Source of the DNA: Acidobacteriota bacterium
GTDB taxonomy: Bacteria > Acidobacteriota > Terriglobia > Versatilivoradales > Versatilivoraceae
Length of the DNA stretch: 47,130 nt
Assembly (NCBI GenBank): GCA_022821775.1
Contig: JAJECY010000282.1
Coordinates: 1-47,130 of the forward strand
Reading direction: 5' to 3'
The position numbers were made by a program, and so were the translations under genes. A model generated the notes under the pieces. That model worked only from the letters and a program-made list of their open reading frames with translations, did no database searches and was not told the origin of the DNA. Positions 1 to 47,130 of the stretch are shown here, piece by piece. Within the stretch, counting starts at the first letter, position 1. The number at the start of each line of letters is the position of its first letter.

Positions 1-395
1 GTGTTGAAAGGGGGGCCCGAACGCAGGATGGAGGTGTGGTCGGTGCCGTTGTAGCCGGTATCGGCCACGCCGTCGGTGGGCGCCAGGGTCATCAGCAGCT
101 CTCCCTCCGTGGTGAACTTGTGCACCCGGTGCCCGTTGTCGTCCACGCAGTAGACGGAGTCATCGGGCCCGATGAAGATCATGTGCGGCCTCACGAAGAG
201 CCCCTTCCCCCAGGAGTCCAGATAGCTGCCGTCCCGGTCGAAGATGACCACCGGATTCTCGGCGCGGCAGAAAGCGTAGACGCGGTCCCGCGAGTCCACA
301 GCAATCCCGGGAACTTCGCCCAGGTCCCATCCCTCGGGCAGCTTGGCCCAACCCTCCGCCTCTTCAAATGTCAGTCGACCGGATCCAAGTTTCAC
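1..395 (-). CDS. NHL-repeat beta-propeller protein, N-terminal part
   Basis: The gene runs off the left edge of the window; 131 codons of its N-terminal part are present. I chose the GTG at 395-393 because GGGAGG lies about 10 bases upstream. The translation shows repeated blade motifs typical of NHL propellers (GIAVDSRDRVYAF, then HMIFIGPDDSVYCVDDNGHR), each followed by a phrase of the type VVIFDRDGSYLDSWG or VHKFTTEGELLMTL. Similar proteins are often annotated as peptidyl-alpha-hydroxyglycine amidating-lyase-like or 6-bladed beta-propeller proteins. No signal peptide is visible. Catalytic function cannot be judged from this fragment. It is divergent from the alcohol dehydrogenase at 731. 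Confidence 0.75.
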   Translation of the reverse strand, partial: MKLGSGRLTFEEAEGWAKLPEGWDLGEVPGIAVDSRDRVYAFCRAENPVVIFDRDGSYLDSWGKGLFVRPHMIFIGPDDSVYCVDDNGHRVHKFTTEGELLMTLAPTDGVADTGYNGTDHTSILRSGPPFN

Positions 396-730
396 TGGTG
401 TCGTTCCTCCCTGGTTGGAATTGACCCGTGCGTAAAGCCCTTGCCAACGGCATTCACCACTCAGCCATGGGTGCCGGAAAGGCCAATACTAGGTGGTTGC
501 CCCGGGACTGTCAACGATGGAGGGGCTATCCAGCGGCTTGCACCGGCGGAGATGTGCAGACCTCTCCTTGGCGCCCGACCCGAACCGGTCCCGGTTTGAC
601 ACCCGGCGACGCCATCTCCTAAACTCGCCCGCAGCCAGCCCACACTGCATTCGAGGTGCCGTTCCGAGGTCTGTCGAAGCCTTCGACGGGAGGGAGGGCC
701 TCCCTGGCAGGCCCATCAAGGAGGAACGCG
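396..730. other. Divergent intergenic region without a recognisable gene
   Basis: About 335 bases separate the divergent NHL protein and the alcohol dehydrogenase. I see no coding sequence with codon bias or homology. The short inverted repeat GTCGAAGCCTTCGAC lies near 674-689, followed by GGGAGGGAGGGCCTCCC, which is partly self-complementary. These could be regulator sites or a leader hairpin, but no clear -35/-10 pair is visible. Confidence 0.4.
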
Positions 731-1798
731 ATGATTGCCGCCGTTCTCAGACAACTGGGCAAGCCTCTGGAGATCGAGGAGAGGCCCCGGCCCGCTTTCC
801 GGGCCGACGAAGCCCTGATCCAGGTGATGGCCTGCGGCACCGACGGCACCGACCTGAAGATTGTGGACGGATTCGGCTACAGCCCCGAACTCCCGGCCAT
901 CCTGGGCCATGAGGTGGCCGGCGTGGTCTCCGAGGTGGGAGAGCGGGTCACCCGGGTGGAGGCAGGCGACCGGGTGGTGGTCTACAACTTCTCCACCTGC
1001 GGCCGCTGCCGCATGTGCCGGACCCACCGCGAACAGCTCTGCCCCCGCATGACCGGGGTCCTGGGAGCCAAGGACCGGGGCGGCCACGCCGAATACCTGG
1101 CCATTCCGGCCCGACAACTGGTCCCGCTGCCCGACAACATCCCCTGGGGGGAAGCGGCCGTGCTGGCCGATGCCCGCATCACCGCCCTGCACGCCGTGGA
1201 CCGGGCCGGAGTGGGGCTGAACGACCGCATCGTCATTTTCGGCGCCGGAGGCGTGGGTCTCTCGGCCATTCAGATCTCCAAACTGGCCGGAGCCAGCGTC
1301 CTGGCCGTCGACCGGGTCGCGGAAAAGACCGACTTCGCCATTCGGATGGGAGCCGACCTCGCCATCGACTCCACCCGCGGGGACGTCCAGGAGGCCGTCC
1401 GCGAATTCACCCGGGGGGAGGGGGCTGACGGCGTGATCGACTGCGTCGGGGTGGAGCAGACCCTGGCGGCCGGTGTGGACGCCCTGCGCCCCGGAGGACG
1501 CCTCACCGTGGTCGGCTACACGCCCGAATCCTACGGGCTGAACGGAAAGAGGCTGGCGCAGAACGAACTGGAGATCGTCGGCACCCGTTGCGGCCGCCTG
1601 CAGGACCTGGTGGGCGCGGTTCGACTGATGGCGGAGAACAAGTTGAAGCCGCTGGTCACCCACCCCTACCCACTGGAGGAGATCAACCGGGCCATGGCCG
1701 ATCTGCGGTCCGGCAATGTGCTGGGCCGGGCCGTTCTATTGACGCCGGCCGGACGGGCGGCCACCGGACACCCGGCAACCTCGTCCGGAGCTTCCTGA
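731..1798 (+). CDS. Zinc-dependent medium-chain alcohol dehydrogenase
   Basis: A 355-residue MDR-superfamily oxidoreductase that should interconvert an alcohol or polyol and its ketone or aldehyde with NAD(H). The start is the ATG at 731, preceded by AAGGAGG at 718-724; an in-frame ATG at 656 lacks such a site. Catalytic zinc ligands are visible as Cys35 (ACGTDGTDLK) with His60-Glu61 (GHEVAG). The structural-zinc lobe has Cys90, Cys93, Cys96 and Cys104 (CGRCRMCRTHREQLC). The Rossmann motif GAGGVGL begins at residue 171, and Asp194 at the end of the second strand favours NAD over NADP. The sorbitol/threonine dehydrogenase-like group fits best, but the substrate cannot be read from sequence. 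It converges on the Nramp-like gene with a 33-base gap. Confidence 0.9.
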   Translation: MIAAVLRQLGKPLEIEERPRPAFRADEALIQVMACGTDGTDLKIVDGFGYSPELPAILGHEVAGVVSEVGERVTRVEAGDRVVVYNFSTCGRCRMCRTHREQLCPRMTGVLGAKDRGGHAEYLAIPARQLVPLPDNIPWGEAAVLADARITALHAVDRAGVGLNDRIVIFGAGGVGLSAIQISKLAGASVLAVDRVAEKTDFAIRMGADLAIDSTRGDVQEAVREFTRGEGADGVIDCVGVEQTLAAGVDALRPGGRLTVVGYTPESYGLNGKRLAQNELEIVGTRCGRLQDLVGAVRLMAENKLKPLVTHPYPLEEINRAMADLRSGNVLGRAVLLTPAGRAATGHPATSSGAS

Positions 1799-1831
1799 GC
1801 GCCCTCCGAGTCACCACCCTCCACGCCCCGC

Positions 1832-3196
1832 TCATCCAACCAGGCGCCCCAGCAGCGTGTAGGCGGCCACGCAGAGCGTGAGTCCCCCGGACAGCCACAG
1901 CAGCCCGTCGACCCAGGGGGAGGGACCGATCGCTCGATCCAGCCGGCGGTAGCGCAGATAGAGTATGGAGCAGGCAATGACGGGCAACATGGCGGTCTGC
2001 ACCACTCCTCCCACCACGATGAGCCGGACCGGCTGTTCCGGAAAAGCCAGGAAGATGGAGGCATAGACCACCGCCCAGAAGACCTGCATGCCCCTTCGCC
2101 AGCGAATTCGCTGCAGCGGCCGGTGACGTGAAAGGAATCCGAAAACGGTCAGGCAGTCCAGCCCCATGATGGCGTTGGCCGCTACCGAGGCGAAGAGGGT
2201 GGAGTAGAGGGTGACCAGAGCTCCGGAGAGAAAAACGAAGTAACCCCAGGGTCCGAAGATTCCGGTGAAGGTCTCGGAAAGGGTATCGATCATCCGGCCG
2301 CCCTCGGGCACCAGCCCCTGGCGGTGAAGGACGGCGGCCCCCAGGAAGTAGAAGGCAACCGTGATGACGGTGTAGACGCTCATGGCCAGCAAGGCATCCA
2401 GTTGCATCACCCGGATCCAGCCCCTCGCCCGCGCGTACCAGTCCGGCTGACTGCTGCGGGGGCCGATATGGCGGGCGTATCCCTTCTCCAGGCACCAGTT
2501 GGGGTAGGCAAACAGATCGGACGTCCCCACCCCGGTCAAGCCGAACAGGGCAAAGGCCAGGGCCAAGCCCCCCTGAGCGGGGAGTTGAAACGTCAGCCCT
2601 TCCCAGACATTTTCCGGTGACACGGCGTGGCCCGACCATTGCAGGGCCCCTGCCGCCACCACGGTGGTCAGGCTGAAAGCCAACACCATCAGCATGGAAC
2701 CGCGCTCCACCACTCTGTAGCCGCCGCTGAGCAGGATTCCCAAGGTCACCAGGCAGGCAACTACTCCCCAGGCGGTGACACTCACCTGCGGAAGCAGCAG
2801 ATGGAGGCACTGAGCTACCCCGGCCACGATTCCCCCCACCAGGCTGGAGGAGATCAAGGTGCTGCAGAGCCAGCCCCACACCACCCAGGAGGCTCGCCAG
2901 CGGGGACCCGGAATCCGGTCAACCGACCCGAGCGAAGAGTCTCCCGAAGAGATGGCGTAGCGTCCGATCTCCACCTGCAGCACCACCTTGGAGACGCAGC
3001 TCAACAGGATCAGCCACAGCGCCACGAAACCCAACCTGGCTCCCAGCGTGGTAGTGACGATCAGCTCGCCCGAGCCCACGATTCCGGCGGTCAGGATGAG
3101 AGAAGGACCGACCTGGCGAAGACGCCCCGGGAAGTCCTTGGGAGGGGGAAGGACCTTGGCGGACCCGTCATCGGTCGATGGGCGCGTACGCGTCAT
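1832..3196 (-). CDS. Divergent Nramp-family membrane transporter
   Basis: A 454-residue integral membrane protein with about 11 hydrophobic segments and the overall layout of Nramp (SLC11) divalent-metal transporters. The N-terminal hallmark is recognisable (GPSLILTAGIVGSGELIVTT at 30-49), but the canonical metal-binding DPGN of helix 1 is replaced by GSGE (41-44). The helix-6 MPH-type motif is also absent; the nearest stretch reads FGLTGVGTSDLF. It therefore belongs to a branch whose substrate may not be Mn2+ or Fe2+. The start ATG at 3196 follows a charged, proline-rich 25-residue tail. It is divergent from msrP with about 200 bases between them. The family call is good; the substrate is unknown. 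Confidence 0.8.
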   Translation of the reverse strand: MTRTRPSTDDGSAKVLPPPKDFPGRLRQVGPSLILTAGIVGSGELIVTTTLGARLGFVALWLILLSCVSKVVLQVEIGRYAISSGDSSLGSVDRIPGPRWRASWVVWGWLCSTLISSSLVGGIVAGVAQCLHLLLPQVSVTAWGVVACLVTLGILLSGGYRVVERGSMLMVLAFSLTTVVAAGALQWSGHAVSPENVWEGLTFQLPAQGGLALAFALFGLTGVGTSDLFAYPNWCLEKGYARHIGPRSSQPDWYARARGWIRVMQLDALLAMSVYTVITVAFYFLGAAVLHRQGLVPEGGRMIDTLSETFTGIFGPWGYFVFLSGALVTLYSTLFASVAANAIMGLDCLTVFGFLSRHRPLQRIRWRRGMQVFWAVVYASIFLAFPEQPVRLIVVGGVVQTAMLPVIACSILYLRYRRLDRAIGPSPWVDGLLWLSGGLTLCVAAYTLLGRLVG

Positions 3197-3223
3197 CGTT
3201 CGTGCCTATTCGTGGTTCTATTC
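3197..3223. repeat. TTCGTG-type dispersed repeat copy
   Basis: The bases just upstream of the Nramp-like gene read as TTCGTG-CCTA-TTCGTGG followed by TTCTATTC. The same theme recurs at 16295-16330 and 40493-40520, and in reverse complement at 40110-40141 and 47085-47130. It lies in the divergent promoter space before msrP. Confidence 0.5.
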
Positions 3224-3400
3224 CCTGTCGATGCTATCACCCCTTCGGCCAACCGCAATTGCTCCGCCCGCATCCATCTCCCGTGCTAAGATTCGATCAT
3301 GGAGGAGGGTCCCTCCTGATCGCTTCCCTGCCCGAGGGATGGCCGCAGCCGGCAATTGGAAGATCCGGGCCCTCGACCGGAGACCAGTGGAGGTAGGACA

Positions 3401-4432
3401 GTGAGAAAGACGCTTCAGCTTCCGCGTTTGGAACCTACCGAGGAGACGGTGTTCCTGAACCGGCGCCGTTTCATGGAGGCAGCCCTGCTGGCAGGCGCCG
3501 GCACCTGCCTGTTGCCCTCCCTGGGTTGCGCCCAGCCGCCACCGCCTCCCGAAGGAGGCCCCCTGTCCCTTCCCTTCGAGCGCCCGCAGGTGTTCCCGGC
3601 CAAGCGCAATTCCGGCTTTGATCCCAAGGACCTCGAACTGACCGACCGCCTGGTGGCGGCCACCCATAACAATTTCTACGAGTTTCTTCCCAATCGCGGG
3701 GGGCCGGTCTGGAAATATACCAGCAGATTTGAGGTGGAGCCCTGGAAGGTGGAGGTGAGCGGTGAGTGTCACAAGCCCCGCACCTTCGATCTGGACGACC
3801 TGTTCGGGTTCGAGCAGGAAGAGCGCGTCTACCGCTTCCGGTGCGTGGAGACCTGGGCCATGAACATTCCCTGGACCGGATTCCCCCTGAGCAAACTGCT
3901 CGAGGCTGTTCAGCCCACCGGCAAGGCCCAGCACGTCCGCTTCATCACCGCCCACCGGCCCGGTCAGATGCCCGGACTCAGTGAGAGGCACTACCCCTGG
4001 CCCTATTACGAAGCCCTGCGGCTGGACGAGGCCATGAACGACCTGACCCTGGCGGTGACCGGAGTCTATGGAAAGCCTCTGCTCAAACAGCACGGGGCAC
4101 CCGTGCGCATCATCGTGCCCTGGAAATACGGCTACAAGTCCCCCAAGTCCATCGTCAGGATCGAGCTGGTCGCCAAGAAGCCCGGAACCTTCTGGTCGGC
4201 CAAGCCCTACCAGCACGAATACGGCTACCTGAGCAACGTGAACCCCAACGTTCCCCATCCCCGATGGTCCCAGGAATGGGACTACATGCTGGTCGCCAAT
4301 GCGGCGCCCCGGCGGGGACCTCGGCGCCCCACCCTCATGTTCAACGGCTACGCCGACCAGGTGGGCCACCTCTACCCGGACGAACCCACCAAGCCCCAGC
4401 CCCCCCTGAGGCGCGGGCAGACCGCCCGCTGA
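3401..4432 (+). CDS. msrP: Periplasmic methionine sulfoxide reductase catalytic subunit, molybdopterin type
   Basis: A 343-residue YedY/MsrP-type sulfite-oxidase-fold enzyme that reduces protein methionine sulfoxide in the periplasm. I chose the GTG at 3401, with GGAGGTAGG just upstream; an in-frame ATG at 3356 has no such site. A Tat signal is visible (NRRRFMEAALLAGAGTC from residue 20). The family hallmarks are all present: NNFYEF, the molybdenum-ligand Cys148 in FRCVETWAMNIPW, RLDEAMNDLTLAVTGVYGK, GAPVRIIVPWKYGYKS, NVNPNVPHPRWSQ and the C-terminal FNGYADQVGHLY. The usual partner, the heme membrane subunit MsrQ, is not adjacent; the next gene is convergent and unrelated. The electron donor must be encoded elsewhere or differ. 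Confidence 0.95.
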   Translation: MRKTLQLPRLEPTEETVFLNRRRFMEAALLAGAGTCLLPSLGCAQPPPPPEGGPLSLPFERPQVFPAKRNSGFDPKDLELTDRLVAATHNNFYEFLPNRGGPVWKYTSRFEVEPWKVEVSGECHKPRTFDLDDLFGFEQEERVYRFRCVETWAMNIPWTGFPLSKLLEAVQPTGKAQHVRFITAHRPGQMPGLSERHYPWPYYEALRLDEAMNDLTLAVTGVYGKPLLKQHGAPVRIIVPWKYGYKSPKSIVRIELVAKKPGTFWSAKPYQHEYGYLSNVNPNVPHPRWSQEWDYMLVANAAPRRGPRRPTLMFNGYADQVGHLYPDEPTKPQPPLRRGQTAR

Positions 4433-4443
4433 CAGGACGGCTC

Positions 4444-6669
4444 CTACCGTCCAGTCGAGAGCGCAGCGGTTTCTCCGGAGGAACGGCCGGCCTCGATGCC
4501 CATCTCCGCCAGCAGGTGGTGGGCGCCGTCCAGGTGCTCCATGATCCAGAGGGCGTAACGGATGTCCACGTGAATGGACCGGGTGACGGCCGGAATGAAA
4601 TCCCAGTCGGCAACGATGCTCTCCCAGTTACCGTCAAACAGCAATCCCACCAGCTCCCCGCGTCCATTCAGGGTAGGAGAGCCCGAGTTGCCTCCGGTCG
4701 CGTCCAGTGTGCTCAGAAAGTTCACAGGCACCGAGCCCAGCGCCTTCACGTGGTAGTTGCCGAATTCCCGGCCGCGAATCAGCTTGAGCTGCCCGGGTGG
4801 GGCATTGAAGGGTTCCTGTCCCGTGTCTTTCTCCAGGATGCCGCGCAGGGTGGTGAAGGGAAGGTAGCGCATTCCATCCTTGGCCGAGTATCCCTTGACC
4901 GTGCCGTAGGTGACCCTGAGGGTCGAGTTGGCGTCGGGATAGACCGACTTGCCCCGGCTTTGGTTGTAGGCGATCAGAGCCTCCATGAAGCGCGGGCGGG
5001 CCTGATCGAATCGTCCCTGAAGCTCCTTGTCGCGCTCCTCCCGTTCCATGTCGCTGTCGTAGAGGCTGACCGCCATCCGGATGAAGGGATCCCGGCTGGC
5101 CTCGAAGTCCCCGGGGGCCGCCTTCATCCAGGAAAGCCGGGTTCCAGGATCTCCCAGCCGGGTCTGCCCGTACATCTCCTCCAGGCGCCGGTCCAGCTCG
5201 GCTTCCTGCAACCCGGCCGGTCGGATCCCGAACCAGTCGTCGAAGGCCTGGACGTGCTGCTCTGCCGGGAGCTTGGCGTAGTTCAGGACAAATCGGCGCC
5301 AGCAGGCGCGGTCCACCTCCGGGTCGAAGGTCCGATCGATGCGCTTCAACCTCTCTCGGATGCGCACCATGTCCCGTTCCTGGTAGCCGGGCTCCCGCTG
5401 CCCGTCGGGCTTCTGACGCTCCCGGCTCAGCCGATACAGCCTGCGGGCGGCTCTCAGCAGCGCCGACCGGCCTCCGAGAAAATCGTAGTAAAGAGCCGCC
5501 TCCCGGCCGGACTGCGACTCGGCCACCAGTTCCCCCAAGTCGGCGGCGGCGGTCTTCAGCCTGGACCGCGAGGCCGGACCGGCTTCGATCCAAGCCTGTA
5601 GATCCTGCTCCAAAGCCCCCTTTCGTTCCAGGATGTCGCTCTTGGAGAAGCCCTCCAGCATTCCCCGGTAGTTCTTGATGACGTTGTTCAGGCTGGCCTG
5701 CAGCGACGCATACTTGAGGGCCTTTTCTTCCCGGCCGGCCACCGCCCGGTCAATGATGTCGTGCCACTGCCGGAAGGCCTCGATGCGGCGAGGGTAGTCC
5801 CACTGGATGACCCCCTCCACCTCGCTGGCCAGGCGGTACCGGCTGGTGCTCCCCGGGTAGCCCGCCACCAGGACCAGGTCTCCGCTGTCGACTCCCCGGC
5901 TGGAGACTCTCAGGTGATGCCGGGGACGATAGGGAACGTTCTGCTCCGCATAGTCCGCCGGCTTTCCGTCGGGGCTCACGTAGGCGCGATAGAAGGCGTA
6001 GTCCCCGGTGTGGCGGGGCCACATCCAGTTGTCGACATCCCCACCGTACTTGCCGATTGCATGGGCCGGCGCATGGACCAGGCGAACGTCCCGGATTTCC
6101 AACTGCTTGATCAGCTCATACTCCAGCCCGCCGGAGTAGGCGGCCACCCGGCATCGATGTCCCGCGTCCTGCTCGCACTTTGCAACCAGCGCCTTCTGCC
6201 GGTCTTCGATGGCCTGGTAGCGCTCCCGGGGGCCGGCTCCATCGGGAACCGCCGCCAACACCGACCGGGTGACGTCCTTTACCGCCACCGTGACCAGGAC
6301 GCGGCTGCCCGGAGCCGCCGGAAGCTCCTCGGCCCGGCCGGCAGCCAGAAAGCCGTTCTCCAACAGGTTGTTTTCTTCAGTGGAGTTGTGCTGAATCGAG
6401 CCGTAAGCACAGTGGTGGTTGGTGATCACCAAGCCCTGGGGCGAAACGAAAGAGGCGGTGCAGCCGCCCAGCCAGATCACCGCGTTCATGGGGTGGCCGG
6501 TCAGGTCCGACAGCGCCGCGGCGTCCACCTCCGGATCCAAGGCTTTCAGCTTTTCTGCCAGAGAGGGGAGCTGGCCGGGCCTCCACATGCCTTCTTCGGC
6601 GGGGACGATGGCGGGAAGGAAAACGAGAGGCGCCAAAAGAACCAGGCAAGAGGCAGCGAATTGCTTCAT
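4444..6669 (-). CDS. S46 family dipeptidyl peptidase (DPP7-like)
   Basis: A 741-residue exported serine peptidase that removes dipeptides from the N-termini of oligopeptides. A signal peptide of about 24 residues ends near VPAEEG. The chymotrypsin-like triad is visible: TNHHC at 83-87 (His85/86), an Asp in the region GGDVDNWMWPRHTGDY, and GNSGSP with the nucleophile Ser662. In characterised family members the residue 18 positions after the serine governs the P1 pocket: Arg in acidic-specific DPP11, Gly in DPP7. Here it is Gly680 (LLFDGNWES), which favours hydrophobic or aliphatic P1. The start ATG at 6669 has GGAGAGG upstream. Length matches the family (about 700-730). It ends 11 bases from msrP, convergently. 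Confidence 0.95.
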   Translation of the reverse strand: MKQFAASCLVLLAPLVFLPAIVPAEEGMWRPGQLPSLAEKLKALDPEVDAAALSDLTGHPMNAVIWLGGCTASFVSPQGLVITNHHCAYGSIQHNSTEENNLLENGFLAAGRAEELPAAPGSRVLVTVAVKDVTRSVLAAVPDGAGPRERYQAIEDRQKALVAKCEQDAGHRCRVAAYSGGLEYELIKQLEIRDVRLVHAPAHAIGKYGGDVDNWMWPRHTGDYAFYRAYVSPDGKPADYAEQNVPYRPRHHLRVSSRGVDSGDLVLVAGYPGSTSRYRLASEVEGVIQWDYPRRIEAFRQWHDIIDRAVAGREEKALKYASLQASLNNVIKNYRGMLEGFSKSDILERKGALEQDLQAWIEAGPASRSRLKTAAADLGELVAESQSGREAALYYDFLGGRSALLRAARRLYRLSRERQKPDGQREPGYQERDMVRIRERLKRIDRTFDPEVDRACWRRFVLNYAKLPAEQHVQAFDDWFGIRPAGLQEAELDRRLEEMYGQTRLGDPGTRLSWMKAAPGDFEASRDPFIRMAVSLYDSDMEREERDKELQGRFDQARPRFMEALIAYNQSRGKSVYPDANSTLRVTYGTVKGYSAKDGMRYLPFTTLRGILEKDTGQEPFNAPPGQLKLIRGREFGNYHVKALGSVPVNFLSTLDATGGNSGSPTLNGRGELVGLLFDGNWESIVADWDFIPAVTRSIHVDIRYALWIMEHLDGAHHLLAEMGIEAGRSSGETAALSTGR

Positions 6670-6855
6670 GGAAGGGGCCTCTCCAACTTCGTCATGAGGA
6701 GGATTTCGTATGAGTCAGCGTCCTGTCGGGAAATTCGCTGATCGTTGAGCAAAATCATGGCATGACGCTTCAGCGTCGGCAACAAAATCTCCAATACTCA
6801 CCTCACCGCAAAGTGTCCGTTCGTCCCTGGAATCCTACTTTACGTATTGCGGCCG

Positions 6856-6885
6856 TGATTCCAAAAGAGGTGATTCCAAAAGAGG
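6856..6885 (+). repeat. Two tandem copies of a 15-bp sequence
   Basis: The sequence TGATTCCAAAAGAGG occurs exactly twice in a row (6856-6870 and 6871-6885) and ends directly at the -35 box of the putative promoter at 6886. The position suggests an activator or repressor site, but this is inference. Confidence 0.7.
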
Positions 6886-6914
6886 TTGCACGTCCATCAA
6901 TTCTAAAGTATGGT
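6886..6914 (+). promoter_or_regulatory. Predicted sigma-70 promoter of an orphan small transcript
   Basis: TTGCAC at 6886-6891 (5 of 6 to the TTGACA consensus), a 17-base spacer, and TATGGT at 6909-6914 (4 of 6 to TATAAT). It lies in a gene-free gap between two minus-strand genes and points toward a factor-independent terminator only about 65 bases downstream. Confidence 0.5.
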
Positions 6915-6920
6915 TGCAAG

Positions 6921-6985
6921 CAGATACCCGCCGGCAGCGTGCTGTCGGCTCAAGGGCCGCTTTTCGGAGCGGCCCTTGCTTTTTC
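6921..6985 (+). ncRNA. Candidate small RNA with two stem-loops
   Basis: Starting about 7 bases after the predicted -10 box, the expected transcript of roughly 65 nucleotides folds into two adjacent hairpins. The first pairs GCCGGCAGC (6930-6938) with GCTGTCGGC (6941-6949), with one G-U pair and the inner pairs opening to form a loop. The second is the terminator stem at 6952-6977. No open reading frame with a ribosome binding site fits inside. I do not recognise it as 6S, tmRNA, SRP or another named family. It could alternatively be a leader fragment of a lost gene. Confidence 0.4.
6952..6985 (+). terminator. Rho-independent terminator
   Basis: A perfect 10-bp stem, AAGGGCCGCT (6952-6961) with AGCGGCCCTT (6968-6977), a six-base loop TTTCGG, and the T-rich tail GCTTTTTCT. 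The T-run is only on the plus-strand side, so it terminates plus-strand transcription. The stem alone might also affect transcripts from the minus-strand gene ending at 7039. Confidence 0.85.
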
Positions 6986-7038
6986 TGGGGAGAAACCGGA
7001 AGACTGGTGAGTGCCGACGTTTCAGAGAAGGCGGCCCG

Positions 7039-8058
7039 TCACGCCACTCTGTCCACCATTTGCCGCGCCTGAGTCGGGAGGTCCATCTCCGGACTGGGCC
7101 CGTGGCGGCGCATCAGCTCCCAGGCCCGGTCGGCCACGCCCTGTTCGATGTCCATCCCCTCCAGGCAGGTCCGGGCTGCATCCAGGAATTTATGGCATTC
7201 GAAGAGCCGATGGCCGGATTGCCACACGGTGGGGTCGCCCCGGCGCTGGTAGCGAAAGTCGGCCGAGACCCGCAATTGAGGCGACCGGTTGGGGAGCCCG
7301 CAGTGGATCATGTGGGGGTGGAATATCAGCACGTCGCCGGCCCGGTAGTCGGAGCGCAGCCAGGTCTTGGGCGAGTCGTCCGGAACCGCCTCTCCGGCCA
7401 CCGGGACGGCTCCCATTCGAGCCATCTCCCGGGCCTGGTCGGCGTTCTGCGGGATCCCCAGGTAATGGGAGCCCCGGTACCAGTGCTGATGCATGCCCTC
7501 TCGATGGGAACGCTTGCAGATGGCCAGTCCACCCGTGGTCCGGTCAATGTCCATCAAGGCCACCCAGCAGGTTACGAACGCCACCCGAAAATGGTAGCCG
7601 TCCTGGTGGGCCGGAGTGACGTAGTCGAAGTGCTGCCCTCGGGTCTTGGCGGGCGTGAGATCCTGGAAAACGATTCGCACGCGGTCGGCGTTCTCCACCC
7701 AACTGAAGACCTCGCCGTCAAACAGGACCTCCAGGAATCTGAAGAGTCCCCGGTCATGAATCACCTCGGTCAATGAAGGCAGGTCGCCGATCATGCGGCC
7801 GATGGGGCCGCTGGGTGTCAGCTCATCGGATTCCGGCATCCTGCCCGACCACTTCAGCTCCAGTCGCGGATCGTCGACCGCGAAGCCGTGCCGGATGAGC
7901 AGCCGGCCAATTTCCGATCGCACCCGCCCGAGGTTGTCCCGATCGATCAGTCCCCGAACGAACAGGTACCCTTCCGCCTGCAGGCGCTGGGACAGGGCGG
8001 AGTGGTCCCCTGTCGAGGCTTCAACCGCTTGGAGAGGAGCTAAGGAGAGATCCACCAT
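7039..8058 (-). CDS. Phytanoyl-CoA dioxygenase family protein (Fe(II)/2-oxoglutarate oxygenase)
   Basis: A 339-residue non-heme iron oxygenase of the PhyH family, predicted to hydroxylate a small organic substrate with 2-oxoglutarate and O2. The metal triad is visible as His151-X-Asp153 (TPAHQDGYHFRV) and distal His252 (FHPHMIHCGLPNRS). Arg263 (QLRVSADFRY) is placed to bind the 2-oxoglutarate carboxylate. No signal peptide is seen, so it should be cytoplasmic. The ATG start is at 8058, with only a weak AGGG upstream. Family members include halogenases and natural-product hydroxylases as well as catabolic enzymes; nothing nearby identifies the substrate. The gene is monocistronic as far as can be seen. 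Confidence 0.88.
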   Translation of the reverse strand: MVDLSLAPLQAVEASTGDHSALSQRLQAEGYLFVRGLIDRDNLGRVRSEIGRLLIRHGFAVDDPRLELKWSGRMPESDELTPSGPIGRMIGDLPSLTEVIHDRGLFRFLEVLFDGEVFSWVENADRVRIVFQDLTPAKTRGQHFDYVTPAHQDGYHFRVAFVTCWVALMDIDRTTGGLAICKRSHREGMHQHWYRGSHYLGIPQNADQAREMARMGAVPVAGEAVPDDSPKTWLRSDYRAGDVLIFHPHMIHCGLPNRSPQLRVSADFRYQRRGDPTVWQSGHRLFECHKFLDAARTCLEGMDIEQGVADRAWELMRRHGPSPEMDLPTQARQMVDRVA

Positions 8059-8133
8059 GGTGGTCCCTGGCTTTGCGGCTTCCGGCCGCCGGATGTCGGA
8101 TGATTGAAGTTCAGCGCCGCTGACCGATTCAAA

Positions 8134-8210
<77 letters not shown>

Positions 8211-8218
8211 TCATTGAA

Positions 8219-8983
8219 TCATCGGCAAGCTGCCGGTGAAAGGAATTCCGCCCGGGACTTCAACTCGGAACTCAACTCCAGGGCGGTCTGGTCGAGCTTG
8301 AGCGGTGTGATGGAAACGCAGCCGGAGCGGACGGCCACGTAGTCGGAGTCCCCGTCAGCCGGCAGGTCTCGGGGCTCCAGTTCCTGGTCCAGCCAGAAGT
8401 ATTTCCGGCCCCGAGGGTCCCGGCTCTCCACGATCAGGTTGGCGATGGGGCTGGTGTCCTGGCGAGTCACCCGCACTCCCTGCCATCCTCCGGCCGGAAC
8501 GTTGACGTTCAGGATGAAACCCCGCGGTAGCGGCTTGTTCAGCAGTTGTTCCGCCAGGTGGGCCGTGAACTGTGCCGCCTCTTCAAAGTCGAAGTCCGCC
8601 CGCCTCGCCAGTGAGACGGCTGCCGCCTGGATCCCGTGCCTGGCGGCTTCCATAGCCCCCGCCACCGTGCCCGAATAGGCGATGTCATTGCCCAGGTTGG
8701 AGCCGCGGTTGATTCCGGAGATCACCAGATCCGGCCTGCCCGGGAGGATGTGGTTCAGGGCAATGATCACGCAGTCCGCCGGTGTCCCCTCCACCGAGTA
8801 GCGATCCACTCCAACCTCTTGGTAGCGGATGGGCCTCCAAAGCGTCAGGGCCTGACTGGAGGCACTCCTCTCCCGATCGGGCGCCACGGTAATGACCTGT
8901 CCCAGGTGGGAAAGAGAGCGAGCCAGCGAGGTGATTCCTGCGGAGTGGATCCCGTCGTCGTTGGTCAGTAAGATTGCAGCCAA
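8219..8983 (-). CDS. surE: 5'/3'-nucleotidase SurE
   Basis: A stationary-phase survival phosphatase that hydrolyses nucleoside 5'- and 3'-monophosphates (and short polyphosphate in some species) in a divalent-metal-dependent way. The N-terminal signature ILLTNDDGIHSAGI is followed by APDRERSASSQALT, VEGTPADCV and SGINRGSNLGNDIAYSGTV, which carry the Asp-Asp, Ser and Asn metal ligands. Reading-frame extensions up to 9049 would run into the tRNA gene, so I place the start at the TTG at 8983 (MAAILLTNDDG), giving 254 residues, the normal size. No good ribosome binding site is visible there. The coding region is sandwiched between two proline tRNAs with gaps of 21 and 8 bases. Confidence 0.9.
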   Translation of the reverse strand: MAAILLTNDDGIHSAGITSLARSLSHLGQVITVAPDRERSASSQALTLWRPIRYQEVGVDRYSVEGTPADCVIIALNHILPGRPDLVISGINRGSNLGNDIAYSGTVAGAMEAARHGIQAAAVSLARRADFDFEEAAQFTAHLAEQLLNKPLPRGFILNVNVPAGGWQGVRVTRQDTSPIANLIVESRDPRGRKYFWLDQELEPRDLPADGDSDYVAVRSGCVSITPLKLDQTALELSSELKSRAEFLSPAACR

Positions 8984-9004
8984 TGATGGACTCAGAAGAA
9001 AAAA

Positions 9005-9081
9005 TGGTCGGGACGAGAGGATTTGAACCTCCGACCCCACGCACCCCAAGCGTGTGCGCTACCTGGCTGCGCTACGTCCCG
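9005..9081 (-). tRNA. tRNA-Pro (anticodon GGG)
   Basis: A 77-nt cloverleaf on the minus strand with encoded CCA (plus-strand TGG at 9005-9007). The acceptor stem CGGGACG/CGTCCCG is perfect with C1-G72. The anticodon stem-loop CACGC-TTGGGGT-GCGTG gives anticodon GGG. Its last 36 or so bases are nearly identical to those of the tRNA-Pro(CGG) at 8134-8210. Confidence 0.97.
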
Positions 9082-9096
9082 AAACCGCCTCGGAAT

Positions 9097-9561
9097 CTAA
9101 CACCTTCGATTCAGGATTGTCAAGATGGCGCGGAGCTCCGACTTGAGTGTGCGGACCCTCTCCGCGGCGCCCGCGGATGCGGCCGATTCCGCCCCCGCAG
9201 GGGGTCTCTCCGACTCCTGAGGAGATTCCCGATCACTCCGGCGCGGTCCGGCGGCAGCCGCTCCGGCGGCGAGAGCTTTCCGTGCCCCCGCGATGGTGAA
9301 CCCCTGGTCGTAGAGGAGGTTCTTGATGGCTAGAACCGTCTCGATATCCCGCTTGCGGTACATGCGGCGGCCGTTGGGCCCTTTGCCGGGCTTGAGGCGT
9401 GGGAACTCCGATTCCCAGAAGCGCAGGACGTAGGGCTCCACCTTCACCAGCTTGCACACTTCGCCGATACTGAAAAACAACTTGTCGGGAATTTCGACCG
9501 GAGCCTCCGAATCCGCGCTTCCTCGCTGGCGATTCACGAGCTTAAGAGATCGTTCTGGCAT
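9097..9561 (-). CDS. MerR-family transcriptional regulator
   Basis: A 154-residue DNA-binding protein with one N-terminal MerR winged helix-turn-helix ([20 protein letters not shown], then [20 protein letters not shown] and an [18 protein letters not shown] helix). The C-terminal third is rich in Ala, Pro, Ser and Arg and looks disordered. There are no paired cysteines as in the metal-sensing MerR proteins. The start is uncertain: ATG at 9561 or GTG at 9594, neither with a strong ribosome binding site. Proteins of this kind, with the YVLRFWE motif, are common next to core genes in Acidobacteria and Deltaproteobacteria, usually of unknown target. It lies just upstream of tRNA-Pro(GGG) on the same strand. 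Confidence 0.82.
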
Positions 9562-9673
9562 GATCGGGCCGGCAGTCCTTTGGCTGCTGCTCACTACTGC
9601 AACTGTACGCTATCGAAAACGAAACCGGCATGGGGTCGCTGTCCATGGGGGACGAAGTCCGTACTCAATGCGG

Positions 9674-10996
9674 CTAGCCCGCCTTCCTCTCCACCTTGTG
9701 CTTCAACACCACCGGAGTGCCCACAAACCCGAAGCGCTCTCTGATCCGGTTGACCAGGTACCGTTGAATGGAGGGGTGAAGCGGGGACTTTCGAGCGGTG
9801 AAGAGCACAAAAGTCGGCGGAGAATCGTGCACCTGGGTCATGTATTGCACCTTGACCTGCCGGCTGAAGGGCACGGCCGCGTCCCGAAGGGCCTCCCGTT
9901 GCAGGAACCCATTCAACTCCCCGGTTCCGATCCGGGTGCGCCTCGCCTTGAAGACCTGGTCGATCAGCGAGATCAGCTTGGGTACGCGCCGGCCGGTGGC
10001 CGCCGAAACGAACACCATGGGAGCGTAGGCCAGGAACCGCACCCTGGAGCGCACCCGCTTCTCGAAGGCCACCATGGTACCACTGTCCTTCTGCATCAGA
10101 TCCCATTTGTTGACGACCAGAATGGCGGAGGCTCCAACCTCCTGCACGTATCCTGCGATGGCGGAATCCAGCGACGTGGGCGCCTCGGTGGCATCCATCA
10201 TGACCAGGGCCAGGTCGGCCCGCTGCACGCTCTTGCGTGCCATCATGACGCTGAGCTTTTCCGCCTGAAGAAAAGTCTGACGTTTCTTGCGGATGCCGGC
10301 GGTGTCCATGAACCGATAGACCCTGCCGTTGCGGGTGGCTCGGGAATCGACGGCATCGCGGGTGGTTCCCGGAATCGGGGACACGATGGTGCGGTCTTCT
10401 CCCAGGATGCGGTTCAGCAGCGTCGATTTGCCCACGTTGGGTTTGCCCACGATAGCGACCCGAATTTCGCCGGGTGGCAAGCGCTTGGAGCGGCTTCCCC
10501 TGGGGAGGTGCTTGACCACTTCGTCCAGGAGGTCGCCCACGTTCAAGCCGTGGGCCGCGGACAGGGGGATCACTTCGCCCAGACCCAGCTCGGAGAATTC
10601 CGAGGCAAGGATCGACTGGCTGTCGCTGTCGCACTTGTTGACGGCCACCACCGCCGGCTTGGAGCATTCGATCAACAGCTTCCCCAGGGATTGGTCGAGG
10701 GGAGTGAGCCCGGCGCGCCCGTCCACCACCAGCACCAGGACGTGCGCCTTCCGGATGGCCGTCTCGGCTTGCTCGAAAATGAATCCCGGCATCGGATCCC
10801 GATCGCCCGGGACCATGCCTCCTGTGTCTATGATCTCGAACTGCCGTCCGCCCCACTCGGCACGGGCAATCACCCGGTCTCGAGTCATTCCGGGCTCATT
10901 GCCCACCAGGGAACGCCTCTGTCGACAGATTCTGTTGAACAGGGTGGACTTGCCGACGTTGGGACGGCCGATGATGGCAACAGTAGGCTGGCTCAA
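9674..10996 (-). CDS. der: Ribosome biogenesis GTPase Der (EngA)
   Basis: An essential double-GTPase needed for 50S subunit maturation; 440 residues, the usual length. Two complete G domains are visible. The first has IIGRPNVGKST near residue 8, DTGG and NKCD. The second has IVGKPNVGKST near residue 183, DTAGIRKK and NKWD. They are followed by the KH-like C-terminal domain (KVQYMTQVHDSPPTFVLF and ending GFVGTPVVLKHK). The start codon is TTG at 10996 with GGAGG eight bases upstream, so the TTG is well supported. It is transcribed toward merR with 79 bases between coding regions. Confidence 0.98.
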   Translation of the reverse strand: MSQPTVAIIGRPNVGKSTLFNRICRQRRSLVGNEPGMTRDRVIARAEWGGRQFEIIDTGGMVPGDRDPMPGFIFEQAETAIRKAHVLVLVVDGRAGLTPLDQSLGKLLIECSKPAVVAVNKCDSDSQSILASEFSELGLGEVIPLSAAHGLNVGDLLDEVVKHLPRGSRSKRLPPGEIRVAIVGKPNVGKSTLLNRILGEDRTIVSPIPGTTRDAVDSRATRNGRVYRFMDTAGIRKKRQTFLQAEKLSVMMARKSVQRADLALVMMDATEAPTSLDSAIAGYVQEVGASAILVVNKWDLMQKDSGTMVAFEKRVRSRVRFLAYAPMVFVSAATGRRVPKLISLIDQVFKARRTRIGTGELNGFLQREALRDAAVPFSRQVKVQYMTQVHDSPPTFVLFTARKSPLHPSIQRYLVNRIRERFGFVGTPVVLKHKVERKAG

Positions 10997-11032
10997 GGGG
11001 ATCGCCTCCGGAAGATCTCCGGACTCGCCTCA

Positions 11033-11109
11033 GAGCCGTTTGCAAAATTCGTCGCCGAGCGCCGGGGATTCGCGTCCGTCCCCTACCTGCGGAATTTTGC
11101 AAAAGGCTC
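11033..11109. repeat. Short inverted-repeat element (MITE-like)
   Basis: Terminal inverted repeats of 18 bp, GAGCCGTTTGCAAAATTC at 11033-11050 and GAATTTTGCAAAAGGCTC at 11092-11109, match at 17 of 18 positions and enclose 41 bases. A single arm with one change recurs at 32089-32106. The element lies between the divergent der and methyltransferase genes and may contribute promoter or leader sequence. No target duplication is obvious. Confidence 0.65.
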
Positions 11110-11226
11110 CTCAGTATACCGCATTAATAGGGGTGTGACCCGTCTCGGACATCGACTACAATTCCGCTGATGGGTGCGGGGCAGGGCTCCCTGGCCCGCG
11201 GGTGAAATGCCTGAAGGATTCCGGTT

Positions 11227-11775
11227 TTGAGCCGAAAGAGCCTTGACATCGGTTGCGGCCGCTTCAAGCTTCCCGGAAGCATCGGCCTGGACGTGGTGCC
11301 CCTGGAGGGGGTGGACGTGGTCCACGACCTGGACCGCTATCCCTATCCCTTTCCCTCGGACTCCTTCGATCACGTTCGGATGTCTCACGTGGTGGAACAC
11401 ATCCAGTCCATCGTTCGCACCATGGAGGAAGTCCATCGCATTGCCCGCCCCGGAGCCCTGGTGGAAGTGGTGACGCCCCACTACACCGACACCTCGTCCT
11501 GGCAAGACCCCTCCCACCGCTGGCACCTCAACAGCCGCTCCTTCGAGCACTTCGAAGAGGCATCCCCGACCAACTACTATTCGAAGGCCCGCTTTTCGGT
11601 GGAATACTCCGAGGTCAGGCTGCTCAAGCTCTACCGCTACCTGGGCTTCGAGTTGCTGATCAATCTGCAGAACCGCAGTCCGCGCTTCCGCTTCCTGAGA
11701 AAATTCTGGGAGCAGTACCTCTGTACCCTGATCCGCGGAAAGGTCATGTCCTTCCGACTACGGGTGCTGAAGTAG
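11227..11775 (+). CDS. Class I SAM-dependent methyltransferase
   Basis: A 182-residue protein starting at a TTG (11227) with a compressed Rossmann-type methyltransferase fold. SAM motif I is LDIGCGRFKLPG, immediately at the N-terminus. The acidic strand-2 end is GLDVVP, and the post-II region HDLDRYPYPFPSDSFDHVRM is followed by SHVVEHI, which is typical of Methyltransf_11 enzymes acting on glycans or lipids. The C-terminus is basic (FRLRVLK). No methyl acceptor can be assigned. It ends 28 bases before queC and may be co-transcribed with it. An alternative start downstream would remove motif I, so the TTG is favoured despite the lack of a clear ribosome binding site. Confidence 0.8.
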   Translation: MSRKSLDIGCGRFKLPGSIGLDVVPLEGVDVVHDLDRYPYPFPSDSFDHVRMSHVVEHIQSIVRTMEEVHRIARPGALVEVVTPHYTDTSSWQDPSHRWHLNSRSFEHFEEASPTNYYSKARFSVEYSEVRLLKLYRYLGFELLINLQNRSPRFRFLRKFWEQYLCTLIRGKVMSFRLRVLK

Positions 11776-11803
11776 CCGATCCGAGTTCCCGGTGGGCCGA
11801 ACC

Positions 11804-12487
11804 ATGAAGAAAGAACTGGCAGTGGTACTGGTGAGCGGGGGCATGGACAGTTGCGTCTGTGCCGCCATGGCTCTGCAGCAGCACGAGGCAGCCTTCCTCC
11901 ACGTCTCCTACGGACAGCGTACCGCCCGCCAGGAATTGAGGGCCTTTCAACGCATCGCCGAATTTTACGGGATAGCTAGAACGCTGGTGTGCGAGCTGTC
12001 CCATCTGGGTCGAATTGGAGGGTCCAGCCTGACCGATGCCGCCATGGCGGTTGAAGAGGCCGACTTGGAGCGCCGGGGGATTCCCAGCAGCTATGTGCCC
12101 TTCCGGAATGCCCACTTTCTCTCCATCGCAACCTCCTGGGGCGAGGTGCTGGGCGCCCGCTCCATATTCATCGGAGCAGTCTTCGAGGACAGCTCGGGAT
12201 ACCCGGACTGCCGTCCCGAGTACTACCACGCCTTCAACCGCCTGATTGAAGCCGGAACCCGCCCCGAGACCCGCCTGCAGATCCTGACACCGGTCATCCG
12301 GATGAACAAGAGCGAAATCGTAGCGGCCGGACTCCGGCTGGGCGCTCCCCTCCACCTGACCTGGTCCTGTTATCGGGACGGGGACGTCGCCTGCGGGCGC
12401 TGCGACAGTTGCGCCCTGCGGAGGAGAGGATTTCGGGAAGCCGGCCTGGAGGATCCTACCCCCTATCTTCACTCCGAGAAAATCTAG
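11804..12487 (+). CDS. queC: 7-cyano-7-deazaguanine synthase QueC
   Basis: ATP-dependent conversion of 7-carboxy-7-deazaguanine to preQ0, in the queuosine and deazapurine pathway. The 227-residue protein has the PP-loop SGGMDS (residues 11-16), the conserved region YVPFRNAHFLSIATSWGE, the substrate-site sequence YPDCRPEY, and the C-terminal zinc site CYRDGDVACGRCDSC. The ATG at 11804 is preferred because GGTGGG lies upstream; a GTG at 11792 overlaps that site. QueD, QueE and QueF are not in the window. Some phage and defence islands use QueC homologues for DNA modification, but the neighbours here are ordinary metabolic genes, so tRNA queuosine is the likely role. Confidence 0.93.
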   Translation: MKKELAVVLVSGGMDSCVCAAMALQQHEAAFLHVSYGQRTARQELRAFQRIAEFYGIARTLVCELSHLGRIGGSSLTDAAMAVEEADLERRGIPSSYVPFRNAHFLSIATSWGEVLGARSIFIGAVFEDSSGYPDCRPEYYHAFNRLIEAGTRPETRLQILTPVIRMNKSEIVAAGLRLGAPLHLTWSCYRDGDVACGRCDSCALRRRGFREAGLEDPTPYLHSEKI

Positions 12488-12593
12488 CCCCGGACGGCTT
12501 TATTGCGGTAGAGTTTATCCAAAAGGGAAAGCTTGGCGAGCCCCCTGGTGAGACATGCGGGCGAGCCGCCAGAATCCGTCGCTGGAGGTTTCC

Positions 12594-13661
12594 ATGAATA
12601 CAAAGATACTCTCCCTGCCAACCCTCGTCATGCTGGCCGCCGCAACCCTTCTGTTGCCGGCTGCCCTGCCGGCCCAGAGCCTCCTCACCGGAGAGGTCAT
12701 CGGCGAGGATGGACAGCCCCTGGAAGGGGCCGTGATCAGCCTGGACCGACTCAAGGTCGAAAAAAACTACCAGGTCAAGACCGACAAGAAGGGACACTAC
12801 TCTATCGGGGGGCTCAGACCGGCCTTCTACAAGGTGGTCCTGGCCATCGACGGCCAGCCGGTGGCCCATTACAAGGAGTTCCAGATCAAGCTGGGAAACG
12901 AGAACACGCTGGACTTCGACCTGGCCGAAATCAGAAAGCAGGCCCTGGCCCAGTTGAGCGACGAGGAACGAGAGGCCATGGAGCAGGAGCGCATACGCAG
13001 GGAAGCCGCAGAGAAGAAGTTCACCAGCATGAAGTCGGCTTTCGACGAGGGGCGAAAGCTCTTCATGGCCAAGAAATACGCCGCCGCCGCCGCCGCTTTC
13101 GGCAGGGCCGCGGAAATAGATCCCAGCCAGCACGTGGCTCACGGCAATCTGGCTATCTCCTTCCAGAGGCTGAAGATGCACGATCGGGCGGTCGAGGCCT
13201 ACAAGAGCGCCATTGCCGCTCTGGCCGACCGACCCGATCCCCTGGCGGAGGGGGAGTACTATTTCAACATCGGAATCGTCTATGGCAACAAGGGTGAGCC
13301 GGACCTTGCAGTGGAAGCCATGGAAAAGGCGGCCGAACTCGATCCCGGCAGGGCCGGACAGGCCTTCTACAACCTGGGCGTGGTGCTGAGCAACAGCGGC
13401 AAGAACGCGGAGGCCCTGGAGGCCTTCAAGAAGGCCGTGGAAGCCGATCCGAAACACGCCAACGCCCACTACCAGATCGGAATGGGCCTGGTAGCCACGG
13501 CCACATTTACTGCTGACGGCAAGACGATTCCCGCGCCGGGCACCGTTGAGGCCTTCGAGAATTACCTGCTGTATGAGCCCGAGGGAAGGTTTGCCGCACA
13601 GGCCAAGGCCATGATCCAGACCCTCTCGGCCAGCGTGCAAACGGAATTCAGCGAGGAATAA
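12594..13661 (+). CDS. Exported TPR protein with carboxypeptidase-regulatory-like domain
   Basis: A 355-residue protein starting at the ATG at 12594, five bases after GGAGG. A signal peptide (residues 1-25, ending LPAQS) is followed by a beta-sandwich of the carboxypeptidase-regulatory/CNA-B type (LLTGEVIGEDGQPLEGAVIS, then GHYSIGGLRPAFYKVVL, about 27-100). Next come a charged coiled-coil stretch (EEREAMEQERIRREAAEKK) and three or four TPR units (about 150-310). The architecture is common among Acidobacterial secreted proteins and suggests a protein-interaction scaffold in the periplasm. No enzymatic residues are evident. It is followed convergently by the gene at 13692. Confidence 0.8.
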   Translation: MNTKILSLPTLVMLAAATLLLPAALPAQSLLTGEVIGEDGQPLEGAVISLDRLKVEKNYQVKTDKKGHYSIGGLRPAFYKVVLAIDGQPVAHYKEFQIKLGNENTLDFDLAEIRKQALAQLSDEEREAMEQERIRREAAEKKFTSMKSAFDEGRKLFMAKKYAAAAAAFGRAAEIDPSQHVAHGNLAISFQRLKMHDRAVEAYKSAIAALADRPDPLAEGEYYFNIGIVYGNKGEPDLAVEAMEKAAELDPGRAGQAFYNLGVVLSNSGKNAEALEAFKKAVEADPKHANAHYQIGMGLVATATFTADGKTIPAPGTVEAFENYLLYEPEGRFAAQAKAMIQTLSASVQTEFSEE

Positions 13662-13691
13662 CGAACAGGCAGGAGAGGATGACAGCGGGGC

Positions 13692-14501
13692 TCAGCTTTC
13701 CTTGAACGCCACTTCGTCCACCACCCAGTCCAGGCTGCCTCTATACAGGATCAACGAGGCTTCCAACCGTTCGAACCCGGTCTCGCCACTGGCCGCCAGG
13801 TAGATGGTGGTCCCCATCCTCATGCGATCGGGTTCCGTCTGAACCAACGAAGTCACCTCGAAGGCGGCGTAGGCCGGGTCTTCCGAGCCCAGCAGGAATT
13901 CGCTCATCACCCTCTGATTCTCGAAACGGCTCTGAAAACCCTGGGTCAGCAACTGGCTGGCCGCTTCGACGTTGCGGTCGATCAGGTGCCTCATGAATCG
14001 CTTGGCCACCCTCATGGCGAACTTGGCCCGCTTTTCGCTGGCCACGTTGAAGGGCATTATGGGCCTGCGGGGATCGGACCTCAGGAACTTGATATCTTCG
14101 GCCAGCCAGTCTCCCCGGATCTTGACGAACCGGATCTGCTCGTTGACCCGGCTGCTCACTTGGTTGTTGAGGTCTACCCAGGTGCTTTGCACCGACACCT
14201 GGAACTTGTCGTCGCCCAGAGGAAATATGGCGGCAGGACTGAAGTTGAAGGCGGCGACACGACCGCTACGCACCCGGATGGAGAGACGTTTGCCGCGCAG
14301 ATAGCGCTTCTCCAACCCCGCCGTCATGAGTTTGCGGGCTTCGACGTTGTGCCTCAGCGTCCTGGCGCCCATGAATGCCTTCACCGTGTTTACCTTGGAA
14401 GGGTCAGGCGAACCTTGCGGCAGCGCCGGGACAGCCGGAATACAGGCCAGGGCGATTCCCAGACCAAGCAGGCTGTGAACTCCACGGATTCTCGTCTTCA
14501 C
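13692..14501 (-). CDS. Exported protein of unknown function
   Basis: A 269-residue protein starting at the GTG at 14501 with GGAGGA six bases upstream; an in-frame ATG at 14630 has no ribosome binding site. A signal peptide (LLGLGIALACIPAVPALPQG) is present. The mature part is basic and looks like two NTF2-like or nuclear-transport-factor-like alpha+beta repeats: segments such as LSIRVRSGRVAAFNFSPA, FQVSVQSTWVDLNNQ and WLAEDIKFLRSD, then EFLLGSEDPAYAAFEVTSL and LEASLILYRGSLDWVVDEV. I do not recognise a family. It is convergent with the TPR gene and divergent from cysE. Confidence 0.7.
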   Translation of the reverse strand: MKTRIRGVHSLLGLGIALACIPAVPALPQGSPDPSKVNTVKAFMGARTLRHNVEARKLMTAGLEKRYLRGKRLSIRVRSGRVAAFNFSPAAIFPLGDDKFQVSVQSTWVDLNNQVSSRVNEQIRFVKIRGDWLAEDIKFLRSDPRRPIMPFNVASEKRAKFAMRVAKRFMRHLIDRNVEAASQLLTQGFQSRFENQRVMSEFLLGSEDPAYAAFEVTSLVQTEPDRMRMGTTIYLAASGETGFERLEASLILYRGSLDWVVDEVAFKES

Positions 14502-14749
14502 CGCATCCTCCTCCCGAACCGACGGGTTACCGATCGTTCCCGCCAAATTAGTGTACCCCGAATAGCGGCGGGATTCATCTCCCCCGTGGTTCTTTTCGGG
14601 TAGGGGAAAGGCCGGGCGAATTGACTTCAATCGGATTTTCGGCTTAAATAGCCGACTCGATTATCCGCGGGTCAAGGGAATTGTGGGTATCTTCTTTCGC
14701 CGGGCGCCGGGCGGTCGGCGGCCGAGTGAGCCTGTATCCGGAACCGAAC

Positions 14750-15553
14750 ATGAGCCTGCTCAAACAAGAGGCTGTCGGGAGCGACACGGTTTGGCGCGAT
14801 ATCCGTGAAGATGTCTCGCTTGAAGCGGAGCGCGAACCCATCCTGGCCAGCTTTCTGCATTCCACCGTGCTCAATCACCAGAGCCTGGAGGACACGCTCA
14901 GCTTTCATCTTGCCGCCAAGCTGACCAGTCCCAGCCTGTCTCCCATGCTGATCCGGGACGTTATCGACGAGGCCCTGGCCGACAGCGCCACCATTCGAGC
15001 CGCGGTTCGGGAGGATCTGAGGGCCTTTCGCGACAGGGACCCCGCCTGCAACAGCTACGCCGAGCCTCTGCTTTACTACAAGGGATTCCATGCCCTCCAG
15101 TCCTACCGCGTGGCCCACTGGTTGTGGACGCAAGAGCGCCATCAACTGGCACTGCTGCTCCAGAACCGGATTTCGGAAGTCTTCGGGGTCGACATTCATC
15201 CGGCCGCCCGCATCGGTAAAGGGGTCTTCATCGACCATGGGACGGGCGTGGTCATCGGCGAGACGGCCGTGGTCGACGACATGGTTTCCATGCTGCACGC
15301 GGTGACGCTGGGCGGAACGGGCAAGGAGAGTGGAGACCGCCACCCCAAGGTCCATCGTGGAGTGTTGATCGGGGCCGGCGCCAAGATTCTGGGCAACGTG
15401 CACGTGGGTGAGGGCGCCAAGGTCGGAGCAGGCAGCGTGGTCCTGGCCGATGTTCCGCCCCACTGCACCGTCACCGGGGTTCCGGCCAAGGTGGTAGGAT
15501 GCCCGGACGTGGATGAGCCGGCGGTCGAGATGGACCACCAGATTCCCGAGTGA
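14750..15553 (+). CDS. cysE: Serine O-acetyltransferase
   Basis: Transfers acetyl from acetyl-CoA to L-serine, the committing step of cysteine synthesis. 267 residues from the ATG at 14750, aligning with the enterobacterial CysE start. The N-terminal helical domain is clear (LASFLHSTVLNHQSLEDTLS, then YAEPLLYYKGFHALQSYRVA). The left-handed beta-helix follows (VDIHPAARIGKGVFIDHGTG, VIGETAVVDDMVSMLHAVTL, GGTGKESGDRHPK). The catalytic His is in DHGTG and the acetyl-CoA loop is KVGAGSVVL. The C-terminal tail keeps the acidic, cysteine-synthase-binding type of ending but stops in HQIPE rather than in Ile. No cysK is nearby. Confidence 0.96.
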   Translation: MSLLKQEAVGSDTVWRDIREDVSLEAEREPILASFLHSTVLNHQSLEDTLSFHLAAKLTSPSLSPMLIRDVIDEALADSATIRAAVREDLRAFRDRDPACNSYAEPLLYYKGFHALQSYRVAHWLWTQERHQLALLLQNRISEVFGVDIHPAARIGKGVFIDHGTGVVIGETAVVDDMVSMLHAVTLGGTGKESGDRHPKVHRGVLIGAGAKILGNVHVGEGAKVGAGSVVLADVPPHCTVTGVPAKVVGCPDVDEPAVEMDHQIPE

Positions 15554-15613
15554 TCCGGCCTGCAATCCTGAAATTCCCGCCAAAGCCGGAACCCCGACAA
15601 ACACCGGGACACT

Positions 15614-16276
15614 ATGAAGCACTCGATCCTTGCCCTTCTGATGGTCGCCTGGCTGGCCTGCGGTCGTTCCTCGGCTCCGGAGCCCGGCTTCGTGCCGCTG
15701 TTTGACGGCAAGTCCCTTCAGGGGTGGCAGCCGGTGGGGACAGTCGGGGAGGGCTACCTGGCGGAGGACGGGGTGTTGATCTGCCCCGCCGAGGGTGGGG
15801 GCAACCTCTTCACCGAGCGGGAGTATGCGGACTTTGTCCTGCGCTTCGAGTTTCGCCTGCAGGACGGCTCCAACAACGGCGTCGGCATCCGCTCTCCATT
15901 GGTCGGGGATGCCGCCTACCAGGGATTGGAAATCCAGGTCCTCGACAACCACTCACCCCGTTACAGGGACAAGCTCCGCCCGACCCAGTATCACGGATCG
16001 GTCTATGACCTGGCTCCGGCCAAGCGGGGCTTCCTGAATCCGACGGGAGAGTGGAACCAGGAGGAGATCCGCGCTTTGGGCCGCCAGATTACGGTTACCC
16101 TGAACGGCACCGTCATCGTCGACTTCGACCTGGATTCGGTGACCGACCCCGAGGTCCTGGAGAAACACCCCGGAGTGGCCCTGCAGAGCGGCCATATCGG
16201 CTTCCTGGGGCACGGGACCAAGGTCGAGTTCCGCAACATTCGAATCAAGGAACTTGGCCAGGAATCGGGGTCGTAG
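15614..16276 (+). CDS. DUF1080 (3-keto-disaccharide hydrolase-like) lipoprotein
   Basis: A 220-residue protein with a lipoprotein signal (LLMVAWLAC, Cys16) and one DUF1080 domain, a concanavalin/LamG-like jelly roll. Family marks are FVPLFDGKSLQGWQPVG near the N-terminus, LRFEFRLQDGSNNGVGIRS, the YQGLEIQVLDN strand, and the end GHIGFLGHGTKVEFRNIRIK. Some members hydrolyse 3-keto-glycosides; others only bind sugars. It should sit in the periplasm or on the outer membrane. Upstream is cysE (60 bases); downstream is a methyltransferase after a repeat-containing gap. No sugar dehydrogenase partner is adjacent. Confidence 0.88.
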   Translation: MKHSILALLMVAWLACGRSSAPEPGFVPLFDGKSLQGWQPVGTVGEGYLAEDGVLICPAEGGGNLFTEREYADFVLRFEFRLQDGSNNGVGIRSPLVGDAAYQGLEIQVLDNHSPRYRDKLRPTQYHGSVYDLAPAKRGFLNPTGEWNQEEIRALGRQITVTLNGTVIVDFDLDSVTDPEVLEKHPGVALQSGHIGFLGHGTKVEFRNIRIKELGQESGS

Positions 16277-16294
16277 TTGATGTAGGCCCATCTG

Positions 16295-16330
16295 CATTCG
16301 TGTCTATTCGTGTTCATTCGTGGTTCGTCT
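16295..16330. repeat. TTCGTG-type dispersed repeat copy
   Basis: Three tandem variants of the phrase ATTCGTG(T/G) with 4-base spacers, ending TTCGTGGTTCGTCT. Related copies are at 3197-3223 and 40493-40520, and on the opposite strand at 40110-40141 and 47085-47130. Confidence 0.55.
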
Positions 16331-16357
16331 TTATTCAGCGATCGGCCGTTTTTCCTC

Positions 16358-17152
16358 ATGAATCCCCCATTGCCTCCCCCCTTCAAGGCTCCGGAACGCT
16401 TTCTGGGGCGGGTCGAATACTATCGAAAGTATCGCCCGGGTTACCCCGACGGTCTGGCCGAATGGCTGAGGGAACTGTCGGCCCTGAAGCCTGCCCACCG
16501 CGTCGCCGACATCGGCTCCGGGACGGGGCTGCTGGCCGAGCTCTTCCTGCGGCACGGCCACCCCGTGGTGGGCGTCGAGCCCAATTCCGAGATGCGGCGG
16601 ACGGCTGAAGCCCACCTGAAGGGCTACCCCCGCTTCCGGAGCATCGATGGTCGGGCTGAAGCCACTACCCTTGGCAGCCGGTCGGTGGATCTCATCCTTG
16701 CCGGCCAGTCGTTTCACTGGTTCCCGATCGACCGGGCCCGAGAGGAGTTCCGGCGCATCTCCAACCCTCCGGCCTTCGCGGTCCTGGTCTGGAATCAGCG
16801 CAAGACCGAGAGCACCCGCTTCCTGAGAGCCTACGAGGAGTTGCTGCTGCGGCACGGCACCGACTACGCCCGGGTTCGCCACCAGAACATCGGCCAGGCC
16901 CAGTTGCAGGCTTTCTTCGGTCCGCAAGCGTTTCACAGAAAGATTCTGGCCAACTCTCAGGTCTTCGATCGGGAGGGGCTCATCGGTCGCACCCTGTCCT
17001 GCTCCTTCGTACCGCTGCCCGGACAACCCGGCCACCTGCCCCTGATGCAGGCGCTGGACCGGATTTTCGAGGATTGGCAGGTCGAAGGAAAGGTCACCTT
17101 CGAATACGAGACGCTGGTTTATGCCGGCAGACTGCACCCGCCCCGGCCCTGA
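16358..17152 (+). CDS. Class I SAM-dependent methyltransferase
   Basis: A 264-residue methyltransferase of the UbiE/trans-aconitate type. It opens with FLGRVEYYRKYRPGYPDGL, a common N-terminal cap in this subgroup. SAM motif I is VADIGSGTGLLAELFL (about 49-64), motif II is VVGVEPNSEMRR, and motif IV/post-I reads VDLILAGQSFHWFPIDRAREEF. The ATG at 16358 has no evident ribosome binding site; the preceding bases are a dispersed repeat. No signal peptide is present, and the substrate is unknown. Homologues are often annotated as SAM-dependent methyltransferase alone. Confidence 0.85.
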   Translation: MNPPLPPPFKAPERFLGRVEYYRKYRPGYPDGLAEWLRELSALKPAHRVADIGSGTGLLAELFLRHGHPVVGVEPNSEMRRTAEAHLKGYPRFRSIDGRAEATTLGSRSVDLILAGQSFHWFPIDRAREEFRRISNPPAFAVLVWNQRKTESTRFLRAYEELLLRHGTDYARVRHQNIGQAQLQAFFGPQAFHRKILANSQVFDREGLIGRTLSCSFVPLPGQPGHLPLMQALDRIFEDWQVEGKVTFEYETLVYAGRLHPPRP

Positions 17153-17170
17153 CCGGGACGGGTCGTGCCC

Positions 17171-17197
17171 CCCGGGAGCGCGGGCGTCCCGCCCGCA
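17171..17197. repeat. 27-bp GC palindromic repeat, copy 1
   Basis: The core runs CCCGGGAGCG then CGGGCGTCCCGCCCGCA. It contains the self-complementary GCGGGCG-TC-CCGCCCGC-type hairpin. Identical or one-mismatch copies are at 27091-27117, 31844-31870, 32031-32057, 40242-40268 and 40421-40447. Confidence 0.85.
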
Positions 17198-17286
17198 TCC
17201 TTGTTCCTTGATGGATTTCTTACATCGATGTGCAGGTTGAGTCACCGGCGGAGACGAACTTCTGTCGGACCCGGACCCTTCATCTC

Positions 17287-18669
17287 ATGACCAACGCGTC
17301 GCCCATGGACCGGACGGAAACGGATCTCGAACGGCTGGACAAGCAGGCCCTATGGCACCCCTTCACTCAAATGAAGGAGTGGATGGAATCCCCTCAACTG
17401 GTGATCGAGCGGGGCCGGGGAGTCTACCTGTACGACACCGAGGGGCGGAAGTATCTGGATGGGGTCTCTTCGCTTTGGGCCAACATCCACGGCCACTCCC
17501 ACCCCCACATCGTGCGGGCCATCCGCCGCCAACTGGATCGCCTGGACCACAGCACCCTGCTTGGACTGACCAACGTTCCCGCGGTGAAACTGGCCGGCAG
17601 GCTGGTAGAGCTCACGCCCCCGAACCTGACCCGGGTCTTCTTTTCCGACGACGGGGCCACGGCCGTCGAGATCGCCCTCAAGATGTCTTTCCAGTACTGG
17701 AGAAACCAGGGCCGGCAATGGGACTCCAAGAAGAAGTTCGTGGCCTACGCCAACGCCTATCACGGCGACACCCTGGGATCGGTGAGCGTGGGCGGCGTCC
17801 GGCTCTTCCACGAGATCTTTCGTCCCCTGCTGTTTCCCACCATCAAGGTGGCATACCCCTATTGCAACCGATACCCCCCGGGGAAACAGCCGCCGCAGCG
17901 TGAGATCGATCACCTCGGCGAGGTCGAGCAGGTGCTGCGGACCCGCCATCGCGAGATCTGCGGCCTGGTGGTGGAACCCATGATCCAGGGAGCGGGGGGA
18001 ATGGTGCCCATGCCGAAAGGCTACATGGGGGGGCTGGCCGAGTTGACCCGGCGCTTCGGGGTTCACCTGATCCTGGATGAAGTGGCGACCGGGTTCGGCA
18101 GAACCGGCAGATTCCTGGCCCTGGAACACGAGGACATCCGGCCGGATTTTGTGGCTCTGGCCAAGGGAATCACCGGAGGCACGCTTCCCCTGGCGGCCAC
18201 CCTGACCAGCGAGGAGATCTTCGAGTCCTTTCTGGGCGAGTATGACGAATTCAAGTCCTTTTTTCACGGGCATACCTATACGGGGAATCCGCTGGCCTGC
18301 GCGGCGGCCCTGGCCAATCTGGAGGTCTTCAGCAAGGAGAAGACCCTGGAGAAGTTGCAGGGAAAGATCGGCACCCTGACCAGGGCGCTGCGGCGCATGT
18401 GGGAGCTGCCCTGCGTCGGGGACGTCCGGCAACTGGGGTTCATGGTGGGGATCGAGCTGGTCCGGGACCGCGACAGCAGGCAGCCTTTTCCGGTGGGACG
18501 CCGCATGGGCCATCGGGTGGTCTTGCAGGCCCGGCGGCGAGGCGTCCTTCTGAGGCCGCTCGGCGACACCGTTGTGCTGATGCCGCCGCTTTCGATCACC
18601 CGGCCCCAATTGAAAACGCTGGTGGAGGTTACCTACAATAGCATCCAGGCGGCATGGGAAGAGGAGTGA
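17287..18669 (+). CDS. bioA: Adenosylmethionine--8-amino-7-oxononanoate aminotransferase
   Basis: A PLP-dependent transaminase that uses SAM as amino donor to make 7,8-diaminopelargonate in biotin synthesis. 460 residues from the ATG at 17287. Recognisable features are WHPFTQMKEWMESPQLVIER, YLDGVSSLWANIHGHSHP, FFSDDGATAVEIALKMSFQY, the cofactor Asp in LILDEVATGFGRTG, and the PLP lysine Lys293 in ALAKGITGG. FFHGHTYTGNPLACAAAL follows. The W and HP residues near the N-terminus separate BioA from generic class III aminotransferases. BioB, BioD and BioF are not in the window. A second in-frame ATG is at 17305. Confidence 0.93.
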   Translation: MTNASPMDRTETDLERLDKQALWHPFTQMKEWMESPQLVIERGRGVYLYDTEGRKYLDGVSSLWANIHGHSHPHIVRAIRRQLDRLDHSTLLGLTNVPAVKLAGRLVELTPPNLTRVFFSDDGATAVEIALKMSFQYWRNQGRQWDSKKKFVAYANAYHGDTLGSVSVGGVRLFHEIFRPLLFPTIKVAYPYCNRYPPGKQPPQREIDHLGEVEQVLRTRHREICGLVVEPMIQGAGGMVPMPKGYMGGLAELTRRFGVHLILDEVATGFGRTGRFLALEHEDIRPDFVALAKGITGGTLPLAATLTSEEIFESFLGEYDEFKSFFHGHTYTGNPLACAAALANLEVFSKEKTLEKLQGKIGTLTRALRRMWELPCVGDVRQLGFMVGIELVRDRDSRQPFPVGRRMGHRVVLQARRRGVLLRPLGDTVVLMPPLSITRPQLKTLVEVTYNSIQAAWEEE

Positions 18670-18703
18670 CTCCGGTCGAGCAACCCCAAAAGGATGAGGC
18701 CAA

Positions 18704-19756
18704 ATGACAATCCCCTGGGCTATACGAATGGCGCCGGTCTGCTTACTGCTGGCTTTGGCCGGCTGCCAGGCGCCGGATGAGCCCGCAACCGCGGACGCAA
18801 CCGCCGAACGCCACCTGAGCAACCTGCGTCAACTGACTTTCGGAGGAGAGAATGCCGAAGCCTACTTCTCCTTCGACGGCCAACGCCTGATCTTTCAAGC
18901 GACCCGCGACGGCGGCCAGTGCGACCAGATCTTCGTGATGGGCACCGACGGCAGCGGCATCACCCGGGTCAGCAGCGGCAAGGGCCGCACCACCTGCGCC
19001 TATTTCCTCAAGGACGGCCGGCATTTCGTCTACGGATCCACCCACCTGGGCAGCGAAAATTGTCCGCCTCGGCCCGACTTTTCCCGGGGATACGTGTGGC
19101 CCATCTACCCCGACTACGACATCTTCCTTTCGGATTTCGACCAACGCCTCACCCGGTTGACCGACACTGCGGGCTACGATGCCGAAGCTACCCTGTCTCC
19201 GGACGGGAAAAAGATCGTGTTCACCTCCATGCGGGACGGAGACCTGGAGCTTTACTCCATGAACACCGACGGTTCGGAAGTTCAGCGGCTCACCCACACT
19301 TTGGGTTATGACGGGGGCGCCTTCTACTCGCCCGACGGTCGGAAAATCGTATACCGGGCCTCTCACCCCACCGATGAGGCCGCCAAAGCCAAGTACAAGG
19401 ACCTGCTGAGCCGGAACCTTATCGAGCCGAGCCAGCTCGACATCTTCGTCATGAATGCCGACGGCAGCGGCCGGGTTCAGGTGACCCGCAACGGCGCCGC
19501 CAATTTCTGTCCCTTCTTCCATCCCGACGGCCGCCGGATCATCTTCGCCTCCAACCTGGGCGACCCCCGGGGCCGCAACTTCGATCTCTACCTGATCGAC
19601 ATCGACGGAACCAACCTGCAACAGGTCACCTTCGACGAGACTTTTGACGGGTTCCCGATGTTCTCCCCGGATGGAAAGCAACTGGTCTTCGCCTCCAACC
19701 GCCACGGAAAAGTTCGCGGCGAGACCAACATCTTCATCGCCGACTGGGTGGAGTAG
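18704..19756 (+). CDS. PD40/TolB-like beta-propeller lipoprotein
   Basis: A 350-residue protein starting at the ATG at 18704 with AGGATGAGG upstream. A lipoprotein signal (LLLALAGC, Cys21) is followed by five or six WD40-like PD40 repeats with the diagnostic phrases FSFDGQRLIFQA, LSPDGKKIVFTSMRDGDLEL, YSPDGRKIVYRA, FHPDGRRIIFASN and FSPDGKQLVFASNRHG. Each is preceded by a DGS...RLT-type strand. This is the TolB propeller fold without the TolB N-terminal domain. It should be an envelope protein of binding or scaffolding function. It lies 34 bases after bioA and 20 bases before the glycosylase gene, so it may share a transcript with both. Confidence 0.85.
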   Translation: MTIPWAIRMAPVCLLLALAGCQAPDEPATADATAERHLSNLRQLTFGGENAEAYFSFDGQRLIFQATRDGGQCDQIFVMGTDGSGITRVSSGKGRTTCAYFLKDGRHFVYGSTHLGSENCPPRPDFSRGYVWPIYPDYDIFLSDFDQRLTRLTDTAGYDAEATLSPDGKKIVFTSMRDGDLELYSMNTDGSEVQRLTHTLGYDGGAFYSPDGRKIVYRASHPTDEAAKAKYKDLLSRNLIEPSQLDIFVMNADGSGRVQVTRNGAANFCPFFHPDGRRIIFASNLGDPRGRNFDLYLIDIDGTNLQQVTFDETFDGFPMFSPDGKQLVFASNRHGKVRGETNIFIADWVE

Positions 19757-19776
19757 GCCCGACCGGGACACGACCC

Positions 19777-20388
19777 TTGCCTCCTCCCCGCCAACACGAT
19801 CTCCTGCCACGATCCTTTTTCGACCGCCCCACCCAAACGGTTGCCCGTGAACTGCTGGGTTGCCGTCTCATCCGAAGACTGGGCGGGACCCTGCTGGCAG
19901 GGGCCATTGTCGAAACCGAAGCCTACATCGGCGAAAGGGACCTGGCCTGTCACGCCAGGGCGGGCCGAACCCGGCGAACCGAGATCATGTACGGCCCCCC
20001 GGGATTCGCCTACGTCTACTTCACCTACGGCATGCACTGGATGCTGAACCTGGTCACCGAGGCGGATGGATTCCCGGCGGCGGTGCTGATTCGAGCCTTC
20101 GAGCCTCTGGAGGGCATTGCGCGCATGCAGGAGCGCCGCGGCGGCAAGCCCCTGTCCCAACTTGCCAGCGGTCCGGCCAAGCTGACCCGGGCCCTGGGGA
20201 TCGCCCGGGGAGAAAACGGCCTGGACTGCTGCCGGCCCGACTCGCCGCTCACCCTGGCCCCTGGGGAGGTGGTGCCGCCATCCTCAGTTAAGTCCACGCC
20301 CCGCATCGGCCTGGGCCAGACTCCCGAGCCCTGGCTGTCCAAGCCGTGGCGCTTTACGATCCGGGGGAACGGGTTTGTTTCGAGGTGA
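19777..20388 (+). CDS. DNA-3-methyladenine glycosylase (AAG/MPG family)
   Basis: A 203-residue monofunctional base-excision repair glycosylase that removes 3-methyladenine and other alkylated purines. Family landmarks are FFDRPTQTVARELLGC, the catalytic-Glu segment VETEAYIGERDLACHA, the DNA-intercalating Tyr region RTRRTEIMYGPPGFAYVY, MHWMLNLV, and LASGPAKLTRALGI. TPRIGLG near the C-terminus matches the usual ending. The likely start is the TTG at 19777; there is no strong ribosome binding site, and translation may be coupled to the PD40 gene 20 bases upstream. Confidence 0.94.
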   Translation: MPPPRQHDLLPRSFFDRPTQTVARELLGCRLIRRLGGTLLAGAIVETEAYIGERDLACHARAGRTRRTEIMYGPPGFAYVYFTYGMHWMLNLVTEADGFPAAVLIRAFEPLEGIARMQERRGGKPLSQLASGPAKLTRALGIARGENGLDCCRPDSPLTLAPGEVVPPSSVKSTPRIGLGQTPEPWLSKPWRFTIRGNGFVSR

Positions 20389-20474
20389 TACAGGTTACAA
20401 TAGGGCCGCCGAACGGCCGCGACCGCGGTTCAAGGTCCGTGTCCCATGCCGGCCACCACCCTTTGAGGAGTCCC

Positions 20475-21413
20475 ATGCGCATTGGCATCGTGCTCACCCC
20501 CATTTCCGACCACCACCTCCGACTGGCGAGCCAGGTGGGGGTCTCCGACGTGGTTATCCGGTTCCCGGGACTGGACTATTCCGACCTTGCCGACCGGAAG
20601 GCCAGGATCGAGTCCTTCGGTTTGCAGGTTCCGGTTATCGAGGGCTACCTGCCCATTGAGGACATCAAGCTGGGCGGCCCCCGGCGTGATGCCGAGATCG
20701 AGCAGATGAAGACCCTGATCGGCAACATGGGGCGAGCCGGCATCGGCCTGCTGTGCTACAACTTCATCGCCGGCGGCGACTGGGCCAGGACTTCGGTCAG
20801 CGAACCGGGCCGCGGTGGCGCCCTGGTCACCGGCTTCGACCTGAGCAACCTGCCGCAGCCCTCATTCACCAAGGCGGACCGGCCCTCGGTCGACCGCCTC
20901 TGGGAGAACCTGGACACCTTCCTGGAGAGAATCCTGCCCGTGGCCGAGGAATGCGGGGTCACCCTGGCCATGCATCCGGACGATCCTCCCATTTCCAACT
21001 TCCAGGGCTTTCCCCGCATCATGAACAGCGTCGAAAGTTTCGAACGCCTGATCGGCCTGAGTTCAAGTCCGGCCAATGGCATCTGCTTCTGCCAGGGGAC
21101 CTTCGCCGAAATGGGAGCGGAAATCCCCTCCACCATCCGGCGGCTGGGACCTCACATCAAGTACGTCCATTTCAGGGACATCCGGGGAACAAGCAACCGG
21201 TTTGTGGAGACCTTTCACGACGAGGGGCAGACCGACATGGTGGAAGCCATGCGAGCCTACCGCGACATCAGGTTCGACGGCCCCATGCGGCCCGACCACG
21301 TTCCTCAACTGGCGGGCGAAGAAGAAGGCGAGGCCGGCTACACCATGCTGGGCCGCCTGTTTGCCGTTGGTTACATGCGAGGGTTGATGCAGGCCGTGGG
21401 TGAGGCCGGATGA
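20475..21413 (+). CDS. Mannonate dehydratase-like TIM-barrel enzyme
   Basis: A 312-residue protein from the ATG at 20475 (GAGGAG upstream) with the xylose-isomerase-like TIM barrel of UxuA-type D-mannonate dehydratases. Metal- and substrate-site phrases are VTLAMHPDDPP, NGICFCQGTFAEMG, IKYVHFRDIRG, FHDEGQTDM and the C-terminal GPMRPDHVPQL. These match UxuA closely and predict D-mannonate to 2-keto-3-deoxygluconate in hexuronate catabolism. It is shorter than E. coli UxuA (394) and lacks its insertions, as do many Acidobacterial and Planctomycete homologues, so a related sugar acid could be the substrate. No UxuB or KdgK is adjacent. Confidence 0.85.
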   Translation: MRIGIVLTPISDHHLRLASQVGVSDVVIRFPGLDYSDLADRKARIESFGLQVPVIEGYLPIEDIKLGGPRRDAEIEQMKTLIGNMGRAGIGLLCYNFIAGGDWARTSVSEPGRGGALVTGFDLSNLPQPSFTKADRPSVDRLWENLDTFLERILPVAEECGVTLAMHPDDPPISNFQGFPRIMNSVESFERLIGLSSSPANGICFCQGTFAEMGAEIPSTIRRLGPHIKYVHFRDIRGTSNRFVETFHDEGQTDMVEAMRAYRDIRFDGPMRPDHVPQLAGEEEGEAGYTMLGRLFAVGYMRGLMQAVGEAG

Positions 21414-21446
21414 CCCACCAGACAATGTTTCAGTTTCGTTCCCGCC

Positions 21447-22055
21447 ATGATTAAAGTGATCTGCCTGGATATGGGCAAAGTCATCATCGACTACGACCCA
21501 GCCATTCCACTGGCCTCGCTCGGCACACGCTCCGCACTGTCGTTGACGGAAATCAAGCAAGTCCTGACTGACAGGGAACCCCTGTTGCTATTCGATCGGG
21601 GCCACTATTCCCGGTCCGACTTCTACCGGACCATGTGCGCCCGCCTGCGGCTGGACGTCTCAACCGAGGAGTTCGAACAGCTCTGGACGTCCCTGTTCCT
21701 GCCCGAACCCCTGCTGGCGGAATCCTTTCTGCTCAGCCTGAAGCGCCGCTACCGGCTCCTGATGCTCTCCAACGTCAATGAAGTCCACTTCGAGTTCATC
21801 TGGAAAAACTATCCCCTGGTCCGCCATATCAAGGAACGTCTCCTGTCCTACGAACTGGGCTGCCTCAAACCGGAACCCGCCATCTATCGGATCGCCATCG
21901 ATCGAGCCGGGGTCCTCCCCGAAGAAATCTTCTTTGCCGACGATCGACCCGAAAACGTCGAAGCCGCCCGGCAGGCCGGGATTGTAGCCACCTGCTTCCA
22001 GTCGGAGATGCAACTCAAACTCGCCCTGGGTCGGGCCGGCGTGGTCGTCGAATGA
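21447..22055 (+). CDS. HAD-superfamily phosphatase, YihX-like
   Basis: A 202-residue HAD-IA hydrolase. Motif I reads ICLDMGKVIIDYD: the nucleophile Asp is present but the usual second Asp two positions on is Gly, as in the YihX-type alpha-glucose-1-phosphatases (FDLGNV). Motif II is LLMLSNVNEVHF, motif III is LGCLKPEPAIY with its Lys, and motif IV is FFADDRPENVEAA. The cap is a small four-helix type between residues about 20 and 90. A small sugar phosphate is the expected substrate. The gene starts 33 bases after the mannonate-dehydratase-like gene and may be part of the same sugar-acid operon. Confidence 0.85.
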   Translation: MIKVICLDMGKVIIDYDPAIPLASLGTRSALSLTEIKQVLTDREPLLLFDRGHYSRSDFYRTMCARLRLDVSTEEFEQLWTSLFLPEPLLAESFLLSLKRRYRLLMLSNVNEVHFEFIWKNYPLVRHIKERLLSYELGCLKPEPAIYRIAIDRAGVLPEEIFFADDRPENVEAARQAGIVATCFQSEMQLKLALGRAGVVVE

Positions 22056-22180
22056 TGATGCCGGAGGGTGGAATACCCGGTCGGGCGCACCCAGCAAATG
22101 ATGAGAGAGGTCGGCCTGCCGCCCTACCCGGCCGACCGCCTGAGTCAGGACTGGTAGCCCGGCGACTGGTGGCCGACAGT

Positions 22181-22618
22181 CTACTGGAGGCCGATCCCGC
22201 TGACCTGCACCTCCGGGACCACGTAGTTCCAGTCCCGGGGCAGGTTTTCAAAGGCCACCTGAAATTCGGCGGCCTTCTGGGGAGCGATCCCGCGCTTCCC
22301 CCGATACTCCAGGGCGGTGCGCGCTTCCTTCAGGACGACCTGGTCGAGAGAATCCTTGAAGCGGAAGGTCAACTCCACCTTCCGGATGGTGCTCTCCCCA
22401 CCGTTGGTCAGTGTCCCTTCCACGTAGAAGATTTCGTCCCCCAGGAAGTTTTCCCCCTTGGCCAGTCCCAGGCTGGAGAGGGTCACCTGATCCCGGTAGG
22501 CCTCCTCCCGGGCGACTGTCTCCGGGTCGGCGGCCGGACGGCCGGAATCCCCGCAACCCACCGCAGCCAATGACAACAGCAGGGCTGAAATCACCCGGAA
22601 TTGACGGTTGGCAAGCAT
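22181..22618 (-). CDS. Small lipoprotein with beta-sandwich domain
   Basis: A 145-residue protein with a clear lipoprotein signal (LLLSLAAVGC, Cys22). The mature part has a FxLYD/DUF2393-like arrangement: IFYVEGTLTNGGESTIRKVE, LTFRFKDSLDQVVLKEAR, then a final strand pair ending VPEVQVSGIGL. Such domains are small immunoglobulin-like sandwiches found on bacterial envelopes. The start is the ATG at 22618; upstream in-frame ATGs fall in repeat sequence without ribosome binding sites. No enzyme motif is present. It is convergent with the HAD gene. Confidence 0.75.
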   Translation of the reverse strand: MLANRQFRVISALLLSLAAVGCGDSGRPAADPETVAREEAYRDQVTLSSLGLAKGENFLGDEIFYVEGTLTNGGESTIRKVELTFRFKDSLDQVVLKEARTALEYRGKRGIAPQKAAEFQVAFENLPRDWNYVVPEVQVSGIGLQ

Positions 22619-22779
22619 GGCCGGAAAGTAGCACAGGGGGTGGGGGGTGTCAAACCACCACGGGGACCACCACGGGGGCGGGCTCACTCCGGGGCCGTCG
22701 CCGGCGGACGAGCCGGCGTCTTGCGGTCTGTGCCGGTGGCAGTCACTCCTGCGGCGCCGCGTTGGCCCCCCTCCGGCTC

Positions 22780-23240
22780 GAAGACGGGCTTCGCCCTCTC
22801 GCCGACTCCCCCTCAAGGGGGGAGTGATTCGTTTTTTGGAGGCCGTGCTTTCGGGGACGCAGCTCTTGATTCGCCGCATACGCGGCTCTCCCTTAACCCA
22901 CGACACTGCCGGTGGAGAGGATTTTTCAAACGATTATCTCCGGGCGTCTGCTCTCAATTCCCCGAAACCTCGTTCAAGAAACTCAGTATCACTCCTCCCT
23001 TGAGGGGGAGTCGGAGAGGTCGAGCCGAATGGCGAAGGCCGATCCGGTAGGGGGTTCGCACAAGGCGAGCCAAGGGCGAGATCTTGTGCGCCGTCGCGGG
23101 TACGCACCAGCCACGTTAAGGGCGAAGGCTTGTGCGGTGGGGAACACACGTCGAGTCCCCAGCCAGGGGGCGCCCGCAGCCCAAGGCCGCCAGGAGTCGC
23201 AGAAGCCGAGCCGAATGGCGAAGACTGATGCGGTGGAGTG
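22780..23240. repeat. Large imperfect inverted-repeat element
   Basis: The 778-base gap 22619-23396 has no credible gene. Within it, the stretch 22801-22829 (core CTCCCCCTCAAGGGGGGAG) and 22988-23014 (core CTCCCTTGAGGGGGAG) are inverted copies. The similarity extends on both sides (GGCTCGA outward, TTTCGGGGA inward), giving arms of roughly 80 bases. A further direct copy of CGAGCCGAATGGCGAAG lies at about 23023 and 23209. Short directly repeated GGCGAAGGCTTGTGCGG-like units lie between. This is typical of nested non-coding mobile repeats. All reading frames here look like repeat-derived noise. Confidence 0.6.
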
Positions 23241-23396
23241 GATTCCAACGGTTGTCCGACCCGCCGCCCAATGCGCGCCCGCAGGGAACGGCTATAATAG
23301 GGCGCATTCCCTCTGCATCGCCGGGCGGGAGCAAAGGCACAGCCGTGGCTGCTTGCCAGGGCACGGTGCCCACGGAAGATTCCGAGGCCAGGAACG

Positions 23397-24176
23397 ATGA
23401 AGGCGACACTCACCGGACTGTGCGGCTTGATGCTGGACCTGGACGGCACCGTCTATGAGGACAACCGCCTGATTCCCGGAGCCGCCGAGGCCATCGCCTA
23501 CCTGAGGGAACGCGGGCACCGGCTTCGCTTTGTGACCAACACCACCAACAAGCGGCGGGAAACCATCCGGGACAAGCTCGGCGCCCTGGGCATCGAGTCC
23601 GATGACTCTGAGATATTCACGGCTCCGGTGGCAGCCAGCCTCATGCTGCGGCGTCATCCGGAGGCCCGCTGCTGGGTGGTCACCCGGGGCGACTCCATCC
23701 AGGAGTTCCAGGGCCTGAGACTGGATGAAGACCATCCCGACTTCGTGGTCCTGGGCGATCTGATGGAAGGGTTTACCTTCGACCTGCTCAACCGCGTCTT
23801 CCGCAAGCTGATGGACGGCGCGGAGCTGATTGCCATGCAGAAGAACCGCTACTGGATGACCCGGGGCAAACTCACGCTGGACATGGGACCCTTCGTAGCC
23901 GCCCTGGAGTTCGCCACCGGACGCAGCGCCCGGGTGATCGGCAAGCCCTCAAGGGAATTCTTCCGCTTGGCCCTCTCCCACCTCGGACTGCCCCCTCATC
24001 AGGCGGCCATGGTGGGGGACGACTGGGAATCCGACATTGGCGGCGCCCAAGGGGTGGGCCTGCGAACAATCCTGGTCCGAACCGGCAAGTATCAGCCCCA
24101 AGACGAGAACAATCTCGATCCGCCACCGGACGGCGTCATCGAAGGCCTCGGGCACCTGCCGGAGATCCTTGGGTGA
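23397..24176 (+). CDS. HAD-IIA family phosphatase (NagD/HDHD2-like)
   Basis: A 259-residue cytoplasmic phosphatase. Motif I is LMLDLDGTVYEDN (both catalytic Asp residues present), motif II is FVTNTTNKRRETI, motif III Lys is in RVIGKPSREFF, and motif IV is AAMVGDDWESDIGGA. The C2-type cap lies between them (about 85-180), as in NagD, 4-nitrophenylphosphatases and HDHD2/LHPP-like proteins. The C-terminus VRTGKYQPQDEN is the usual IIA ending. The start ATG has AGGAACG just upstream. The natural substrate cannot be told. It is followed 60 bases later by the acyl-activating fusion gene. Confidence 0.88.
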   Translation: MKATLTGLCGLMLDLDGTVYEDNRLIPGAAEAIAYLRERGHRLRFVTNTTNKRRETIRDKLGALGIESDDSEIFTAPVAASLMLRRHPEARCWVVTRGDSIQEFQGLRLDEDHPDFVVLGDLMEGFTFDLLNRVFRKLMDGAELIAMQKNRYWMTRGKLTLDMGPFVAALEFATGRSARVIGKPSREFFRLALSHLGLPPHQAAMVGDDWESDIGGAQGVGLRTILVRTGKYQPQDENNLDPPPDGVIEGLGHLPEILG

Positions 24177-24236
24177 GACCGAGGTCCGGAGGGTCTCCGG
24201 TCCGTCGGCGCCGTCAGTCAGGCGCCAATACACTCA

Positions 24237-26933
24237 ATGCGTGAAACCCTGCTGAGCTATCTGCCCGAGTTCTTGGAGCGCGGCGACGACACGGCGCTTA
24301 TGGGCCGCTCCGGGCTGCGGACAGACTACTGGTCCTATCGCAGGCTGGCCGAGACCGCCTTCCAGGTGGCCCGGGAGCTGGGGGCCAGGGGCCTTGTCAA
24401 GGGTGACCGGCTGGTGTTGTGGGAAGACAATTCCCCCCAATGGGTGGCCGTCTTCCTGGGGTGCCTGATGCGGGGGGTGGTCGTGGTCCCCCTGGATGTT
24501 CAGAGCTCCCCGGGGTTCGTTGCCGGCATCGAGCGCCAGACCCGGCCCAGGCTGGTTCTTGGAGGAAGCCCCGGCGCCGCGCTGGAAGAACTGCAGTCAC
24601 CGGCGGATTCAGTCGCGGGGTTCTGCCATAGCGCCGCCAGACAGCCCCCGACCCCGGACTGGAGTTACGGCGGCAAGATCACCGGCGACCACCTGGCCGA
24701 GATCGTGTTTACCTCGGGGACCACGGCGGCGCCCAAGGGGATTCGACTCACCCATAGGAACCTGCTGGCCAATCTGACTCCCCTCGAAACCGAGATCCGG
24801 AAATACGTCAAGTGGGCGGCTCCGGTCCATCCCATCCGCTTCCTGAGCCTGCTGCCCCTCAGCCATGTCTTCGGCCAGATGATGGGCATTTTCGTGCCGC
24901 CCCTGCTTGGCGGCCAGGCCCTCTTTCTCAATACCCTCAATCCCTCGGAGATCATCGCGGCCATTCGCCGGGAGCGGATCTCGGTGCTGGCCACCGTTCC
25001 CCGCATCCTGGAGCTGCTGCAGGACAAGGTCGAGAGGGACGAGGCCGCCCAGAATCTCCGCCCCCCGCTGGGCGAGTTGTTCGATCGCAGTGCCGGCCGG
25101 CACTGGCTGCGTCGCTGGTGGATGTTTCGCCACGTCCGGCGACGATTCGGCTGGAAGTTCTGGGCCCTCCTTTCGGGAGGGGCAACGCTCGACTCCAGTA
25201 CCGAGGAGTTCTGGAAGAAATTGGGTTATGTCGTCATGCAGGGCTACGGAATGACCGAAGCGGCGGCCATCATCAGCCTTGCCCACCCCTTTCGACCCGG
25301 CCGGGGGTCGATCGGAAAGCCGATGCCCGGCCAGGAGATCAAGCTGGACGAAGGCGGCGAGATCCTGGTGCGGGGCCGCAATATCTCATCCGGCTACTGG
25401 GGGACGGAGGCGTCTTCCCTGACCGACGGCGAGGGTTGGCTGCGGACGGGGGACCTCGGGCAGCGGGACGACAGGGGAAACCTCTATTTCCGCGGCAGGC
25501 GCAAGGAAGTCATTGTCACCTCGGCGGGCCTGAACGTCTACCCGGCGGATATCGAATCGGCCCTCAATCGGCAGCCCGAGATCGGCGACAGCGCGGTGGT
25601 AGGAGTCGACAGCGCTCGAGGTCCCGAACCGGTGGCCGTGCTGATCCCAAAGAGCCCGGACGCCGATCCATCCGCGGCGGTCCAACGCGCCAACCAGGGC
25701 CTCAGCCCATACCAGCAGATCCGGCACTGGGTGATCTGGCCCGAGCGCGATTTCCCCCGAACGGCCACTCAGAAAGTACGCAAGCGGGACCTGGTTCGGT
25801 TTGCGAGCCGGCAGGGAAGTGAACCGGCCGGCCAGTCCGGAGGCAGCCGGGGAAGCCTGCTGGGCGAAATCCTGACGCTCGCTGAGGGCATCACCGGTAC
25901 CACGCCTCAGCGGCGGGACCGCCAAGCCAATCTGACCGCCGATCTCAAGCTGGATTCCCTGGCCAGGGTGGCACTCATCACCCAATTGGAAGATCGCTTT
26001 CGCATGGACCTGGACGAATCCAAAGTCACCGAGGCTCTCACCCTGGGCGACCTGGAAGAGTTGCTCCGCCGACCGAACGCTCTCCCCGAGGCCAGGCCGG
26101 CTGAGGCGGTTTCTCCAAGTCCTGAAACGGGAGGCGACTCGCGGGCTCCCTCGGACCCGCTCCCGAGCCCCGGCCCCTCCCGGGCGGCCCCCGAAGCTTC
26201 CGGCAGATCCTGGCGCCCTTATCCCTATCCCTATTGGTCCTTGAGGCGGCCCGCCACCTGGATGCGCTTCCTGTTCCAGCACTGTCTCATCCGGCCGATC
26301 ACCCACCTGCTCTGTTGGACCCGGGTGAGTGGGCGAAGACACTGGCGTGGACTTCGGGAGCCCGTGCTGGTGATCGCCAACCACGTGACCTTTTTCGATC
26401 CGGCGCTCGTCCTGGCTCGTATGCCCCGGCGCTACCGGAACCGCCTGGCCATTGCCATGATCGGCGAAAGGCTGCGGGATTTCCGATACCCGCCGCCGGG
26501 GCGGGGTCTGGCCCGCTTTACCGACTACCTGGCCTACGGGGCGACTGCCGGCGGGTTCAACGCCTTTTCGCTTCCCAGGCAAACCGGTTTCCGCCACAGC
26601 TTCGACTACGCCGGGGAGGCCATGGATCGCGGCTACAGCGTATTGGTGTTTCCGGAGGGAGCCCGCACCAAGGATGGCGAAATGGCGCCCTTCCAGGCCG
26701 GAATCGGACTGCTGGCTGCCGGACTCGGAGCGCCGGTCGTCCCCGCCAGGATCGAAGGACTGTATGAGCTGAAGCAGAGGAGATTCGGAGGGATCCGCTG
26801 GCCCTTCACCCGGCCCGGTCAGGTTTCGGTGACTTTCGGTCCCCCACTGCGGCCCTCGCCTTCGGATTCTCCGCAGGATCTGACCCGGGAGTTGGAGAAA
26901 CGCGTCAGAGGTCTGAGTCACCGCAAGCCCTGA
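24237..26933 (+). CDS. Acyl-activating enzyme / acyl carrier / acyltransferase fusion
   Basis: An 898-residue three-part protein. Residues 1-525 are an AMP-forming acyl-CoA/acyl-ACP synthetase: FTSGTTAAPKG at 158-168, QGYGMTEAA at 335-343, WLRTGDLG at 401-408, and the C-terminal-domain catalytic Lys513 in PRTATQKVRKRD. Residues 540-612 are an acyl-carrier-like domain with the phosphopantetheine serine Ser574 in LKLDSLARV. After a Pro/Ser-rich linker (613-665), residues 670-890 form a PlsC-type acyltransferase with NHVTFFD (715-721), VFPEGART and PVVPARIEG. The likely reaction is ATP-dependent loading of a fatty acid onto its own carrier and transfer to a lysophospholipid or glycerol phosphate. 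E. coli Aas has the two catalytic parts in opposite order. Membrane association is likely. Confidence 0.9.
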   Translation: MRETLLSYLPEFLERGDDTALMGRSGLRTDYWSYRRLAETAFQVARELGARGLVKGDRLVLWEDNSPQWVAVFLGCLMRGVVVVPLDVQSSPGFVAGIERQTRPRLVLGGSPGAALEELQSPADSVAGFCHSAARQPPTPDWSYGGKITGDHLAEIVFTSGTTAAPKGIRLTHRNLLANLTPLETEIRKYVKWAAPVHPIRFLSLLPLSHVFGQMMGIFVPPLLGGQALFLNTLNPSEIIAAIRRERISVLATVPRILELLQDKVERDEAAQNLRPPLGELFDRSAGRHWLRRWWMFRHVRRRFGWKFWALLSGGATLDSSTEEFWKKLGYVVMQGYGMTEAAAIISLAHPFRPGRGSIGKPMPGQEIKLDEGGEILVRGRNISSGYWGTEASSLTDGEGWLRTGDLGQRDDRGNLYFRGRRKEVIVTSAGLNVYPADIESALNRQPEIGDSAVVGVDSARGPEPVAVLIPKSPDADPSAAVQRANQGLSPYQQIRHWVIWPERDFPRTATQKVRKRDLVRFASRQGSEPAGQSGGSRGSLLGEILTLAEGITGTTPQRRDRQANLTADLKLDSLARVALITQLEDRFRMDLDESKVTEALTLGDLEELLRRPNALPEARPAEAVSPSPETGGDSRAPSDPLPSPGPSRAAPEASGRSWRPYPYPYWSLRRPATWMRFLFQHCLIRPITHLLCWTRVSGRRHWRGLREPVLVIANHVTFFDPALVLARMPRRYRNRLAIAMIGERLRDFRYPPPGRGLARFTDYLAYGATAGGFNAFSLPRQTGFRHSFDYAGEAMDRGYSVLVFPEGARTKDGEMAPFQAGIGLLAAGLGAPVVPARIEGLYELKQRRFGGIRWPFTRPGQVSVTFGPPLRPSPSDSPQDLTRELEKRVRGLSHRKP

Positions 26934-27016
26934 CCTGAAACAAACGCCCGCGCCGGGTGGCTTTACACCGGTTCAAAGTCAAGCATGGGCAGATGGTGTA
27001 TTGACATCATCATTGC

Positions 27017-27135
27017 GACCGAAGCAAAGCCATGGCTCCGCTGCCGGTTGATCCACGTCGCAGAAATGGTCGAGGCTGTGCCAGGCATGGTGCGGGCGGG
27101 ACGCCCGCGCTCCCGGGTGGACTTCATCCCATAAT
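27017..27135. repeat. About 119-bp dispersed repeat, including GC palindrome copy 2
   Basis: This stretch aligns without gaps to 40347-40465: roughly 70 percent identity by hand over the first 74 bases and near identity over the last 45. Those last bases contain the 27-bp palindrome (27091-27117) and the following GTGGACTTCAT-CCATAA. The gap 26934-27232 holds no other recognisable feature. Confidence 0.75.
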
Positions 27136-27232
27136 AGGGTCACACCAGGGGGACAAGTTTACAGGAGCGTAGCGGCGGCGGGTTGACCTTCAGGACGAGA
27201 CGCCGCCGGGATGGGAACGGCCTCGACCCAGG

Positions 27233-28351
27233 CTACAACTTGCCGGCGATGGCCTCGGCCATTTGCAGGGTGGTGCCGGCGCCGCCCATGTCGTAGGTCC
27301 GAACCCGGCCGTCCCGAATGACCTGTCCCACGGCCTCCTCCAGCCGTTGGCTCTTGCGGTCCTCCGACAGGTAGTCCAGCATCATTTTGGCCGCCAGAAC
27401 GGTGGCGATGGGGTTGACCTTGGACTGTCCCACGTACTTGGGGGCGGAGCCGTGGGTCGGCTCGAAGACGGCCAGCCGGTCGCCGATGTTGCCGGAGCAG
27501 GCAAACCCCAGCCCACCCACCATCTGGGCGCACAGATCCGAGACGATATCTCCGAACAGGTTGGGTGCAACCAGGACGTCGTAGTCGAGGGGATTCTTGA
27601 GCAGCCACATGGCCATGGCGTCCACATTGGCGTGGTCCCAGGGGATGTCGGGGTAGTCGGCCGCGATGCTCCGGGCGGCCTCCAGGAAGAGCCCGTCGGT
27701 AGCCCGCACCACGTTGGCCTTGTGCACCACCGTCACCCTCCTGCGCCGGTGTTGTCGGGCAAACTCGAAGGCGGCCCGGATGATGCGCTCCGAGCCCTTG
27801 CGCGAGTTGATCTTGCAGGAGATGGCCCACTGGTCGGGAGCCAGTCCCTTGAAGGGAGCAAAGGAGGGCGAGATCTCCTCCAGCAGGCGGGACAGGGTTT
27901 GCGGCACCGGGTGAAATTCCACCCCGGCATAGAGGTCCTCGGTATTCTCGCGGAAGATGACCAGATCGATCCCCTCGCGAGTGTTGAGGGGATTGCCGGC
28001 AAAGGCCCGGCAGGGACGCAGACAGACGTAAAGATCGAACAGTTGGCGCAAGCGCACGATGGGGGAACGATAGACCAATCCCTCGTCGCGGAGCCGTGGC
28101 GCCAACTCTCCCGCGGCCTCTCGGGCCGGCTTGGAGGTGATGGCTCCGAACAGGGCCGCATCCACCTGTTTCAACAGTTCTATGGTGCGGCCGGGCAGAG
28201 GGTCTCCTTCCTGGCGCCAGAACTCCCAGCCAATGTCGCCCGGGAGATACTCCGCATCCAGTCCCAGGCGATCCAACACAATCCTGGCCGCCTGCAGCAC
28301 CTCACCGCCCACACCGTCTCCCGGCAGCCAGGCGATCTTGTATTTGGGCAT
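27233..28351 (-). CDS. Isocitrate/isopropylmalate dehydrogenase family protein
   Basis: A 372-residue beta-decarboxylating 2-hydroxyacid dehydrogenase. Diagnostic stretches are LPGDGVGGEVL (N-terminal strand), the substrate loop IFRENTEDLYAGVEF, KINSRKGSERIIRAAFEFAR, the catalytic-Lys motif VVHKANVVRATDGLF, the metal-Asp motif NLFGDIVSDLCAQMVGGLG, and the cofactor loop EPTHGSAPKYVGQSKVNP. The RENTEDLYAG loop and HGSAPKY resemble NAD-type isocitrate or homoisocitrate dehydrogenases more than LeuB, but tartrate or malate-type substrates are possible. The start at 28351 has AGGAG five bases upstream. A palindromic site at 28365-28380 lies directly upstream of the ribosome binding site, so expression is probably repressor-controlled. 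Confidence 0.88.
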   Translation of the reverse strand: MPKYKIAWLPGDGVGGEVLQAARIVLDRLGLDAEYLPGDIGWEFWRQEGDPLPGRTIELLKQVDAALFGAITSKPAREAAGELAPRLRDEGLVYRSPIVRLRQLFDLYVCLRPCRAFAGNPLNTREGIDLVIFRENTEDLYAGVEFHPVPQTLSRLLEEISPSFAPFKGLAPDQWAISCKINSRKGSERIIRAAFEFARQHRRRRVTVVHKANVVRATDGLFLEAARSIAADYPDIPWDHANVDAMAMWLLKNPLDYDVLVAPNLFGDIVSDLCAQMVGGLGFACSGNIGDRLAVFEPTHGSAPKYVGQSKVNPIATVLAAKMMLDYLSEDRKSQRLEEAVGQVIRDGRVRTYDMGGAGTTLQMAEAIAGKL

Positions 28352-28364
28352 TTAGACTCCTAAT

Positions 28365-28380
28365 TACTATTTATATAGTA
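28365..28380. promoter_or_regulatory. Operator-like palindrome 1 (TACTAT-N4-ATAGTA)
   Basis: TACTATTTATATAGTA is a perfect 6-bp inverted repeat around a 4-base spacer, 14 bases upstream of the dehydrogenase start codon. It lies in a strikingly AT-rich island within GC-rich sequence. The minus strand reads through TATATAAATAG here, so a -10 box may overlap the site. Confidence 0.65.
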
Positions 28381-28449
28381 TGTCATTACCGCCTCATGGG
28401 CATTTGGTCCGTAGGCAGTATGGCGCCATGATCGATCTTGGGCAGTACA

Positions 28450-28465
28450 TACTATAAATATAGTT
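28450..28465. promoter_or_regulatory. Operator-like palindrome 2
   Basis: TACTATAAATATAGTT repeats the TACTAT-N4-ATAGTA pattern with one changed end base, 85 bases (about eight helical turns) from palindrome 1. Confidence 0.6.
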
Positions 28466-28514
28466 TTATATGTTGGGAAAGCTTGGCTCGCCGGACACAC
28501 CGGCAAACATATTC

Positions 28515-28530
28515 TACTATGTACCTAGTA
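28515..28530. promoter_or_regulatory. Operator-like palindrome 3
   Basis: TACTATGTACCTAGTA repeats the pattern with one mismatch (CTAGTA for ATAGTA), 65 bases from palindrome 2. It lies between the dehydrogenase promoter region and the end of the FAD oxidase gene. Confidence 0.55.
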
Positions 28531-28613
28531 ATACCCGTTGGCCCCGCCGCCGGGGCGGGAAAGTGCTTGTCCTTCCGATCGGCGTTCCGGCCACCGCCCG
28601 CGCCTCGTCGCCT

Positions 28614-29732
28614 TCAGCCCAGAAACCGTTCAATGCCCACCTTGTCCAGGGGGATGCGGGGTTTTCGTCCCAGGACCAGGTCCACCAGCACTTTAGCCGT
28701 GGCCGGAGCCTGCATGATGCCGGAGCTGGAATGGCCGGCGGCCCACAAGAAGCCGCCCGAGGCTCGTGGATCCGGACCGACAATGGGCAAGGTGTCGGGA
28801 CTGGCCGGACGCAGCCCGGTCCAGATGTCCAGCATGGCCTGTTCCATGATCCCCGGAAGAACCGTGCTCACCACCCCGGCCAGATAGTTCAAGCCCTGCG
28901 GCGTGATCCGTCTGCGGAACCCGATCTCCTCGTGCGTGGCTCCCACCACCACCCGCCCGTCCGGCCTGGGGGTGATATAGCCGTAGCGCCCCCAGCGGTG
29001 GAGGGTGTGACGCAGTCCGAGATTGGGCCCCTCCAGCGACATGATCTGACCGTGGTCGGGAGTGATCGGAGCCGAGAGCCCGCGATCCAGCATGCCGGCC
29101 CAGGCGCCCGCGGCGTTGATCACCCAGCCGGCGCCCAGACGCTCATGGCCGGACCGCACTCCCGTCACCCTGGCGCCGTCCCTGGTCAAGGCCGTCACCG
29201 GCCAGCCCGGGCGCATCTTCACACCCTTGAGCTGAGCCGCCCTGGCCACGGTGGCCGTGTAGTTGCGGGCATCCAGGAAGCGGCCCTCCGGGTGCAGGAT
29301 CACCGCCTCCAGGTCCTCCGGAAGCGCCGGCTCCCGGCGGCGCGCCTCCGACCCGGTCAGGATCTCCAGGGAGACACCGGCCACGGCTTCCCGCTCGGCA
29401 TCGGCTGCGGCTTCGGCGGCTTCCCCGGGACTCATGGCCAAGGTCATGCTCCCCCGGCCGCCGTAGCCCATCCGGCGCCCGGTTTCCTCGAACAGCGTCC
29501 CGTTGAGCTCGTCGAAGAGCTGCCTGGAGAGCCGGGTGGCCTGGCGGAACCAGGGATCGCCCTGGGGATGAGTGGAGGGGCCGATGATACCGGCCGAGGC
29601 CCAGGAGGCTTCCCGCCCCACCGGCCCCTTGTCCACCAGGGCCACCTCGAGGCCTTCCGACCTCAAATAGTAGGCGGCGCTGCAGCCGATAGCACCCCCG
29701 CCGACGATCACCACGTCCGGCTGCCTGGCCAT
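28614..29732 (-). CDS. FAD-dependent amino acid/amine oxidase (glycine oxidase-like)
   Basis: A 372-residue DAO-family flavoenzyme. The FAD-binding Rossmann motif VVIVGGGAIGCSAAYYL starts at residue 7, and Glu/Asp at the second strand is in EVALVDKG. The DAO hallmarks are GREASWASAGIIGP, WVINAAGAWAGML, and the C-terminal RPASPDTLPIVGPDPRASGG followed by WAAGHSSSGIMQAPATA, close to ThiO/glycine oxidase. It should oxidise a secondary or primary amine of a small amino acid to the imine with H2O2 release. No thiamine genes are nearby, so a catabolic role is as likely as thiazole synthesis. It is on the same strand as the dehydrogenase downstream, but 262 bases with the operator cluster separate them. 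Confidence 0.87.
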   Translation of the reverse strand: MARQPDVVIVGGGAIGCSAAYYLRSEGLEVALVDKGPVGREASWASAGIIGPSTHPQGDPWFRQATRLSRQLFDELNGTLFEETGRRMGYGGRGSMTLAMSPGEAAEAAADAEREAVAGVSLEILTGSEARRREPALPEDLEAVILHPEGRFLDARNYTATVARAAQLKGVKMRPGWPVTALTRDGARVTGVRSGHERLGAGWVINAAGAWAGMLDRGLSAPITPDHGQIMSLEGPNLGLRHTLHRWGRYGYITPRPDGRVVVGATHEEIGFRRRITPQGLNYLAGVVSTVLPGIMEQAMLDIWTGLRPASPDTLPIVGPDPRASGGFLWAAGHSSSGIMQAPATAKVLVDLVLGRKPRIPLDKVGIERFLG

Positions 29733-30057
29733 GGGTCCGGGTCCTTTCCCGGTCGGGGTCCAGCCGGTATAAACCGGCCTCTCCCCCGGCGATTCTCTGT
29801 TAGAATGGCTGTCCTTTGCGGTCCAGACAGACCTTCAAGGTTGCCGGCAGCCCGACGGGAATGGGTTGCAGGCCACCAAGCAGTTGCGAGCGACAGGCTG
29901 GCGTTCCCAAGGGCGTCATCCGCGCCGGCCTGACTGTGTTCGGTCAGCCGCTCGGAGGCTGATTCGCTTGCGGCCGCTCCGGCAAACAGAGTGAGTCAAG
30001 CACGAAAGCCAAGTCCAATGCAAGCCGGCCAACCCATTAATTCAACCAGGAGGATGC
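29733..30057. other. Divergent intergenic region
   Basis: 325 bases between the divergent FAD oxidase and the Tat glycosidase-like gene. The palindrome GCCGGTATAAACCGGC lies at about 29762-29777, near the start of the minus-strand gene, and could be an operator. The ribosome binding site AGGAGG at 30048-30053 serves the plus-strand gene. Nothing coding is seen. Confidence 0.4.
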
Positions 30058-31809
30058 ATGCCTGACAGGAAAGATTCCATCCCCAACCTTTCGCGCCGCC
30101 GGTTCATGCGAACCACCGTCCTGGCAGGCACGGCCCTGGGCCTTGACACCGCGGCGCCCGGGTCCGCCGCTGCATCCGCAGCCGCCACGCCCCTGAAGAA
30201 GACCAGGAGGCCCGGCAAGTCGTTCACGGGAAAGCGGCCCGAAGACTATCGGGTCGTGCTGCAGGACATCGGCGACCCGCTGCTGCGCATGCCCTGGCCG
30301 CCCAGTCCGGAAGGCCTGGTGGAAGGCTCCATCGGACCGCTTAAGGACTCGGCGGTCAGCATGTACGCCTTCGGAATCAACCACGCCGGCGGCACCACCC
30401 ACTGCTCCAAGCTGTACCCCATCATCGGCGAAGAGCAGCCCCTGCTGAAGAGCGGCAATACCCTGCGGATGATGGAAGCCGTCCAGCGCTTGTGCGACGC
30501 CGGCCACGACCCCCTGGCGCTCATGTGCGACGGCGGGCACCAGGCCGGCCTGGACGTGTTCCTGCGCCTTCGCATGAACGATCACCACGACCGCTGGGGC
30601 GACCGAATCGGCCTGGACAAGCCCTCCCGTCTTCCCAAGGACCACCCGGCCGAGCCCTACTTCTACACGCCCAAGTGGAAGAAGGATCACCCCGAGTGGC
30701 TGATCGGCGATCGCCATGCCCCCTATCCCGACACCAGTTTCGCGTACATGCAGGCCAGCGCCGGCAACTACGCCATCGGCCCCTACCGGGACCTCATCTT
30801 CAACCTGGCCGCCGAGACTCTCACCCAGTACGATCTGGACGGTTTCGAGCTGGACTACTTCCGGTCCCCCTTTCTCTTTCCCAGCTATGAAGCTTACGTA
30901 CAGCGCCACGTGATGACCGAGCTGGTCCGCCGAATTCGCCGGGTCGCCGACGAGCAGGCGGCCAAGCGAGGCCGCCCCATCTTCCTTTCCGCCCGCGTCC
31001 CCGCCACCGTCGACCTGTGCCTGCGCATCGGGATCGATCTGCCCGTCTGGTTCGAAGAGGGTCTGCTGGACATGGTGGTGGTCAGCAACGGACTCTCCCC
31101 CTTCAGCACTCCCTGGAAGGAGCTGGCCGACCTGGGAGCCAGAAACGGCATTCCGGCTCTGGCCTGCTTCACCCACGCCCGGCCCACCCGGGAAGGCAGG
31201 GAATCGCTGCGGGCCTGCACCCACCGCGCCTTTTCCTCCGGGATCAGCGGCATCCAGTTCTGGAACTATTTCTACCGCATGCCTCACTACCACCGTCCCG
31301 GCGAAAATCCCCTGGACTTGAGCTTCACCCATGACCTGGTCGATCCCGACCTGGTCAGAAACGGTCCCAAGAAGTACCTGTTGGACGGCACCCCTCACAC
31401 CGGGATACTGAACGCAACTTTCGGCCACGCCGAGTGGCCCGGTCAGACCCCCATGATGATCGGGCTTTCCAGCGACGGCATCGGCCACAAGGTCGCCTTC
31501 GACATCGCCGACGACCTCAGCCGGTCCCGGCCTCAAGGGTCTCCGCGAGCCTGGGTCCGAATCGTGGACCTGGCCCCTGACGATCGATTGGAGTTCGCCT
31601 GGAACGGCAAGCCGATTCAACCCGATCCCAAGGCCTTTGCCGGCATCATCCTGAAGGACAGCCACGAGTTCGAGTTCGAGCTGGACCCCGCCCAGGTCCG
31701 TGCCGGCGAGAACCACCTGGAGATCAAGCTGCTGGAGCGGCACGCCCGGCTGGATCCCTACGTCACCCTGGTGGACGGGCGTTTGAGCATCCCGGAGTTG
31801 AAAGGGTAA
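30058..31809 (+). CDS. Tat-exported glycosidase-like (GHL10-type) TIM-barrel protein
   Basis: A 583-residue protein with a Tat signal (SRRRFMR at 12-18, then an Ala-rich h-region) and a strong AGGAGG upstream. The body resembles bacterial family-10-like glycosidase barrels: FLRLRMNDHHDRWG, KKDHPEWLIGD, and the barrel motif YDLDGFELDYFRSPFLF near residue 258, comparable with the DGIxLDYIRYP motif. FSSGISGIQFWNYFYRMP follows. The C-terminal ~110 residues form a beta domain (LEFAWNGKPI ... AGENHLEIKLLERHARLDPY). The gene at 36885-38522 is a paralogue along its length. It is probably a periplasmic polysaccharide-acting hydrolase, but activity is not established from sequence. Confidence 0.78.
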   Translation: MPDRKDSIPNLSRRRFMRTTVLAGTALGLDTAAPGSAAASAAATPLKKTRRPGKSFTGKRPEDYRVVLQDIGDPLLRMPWPPSPEGLVEGSIGPLKDSAVSMYAFGINHAGGTTHCSKLYPIIGEEQPLLKSGNTLRMMEAVQRLCDAGHDPLALMCDGGHQAGLDVFLRLRMNDHHDRWGDRIGLDKPSRLPKDHPAEPYFYTPKWKKDHPEWLIGDRHAPYPDTSFAYMQASAGNYAIGPYRDLIFNLAAETLTQYDLDGFELDYFRSPFLFPSYEAYVQRHVMTELVRRIRRVADEQAAKRGRPIFLSARVPATVDLCLRIGIDLPVWFEEGLLDMVVVSNGLSPFSTPWKELADLGARNGIPALACFTHARPTREGRESLRACTHRAFSSGISGIQFWNYFYRMPHYHRPGENPLDLSFTHDLVDPDLVRNGPKKYLLDGTPHTGILNATFGHAEWPGQTPMMIGLSSDGIGHKVAFDIADDLSRSRPQGSPRAWVRIVDLAPDDRLEFAWNGKPIQPDPKAFAGIILKDSHEFEFELDPAQVRAGENHLEIKLLERHARLDPYVTLVDGRLSIPELKG

Positions 31810-31843
31810 CGATGTTCCCGGTTTGTGGTGTGGAGGATGCCCA

Positions 31844-32057
31844 CCCGGGAGCGCGGGCGTCCCGCCCGCATCATGTCCGGCACAGCTTTGGCCCTCTCCG
31901 CCGCTCGGATCGACCCGGTACTGCGCCGTGGGTCTGCTTCGGTTTGGCCGTTGAGGTTGCCACCGACAGGCTGGCTACCCTCAGCACCGGACGAAAGCTC
32001 AGCACCAGCGAAAGGAATGAGGCATAAGGATGCGGGCGGGACGCCCGCGCTCCCGGG
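31844..32057. repeat. Inverted pair of GC palindromes (copies 3 and 4), REPIN-like
   Basis: Copies at 31844-31870 and 32031-32057 are exact reverse complements of each other over 27 bases and enclose about 160 bases. The inner flank of the left copy, read in reverse, resembles the flank at 27075-27090 (GCTGTGCC then GGCATG versus GGACATG). The intergenic gap 31810-32114 is filled by this element and the half repeat at 32089. No gene is visible in it. Confidence 0.8.
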
Positions 32058-32088
32058 TGGGCGCCCTTTGGGCCGCCCCTGCAGATCC

Positions 32089-32106
32089 GAATTTCGCAAA
32101 AGGCTC
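32089..32106. repeat. Solo arm of the TTTGCAAAATTC-type inverted repeat
   Basis: GAATTTCGCAAAAGGCTC matches the right arm of the 11033-11109 element with a single T-to-C change. It ends 8 bases before the ATG of the next gene, whose only ribosome-binding-like sequence (AAAAGG) lies inside this repeat. Confidence 0.6.
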
Positions 32107-32114
32107 CACTGTCA

Positions 32115-34322
32115 ATGTCGTTTCGACTCAAGAGCACTGGTCGCCGTCAACTCGTCCTGGCCTTGCTGCTGCTCGGCCTGGCGGCCTTCTGCCATCGTCA
32201 GGAAGCGCCGCCGGATGCCAATCCGGCCGGCGCCCCCGCCGCCCTGCAGGACCTTTACGCCATCTTCAGCCATGAGATCAGACGCGAAGCGGTCGGCAAC
32301 GTCTACCAAGGCGTGGGTAATCGCTTCCAACTGGAGGGAAATCTCTACGTGGCGGTCCTGAAGGCCCTCAACGCCTACGACATCCTCCAGGAGACCACCC
32401 GCCTGCCCGAAGCCGACCGGGAACGGCTGCTGCCCAGGAGCCAGCAGGAAGCCGGGGAGGCCTTTGCCGCCCTGGAAGAATCCCTGGACTGGCCCCGCAT
32501 TCGGGTGGAGGTGGGTGTACAGGACTTCGAGCTCCAGAGTCTTCCCAAACTCGACCTTCACCGGGAAATCCCTCAGCCGATTCTGCTCACGCTTCACAAC
32601 CCCACCTCCGAGGCCCGCAGGCTCTCTCTCCGGAGTTCCGGTCTGAGGATGGAGGTGGACTCCGTGGAGGTGGCTCCCTCGGCCACCCGGCACCTGCTGG
32701 CCCATGTCGATGCCCCAAAAACCGGGGAAGGCGCGGCCTGCCTTTCTGTGGGGTCCGAGGGAATGAGCGTGGCCTGGCGCCTTCCATACCGGGTCGCGGA
32801 AACCGGCCTGCTGGAGGGGCGGCTGGTGGAGGCGGAGGGCGGCGCCCCGACAATCGGCCGGATTCGAGCCATCGACGCCGAAGGGCGCTACCGGCCGCCG
32901 CTGGAAGCCGAATACGGTCTGATTCTGCGGCCGCGGAGGGCGCCAACCCGCTGGAGCTACGCATCCGGCAGCTTCCGCCTGCGAGCCCCGGCCGGCAAGA
33001 TCCGGATTTCCATCCGGCGAGGCCTGGAATATCTACCCATCGACGAGGAGTTGCAGCTTGAGGCCGGTCAGACCCTGCGGCGCACCTTTGCGCTCAAGCG
33101 CTGGGCAAACATGGAGCGGGAAGGATGGCATTCCGGAGACACCCACATCCACATGCTGGACCCACCCAGCGCGCTGTTCGAGATGCAGGCGGAGAACCTG
33201 CGGGTCGGCCATGTTCTCGTGCTGGAGCATATGGGGAAGATCTACTCCAAGGAGCACTTCCGCGGCGAACTGGACCCGATATCCGATGCCCGGCACTTGG
33301 TCTACTTCAACCAGGAGTACCGCAACCAGACCCTGGGCCACGTCAGCCTGCTCAGCCTCAAGACGCTGGTGGAGCCCATCTCCACCGGCGGACTGGCCGT
33401 TCCGGAGACCACCGTCTATCGCTATTCCTACCTGAGACCCTCCCGCAAGGGGTTCCCCCGCCACGGTCGGGACGGCTGGCCCGACGCACTGGTGCTGGAC
33501 GCCATGCGGGAAACCCACCGGCAGGGAGGGTTGGTCAACTGGGCCCACCTGCGTCCCGCTCAACTCGAGTTCCCCGTCGACATGGTGTTCGGCGAGATCG
33601 ACACCGCCGACATCCTGACCCACACCCGGCTCCCGCAAACCCTGAAGCTCTGGTACAGCCTGTTGAACTGCGGCTTCCGCCTGCCCGCCACGGCGGGAAC
33701 CGACCGCATCGGGCCCGAGGAGCCGGTGGGGCACCAGAGGGTCTACGTCAAGCTGGACGGCCCCCTCACCTACCCCGCATGGATGGAAGGACTGCGCCTG
33801 GGCCGCTCCTTCGTGACCAACGGACCCATGGTCAGCCTCTCGGTGGACGGCCGGGGACCCGGCGAGACATTGACCCTCAGCAAACGCAAGGTCCTTGCCA
33901 TCCAAGCCCGGGCGCGCTCCCTGAGGCCCTTCGAGCGGCTGGAGATCGTGGTCAACGGGAAGGTGGCGGCCAGTGTCCCGGCGCAAGGCCAGGGGCGCCG
34001 CGCGGAGCTCAGTCTCGATTACCCGGCCGACCAGAGCCTGTGGATCGCGGCTCGCTGCATGGGGGGATCCCCCGAAGAAACCTCCATCTGGACCCATCCC
34101 CTGTTCGCCCACGCCAACCCGGTCCATGTCGATTACACGGGACGGGACCTGGCCGATCCCGAGAGCGCATGCTATCTGCTCGACTTCCTGAAGCCGCTGG
34201 AGAAGTGGGCCCGGGAGGAAGCCTGGTTCGAGAATCGGGACCGGAAGGACCAGGCTCTGGCCACCATTCGCCAGGGCATGGATTTCTACCGCCGCCTGTG
34301 CAAGGGGGAAGGCAGGAACTGA
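32115..34322 (+). CDS. CehA/McbA-type PHP-domain metallohydrolase, exported
   Basis: A 735-residue protein with an N-terminal hydrophobic signal segment (LVLALLLLGLAAFC); the Cys is preceded by Phe, so a lipobox is not convincing. Residues about 40-330 are beta-rich and of unknown function. From about 335 there is a PHP-fold hydrolase: GWHSGDTHIHML (first metal His pair), VLVLEHMGKIYSKEHF, QTLGHVSLLSLKTLV, GGLVNWAHLRPAQLEFP and LPATAGTDRIGPEE supply the other His/Asp ligands. A C-terminal beta domain follows. This is the pattern of CehA/McbA proteins, which include carbaryl hydrolase, but most members in this genomic setting are uncharacterised. The co-directional secreted neighbours suggest a shared catabolic role. 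Confidence 0.82.
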   Translation: MSFRLKSTGRRQLVLALLLLGLAAFCHRQEAPPDANPAGAPAALQDLYAIFSHEIRREAVGNVYQGVGNRFQLEGNLYVAVLKALNAYDILQETTRLPEADRERLLPRSQQEAGEAFAALEESLDWPRIRVEVGVQDFELQSLPKLDLHREIPQPILLTLHNPTSEARRLSLRSSGLRMEVDSVEVAPSATRHLLAHVDAPKTGEGAACLSVGSEGMSVAWRLPYRVAETGLLEGRLVEAEGGAPTIGRIRAIDAEGRYRPPLEAEYGLILRPRRAPTRWSYASGSFRLRAPAGKIRISIRRGLEYLPIDEELQLEAGQTLRRTFALKRWANMEREGWHSGDTHIHMLDPPSALFEMQAENLRVGHVLVLEHMGKIYSKEHFRGELDPISDARHLVYFNQEYRNQTLGHVSLLSLKTLVEPISTGGLAVPETTVYRYSYLRPSRKGFPRHGRDGWPDALVLDAMRETHRQGGLVNWAHLRPAQLEFPVDMVFGEIDTADILTHTRLPQTLKLWYSLLNCGFRLPATAGTDRIGPEEPVGHQRVYVKLDGPLTYPAWMEGLRLGRSFVTNGPMVSLSVDGRGPGETLTLSKRKVLAIQARARSLRPFERLEIVVNGKVAASVPAQGQGRRAELSLDYPADQSLWIAARCMGGSPEETSIWTHPLFAHANPVHVDYTGRDLADPESACYLLDFLKPLEKWAREEAWFENRDRKDQALATIRQGMDFYRRLCKGEGRN

Positions 34323-34346
34323 CCGGACGTCACCTTCGGTGCGCCC

Positions 34347-34466
34347 GGGGACGTTGTTGAACTACTGGAATAACTCTTGCGAGTAGTGCGAGGAGGAGAC
34401 CTTGTTGAATAACAGGAATTCAGGAAGCGCCGATCCAAGTTATTCCAGTAATTCAACAACGTCCCC
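34347..34466. mobile_element. 120-bp MITE-like element with 29-bp terminal inverted repeats
   Basis: The arms at 34347-34375 and 34438-34466 are reverse complements at 28 of 29 positions; the single mismatch pairs 34362 with 34451. Each begins GGGGACGTTGTTGAA and continues TACTGGAATAACT or its variant. The 62-base centre contains GGAGGAG (34392-34398) and two TTG codons. No target-site duplication is visible. The transcript would form a long hairpin with the ribosome binding site in the loop. No transposase is present, so it is non-autonomous or a folded regulatory cassette. Confidence 0.8.
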
Positions 34467-36651
34467 TACTCCCTTGGCCAAGTCAAGCCTGGTCCTGCTG
34501 CTCTGCCTGACCCTTGGCGCCTGCACCCGGTCCTCGGATGGCCCGAGCCCGGCAGACAGCAAGGGGGCGGGGAACTGGAAACGGGAACAGCGCAGCTTCG
34601 TCTACCTCTCGGAGAGACGCGCCCGCTACGCGGGGATCACCCGCAGCGCCGAGGGGCGGCTGCTGATCCTGTATACCCACCAGACGGCCCAACAGGAACG
34701 GGACGGCTCGGGAGATCTCCACCTGGTCCGCCGGACCCGGGACGGGGACTGGTGGTTTTATCCGGAGACGGTCTTCGAAGGCCGGCAGGGGGAACCCCGG
34801 GCCATGGGCACCCTGGCCACCCTGCAATCCGGCCGTATCATCGCCCCCTTCGCCGAGCTGAACGACGGCGCCGCCGGCAGCCGGCTGCGGCTGCTCTCCT
34901 CCGGCGACCACGGCGACACCTGGACCGCCACTGCGCCCCTTGGGACCCACCCCCTGATCTGGGCCGCACCCTACGGAAGGCCCTTCGAGGCGGGCGACCG
35001 GGTGCTGATGCCGGTCCACGGGGCCGTCAGCCAAGAGGACCTGGCGGCCACCCGACTGCAGTCGGGACTGCTGCAGTCCACCGATGGCGGCGAGAGCTGG
35101 GGGGATTGGATCCCGATCGCCGTTCCGGGCCCGGAGGCGGGCCTCAGCTACGAGTTTCCGGCGGTGCTTCCCCTGGAGGACGGGACTTGGCTGGCGGTCC
35201 TCACCGAGAGGCGATTGAAGAAGCGTCCCGGGCTTCCCCTGGATGTTCCGCAGAGGCTGGTGCGGTCCTACAGCAACGACCAGGGCAGGAGCTGGACCCG
35301 ACCGGAGCCTCTGTGCGTCGGCTCCTGGGCCAGCCTGACCCCCATGGGGGATGGCACGGTGGCCTGCTCCTTCGCTCTCTGGTCGGCCTGGGGCAGCATG
35401 GAAGTCATGTTCAGCGACGACGGCTTCCGAACCATCCGCCACCGGATCCCCTTTGTGGAGCACAACTGGCTGCCCGGCTACGGACCCAGCGGGTGGGGCA
35501 AGGGCTGGGCGCGTGACCCCATTCCCCTGCCCCCGGTAGTGCCCAACCTGGAAGGGGACTGGAAGGCCGGCCACTACGGATTTTCTTCCGGCCTGGCGCT
35601 GGACGAGGACCGCTTGATGCTGGTGCTTGGGCAGCGGCAAAAGGGCAGCGGCTACACCGAACCGCCCCACCAGGTGAACCTTCCCATCGAGAAGGAGCGG
35701 ATCGAAACCATTGTCATGAAGCGGGTGCGGGAGCCCTCGGCCCCGGACGCCGAACCTCCGCGGGCCCATGGAGAGCCGGACGGACAGTGGTACCTGGCCG
35801 AACGATGGCCCGAGGAGGAGTGGCGCCGGAAAGTCGGGCAGCCGCCCAACGACGTGACCCTGGTGCTCGAGTCGGGGCGCTGGATACGCCTCACCGCCAA
35901 GTACACCGTTCCCCACCGGCACGGTCCCGGCAGAATCCTGGGGCGGGAGCGGGGTTACTGGGTCTGGAAGTCGATCGACGGCCTCCACTACCGGACCCAC
36001 CTGCAAGGCTCCTATTCCGATGATCAGGGAAAGACCTGGAAGCAAGCCAAGGTGGAGGACCCGGTGCCGCTGGCTGCCGCCGTGCACCTGGGGGGCGTGG
36101 CCTTCGAAGAGCCGGACGGAACCCTGGTGGCTCCCGTCTACGGCTACCTGAACCAGGACGACATGTCGGTCTCCCTCTACGTCTCCGCCCTGGTGAGGTC
36201 CCACGACGGAGGCGCCTCCTGGGGCGACTGGAGCACCATCGCCTACGATGGGAAGAACCGCTACACCGCCTACAGCGAGACCCAGGTCATGGCCCTTTCC
36301 GATGACACCTGGGTGGCTTTTCTCCGCAGCGAAAACCGCAGCTACGTCCCGGTGATGCGGGCCTTCATCTCCCGGACCCTCAGCACCGATCGGGGAAAGA
36401 CCTGGAGCCCGCCCCAACCCACGGCCGCGGCCGGGGTGACGGCCGGACTGCGGCTGCCGGACGGAGGGATTGCCCTGTCTGCTCAGAACACCTGCGGCTG
36501 GGGACTGGCGGTCACCTACAACTACGGCCAGAGCTGGAACTACGTGCTGCCGGCCACCTACTTCTCGGCCCGGGCCGGCGTGATCGACGACAAGTCCTTC
36601 TGGCTCCACGACGCCCACGGGGGGATCGTGTCCATCTATCGCCGGCCCTGA
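34402..36651 (+). CDS. Sialidase-family (BNR/Asp-box) double-propeller lipoprotein
   Basis: A 749-residue protein with at least six Asp boxes: SSGDHGDTW, STDGGESW, SNDQGRSW in the first half and SDDQGKTW, SHDGGASW, STDRGKTW in the second. This suggests two tandem sialidase-like propellers. I do not see the FRIP Arg motif or a certain catalytic Tyr/Glu set, so hydrolysis of sialic acid is not proven. A lipoprotein signal, SSLVLLLCLTLGAC, is visible. The start is unusual: TTG at 34402 or 34405 follows GGAGGAG inside the inverted-repeat element, whereas the in-frame TTG at 34474 just after the element would give a normal signal peptide (MAKSSLV...) but has no ribosome binding site. It probably works with the flanking exported hydrolases. 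Confidence 0.82.
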   Translation: MLNNRNSGSADPSYSSNSTTSPTPLAKSSLVLLLCLTLGACTRSSDGPSPADSKGAGNWKREQRSFVYLSERRARYAGITRSAEGRLLILYTHQTAQQERDGSGDLHLVRRTRDGDWWFYPETVFEGRQGEPRAMGTLATLQSGRIIAPFAELNDGAAGSRLRLLSSGDHGDTWTATAPLGTHPLIWAAPYGRPFEAGDRVLMPVHGAVSQEDLAATRLQSGLLQSTDGGESWGDWIPIAVPGPEAGLSYEFPAVLPLEDGTWLAVLTERRLKKRPGLPLDVPQRLVRSYSNDQGRSWTRPEPLCVGSWASLTPMGDGTVACSFALWSAWGSMEVMFSDDGFRTIRHRIPFVEHNWLPGYGPSGWGKGWARDPIPLPPVVPNLEGDWKAGHYGFSSGLALDEDRLMLVLGQRQKGSGYTEPPHQVNLPIEKERIETIVMKRVREPSAPDAEPPRAHGEPDGQWYLAERWPEEEWRRKVGQPPNDVTLVLESGRWIRLTAKYTVPHRHGPGRILGRERGYWVWKSIDGLHYRTHLQGSYSDDQGKTWKQAKVEDPVPLAAAVHLGGVAFEEPDGTLVAPVYGYLNQDDMSVSLYVSALVRSHDGGASWGDWSTIAYDGKNRYTAYSETQVMALSDDTWVAFLRSENRSYVPVMRAFISRTLSTDRGKTWSPPQPTAAAGVTAGLRLPDGGIALSAQNTCGWGLAVTYNYGQSWNYVLPATYFSARAGVIDDKSFWLHDAHGGIVSIYRRP

Positions 36652-36756
36652 GCATGCCTGCATCACCGGCCGGTTTGCGCTCCCCAAACCCCGACACTGC
36701 GTGGAGACAGATAATGGAAATGATAGTCCCAGGGCGGCAGCCCGGGGCTCCGGTAA

Positions 36757-36835
36757 GCCGCCAAGGCGGCGGCAGTTAACCGTGGGCGTAAGCCCATGGA
36801 GAGGGTTGGCCCAAGTGTCGAGCCGCGTAGGCGGC
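36757..36835. repeat. Cluster of three small GC hairpins
   Basis: Between two convergent genes lie GCCGCCAAGGCGGCGGC (36757-36773), CGTGGGCGTAAGCCCATGG (36781-36799) and GCCGCGTAGGCGGC (36822-36835), each able to form a hairpin. They resemble REP-type units and may act as bidirectional transcript ends. No T-tract follows. Confidence 0.5.
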
Positions 36836-36884
36836 GACAGCAATCCCCCCGGCCGGCAATGCGGGCCATGTCGGCGGGCCGATC

Positions 36885-38522
36885 TCAGGCAGCCGGACGG
36901 TATTTGACCGTGAGCCAGACTCCGCGCAGCCTCAGCCCCTCCCGGCGCCTGCCGCCCTTTTCCACCCGGACCTCCAGCCGATTCATCCCCTGGCGGACCA
37001 TTGCCGCTTGAACCGGGCAGCCAAGGCGCTCCAGTCCCTCCGGAGCATCTTCACCGGCTTCCAAGGCCAACTCCTCTCCATTGAGACGGCCGGCGATGCG
37101 TTCGCCCCGGTTCAGGCCTTCGACGTCCAGGTCCAGGCGGACCGAGCCGGGGCGGTCCGCGCCCCCGGCGGCCTCCAGGTCGTCGCCGACCGGTAGCTCA
37201 ACCTTGACGGCAGGCCCCGGATTGCCCCGGCTCAGCTCCAGGGGAAGCTGCCCCGGGTGGCTGGCGATGGCGTAAGGCCCGATATCCTGGATGTAGTCCA
37301 CCCCGAAGCGCTTGTCCCGGAACTGCAGGCTCGAGGCCGACTGAATGTCCTCCAGAAGCCCGTAGGCCTTGGGGACCGGCCGGCCGTAGGCCAGCATGGG
37401 CACCTGGCGGTAATGGTAGTTCCAGAGGTAGATCCCGTCGGCTCCGGCCGAGAAGATGTTGGCTGCCGCGCCCCGCATGGTCTCATCCGAACCGAACACC
37501 CTCAGGCCGCAGTTGATGCAGGGGTAGACGGGGACATCGTGGCGGTGGCCCAGCTTTACCATCTCCCGGGCCGGGTTGGTGAAGACCGTGTATCCCCCGC
37601 CGATCAGCATCCGGTCCACCCAGCCCTGCTTGAGCCAGGTCTCCACATCCAGGCCGATGCGATTGCAGGCCTGCAAGGTCCCCGGCACCCTGACGCCCAG
37701 CAGCAGGGGCCGCTGACGGGATTCCGACACCTTCCTCACAATGCGGTGAGCCCCCTGAATCAGGTCGGTCATGAGCGACGCGCCCGCTTCCTCCTCCCCG
37801 GGCTTGAAGTACCAGGGCATGCGAAAGAAGTTCAGGTCGATCCCGTCCAGGTCGTAGTTCTCGGCGGTGTGGCGGACCCACCAGAGCCGGTCCTCCCGCA
37901 CCTCCGGCAGGCCGAAGTTCAGGCCCGACCACATGGCCGCCTCCTGGGTGGTGAAGGGACTTCCTTTCTGGCTCTGCTCTCCCAGCAGCCACTCCGGATG
38001 AGCCACCTTCGGGGGATAGACCAGCTTCCCCTCCGGCATCCCGAAGGCATCGTGGGTGTCGTTCATTCGGATCGACCCGAAGACCTCCAGGCCGTGCCGG
38101 TGGATGCCCTCCACCATGACGGGCGTCGGATCGTGGATGGCTTCATTGAGCGGCCGATCCTGCTGCTGGGTCTGCCAGTAGCGGGTCTGCCCCGGACCCT
38201 GGGCGATCCCCCACATGATGCACCAGGCGATGCTGTCCACCGGCGTTCCCAGAACGGGCCGCAGGCGCAGCCCCAGAAGGGCCTCTGCCCCCTGGGCCGC
38301 CTCGGGGTCGTAGACCAGGTCTCCGTCGTCATCCAGAATCAGCCGGCGGCGGCGTTCCACCGCCCTGCGCCGCGCCTGCTCGAGCCCCTCCTTGCTCGCC
38401 GAGCAGCCCGGCAGTCCGGCCAGCCAGGAACTTCCCACCACGGCCCCGGCTGTCCCCAGAAAACGCCGGCGACTCACCACCGCCGGCGGCGGCTGTCCGA
38501 TCATTCCATCATTGGTCACCAT
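36885..38522 (-). CDS. Tat-exported glycosidase-like lipoprotein, paralogue of the protein at 30058
   Basis: A 545-residue protein with a Tat signal (SRRRFLG at 17-23) running into a lipobox (LAGLPGC, Cys40). It shares the layout of the 30058 protein: VFGSIRMNDTHDAFG, VAHPEWLLGE, YDLDGIDLNFFRMPWYF at 223-239, a matching RVPGTLQACNRIGLDVETWL segment, GADGIYLWNYHYRQVP, and the same C-terminal beta domain (RLNGEELAL ... GMNRLEVRVEKG). The barrel motif has Asn231 where the paralogue has Asp, so if that Asp is catalytic this copy may be altered in activity. It is convergent with the sialidase-like gene. Anchoring as a lipoprotein distinguishes it from the soluble paralogue. Confidence 0.78.
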   Translation of the reverse strand: MVTNDGMIGQPPPAVVSRRRFLGTAGAVVGSSWLAGLPGCSASKEGLEQARRRAVERRRRLILDDDGDLVYDPEAAQGAEALLGLRLRPVLGTPVDSIAWCIMWGIAQGPGQTRYWQTQQQDRPLNEAIHDPTPVMVEGIHRHGLEVFGSIRMNDTHDAFGMPEGKLVYPPKVAHPEWLLGEQSQKGSPFTTQEAAMWSGLNFGLPEVREDRLWWVRHTAENYDLDGIDLNFFRMPWYFKPGEEEAGASLMTDLIQGAHRIVRKVSESRQRPLLLGVRVPGTLQACNRIGLDVETWLKQGWVDRMLIGGGYTVFTNPAREMVKLGHRHDVPVYPCINCGLRVFGSDETMRGAAANIFSAGADGIYLWNYHYRQVPMLAYGRPVPKAYGLLEDIQSASSLQFRDKRFGVDYIQDIGPYAIASHPGQLPLELSRGNPGPAVKVELPVGDDLEAAGGADRPGSVRLDLDVEGLNRGERIAGRLNGEELALEAGEDAPEGLERLGCPVQAAMVRQGMNRLEVRVEKGGRRREGLRLRGVWLTVKYRPAA

Positions 38523-38577
38523 TGGCGCCTCAGTGCAACGCTTTCGACCAGCATCATTCTTAAACCTCCAACAAGGG

Positions 38578-38988
38578 CTACTCTACCCAGTTCTCCGTCT
38601 CAAGACCGGGAACCCTGGAGAAGTGCTTCTGGTTATTGGTCACCAAGACGCAGCCAAGAGTCAGAGCGTGGGCGGCAATCATGGTGTCGTTACGACCAAT
38701 TGGCTTACCGATTCTGAACAACTTGCCCTGGAGAGTCGCGAATTCGTCCGCAGCAGCCTTGTCCCAGGCAAGTACGCTGTTTAACCGGTCACAGAACAAC
38801 CGGATGGCGTCGTTGTACTTTCCGACGCTGAGCGACCGCTCCGCGCCTGATCTCAACTCTGCATAGGTGACGGCGGAGATAACTAATTCATCACCCGAAT
38901 CGGCCATTTCCTGCATGATTGCAAGCAGCTTGGGGTCACGTGCCCGAATGACGTAACTGCAAATATCGGTATCCAGCATGTATCGCAT
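38578..38988 (-). CDS. vapC: VapC-type PIN-domain toxin
   Basis: A 136-residue PIN-domain RNase, the toxin of a type II module. Acidic active-site residues are visible: Asp in MRYMLDTDICSYVIR, Glu in AVTYAELRSGAE, Asp in GRNDTMIAAHAL and a late Asn-rich VLVTNNQKHF. VapC proteins cut tRNA or rRNA. I use the ATG at 38988, which overlaps the antitoxin stop as TGATG; the TTG one codon earlier is less likely. The full family length is present and the gene appears intact. Confidence 0.93.
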   Translation of the reverse strand: MRYMLDTDICSYVIRARDPKLLAIMQEMADSGDELVISAVTYAELRSGAERSLSVGKYNDAIRLFCDRLNSVLAWDKAAADEFATLQGKLFRIGKPIGRNDTMIAAHALTLGCVLVTNNQKHFSRVPGLETENWVE

Positions 38989-39221
38989 CAAAACGCGACT
39001 CGGGCGCTATCCGTCAACTCGGGACGGTCGGCCATGAAATCGTCGCCCACGGGAGGCGCTTCGTCGGCATAGGATTTCCACGTCTTGCGAACGGGCGCAA
39101 TGACCAATGCGTCACCTTCCTTGCGTATAATCACCTCATCGACCCCCTCGAACCGATAGGCTTTCGGAATTCGAACGGCCTGACTGCGACCGTTGAAAAA
39201 CAGCTTGGCGGTAGCTTGCAT
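38988..39221 (-). CDS. vapB: VapB-type antitoxin (AbrB/SpoVT fold)
   Basis: A 77-residue antitoxin. The N-terminal swapped-hairpin DNA-binding domain is clear (TAKLFFNGRSQAVRIPKAYR, then EVIIRKEGDALVIAP). The C-terminal tail that would wrap around VapC is DEAPPVGDDFMADRPELTD. GAGGAG lies five bases before the ATG at 39221. It overlaps vapC by one base (TGATG), giving translational coupling. The pair should autoregulate through the VapB hairpin domain. It marks the left end of the toxin-antitoxin and defence island. Confidence 0.93.
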   Translation of the reverse strand: MQATAKLFFNGRSQAVRIPKAYRFEGVDEVIIRKEGDALVIAPVRKTWKSYADEAPPVGDDFMADRPELTDSARVAF

Positions 39222-39269
39222 AACAACTCCTCGACTCAGACTGACACCGTACCTGTTTCCCGCTGTATA

Positions 39270-39653
39270 TCACAAGAATATGCCAGGGAGCCAATAGACC
39301 GCAAGAACTAAACGGTCGGTCAATACCCTTCGGATTCGACGTTCGAGGCCATCCAGGAAGCGGCCGAGCTTGGCATCCAGGGCCACGGCGCGGGCCTGCG
39401 TCAACCTCCGCAAGGCGTCCTGGGGACGACCAGTCTTATAGAGGCTGCTGGCCAGCCAAGCCAGGGCTTCCGCGTTTCTCTTCTTGTCCAGTCCCAGACC
39501 TATGGCGGCCTCATAGTGAGGGACGGCTTCCGCTTCGCGACTGTTGTTGTCGTGAAAGACCGCCAACTCGAAGTGCGCCAAGGCGCGGCTGTCGTCGGCG
39601 CCGGCCTCTTCAAGCGCTCTGAGAAGGGTGGCAAGACTTCTTCGCTTCTTCAT
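39270..39653 (-). CDS. Small TPR-repeat protein
   Basis: A 127-residue protein with two or three TPR helical pairs (ALAHFELAVFHDNNSREAEA, then AVPHYEAAIGLGLDKKRNAE and ALAWLASSLYKTGRPQDALR). It matches the small tetratricopeptide family (TPR_5-like) in which the whole protein is about 120 residues. The C-terminus ends in a hydrophobic segment LVLAVYWLPGIFL. Start candidates are the ATGs at 39653 and 39662; neither has a clear ribosome binding site. Its relation to the flanking toxin-antitoxin genes is unclear. Confidence 0.7.
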   Translation of the reverse strand: MKKRRSLATLLRALEEAGADDSRALAHFELAVFHDNNSREAEAVPHYEAAIGLGLDKKRNAEALAWLASSLYKTGRPQDALRRLTQARAVALDAKLGRFLDGLERRIRRVLTDRLVLAVYWLPGIFL

Positions 39654-39780
39654 ACGCACCATACGCCTGGAGACAGAATGGGAAGCAGGGAGAACAGTTG
39701 ATCCGAGTTTTTTACTTTATGGCCCGGTTCATGGCATAAGTAGTTGGGAAAATCGCCAAATACGAAAAAGGTATGGTGAT

Positions 39781-40050
39781 ATGAAAAAAAACAAGGACAC
39801 CTCATCCCGGAAAGGCGGATTGGATCTTGTGAGGGTCCGGCGGGCCGGGCAGATTACACTCTCCCGCAAGGTGAGGGAAGCCATGAATCTGGGAGAGGGC
39901 GACTATTTGGAACCCCGGTTCACGGAAGGCGGTGTCTTGCTGCGACCAGTGAGCGTACGCGCTCGGGAACCGTCGGCGGCTCAGAAAGCGGAGATTTCGG
40001 ATGTAGTGAACCAGGAACGCCGGAAGTATGCCGAAGAGCGCCGTCATTGA
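39781..40050 (+). CDS. AbrB/MazE-family antitoxin
   Basis: An 89-residue antitoxin starting at the ATG at 39781 with AAAAAGG upstream. After a lysine-rich N-terminus it has the SpoVT/AbrB hairpin (LVRVRRAGQITLSRKVREAM, then GDYLEPRFTEGGVLLRPV). The C-terminal toxin-binding helix is QKAEISDVVNQERRKYAEE. The toxin gene begins inside its last codons (40028) in another frame but is truncated, so this antitoxin is orphaned. It might still repress its own promoter or cross-react with other modules in the island. Confidence 0.85.
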   Translation: MKKNKDTSSRKGGLDLVRVRRAGQITLSRKVREAMNLGEGDYLEPRFTEGGVLLRPVSVRAREPSAAQKAEISDVVNQERRKYAEERRH

Positions 40051-40114
40051 TACCTCCGTTCTGGTGAGTGCCTTTCTGTTTCGGGAGAGTGTGCCTGGAC
40101 GGGTCGTTGCCTGA
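40028..40114 (+). pseudogene. Truncated PIN-domain toxin, first 28 codons
   Basis: Overlapping the end of the AbrB-type antitoxin by 23 bases, the ATG at 40028 opens a frame that reads MPKSAVIDTSVLVSAFLFRE and then SVPGRVVA before a TGA. This is the start of a PIN toxin, with the first catalytic Asp in VIDTSVLVSA; normal length is about 135 residues. The stop lies in a dispersed repeat beginning at 40110, so the rest of the gene has been lost by recombination or insertion. Confidence 0.8.
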
Positions 40115-40141
40115 AACGCCGAAAAAGAATCGTCCACGAAG
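40110..40141. repeat. Dispersed repeat copy at the toxin breakpoint
   Basis: The sequence begins CCTGAAACGCCGAAAAAGAA and ends GTCCACGAAG. It matches 47085-47119 closely and carries the reverse complement of the TTCGTGG theme. Confidence 0.65.
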
Positions 40142-40241
40142 GGCCACCAAGCCTGACGGCGCTACCGCATCGGCACGGGCTGCGGCCCGGCAAGCCAGCA
40201 CATGCGCCCTTGAGGAGCAAGAGCGATGGGAGGAGGCGCCA

Positions 40242-40465
40242 CCCGGGAGCGCGGGCGTCCCGCCCGCATGCTATCCCGTTGCCTGCCGCTCAGTTTCCCC
40301 GCGATGCAGCACCCGCCCACCCTGCCAGCGGGAACGCCATGGGCTCGGCCGAAGCAGAGTCCTGGCGCCGTTGCCGGTCGAGCCGAGTGGAGGAGTTAGC
40401 CGAGGCTTTGCCAAGACTTGTGCGGGCGGGACGCCCGCGTTCCCGGGTGGACTTCATTCCATAAC
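40242..40465. repeat. Inverted pair of GC palindromes (copies 5 and 6), REPIN-like
   Basis: The cores at 40242-40268 and 40421-40447 are reverse complements with one difference and enclose about 150 bases. The right half (40347-40465) aligns without gaps to 27017-27135. The gap 40115-40518 holds only repeats and no gene. Confidence 0.8.
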
Positions 40466-40518
40466 GTCGTCGCAGCGAAGCAGCTCCATCGGTCTTAGTA
40501 TGTATCTGTGGTTCGTCT

Positions 40519-41758
40519 TCAAAAACGATCTGCAGTTTCTTCCTCGAAGTTTCCACCCGACGCCACCCATCCCTCCGACAGGACCTCGGCCTGTTCCAGC
40601 ACGGTGCGGGTCGCCTTCTCCTGCTTGTCCGGCGGGTAGCCGTGCTTGCGCAGGATGCGCTTGACCAGCCGGCGCAGGTTGGCCCGGACGTTCTCCCGCA
40701 GCGTCCAGTCGATGGTGACATTGCCCCGCACCGTGTCGACCAGTTCGCGGGCGATGTCGCGCAGGGTCTCGTCGCCGAGGACCTGGACGGCGCTGTCGTT
40801 GGTCTCTAGGGCGTCGTAGAAGGCCAGTTCCTCTTCCGACAGACCCAGTTCAACCCCCCGGGCGCCGGCTTCCCGCATCTCTCGGGCAAGCCGGATCAGC
40901 TCCTCGATCACCTGGGCGGCCTCGATGGCGCGGTTCTGGTAGCGGCGAAGGGTCTGCTCCAGCATCTCCGCGAACGAGCGCGCCTGGACCACGTTCTTGC
41001 GGCGTCGGTCAGCAAGCTCGCCCTTCAGCAGCTTCTGCAACAGCTCCACGGCCAGGTTGCGGCGTGGCATCCCCCGCACCTCGGCGAGAAATTCATCGGA
41101 GAGGACGGAGATGTCCGGCTTCTTCAGCCCGGCGGCGGCGAAGATATCGATGACACCCTCGGACGCCACCGCTCGCGAGACGATCTGGCGCACGGCATGA
41201 TCCAACTCCTCCTGCTTGCGCACCTGGCGTAAACTGCGCTTGGCCAGCACCGATTGGACGGCCTGAAAGAAGGCCACCTCGTCGCGGATGCGTAGCGCCT
41301 CCTCATGGGGAACGGCGAGAGCAAAGGCCTGGGAGAGCTCGCGCACCGCCCGCAGGCAGCGCTCCTTGCCGTTGTCCTGGGCCAGCATCACCGCCACCGC
41401 TTCCGACTGATCGAGCGCCGTCCTGCCGGAGCCGCTTTCGGTGTAGGTCGCCAAGGCCCGTTTCAACTCGTGGGCAAGTCCTACGGAGTCCAGCACCAAG
41501 CCGCCAGGCTTGTCCTTGAAGACCCGGTTGACGCGGGCAATGGCCTGCATCAATCCGTGGCCTCGCATGGGCTTGTCCACGTACATCGTGTGCAGGCCGG
41601 GGGCATCGAAGCCGGTCAGCCACATGTCGCGGACCTATACCATCCGGAGTGGTTCGGTAGCAGCGCGGAACCGTTTTTCCAGTCTTTCCCGCCTGGGCTT
41701 GTTGCGAATATGCGGCTTCCAGTCGAGCGGGTCGGTGGCGGAACCGGTCATCACCACC
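40519..41758 (-). pseudogene. Type I restriction enzyme R subunit (HsdR), C-terminal remnant
   Basis: Only the last ~410 residues of a subunit that is normally about 1000 long. It begins abruptly as [20 protein letters not shown] directly after the mntA stop. It then shows the second RecA lobe ([20 protein letters not shown]), the motif VI region [17 protein letters not shown], and the helical C-terminal domain ([20 protein letters not shown] ...). The N-terminal nuclease and the Walker A helicase lobe are absent. An in-frame TAG at 41635-41637 replaces a residue between LRMV and VRDMW. Both defects make it non-functional. The tail ends near a repeat at 40493-40520. Confidence 0.88.
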
Positions 41759-42079
41759 TTATTCCTCGTTCTCAACCAACACTTCATGCTCATGTTCGAT
41801 TTCTCGATGAAAGCTCTGCGGCAGGCGCGCCCAGTCGCGCGCTTCCACCAGGAAAGGAATGGTGGAGTTACGTAGTGCCTCCTCGAAGTCGGCCAGCCGC
41901 GAGAGGTCAATCTTGGTGAGGCCAGAGCTGCGTAACACGAGGTCCAGGTCGCTCCCTTCATGGCTTCGACCACTGACGCGACTGCCATAAGCCCACACTT
42001 CCACGCCGGGCAGATGCTGGCGCAGCAACGCCTCGATCTGCTGGCGGTGCCTCGGCGACAGATGAAGCCGCTCAGCCAT
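41759..42079 (-). CDS. mntA: MntA-type nucleotidyltransferase antitoxin
   Basis: A 106-residue minimal nucleotidyltransferase. The signature is [20 protein letters not shown] followed by DLVL, i.e. GS-x10-DxD, with both metal-binding Asp residues. In characterised HepT-MntA pairs this enzyme inactivates the HEPN RNase by adding AMP to a tyrosine of its active-site motif. It overlaps hepT by 8 bases, indicating coupled translation. Length and motifs are complete, so the pair looks functional even though the surrounding restriction genes are broken. Confidence 0.9.
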
Positions 42080-42494
42080 CTTCCGCCTCTTCGATCACCT
42101 CGGCCAATGCCCTGGCATCGGATAGAAAGTCGGGTAACAGCTCCAGCGTGGATTCGGCAAAGGCTTTGCCGTAATCGTGCGCGTTGTCGTTGCGATTGTC
42201 GCGGTACTTCAGCCAGCGCTCGCAGGCGTCCAGGTCGATCAGGTCATGCTTGGCTGCGTATCGGAAGAGATCCTTGAATACAAGGCGATCCGCCTGGCGG
42301 TTGCTGGCGAAATAGGCGCCCAGGCGCTTCTTCAGCAGCTTTCCGCTCTGCTCCAGTACGATTTCAAACTCCTTGACGCAGGCCGCGCGATAGATGTCGT
42401 AGGTAATGTCATTCGGGTCGCTACGCTTGAGTTCGTTAAAGGCGCGCTCCAGCGTATCGAGGCAGCGCCTGAGGAATTCCGTGTTGATGTTCAT
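42072..42494 (-). CDS. hepT: HepT-type HEPN toxin (HI0074-like nucleotidyltransferase partner)
   Basis: A 140-residue all-helical HEPN protein. The RNase motif R-x4-H-x-Y is visible as RNDNAHDY near residue 101, with the Tyr that MntA modifies in known systems. Other segments ([38 protein letters not shown]) match the HI0074 substrate-binding family. The ATG at 42494 overlaps the stop of the hsdM remnant (ATGA), so the pair was once part of an hsdM-hepT-mntA-hsdR operon. The toxin should cut RNA when free of MntA. Confidence 0.9.
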
Positions 42495-42640
42495 ATTCCC
42501 TCACCATGTCCAAACCCCAAATGCTTCAGGTTCTTCTCTATGGCTGAATCCAGACTCGTGGCTTCTGCCTGCTGCTCTCGCCACTGGGCGGCCAAGCGCT
42601 TCATCTTGTTCTCGAACGGCTCGCCGGATCCCACCTGCTC
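42491..42640 (-). pseudogene. Type I methyltransferase subunit (HsdM), C-terminal remnant
   Basis: Immediately upstream of hepT and in a frame ending with TGA at 42493-42491, about 48 codons read SGEPFENKMKRLAAQWREQQ and then AEATSLDSAIEKNLKHLGFG. This matches the C-terminal helix of HsdM subunits (GEPFEEKM..L...L.EQ...S..LE..I..NL..LGYG). No start codon or ribosome binding site precedes it. It abuts the vapC stop at 42645, so the upstream ~450 residues have been deleted or replaced. Confidence 0.78.
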
Positions 42641-42644
42641 CGGG

Positions 42645-43064
42645 CTACGGAGTCTCCCGGGCGCTGAAGGGATTGAACACCGGAACGCCGGTCGGCTCGA
42701 AGTGCCTGACGTTGCGGGTCACCACGGTCAGACCGTGCTCCAGCGCCGTGGCGGCAATGATCAGGTCCGCCCTTTCGTGCCCCAGGTCGCCGGACAGACG
42801 CCCCAACCGGCGTGCCGTGGGGACGTCGACGTCGAGAATCCGGTCGCCGTACCAGGCGAGCACCCTGTCAAGCCAGATGGATAGTTCCCGGGCGAACGAT
42901 GGGTCGCGACGCTGCTGTTGGGCGATTCCACGCTCGATTTCGCCAATGGTCACTGCGCTCAGGTACAGGTCGGCCGTCCGTTGGGCTCCCAACCACCGGA
43001 CCGCCTCCGGGTGGCGCTCCCGTCGTCGCAGCGCCGACAGCACGTCGGTGTCAATCAGGAACAT
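42645..43064 (-). CDS. VapC-type PIN-domain toxin
   Basis: A 139-residue PIN toxin with MFLIDTDVLSALRRRERHPE at the N-terminus (catalytic Asp), AVTIGEIERGIAQQQRRD (Glu), and GHERADLIIAATALEHGLTV (Asp). VTRNVRHFEPTGVPVFNPF is the characteristic end of the Phd-linked VapC group. The ATG at 43064 overlaps the antitoxin stop as TGATG; a GTG one codon earlier is less likely. The last codons (RETP) run directly into the hsdM remnant, so the module's insertion point is here. Confidence 0.92.
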   Translation of the reverse strand: MFLIDTDVLSALRRRERHPEAVRWLGAQRTADLYLSAVTIGEIERGIAQQQRRDPSFARELSIWLDRVLAWYGDRILDVDVPTARRLGRLSGDLGHERADLIIAATALEHGLTVVTRNVRHFEPTGVPVFNPFSARETP

Positions 43065-43318
43065 CACAGGTCCAGCGGGCGGGTCGGTAATCGCAGTCTG
43101 TCGAAATCCCGGTCATCCCGCGGGATTTCCAGCAGCAGCCCGGCCAGCGTCGGCGCATTCGCCTTCTCCAAATGGCACAGGCGCTCATACTCGTCTGCCG
43201 CCAGCACGACCACGGCGGGCCTGCCCCGGCGGGTCACCCGCTGTGGAGCGCCGTCGAGGGCGGCATCGACCACGGCGCTGAAGCGGTTTTTTGCGTCTTG
43301 CAAGGGCCAGTCGGTCAT
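43064..43318 (-). CDS. Phd/YefM-family antitoxin
   Basis: An 84-residue antitoxin starting MTDWPLQDAKNRFSAVVDAA. The Phd/YefM fold (PQRVTRRGRPAVVVLAADEY) is followed by a flexible C-terminal toxin-binding region. AGGAG lies seven bases before the ATG at 43318 but directly abuts the ATG at 43324, so 43318 is the more likely start. It is coupled to the downstream VapC by TGATG. The module probably represses itself through the palindromic site just upstream. Confidence 0.92.
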   Translation of the reverse strand: MTDWPLQDAKNRFSAVVDAALDGAPQRVTRRGRPAVVVLAADEYERLCHLEKANAPTLAGLLLEIPRDDRDFDRLRLPTRPLDL

Positions 43319-43329
43319 CGGCATTCTCC

Positions 43330-43355
43330 TAGCTAGACTATCTGGCTAGATTGTA
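43330..43355 (-). promoter_or_regulatory. Promoter/operator of the Phd-VapC module
   Basis: Reading the minus strand, TACAAT (43355-43350) could be a -10 box, followed at once by CTAGCCAGATAGTCTAGC, with CTAGC half sites that also form the inverted pair CTAGC...GCTAG on the plus strand. This is where a Phd-type repressor would be expected to bind. Confidence 0.5.
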
Positions 43356-43494
43356 CTCTGGACGAGGGGCCGCCTCTACTTGCATTACGACGTTCGTGAC
43401 AGCGCCAAATGCGGCAGGGGACAAGCGTGTTGAGGCTTTGGATCGTGGGTCCGGCTCGCCTTCTCCTGCTTGTCGTTCAAGTATCTGCGTCCCG

Positions 43495-43716
43495 TTATCC
43501 GGCGACAGCCGCCACCTCGACTACTGTTGCTGTGCACTGCGGTTCCGGCACCGGCTCACCGTGTTCGCGCAAGCTCTCGATGTGAAACTCGATCGCTTGG
43601 CGCATCTCCCTGACGGCTTCCTCCCTGGTAGCTCCGGTTGCGATGCAACCGGGCAGGTCGGGGACGTAGGCCGCGTAGTTGCTTGGCGCCTTTTCGATAA
43701 CGATCGTATATTGCAT
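43495..43716 (-). CDS. hicB: HicB-type antitoxin
   Basis: A 73-residue antitoxin with the partial RNase-H fold of HicB (MQYTIVIEKAPSNYAAYVPD, LPGCIATGATREEAVREMRQ, AIEFHIESLREHGEPVPEP). It lacks the C-terminal DNA-binding domain present in longer HicB proteins, so regulation may be weak or by another factor. It starts 7 bases after the hicA stop. Confidence 0.92.
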   Translation of the reverse strand: MQYTIVIEKAPSNYAAYVPDLPGCIATGATREEAVREMRQAIEFHIESLREHGEPVPEPQCTATVVEVAAVAG

Positions 43717-43723
43717 CCTTGGT

Positions 43724-43915
43724 TCACTCCTTCAGTCTGGATTGCTTCATGATGCTGTTCCATGTCCCCGGTGGAAGATCGTCATTGGGCTTCCCAGCGA
43801 TGGTCACGGTTCCCCGAGTGTCGGGGTGCCGAAACTGGCGATGACTTCCCCTGGTCCGAACCAGTCGCCACCCGTTCCGCTCCACCAGCCGAATTGCATC
43901 CCTCACTTTGGGCAT
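43724..43915 (-). CDS. hicA: HicA-type mRNA interferase toxin
   Basis: A 63-residue double-stranded-RNA-binding-fold toxin. The catalytic His is in RTRGSHRQFRHPD, followed by the strand TVTIAGKPNDDLPPGTWNSI, the classic HicA ending. It precedes hicB, the usual order. It should cleave mRNA in a ribosome-independent way. Both genes appear intact. Confidence 0.93.
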   Translation of the reverse strand: MPKVRDAIRLVERNGWRLVRTRGSHRQFRHPDTRGTVTIAGKPNDDLPPGTWNSIMKQSRLKE

Positions 43916-43931
43916 GGCTCGGTCAATTCAG

Positions 43932-44117
43932 TCAACAGTGGGACGTTAGCCGACAGAAAATGTTAACCACATATGGTCCCGGAATCGTCAACATCAATCC
44001 AGGCCATCGCCAACCGCTCCAGCCATGCTTCTGCAGAAGGACCTCGGGGATTCGGATTCCTTTGGAGTTGCCAATGGTAATCAGCTTGAGGTCTCTGGTA
44101 ATTCGTCCTTTACCCAT
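43932..44117 (-). pseudogene. Truncated AbrB/MazE-type antitoxin
   Basis: From the ATG at 44117 the frame reads MGKGRITRDLKLITIGNSKG then IRIPEVLLQKHGW, the N-terminal hairpin domain of an AbrB-type antitoxin. It then changes to WSGWRWPGLMLTIPGPY, which fits no such protein, and stops at 43932. The domain's second half and the toxin-binding tail are missing. No toxin gene follows. It is best seen as a broken module next to hicA. Confidence 0.7.
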
Positions 44118-44219
44118 TGTCAGGGGCACAGTAAACAAGTAACCGTAACTACAACTAGTGACCCTCTCGCACGTTGAATCGCTTGATTGACGTGCCGGAG
44201 AAGTGAAAATCGTACCATA

Positions 44220-46280
44220 ATGGGCCGTCGGCTGGGCGGCCTGACGCGGTTGCGTGATTGGGGGCAGGTCTTGGCAAAGAAACCAAGAAAGGCGAAACGG
44301 AAATCCCGTGCGGGGTCTCCTCCCCGTGGGTCCCGATTCTCTTTCGGTGACCGGCGCCTCTGGGTTCCTCTGCTGCTGTTTGTCGCGGTCGTGGGCGTCT
44401 ACCTGCCTTCGGTGGATCATGGGTTTCTCTACGACGACTACGAGGTGATTCTCTCCAACGCTCCTTTACGTTCGGTTCAGGATCTTGGGCGCATTCTGAC
44501 GGAGAGGCACTTCCTGACGCTCCCCTACTACCGGCCGGTGGTGCGCTCCTCGCTGCTGCTGCAAAGATCCCTCCACGGCGACCAGCCGGGGCCCTTTCAC
44601 CTGTTCAACGCCTGCGTGGCCGGGTTGATCGCCCTCATCGTCTACGCCCTGCTACGGCTGCCGGTCTTCGGGTTGCGGCCCCGGTGGGCGTTGCTGTCCG
44701 CGGCCGTTTTCGCCTTGCACCCGGTGGCTTCCTCCTGCGTCTACCCCATCGCCTCGGGACGAGAGACCCTGCTGCCGGCCCTGTTCGTCCTGATGGCCCT
44801 CTACTGCTTCCTGCGGCCCGGGCCATGGTGGCGGGTGGGTGCAGCCGTCGCCTTCGCTTTCGCCCTGTTCGGCAAGGAGCAGGCGGTGGTCACCCTGGCG
44901 GTGTTCGTCCTGGCCGACGTTCTGGGGCTGACCTCGGCCGCGCCCGGGCGCAGCCTCCGCCGCTGGGTGGTCCGCTACTGGCCCGAGGCGGCCATTGGCG
45001 CCCTCTACTTCTCCATTCGCCACTTCCTGTTTGCAGGCGGGGAGTATCGCCTGGGAGACCTGGGACAGTTCGCTCTCTCCTACCTCTACGCGCTGCAGGT
45101 GGTGACCGTCCCCTTCTGGGAGATGGTTTACGAGCCCACCGCCCGGGTCTGGTTCAGCCCCTGGCGCCTGGCCGTCGCCCTGGCCATTGCCGGCTGGGCG
45201 CTGTTATGGATCCGCCGCTCCTGGCCCGCGGTTCGGAACCTGACCTGGTTCTGGCTGGGCTGGTTTGTTCTGACCCTGCTGCCGACGGCCAACCTGCTGG
45301 ACCAGGAGGCCCCCTTTGCCGAGCGCTACGTGTTTCTGGCCGCGCTGGGCCCGCTTGTTCTGCTGGCCCGGGTTCTCTCCAACCGCGAGAAGGATGGAAG
45401 GCCGAAGCTATGGACGGGCCTGGCCGTGGCGGTACTGCTGCTGCTGGCCGCCCAGACCGTCGCGCGGGGCGCCTATTATCGGGACTACGAGTCCTTTTGC
45501 CGGCAGTGGGTCAAGACCGACCCCCGGTCGCTCAACGCCCACAACAGCCTGGCGGTGGTTCTGACCATGGACGGCCGGTTGGAAGAAGCCGGCCGTCACT
45601 ACGAAGAGGCTCTCAAGATCGCGCCCGCCAATCCCCAGGCGCGCAGCAACCTGGCCAACCTGCGCCTGCAGCAGGGGAGAATGCAGGAAGCCCATGATCT
45701 CCTGCAGGAAGCGTTGCGCCTGGACCCCGACTCCTACGCCACCCACAACGCCCTGGGGGCCCTGCTGCTGGGCCAGGGCAGAATCGAGCAGGCCATTCCC
45801 TACTTCGCCCGGGCCATCGGCCTGAACTCGGAAAACCAGCAGGGGCACGCCAACCTGGCCAACGCGCTGGCCCACCGGGGCAACACCCGGCAGGCCGTCC
45901 ACCACTACCGCGAGGCGCTGCGCATCCATCCGGGCCTGGCCCACGTGGCCAACCGCCTGGCCTGGATTCTGGCCACCGATCCCGACCCGGCGCTGCGGTC
46001 GGGCGTAGAGGCGGTCGACCTGGCCGAGCGCTTCTGCCGGCCGCCCAATGACGCCAACCCGATGTTCCTGGACACCCTGGCGGCGGCTTACGCCGAGACG
46101 GGACGGTTTCCTCAGGCGCTGGGAACGGCCACGCGGGCCGCATCCCTGGCTTCATCCATGGGCCGGCGCGAGCTGGCGGACCAGATCCGTCAGAGATTGG
46201 AGGCTTACCGGGAGCGCCGCCCGGTTCGCTACTCCGAGATTCAGTGGAGAACCTCCGGCACTTCCTTGCGGCACGATTGA
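44220..46280 (+). CDS. TMTC-like membrane glycosyltransferase with C-terminal TPR repeats
   Basis: A membrane protein of up to 686 residues. After a basic N-terminus (AKKPRKAKRKSRAG) come about ten membrane segments. The first loop carries HGFLYDDYEVILSN, the acidic GT-C-type motif of TMTC/PMT O-mannosyltransferases, and a later loop carries DQEAPFAERYVFLAA. From about residue 430 there are four or five TPR units (NAHNSLAVVLTMDGRLEEAG, EALKIAPANPQARSNLANLR and similar). Eukaryotic TMTC proteins have the same two-part plan. The start is uncertain: ATG at 44220, or TTG at 44271 (MAKKPRK) with GGGGGCAGG upstream. A role in O-glycosylation of exported proteins is inferred only. Confidence 0.82.
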   Translation: MGRRLGGLTRLRDWGQVLAKKPRKAKRKSRAGSPPRGSRFSFGDRRLWVPLLLFVAVVGVYLPSVDHGFLYDDYEVILSNAPLRSVQDLGRILTERHFLTLPYYRPVVRSSLLLQRSLHGDQPGPFHLFNACVAGLIALIVYALLRLPVFGLRPRWALLSAAVFALHPVASSCVYPIASGRETLLPALFVLMALYCFLRPGPWWRVGAAVAFAFALFGKEQAVVTLAVFVLADVLGLTSAAPGRSLRRWVVRYWPEAAIGALYFSIRHFLFAGGEYRLGDLGQFALSYLYALQVVTVPFWEMVYEPTARVWFSPWRLAVALAIAGWALLWIRRSWPAVRNLTWFWLGWFVLTLLPTANLLDQEAPFAERYVFLAALGPLVLLARVLSNREKDGRPKLWTGLAVAVLLLLAAQTVARGAYYRDYESFCRQWVKTDPRSLNAHNSLAVVLTMDGRLEEAGRHYEEALKIAPANPQARSNLANLRLQQGRMQEAHDLLQEALRLDPDSYATHNALGALLLGQGRIEQAIPYFARAIGLNSENQQGHANLANALAHRGNTRQAVHHYREALRIHPGLAHVANRLAWILATDPDPALRSGVEAVDLAERFCRPPNDANPMFLDTLAAAYAETGRFPQALGTATRAASLASSMGRRELADQIRQRLEAYRERRPVRYSEIQWRTSGTSLRHD

Positions 46281-46373
46281 CCTTCATGTCCCGCCGCTCC
46301 CTCCCCGATTCGTGGTACCCTTAGCCGCCCTGTCGCGCTTGGGGATTCACGACCAGGGAGGCCCCCAACCCCC

Positions 46374-47054
46374 ATGAAACACTCCGTTGCGTTCCTTCTC
46401 GATGCCGACAACACCTTGCTGAACAACGACCGCATCCTGGCGGATTTCATGGGACACATCGAGCAGACGGTGGGCCACCAGGGGAAGCAGCGCTATTGGG
46501 CCGTCTTCGAGGAGTTGCGGGACGAGCTGGGATACCACGACTACCTGGGAGCCCTGCAGGGCTATCGCAATCGATATCCGCACGAGCCGCGCCTGATGTC
46601 GATTGCCTCCTTCATGCTCAACTATCCCTTCGCCGACCGCCTCTACTCCCGGTCGCTGGAGGTGGTGCGCCATCTGCAGCAATGGGGCACGGTGACGATC
46701 CTCACCGACGGCGACATGGTGTTCCAGCCTCGCAAGATGGAGCAGTCCGGATTGGCGGAGGCCGCCGGCGGCAACGTGCTGATCTACGTGCACAAGGAAG
46801 AGGAGTTGGAGGACGTGGAAAGGCGCTATCCGGCGGACCACTACGTGTTGGTGGACGACAAGCTGCGAATTCTGACGGCCGCCAAGAAAGTGTGGGGAAG
46901 CCGGGTCACCACCGTCTTCCCCCGTCAAGGGCACTACGCCCTGGACCCCGAAATCCTGGCTCAATATCCCCCGGCCGACCTCAGCCTCGAAGGGGTCGGC
47001 GACCTGCTGACCTGCGAGTTGCCGGCCCTGATCCAGGCGGGACAGTCCTCCTAG
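46374..47054 (+). CDS. HAD-superfamily hydrolase
   Basis: A 226-residue HAD protein. Motif I is AFLLDADNTLLNND with both Asp residues (10 and 12), motif II is VTILTDGDMVFQPRKM, and motif IV is HYVLVDDKLRILTAAKKV. The helical cap lies between residues about 20 and 90 (type C1). The motif III lysine may be in VFQPRKMEQSG. Homologues are annotated only as HAD family hydrolases, and the substrate is unknown. The gene lies 93 bases after the TMTC-like gene on the same strand. Confidence 0.85.
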   Translation: MKHSVAFLLDADNTLLNNDRILADFMGHIEQTVGHQGKQRYWAVFEELRDELGYHDYLGALQGYRNRYPHEPRLMSIASFMLNYPFADRLYSRSLEVVRHLQQWGTVTILTDGDMVFQPRKMEQSGLAEAAGGNVLIYVHKEEELEDVERRYPADHYVLVDDKLRILTAAKKVWGSRVTTVFPRQGHYALDPEILAQYPPADLSLEGVGDLLTCELPALIQAGQSS

Positions 47055-47084
47055 CCAGGGAGCGCCTCAAGATCTCCAGGCCTG

Positions 47085-47130
47085 TCTGAAACAGCAGAAA
47101 AAAAGAGTTGTCCACGAAGACACACGAAGG
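47085..47130. repeat. Dispersed repeat copy at the right edge
   Basis: The sequence starts TCTGAAACAGCAG, runs through an A-tract and ends GTCCACGAAGACACACGAAGG. It matches the repeat at 40110-40141 and is the reverse complement of the TTCGTG-type repeats at 3197 and 16295. It may continue beyond the window. Confidence 0.6.

Follow-up and report, generated by a model that had tools for sequence, protein, structure and literature searches.

Replacement of the translation-initiation signals of a lipoprotein gene by a palindromic element in an Acidobacteriota genome

A palindrome across the start of a lipoprotein gene

The DNA analysed (the window, 47,130 nucleotides of an Acidobacteriota contig) carries a 749-codon open reading frame whose product has BNR/sialidase-type repeats (PF13088, E 4.6e-24), in agreement with the sialidase-family assignment made in the original prediction. 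The predicted 120-bp element with 29-bp inverted repeats lying across the start of this gene was re-found at 34347-34466, with arms that are 28/29 complementary (97%) and 62 nt apart. By a simple estimate, ~1e-9 inverted repeats of this kind are expected by chance in a sequence of the size of the window. The arm sequence of the window element is GGGGACGT, and the features of the locus are listed below.

32115..34322, + strand: upstream 735-codon gene, its end kept beside the orthologue in several relatives
34347..34375, + strand: left arm (A) of the palindrome, from an inverted-repeat search, 28/29 complementary to the right arm
34390..34419, + strand: inner, degenerate third arm copy (A'), holding the Shine-Dalgarno (SD) sequence and TTG codons, 83% complementary to 34442-34471
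34392..34398, + strand: SD sequence GGAGGAG, read from the sequence, inside the inner arm copy
34402..34407, + strand: two in-frame TTG start candidates (34402, 34405), both inside the inner arm copy
34402..36651, + strand: 749-codon ORF, sialidase/BNR-like lipoprotein, from the ORF list, a profile match and orthologues 88-95% identical
34438..34466, + strand: right arm (A*) of the palindrome, from the inverted-repeat search
34467..34473, + strand: junction TACTCCC, which is the consensus element flank (TAYTC..) and equally ancestral codons 2-3 (ACT CCC)
34474..34476, + strand: in-frame TTG without SD, ancestral codon 4 (Leu/Ser in relatives), from the sequence and orthologue comparison
34522-34524, + strand: lipobox Cys codon of the 749-codon ORF, from the sequence

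The GGAGGAG and TTG codons predicted inside the loop were found there, with the refinement that they belong to a third, degenerate arm copy, which is also present in other copies of the element and can pair with the right arm. The window SD/anti-SD duplex (-11.3 kcal/mol) ranked third in strength among 70 element copies, and TTG 34405 is the counterpart of a TTG retained in most of them. Since a TAG at 34384 closes the frame upstream, the only ATG, GTG or TTG starts before the lipobox Cys codon are 34402, 34405 and 34474. The last of these lies 8 nt beyond the element with no purine-rich site upstream, in keeping with its earlier description as a codon without a ribosome-binding site. Two other repeats were observed near the 735-codon gene, namely a GC-rich repeat, CCACCCGGGAGCGCGGGCGTCCCGCCCGC, present upstream of it as two inverted copies (31841-31869 and 32032-32060), and half an end of a DDE element at 32089-32106, with 8 nt between it and the ATG of the gene.

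Signals lost from the gene

The gene has six orthologues in the same genus, all genomes compared being metagenome assemblies. The element is missing from all six, which share GAGGAAYCCN-ATG-ACY-CCC, that is, an ATG behind a GAGGA SD; as the original prediction implied, the N-terminal extension was found in none of these element-free genes. One orthologue (G002) has an internal TGA, which is either real or an assembly error. In the sister genome (G005), 56 nt separate the stop of the preceding gene from the ATG, the last of them reading TCGAGGAACCCC, while in the window 24 leader nt remain (34323..34346, +), followed by the element and then by TACTCCCTTGGCC, in which ACT CCC represents ancestral codons 2-3 and TTG 34474 ancestral codon 4. 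The ancestral SD, the ATG and ~32 of the 56 leader bases are gone, and therefore the old start no longer exists.

Comparison with these relatives shows that the insertion replaced the ancestral initiation signals of the gene, leaving it no start signal but one within or immediately beside the hairpin. The part of the original prediction that concerned replaced translation initiation was thus upheld, while a mere separation of gene and leader was not, as the signals themselves were lost. The predicted addition of about 24 residues was corrected to a net extension of 20-21 residues over the ancestral protein (start at 34405 or 34402), because ancestral Thr2-Pro3 survive in frame. No target-site duplication was seen at the window insertion, which came with a deletion. 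The nearest other element copy in the same genome is only 86% identical, which makes a chimeric assembly through the repeat unlikely.

The window gene appears to remain under purifying selection, with dN 0.021 and dS 0.108 against its sister (dN/dS ~0.19). The window branch carries 22 synonymous and 13 nonsynonymous codon changes and the sister branch, without the element, 19 and 13; selection on the element-encoded peptide is inseparable from arm pairing.

The element family and its transposase

A search for other copies, proposed along with the original prediction, found ~70 distinct full copies of ~116 bp each (71 in the set compared) in seven genomes of the host genus (Acidobacteriota, Ca. 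Versatilivorator group), 22 near full-length copies plus many half copies being in the window's own genome. Within a class-wide sample of 200 genomes, the element matched only in these seven members and was absent from the other 193; protein matches in public relatives were named Acidobacteriota, Terriglobia, Candidatus Versatilivorator vitaminiformans. At the edges of the element, GTGAATA usually abuts GGGGACG on one side and GTGCAGCGCT abuts GGGGACG on the other, and the loop was found in both orientations relative to these flanks. In the frame of the loop TTG, no stop interrupts 61 of 70 copies before the right end; with partial elements included, this holds for 86 of 96 units.

Other arrangements of the repeat were also observed. 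At G001:C1:2894061-2895983 (L135), three partial elements, all pointing the same way, spaced by 638 and 1207 bp and each with an identical upstream flank, resemble an amplified array. At G000:C20:10154-11245 (L132), a HigBA-like toxin-antitoxin pair lies exactly between two arm pairs, the HigA-like protein ending in residues (DVVELLE-stop) that are encoded by arm DNA, and the same contig has further arm pairs with small genes between them.

In one relative (G001, L212), element arms at 874(+) and 2184(-) flank a 321-aa ORF (898-1863, -) that matches PF01797 (Y1) with 31.9 bits (cut-off 23), the 3' arm touching the gene end. The C-terminus of this transposase matches Bac_DnaA_C at 255-317 (E 6.8e-5, 23.3 bits, below the 31.5 cut-off), and the protein also gave HTH_3 at 23.1 bits and NCBIfam REP_Tyr_transpos at 61.2 bits (below the cut-off of 80), together with NHAH and YIHLNP motifs spotted by eye. 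G000, G002, G004 and G005 retain remnants of the gene together with the same 3' arm; in the window's own genome, only a 51-codon remnant is left. Given the Y1/HuH transposase enclosed by its arms in one relative, we classify the element, from its sequence relationships, as a member-like, non-autonomous palindromic derivative of a TIRYT-type (RAYT group) transposon; in addition to the flanked Y1 gene, there are dispersed copies and six orthologous loci without the element.

Koribacter, itself an acidobacterium, is among the hosts in which TIR repeats associated with TIRYTs have been described (Di Nocera et al. 2013, PMC3733652). In the part of that work drawn on here, TIR repeats and TIRtrons share with the present element arms in common with a Y1 transposase gene, arms that begin with GGGG, copies paired in opposite orientation and moderate abundance; the HTH/DnaA_C-like C-terminus of their transposase may have a counterpart in the below-cut-off matches given above. 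The arms and Y1 gene of G001 have the TIRtron arrangement and resemble Y1 subclass 2.1 in the portion of the HuH survey consulted (PMC6006769). The arm GGGGACGT fits the TIR motif GGGGWSAS at 6 of 8 positions. Unlike TIRtrons, the present element has three arm copies; gene-start replacement is not among the features given for TIRtrons in the portion of PMC3733652 used. REPINs mobilized by RAYTs (PMC3116915) are likewise non-autonomous, Y1 transposase-linked hairpins formed by a palindromic doublet, but they consist of short GTAG-tagged REPs, whereas here 29-nt arms form one long stem.

Several other assignments were considered and rejected. A GTAG-tagged REP is a palindrome of 20-40 bp, against 116-120 bp here, and the outer bases of the element are usually AATA/AGTA versus AGCGCT. 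A DDE-type MITE with target-site duplication was set aside, as the flanks differ between the two sides in the window and the other copies read, and leader bases were deleted. The arms (GTTGAAT-like 5', ATTCAAC 3') have the opposite polarity to an integron attC site (RYYYAAC 5', GTTRRRY 3'), and a comparison with structured RNAs in Rfam gave only chance-level matches, none above the gathering score. As a mobilizer, a second Y1 transposase of the window's own genome, of RAYT type and lying amid palindromic repeats of another family (G000:C304:4948-5292, L061), was discarded, with no arm copy in the 3.3 kb read around it.

Many palindrome copies sit inside a longer repeat ending in GAGCCTTTTGCAAAATTC. 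This sequence was rejected as the element's own end: it belongs, as inverted repeat, to a 1,487-bp DDE insertion sequence (best hit IS1182, below cut-off) and is absent from the window copy. The insertion sequence itself lies at G001:C1:2382094-2383580 (L245) with a 391-aa transposase (NCBIfam best IS1182, below cut-off), and several end pairs in G001 are spaced exactly as in it. Within the window, 11033-11109 holds a 77-bp miniature element with the ends of this insertion sequence but without the palindrome; its flanks AGCGCC, GGGG and ATTCGCG surround the palindrome elsewhere, making it an empty or deleted version.

Repeated start replacement and probable initiation from the loop

In two relatives, the element occupies the start of another gene. 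In the gene for a HEAT/biotinyl membrane protein (G003:C31, P0001), whose orthologues start ATG-CCT-GAT, the SD, the ATG and ~14 codons were replaced by an element placed directly after the stop of the upstream gene; the protein resumes at PKRRGLGWG, and the stretch from the element to the transmembrane segment contains no start codon. In the gene for a Rieske protein (G004:C64, P0002), for which six orthologues begin with an ATG after the upstream gene, an element took the place of SD, ATG and ~8 codons; its GAATAG now serves as the stop of the upstream gene, and the only start codon beyond the element is a TTG without a good SD. Both genes are joined in frame to the loop TTG, while the other orthologues keep the ATG, and the two replacements arose independently. 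The same replacement, independently at two other genes, suggests that the element family carries a usable translation-start cassette.

A codon-usage scan of 96 units, on both sides and in all frames, found only three long intact genes without a start of their own, all in the frame of the loop TTG. With random junctions, the probability that all three fall in one of the six side-and-frame classes is ~0.005; the sample is small, with just three cases, and they were identified post hoc. The remaining start-less junctions, L070 and L078, belong to fragments (61 and 78 codons) outside the reach of the loop frame, and genes that keep their own start near element units are in mixed frames. The SD strength of the three fused copies (ranks 2, 3 and 47 of 70) is suggestive only. 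In the window's own genome, one copy (L003) precedes, by 16 nt and in frame, the intact SD and ATG of an enolase-superfamily gene, which needs nothing from it; an independent, decayed palindrome copy (L157 in G004) lies upstream of the same gene.

The best explanation as a whole, which we regard as probable and which supports the interpretation offered originally, is that a TIRYT/RAYT-type element replaced the start of the lipoprotein gene and that initiation occurs in the loop through its SD and TTG. The element inserted into the gene's leader, with the losses described above, and the gene kept an open frame continuous with that of the element's loop. Ribosomes would start at TTG 34402 or 34405, in the hairpin loop, via the GGAGGAG of the inner arm copy, producing a pre-lipoprotein with the extra residues ahead of an intact signal sequence; loop starts of this kind would give peptides such as NSGSADPSYSSNSTTSPTPLAK. 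The cassette would consist of SD, TTG and a reading frame open out of the right end, and could stand in for lost starts.

Translation may instead begin at TTG 34474, just outside the hairpin, with the element as a 5' leader only and a near-ancestral signal peptide (MAKSSLVLLLCLTLGAC). Such a start would give an ordinary lipoprotein signal and has published precedent, since many REPs at predicted N-termini were argued to be untranslated, with the true start downstream (Di Nocera et al., PMC3733652, in the part cited). However, no SD precedes this codon, it is ~94% paired in the folding model and it is a start in no orthologue, while the HEAT/biotinyl and Rieske junctions, as described above, offer no start or only a poor one beyond the element. 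A downstream start also has no need of the loop frame, and yet all three junctions are in it, so that we consider this reading unlikely.

The whole element folds far better than shuffled sequences (z -5.3), with the outer arms paired and the SD and TTG in the loop. When the left arm is removed, the right arm takes the inner copy as its partner (z -3.6), and the unpaired fraction of the loop TTG in the model ensemble is 0.01, as compared with 0.24 in the whole element; the mean for the SD is 0.45, and the loop TTG is mostly paired. TTG is a weak start codon. Outer-arm pairing would leave the SD and TTG in the loop, while pairing between inner copy and right arm might, less securely, hide them. 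On these models the hairpin may also tune expression, a two-state start being plausible, and the 29-bp stem could be a target of RNase III, a cut that would detach the loop from the gene. We raise only tentatively, as a doubtful extension, that the element is a portable gene-junction cassette that can end the upstream gene and supplies SD, TTG and open frame, thereby allowing genes to outlive the removal of their own start, with a start made switchable by three-arm pairing.

The strong stem, and the location of most copies near genes that keep their own start, would also suit an element acting mainly on RNA, as an RNase III or stability element between cotranscribed genes, with the loop start incidental. 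Correia/NEMIS and ERIC are likewise long-stem repeats beside genes and possible RNase targets, and Correia-bearing mRNAs are reportedly cleaved by RNase III (review PMC10969869), but what is known of the action of these repeats concerns RNA stability or promoters, not the supply of start cassettes. This account leaves unexplained both the translation of a gene without another good start and the repeated in-frame junctions, and we judge it very unlikely. Finally, that the insertion silenced the gene, leaving it untranslated or a decaying pseudogene in this strain, as the loss of SD and ATG and the strong hairpin might suggest, is the least credible reading in view of the 749 open codons, the low dN/dS, branch counts like those of the element-free sister and the in-frame junctions at three genes.

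With initiation from the loop as the preferred reading, the nearest precedent for in-frame coding palindromes, N-termini included, is that of the Rickettsia palindromic elements, which have a conserved reading frame and lie in frame in unrelated genes, some N-terminally. Going by their description, those elements insert into or extend genes, whereas here the gene's own start was deleted and the element must provide one. MITEAba12 and other bacterial MITEs are short TIR elements with start codons near their ends that could fuse with neighbours (PMC6382973); there, fusion is a possibility drawn from the consensus, while here three junctions have element-free orthologues. In the open literature, we found only general statements on MITE-supplied start codons, and no report of a repeat family that repeatedly stands in for deleted starts. 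The element itself is of a known kind; what is new is its apparent use in place of the translation-initiation regions of three unrelated genes.

Mobile repeats are well known as carriers of promoters, terminators or RNA-processing sites for genes. A different mode of domestication is seen where the whole initiation region is replaced repeatedly, with the losses evident from element-free orthologues. It illustrates how a single step can alter signal peptides and N-termini, and annotation should allow that a gene start may sit within a mobile hairpin.
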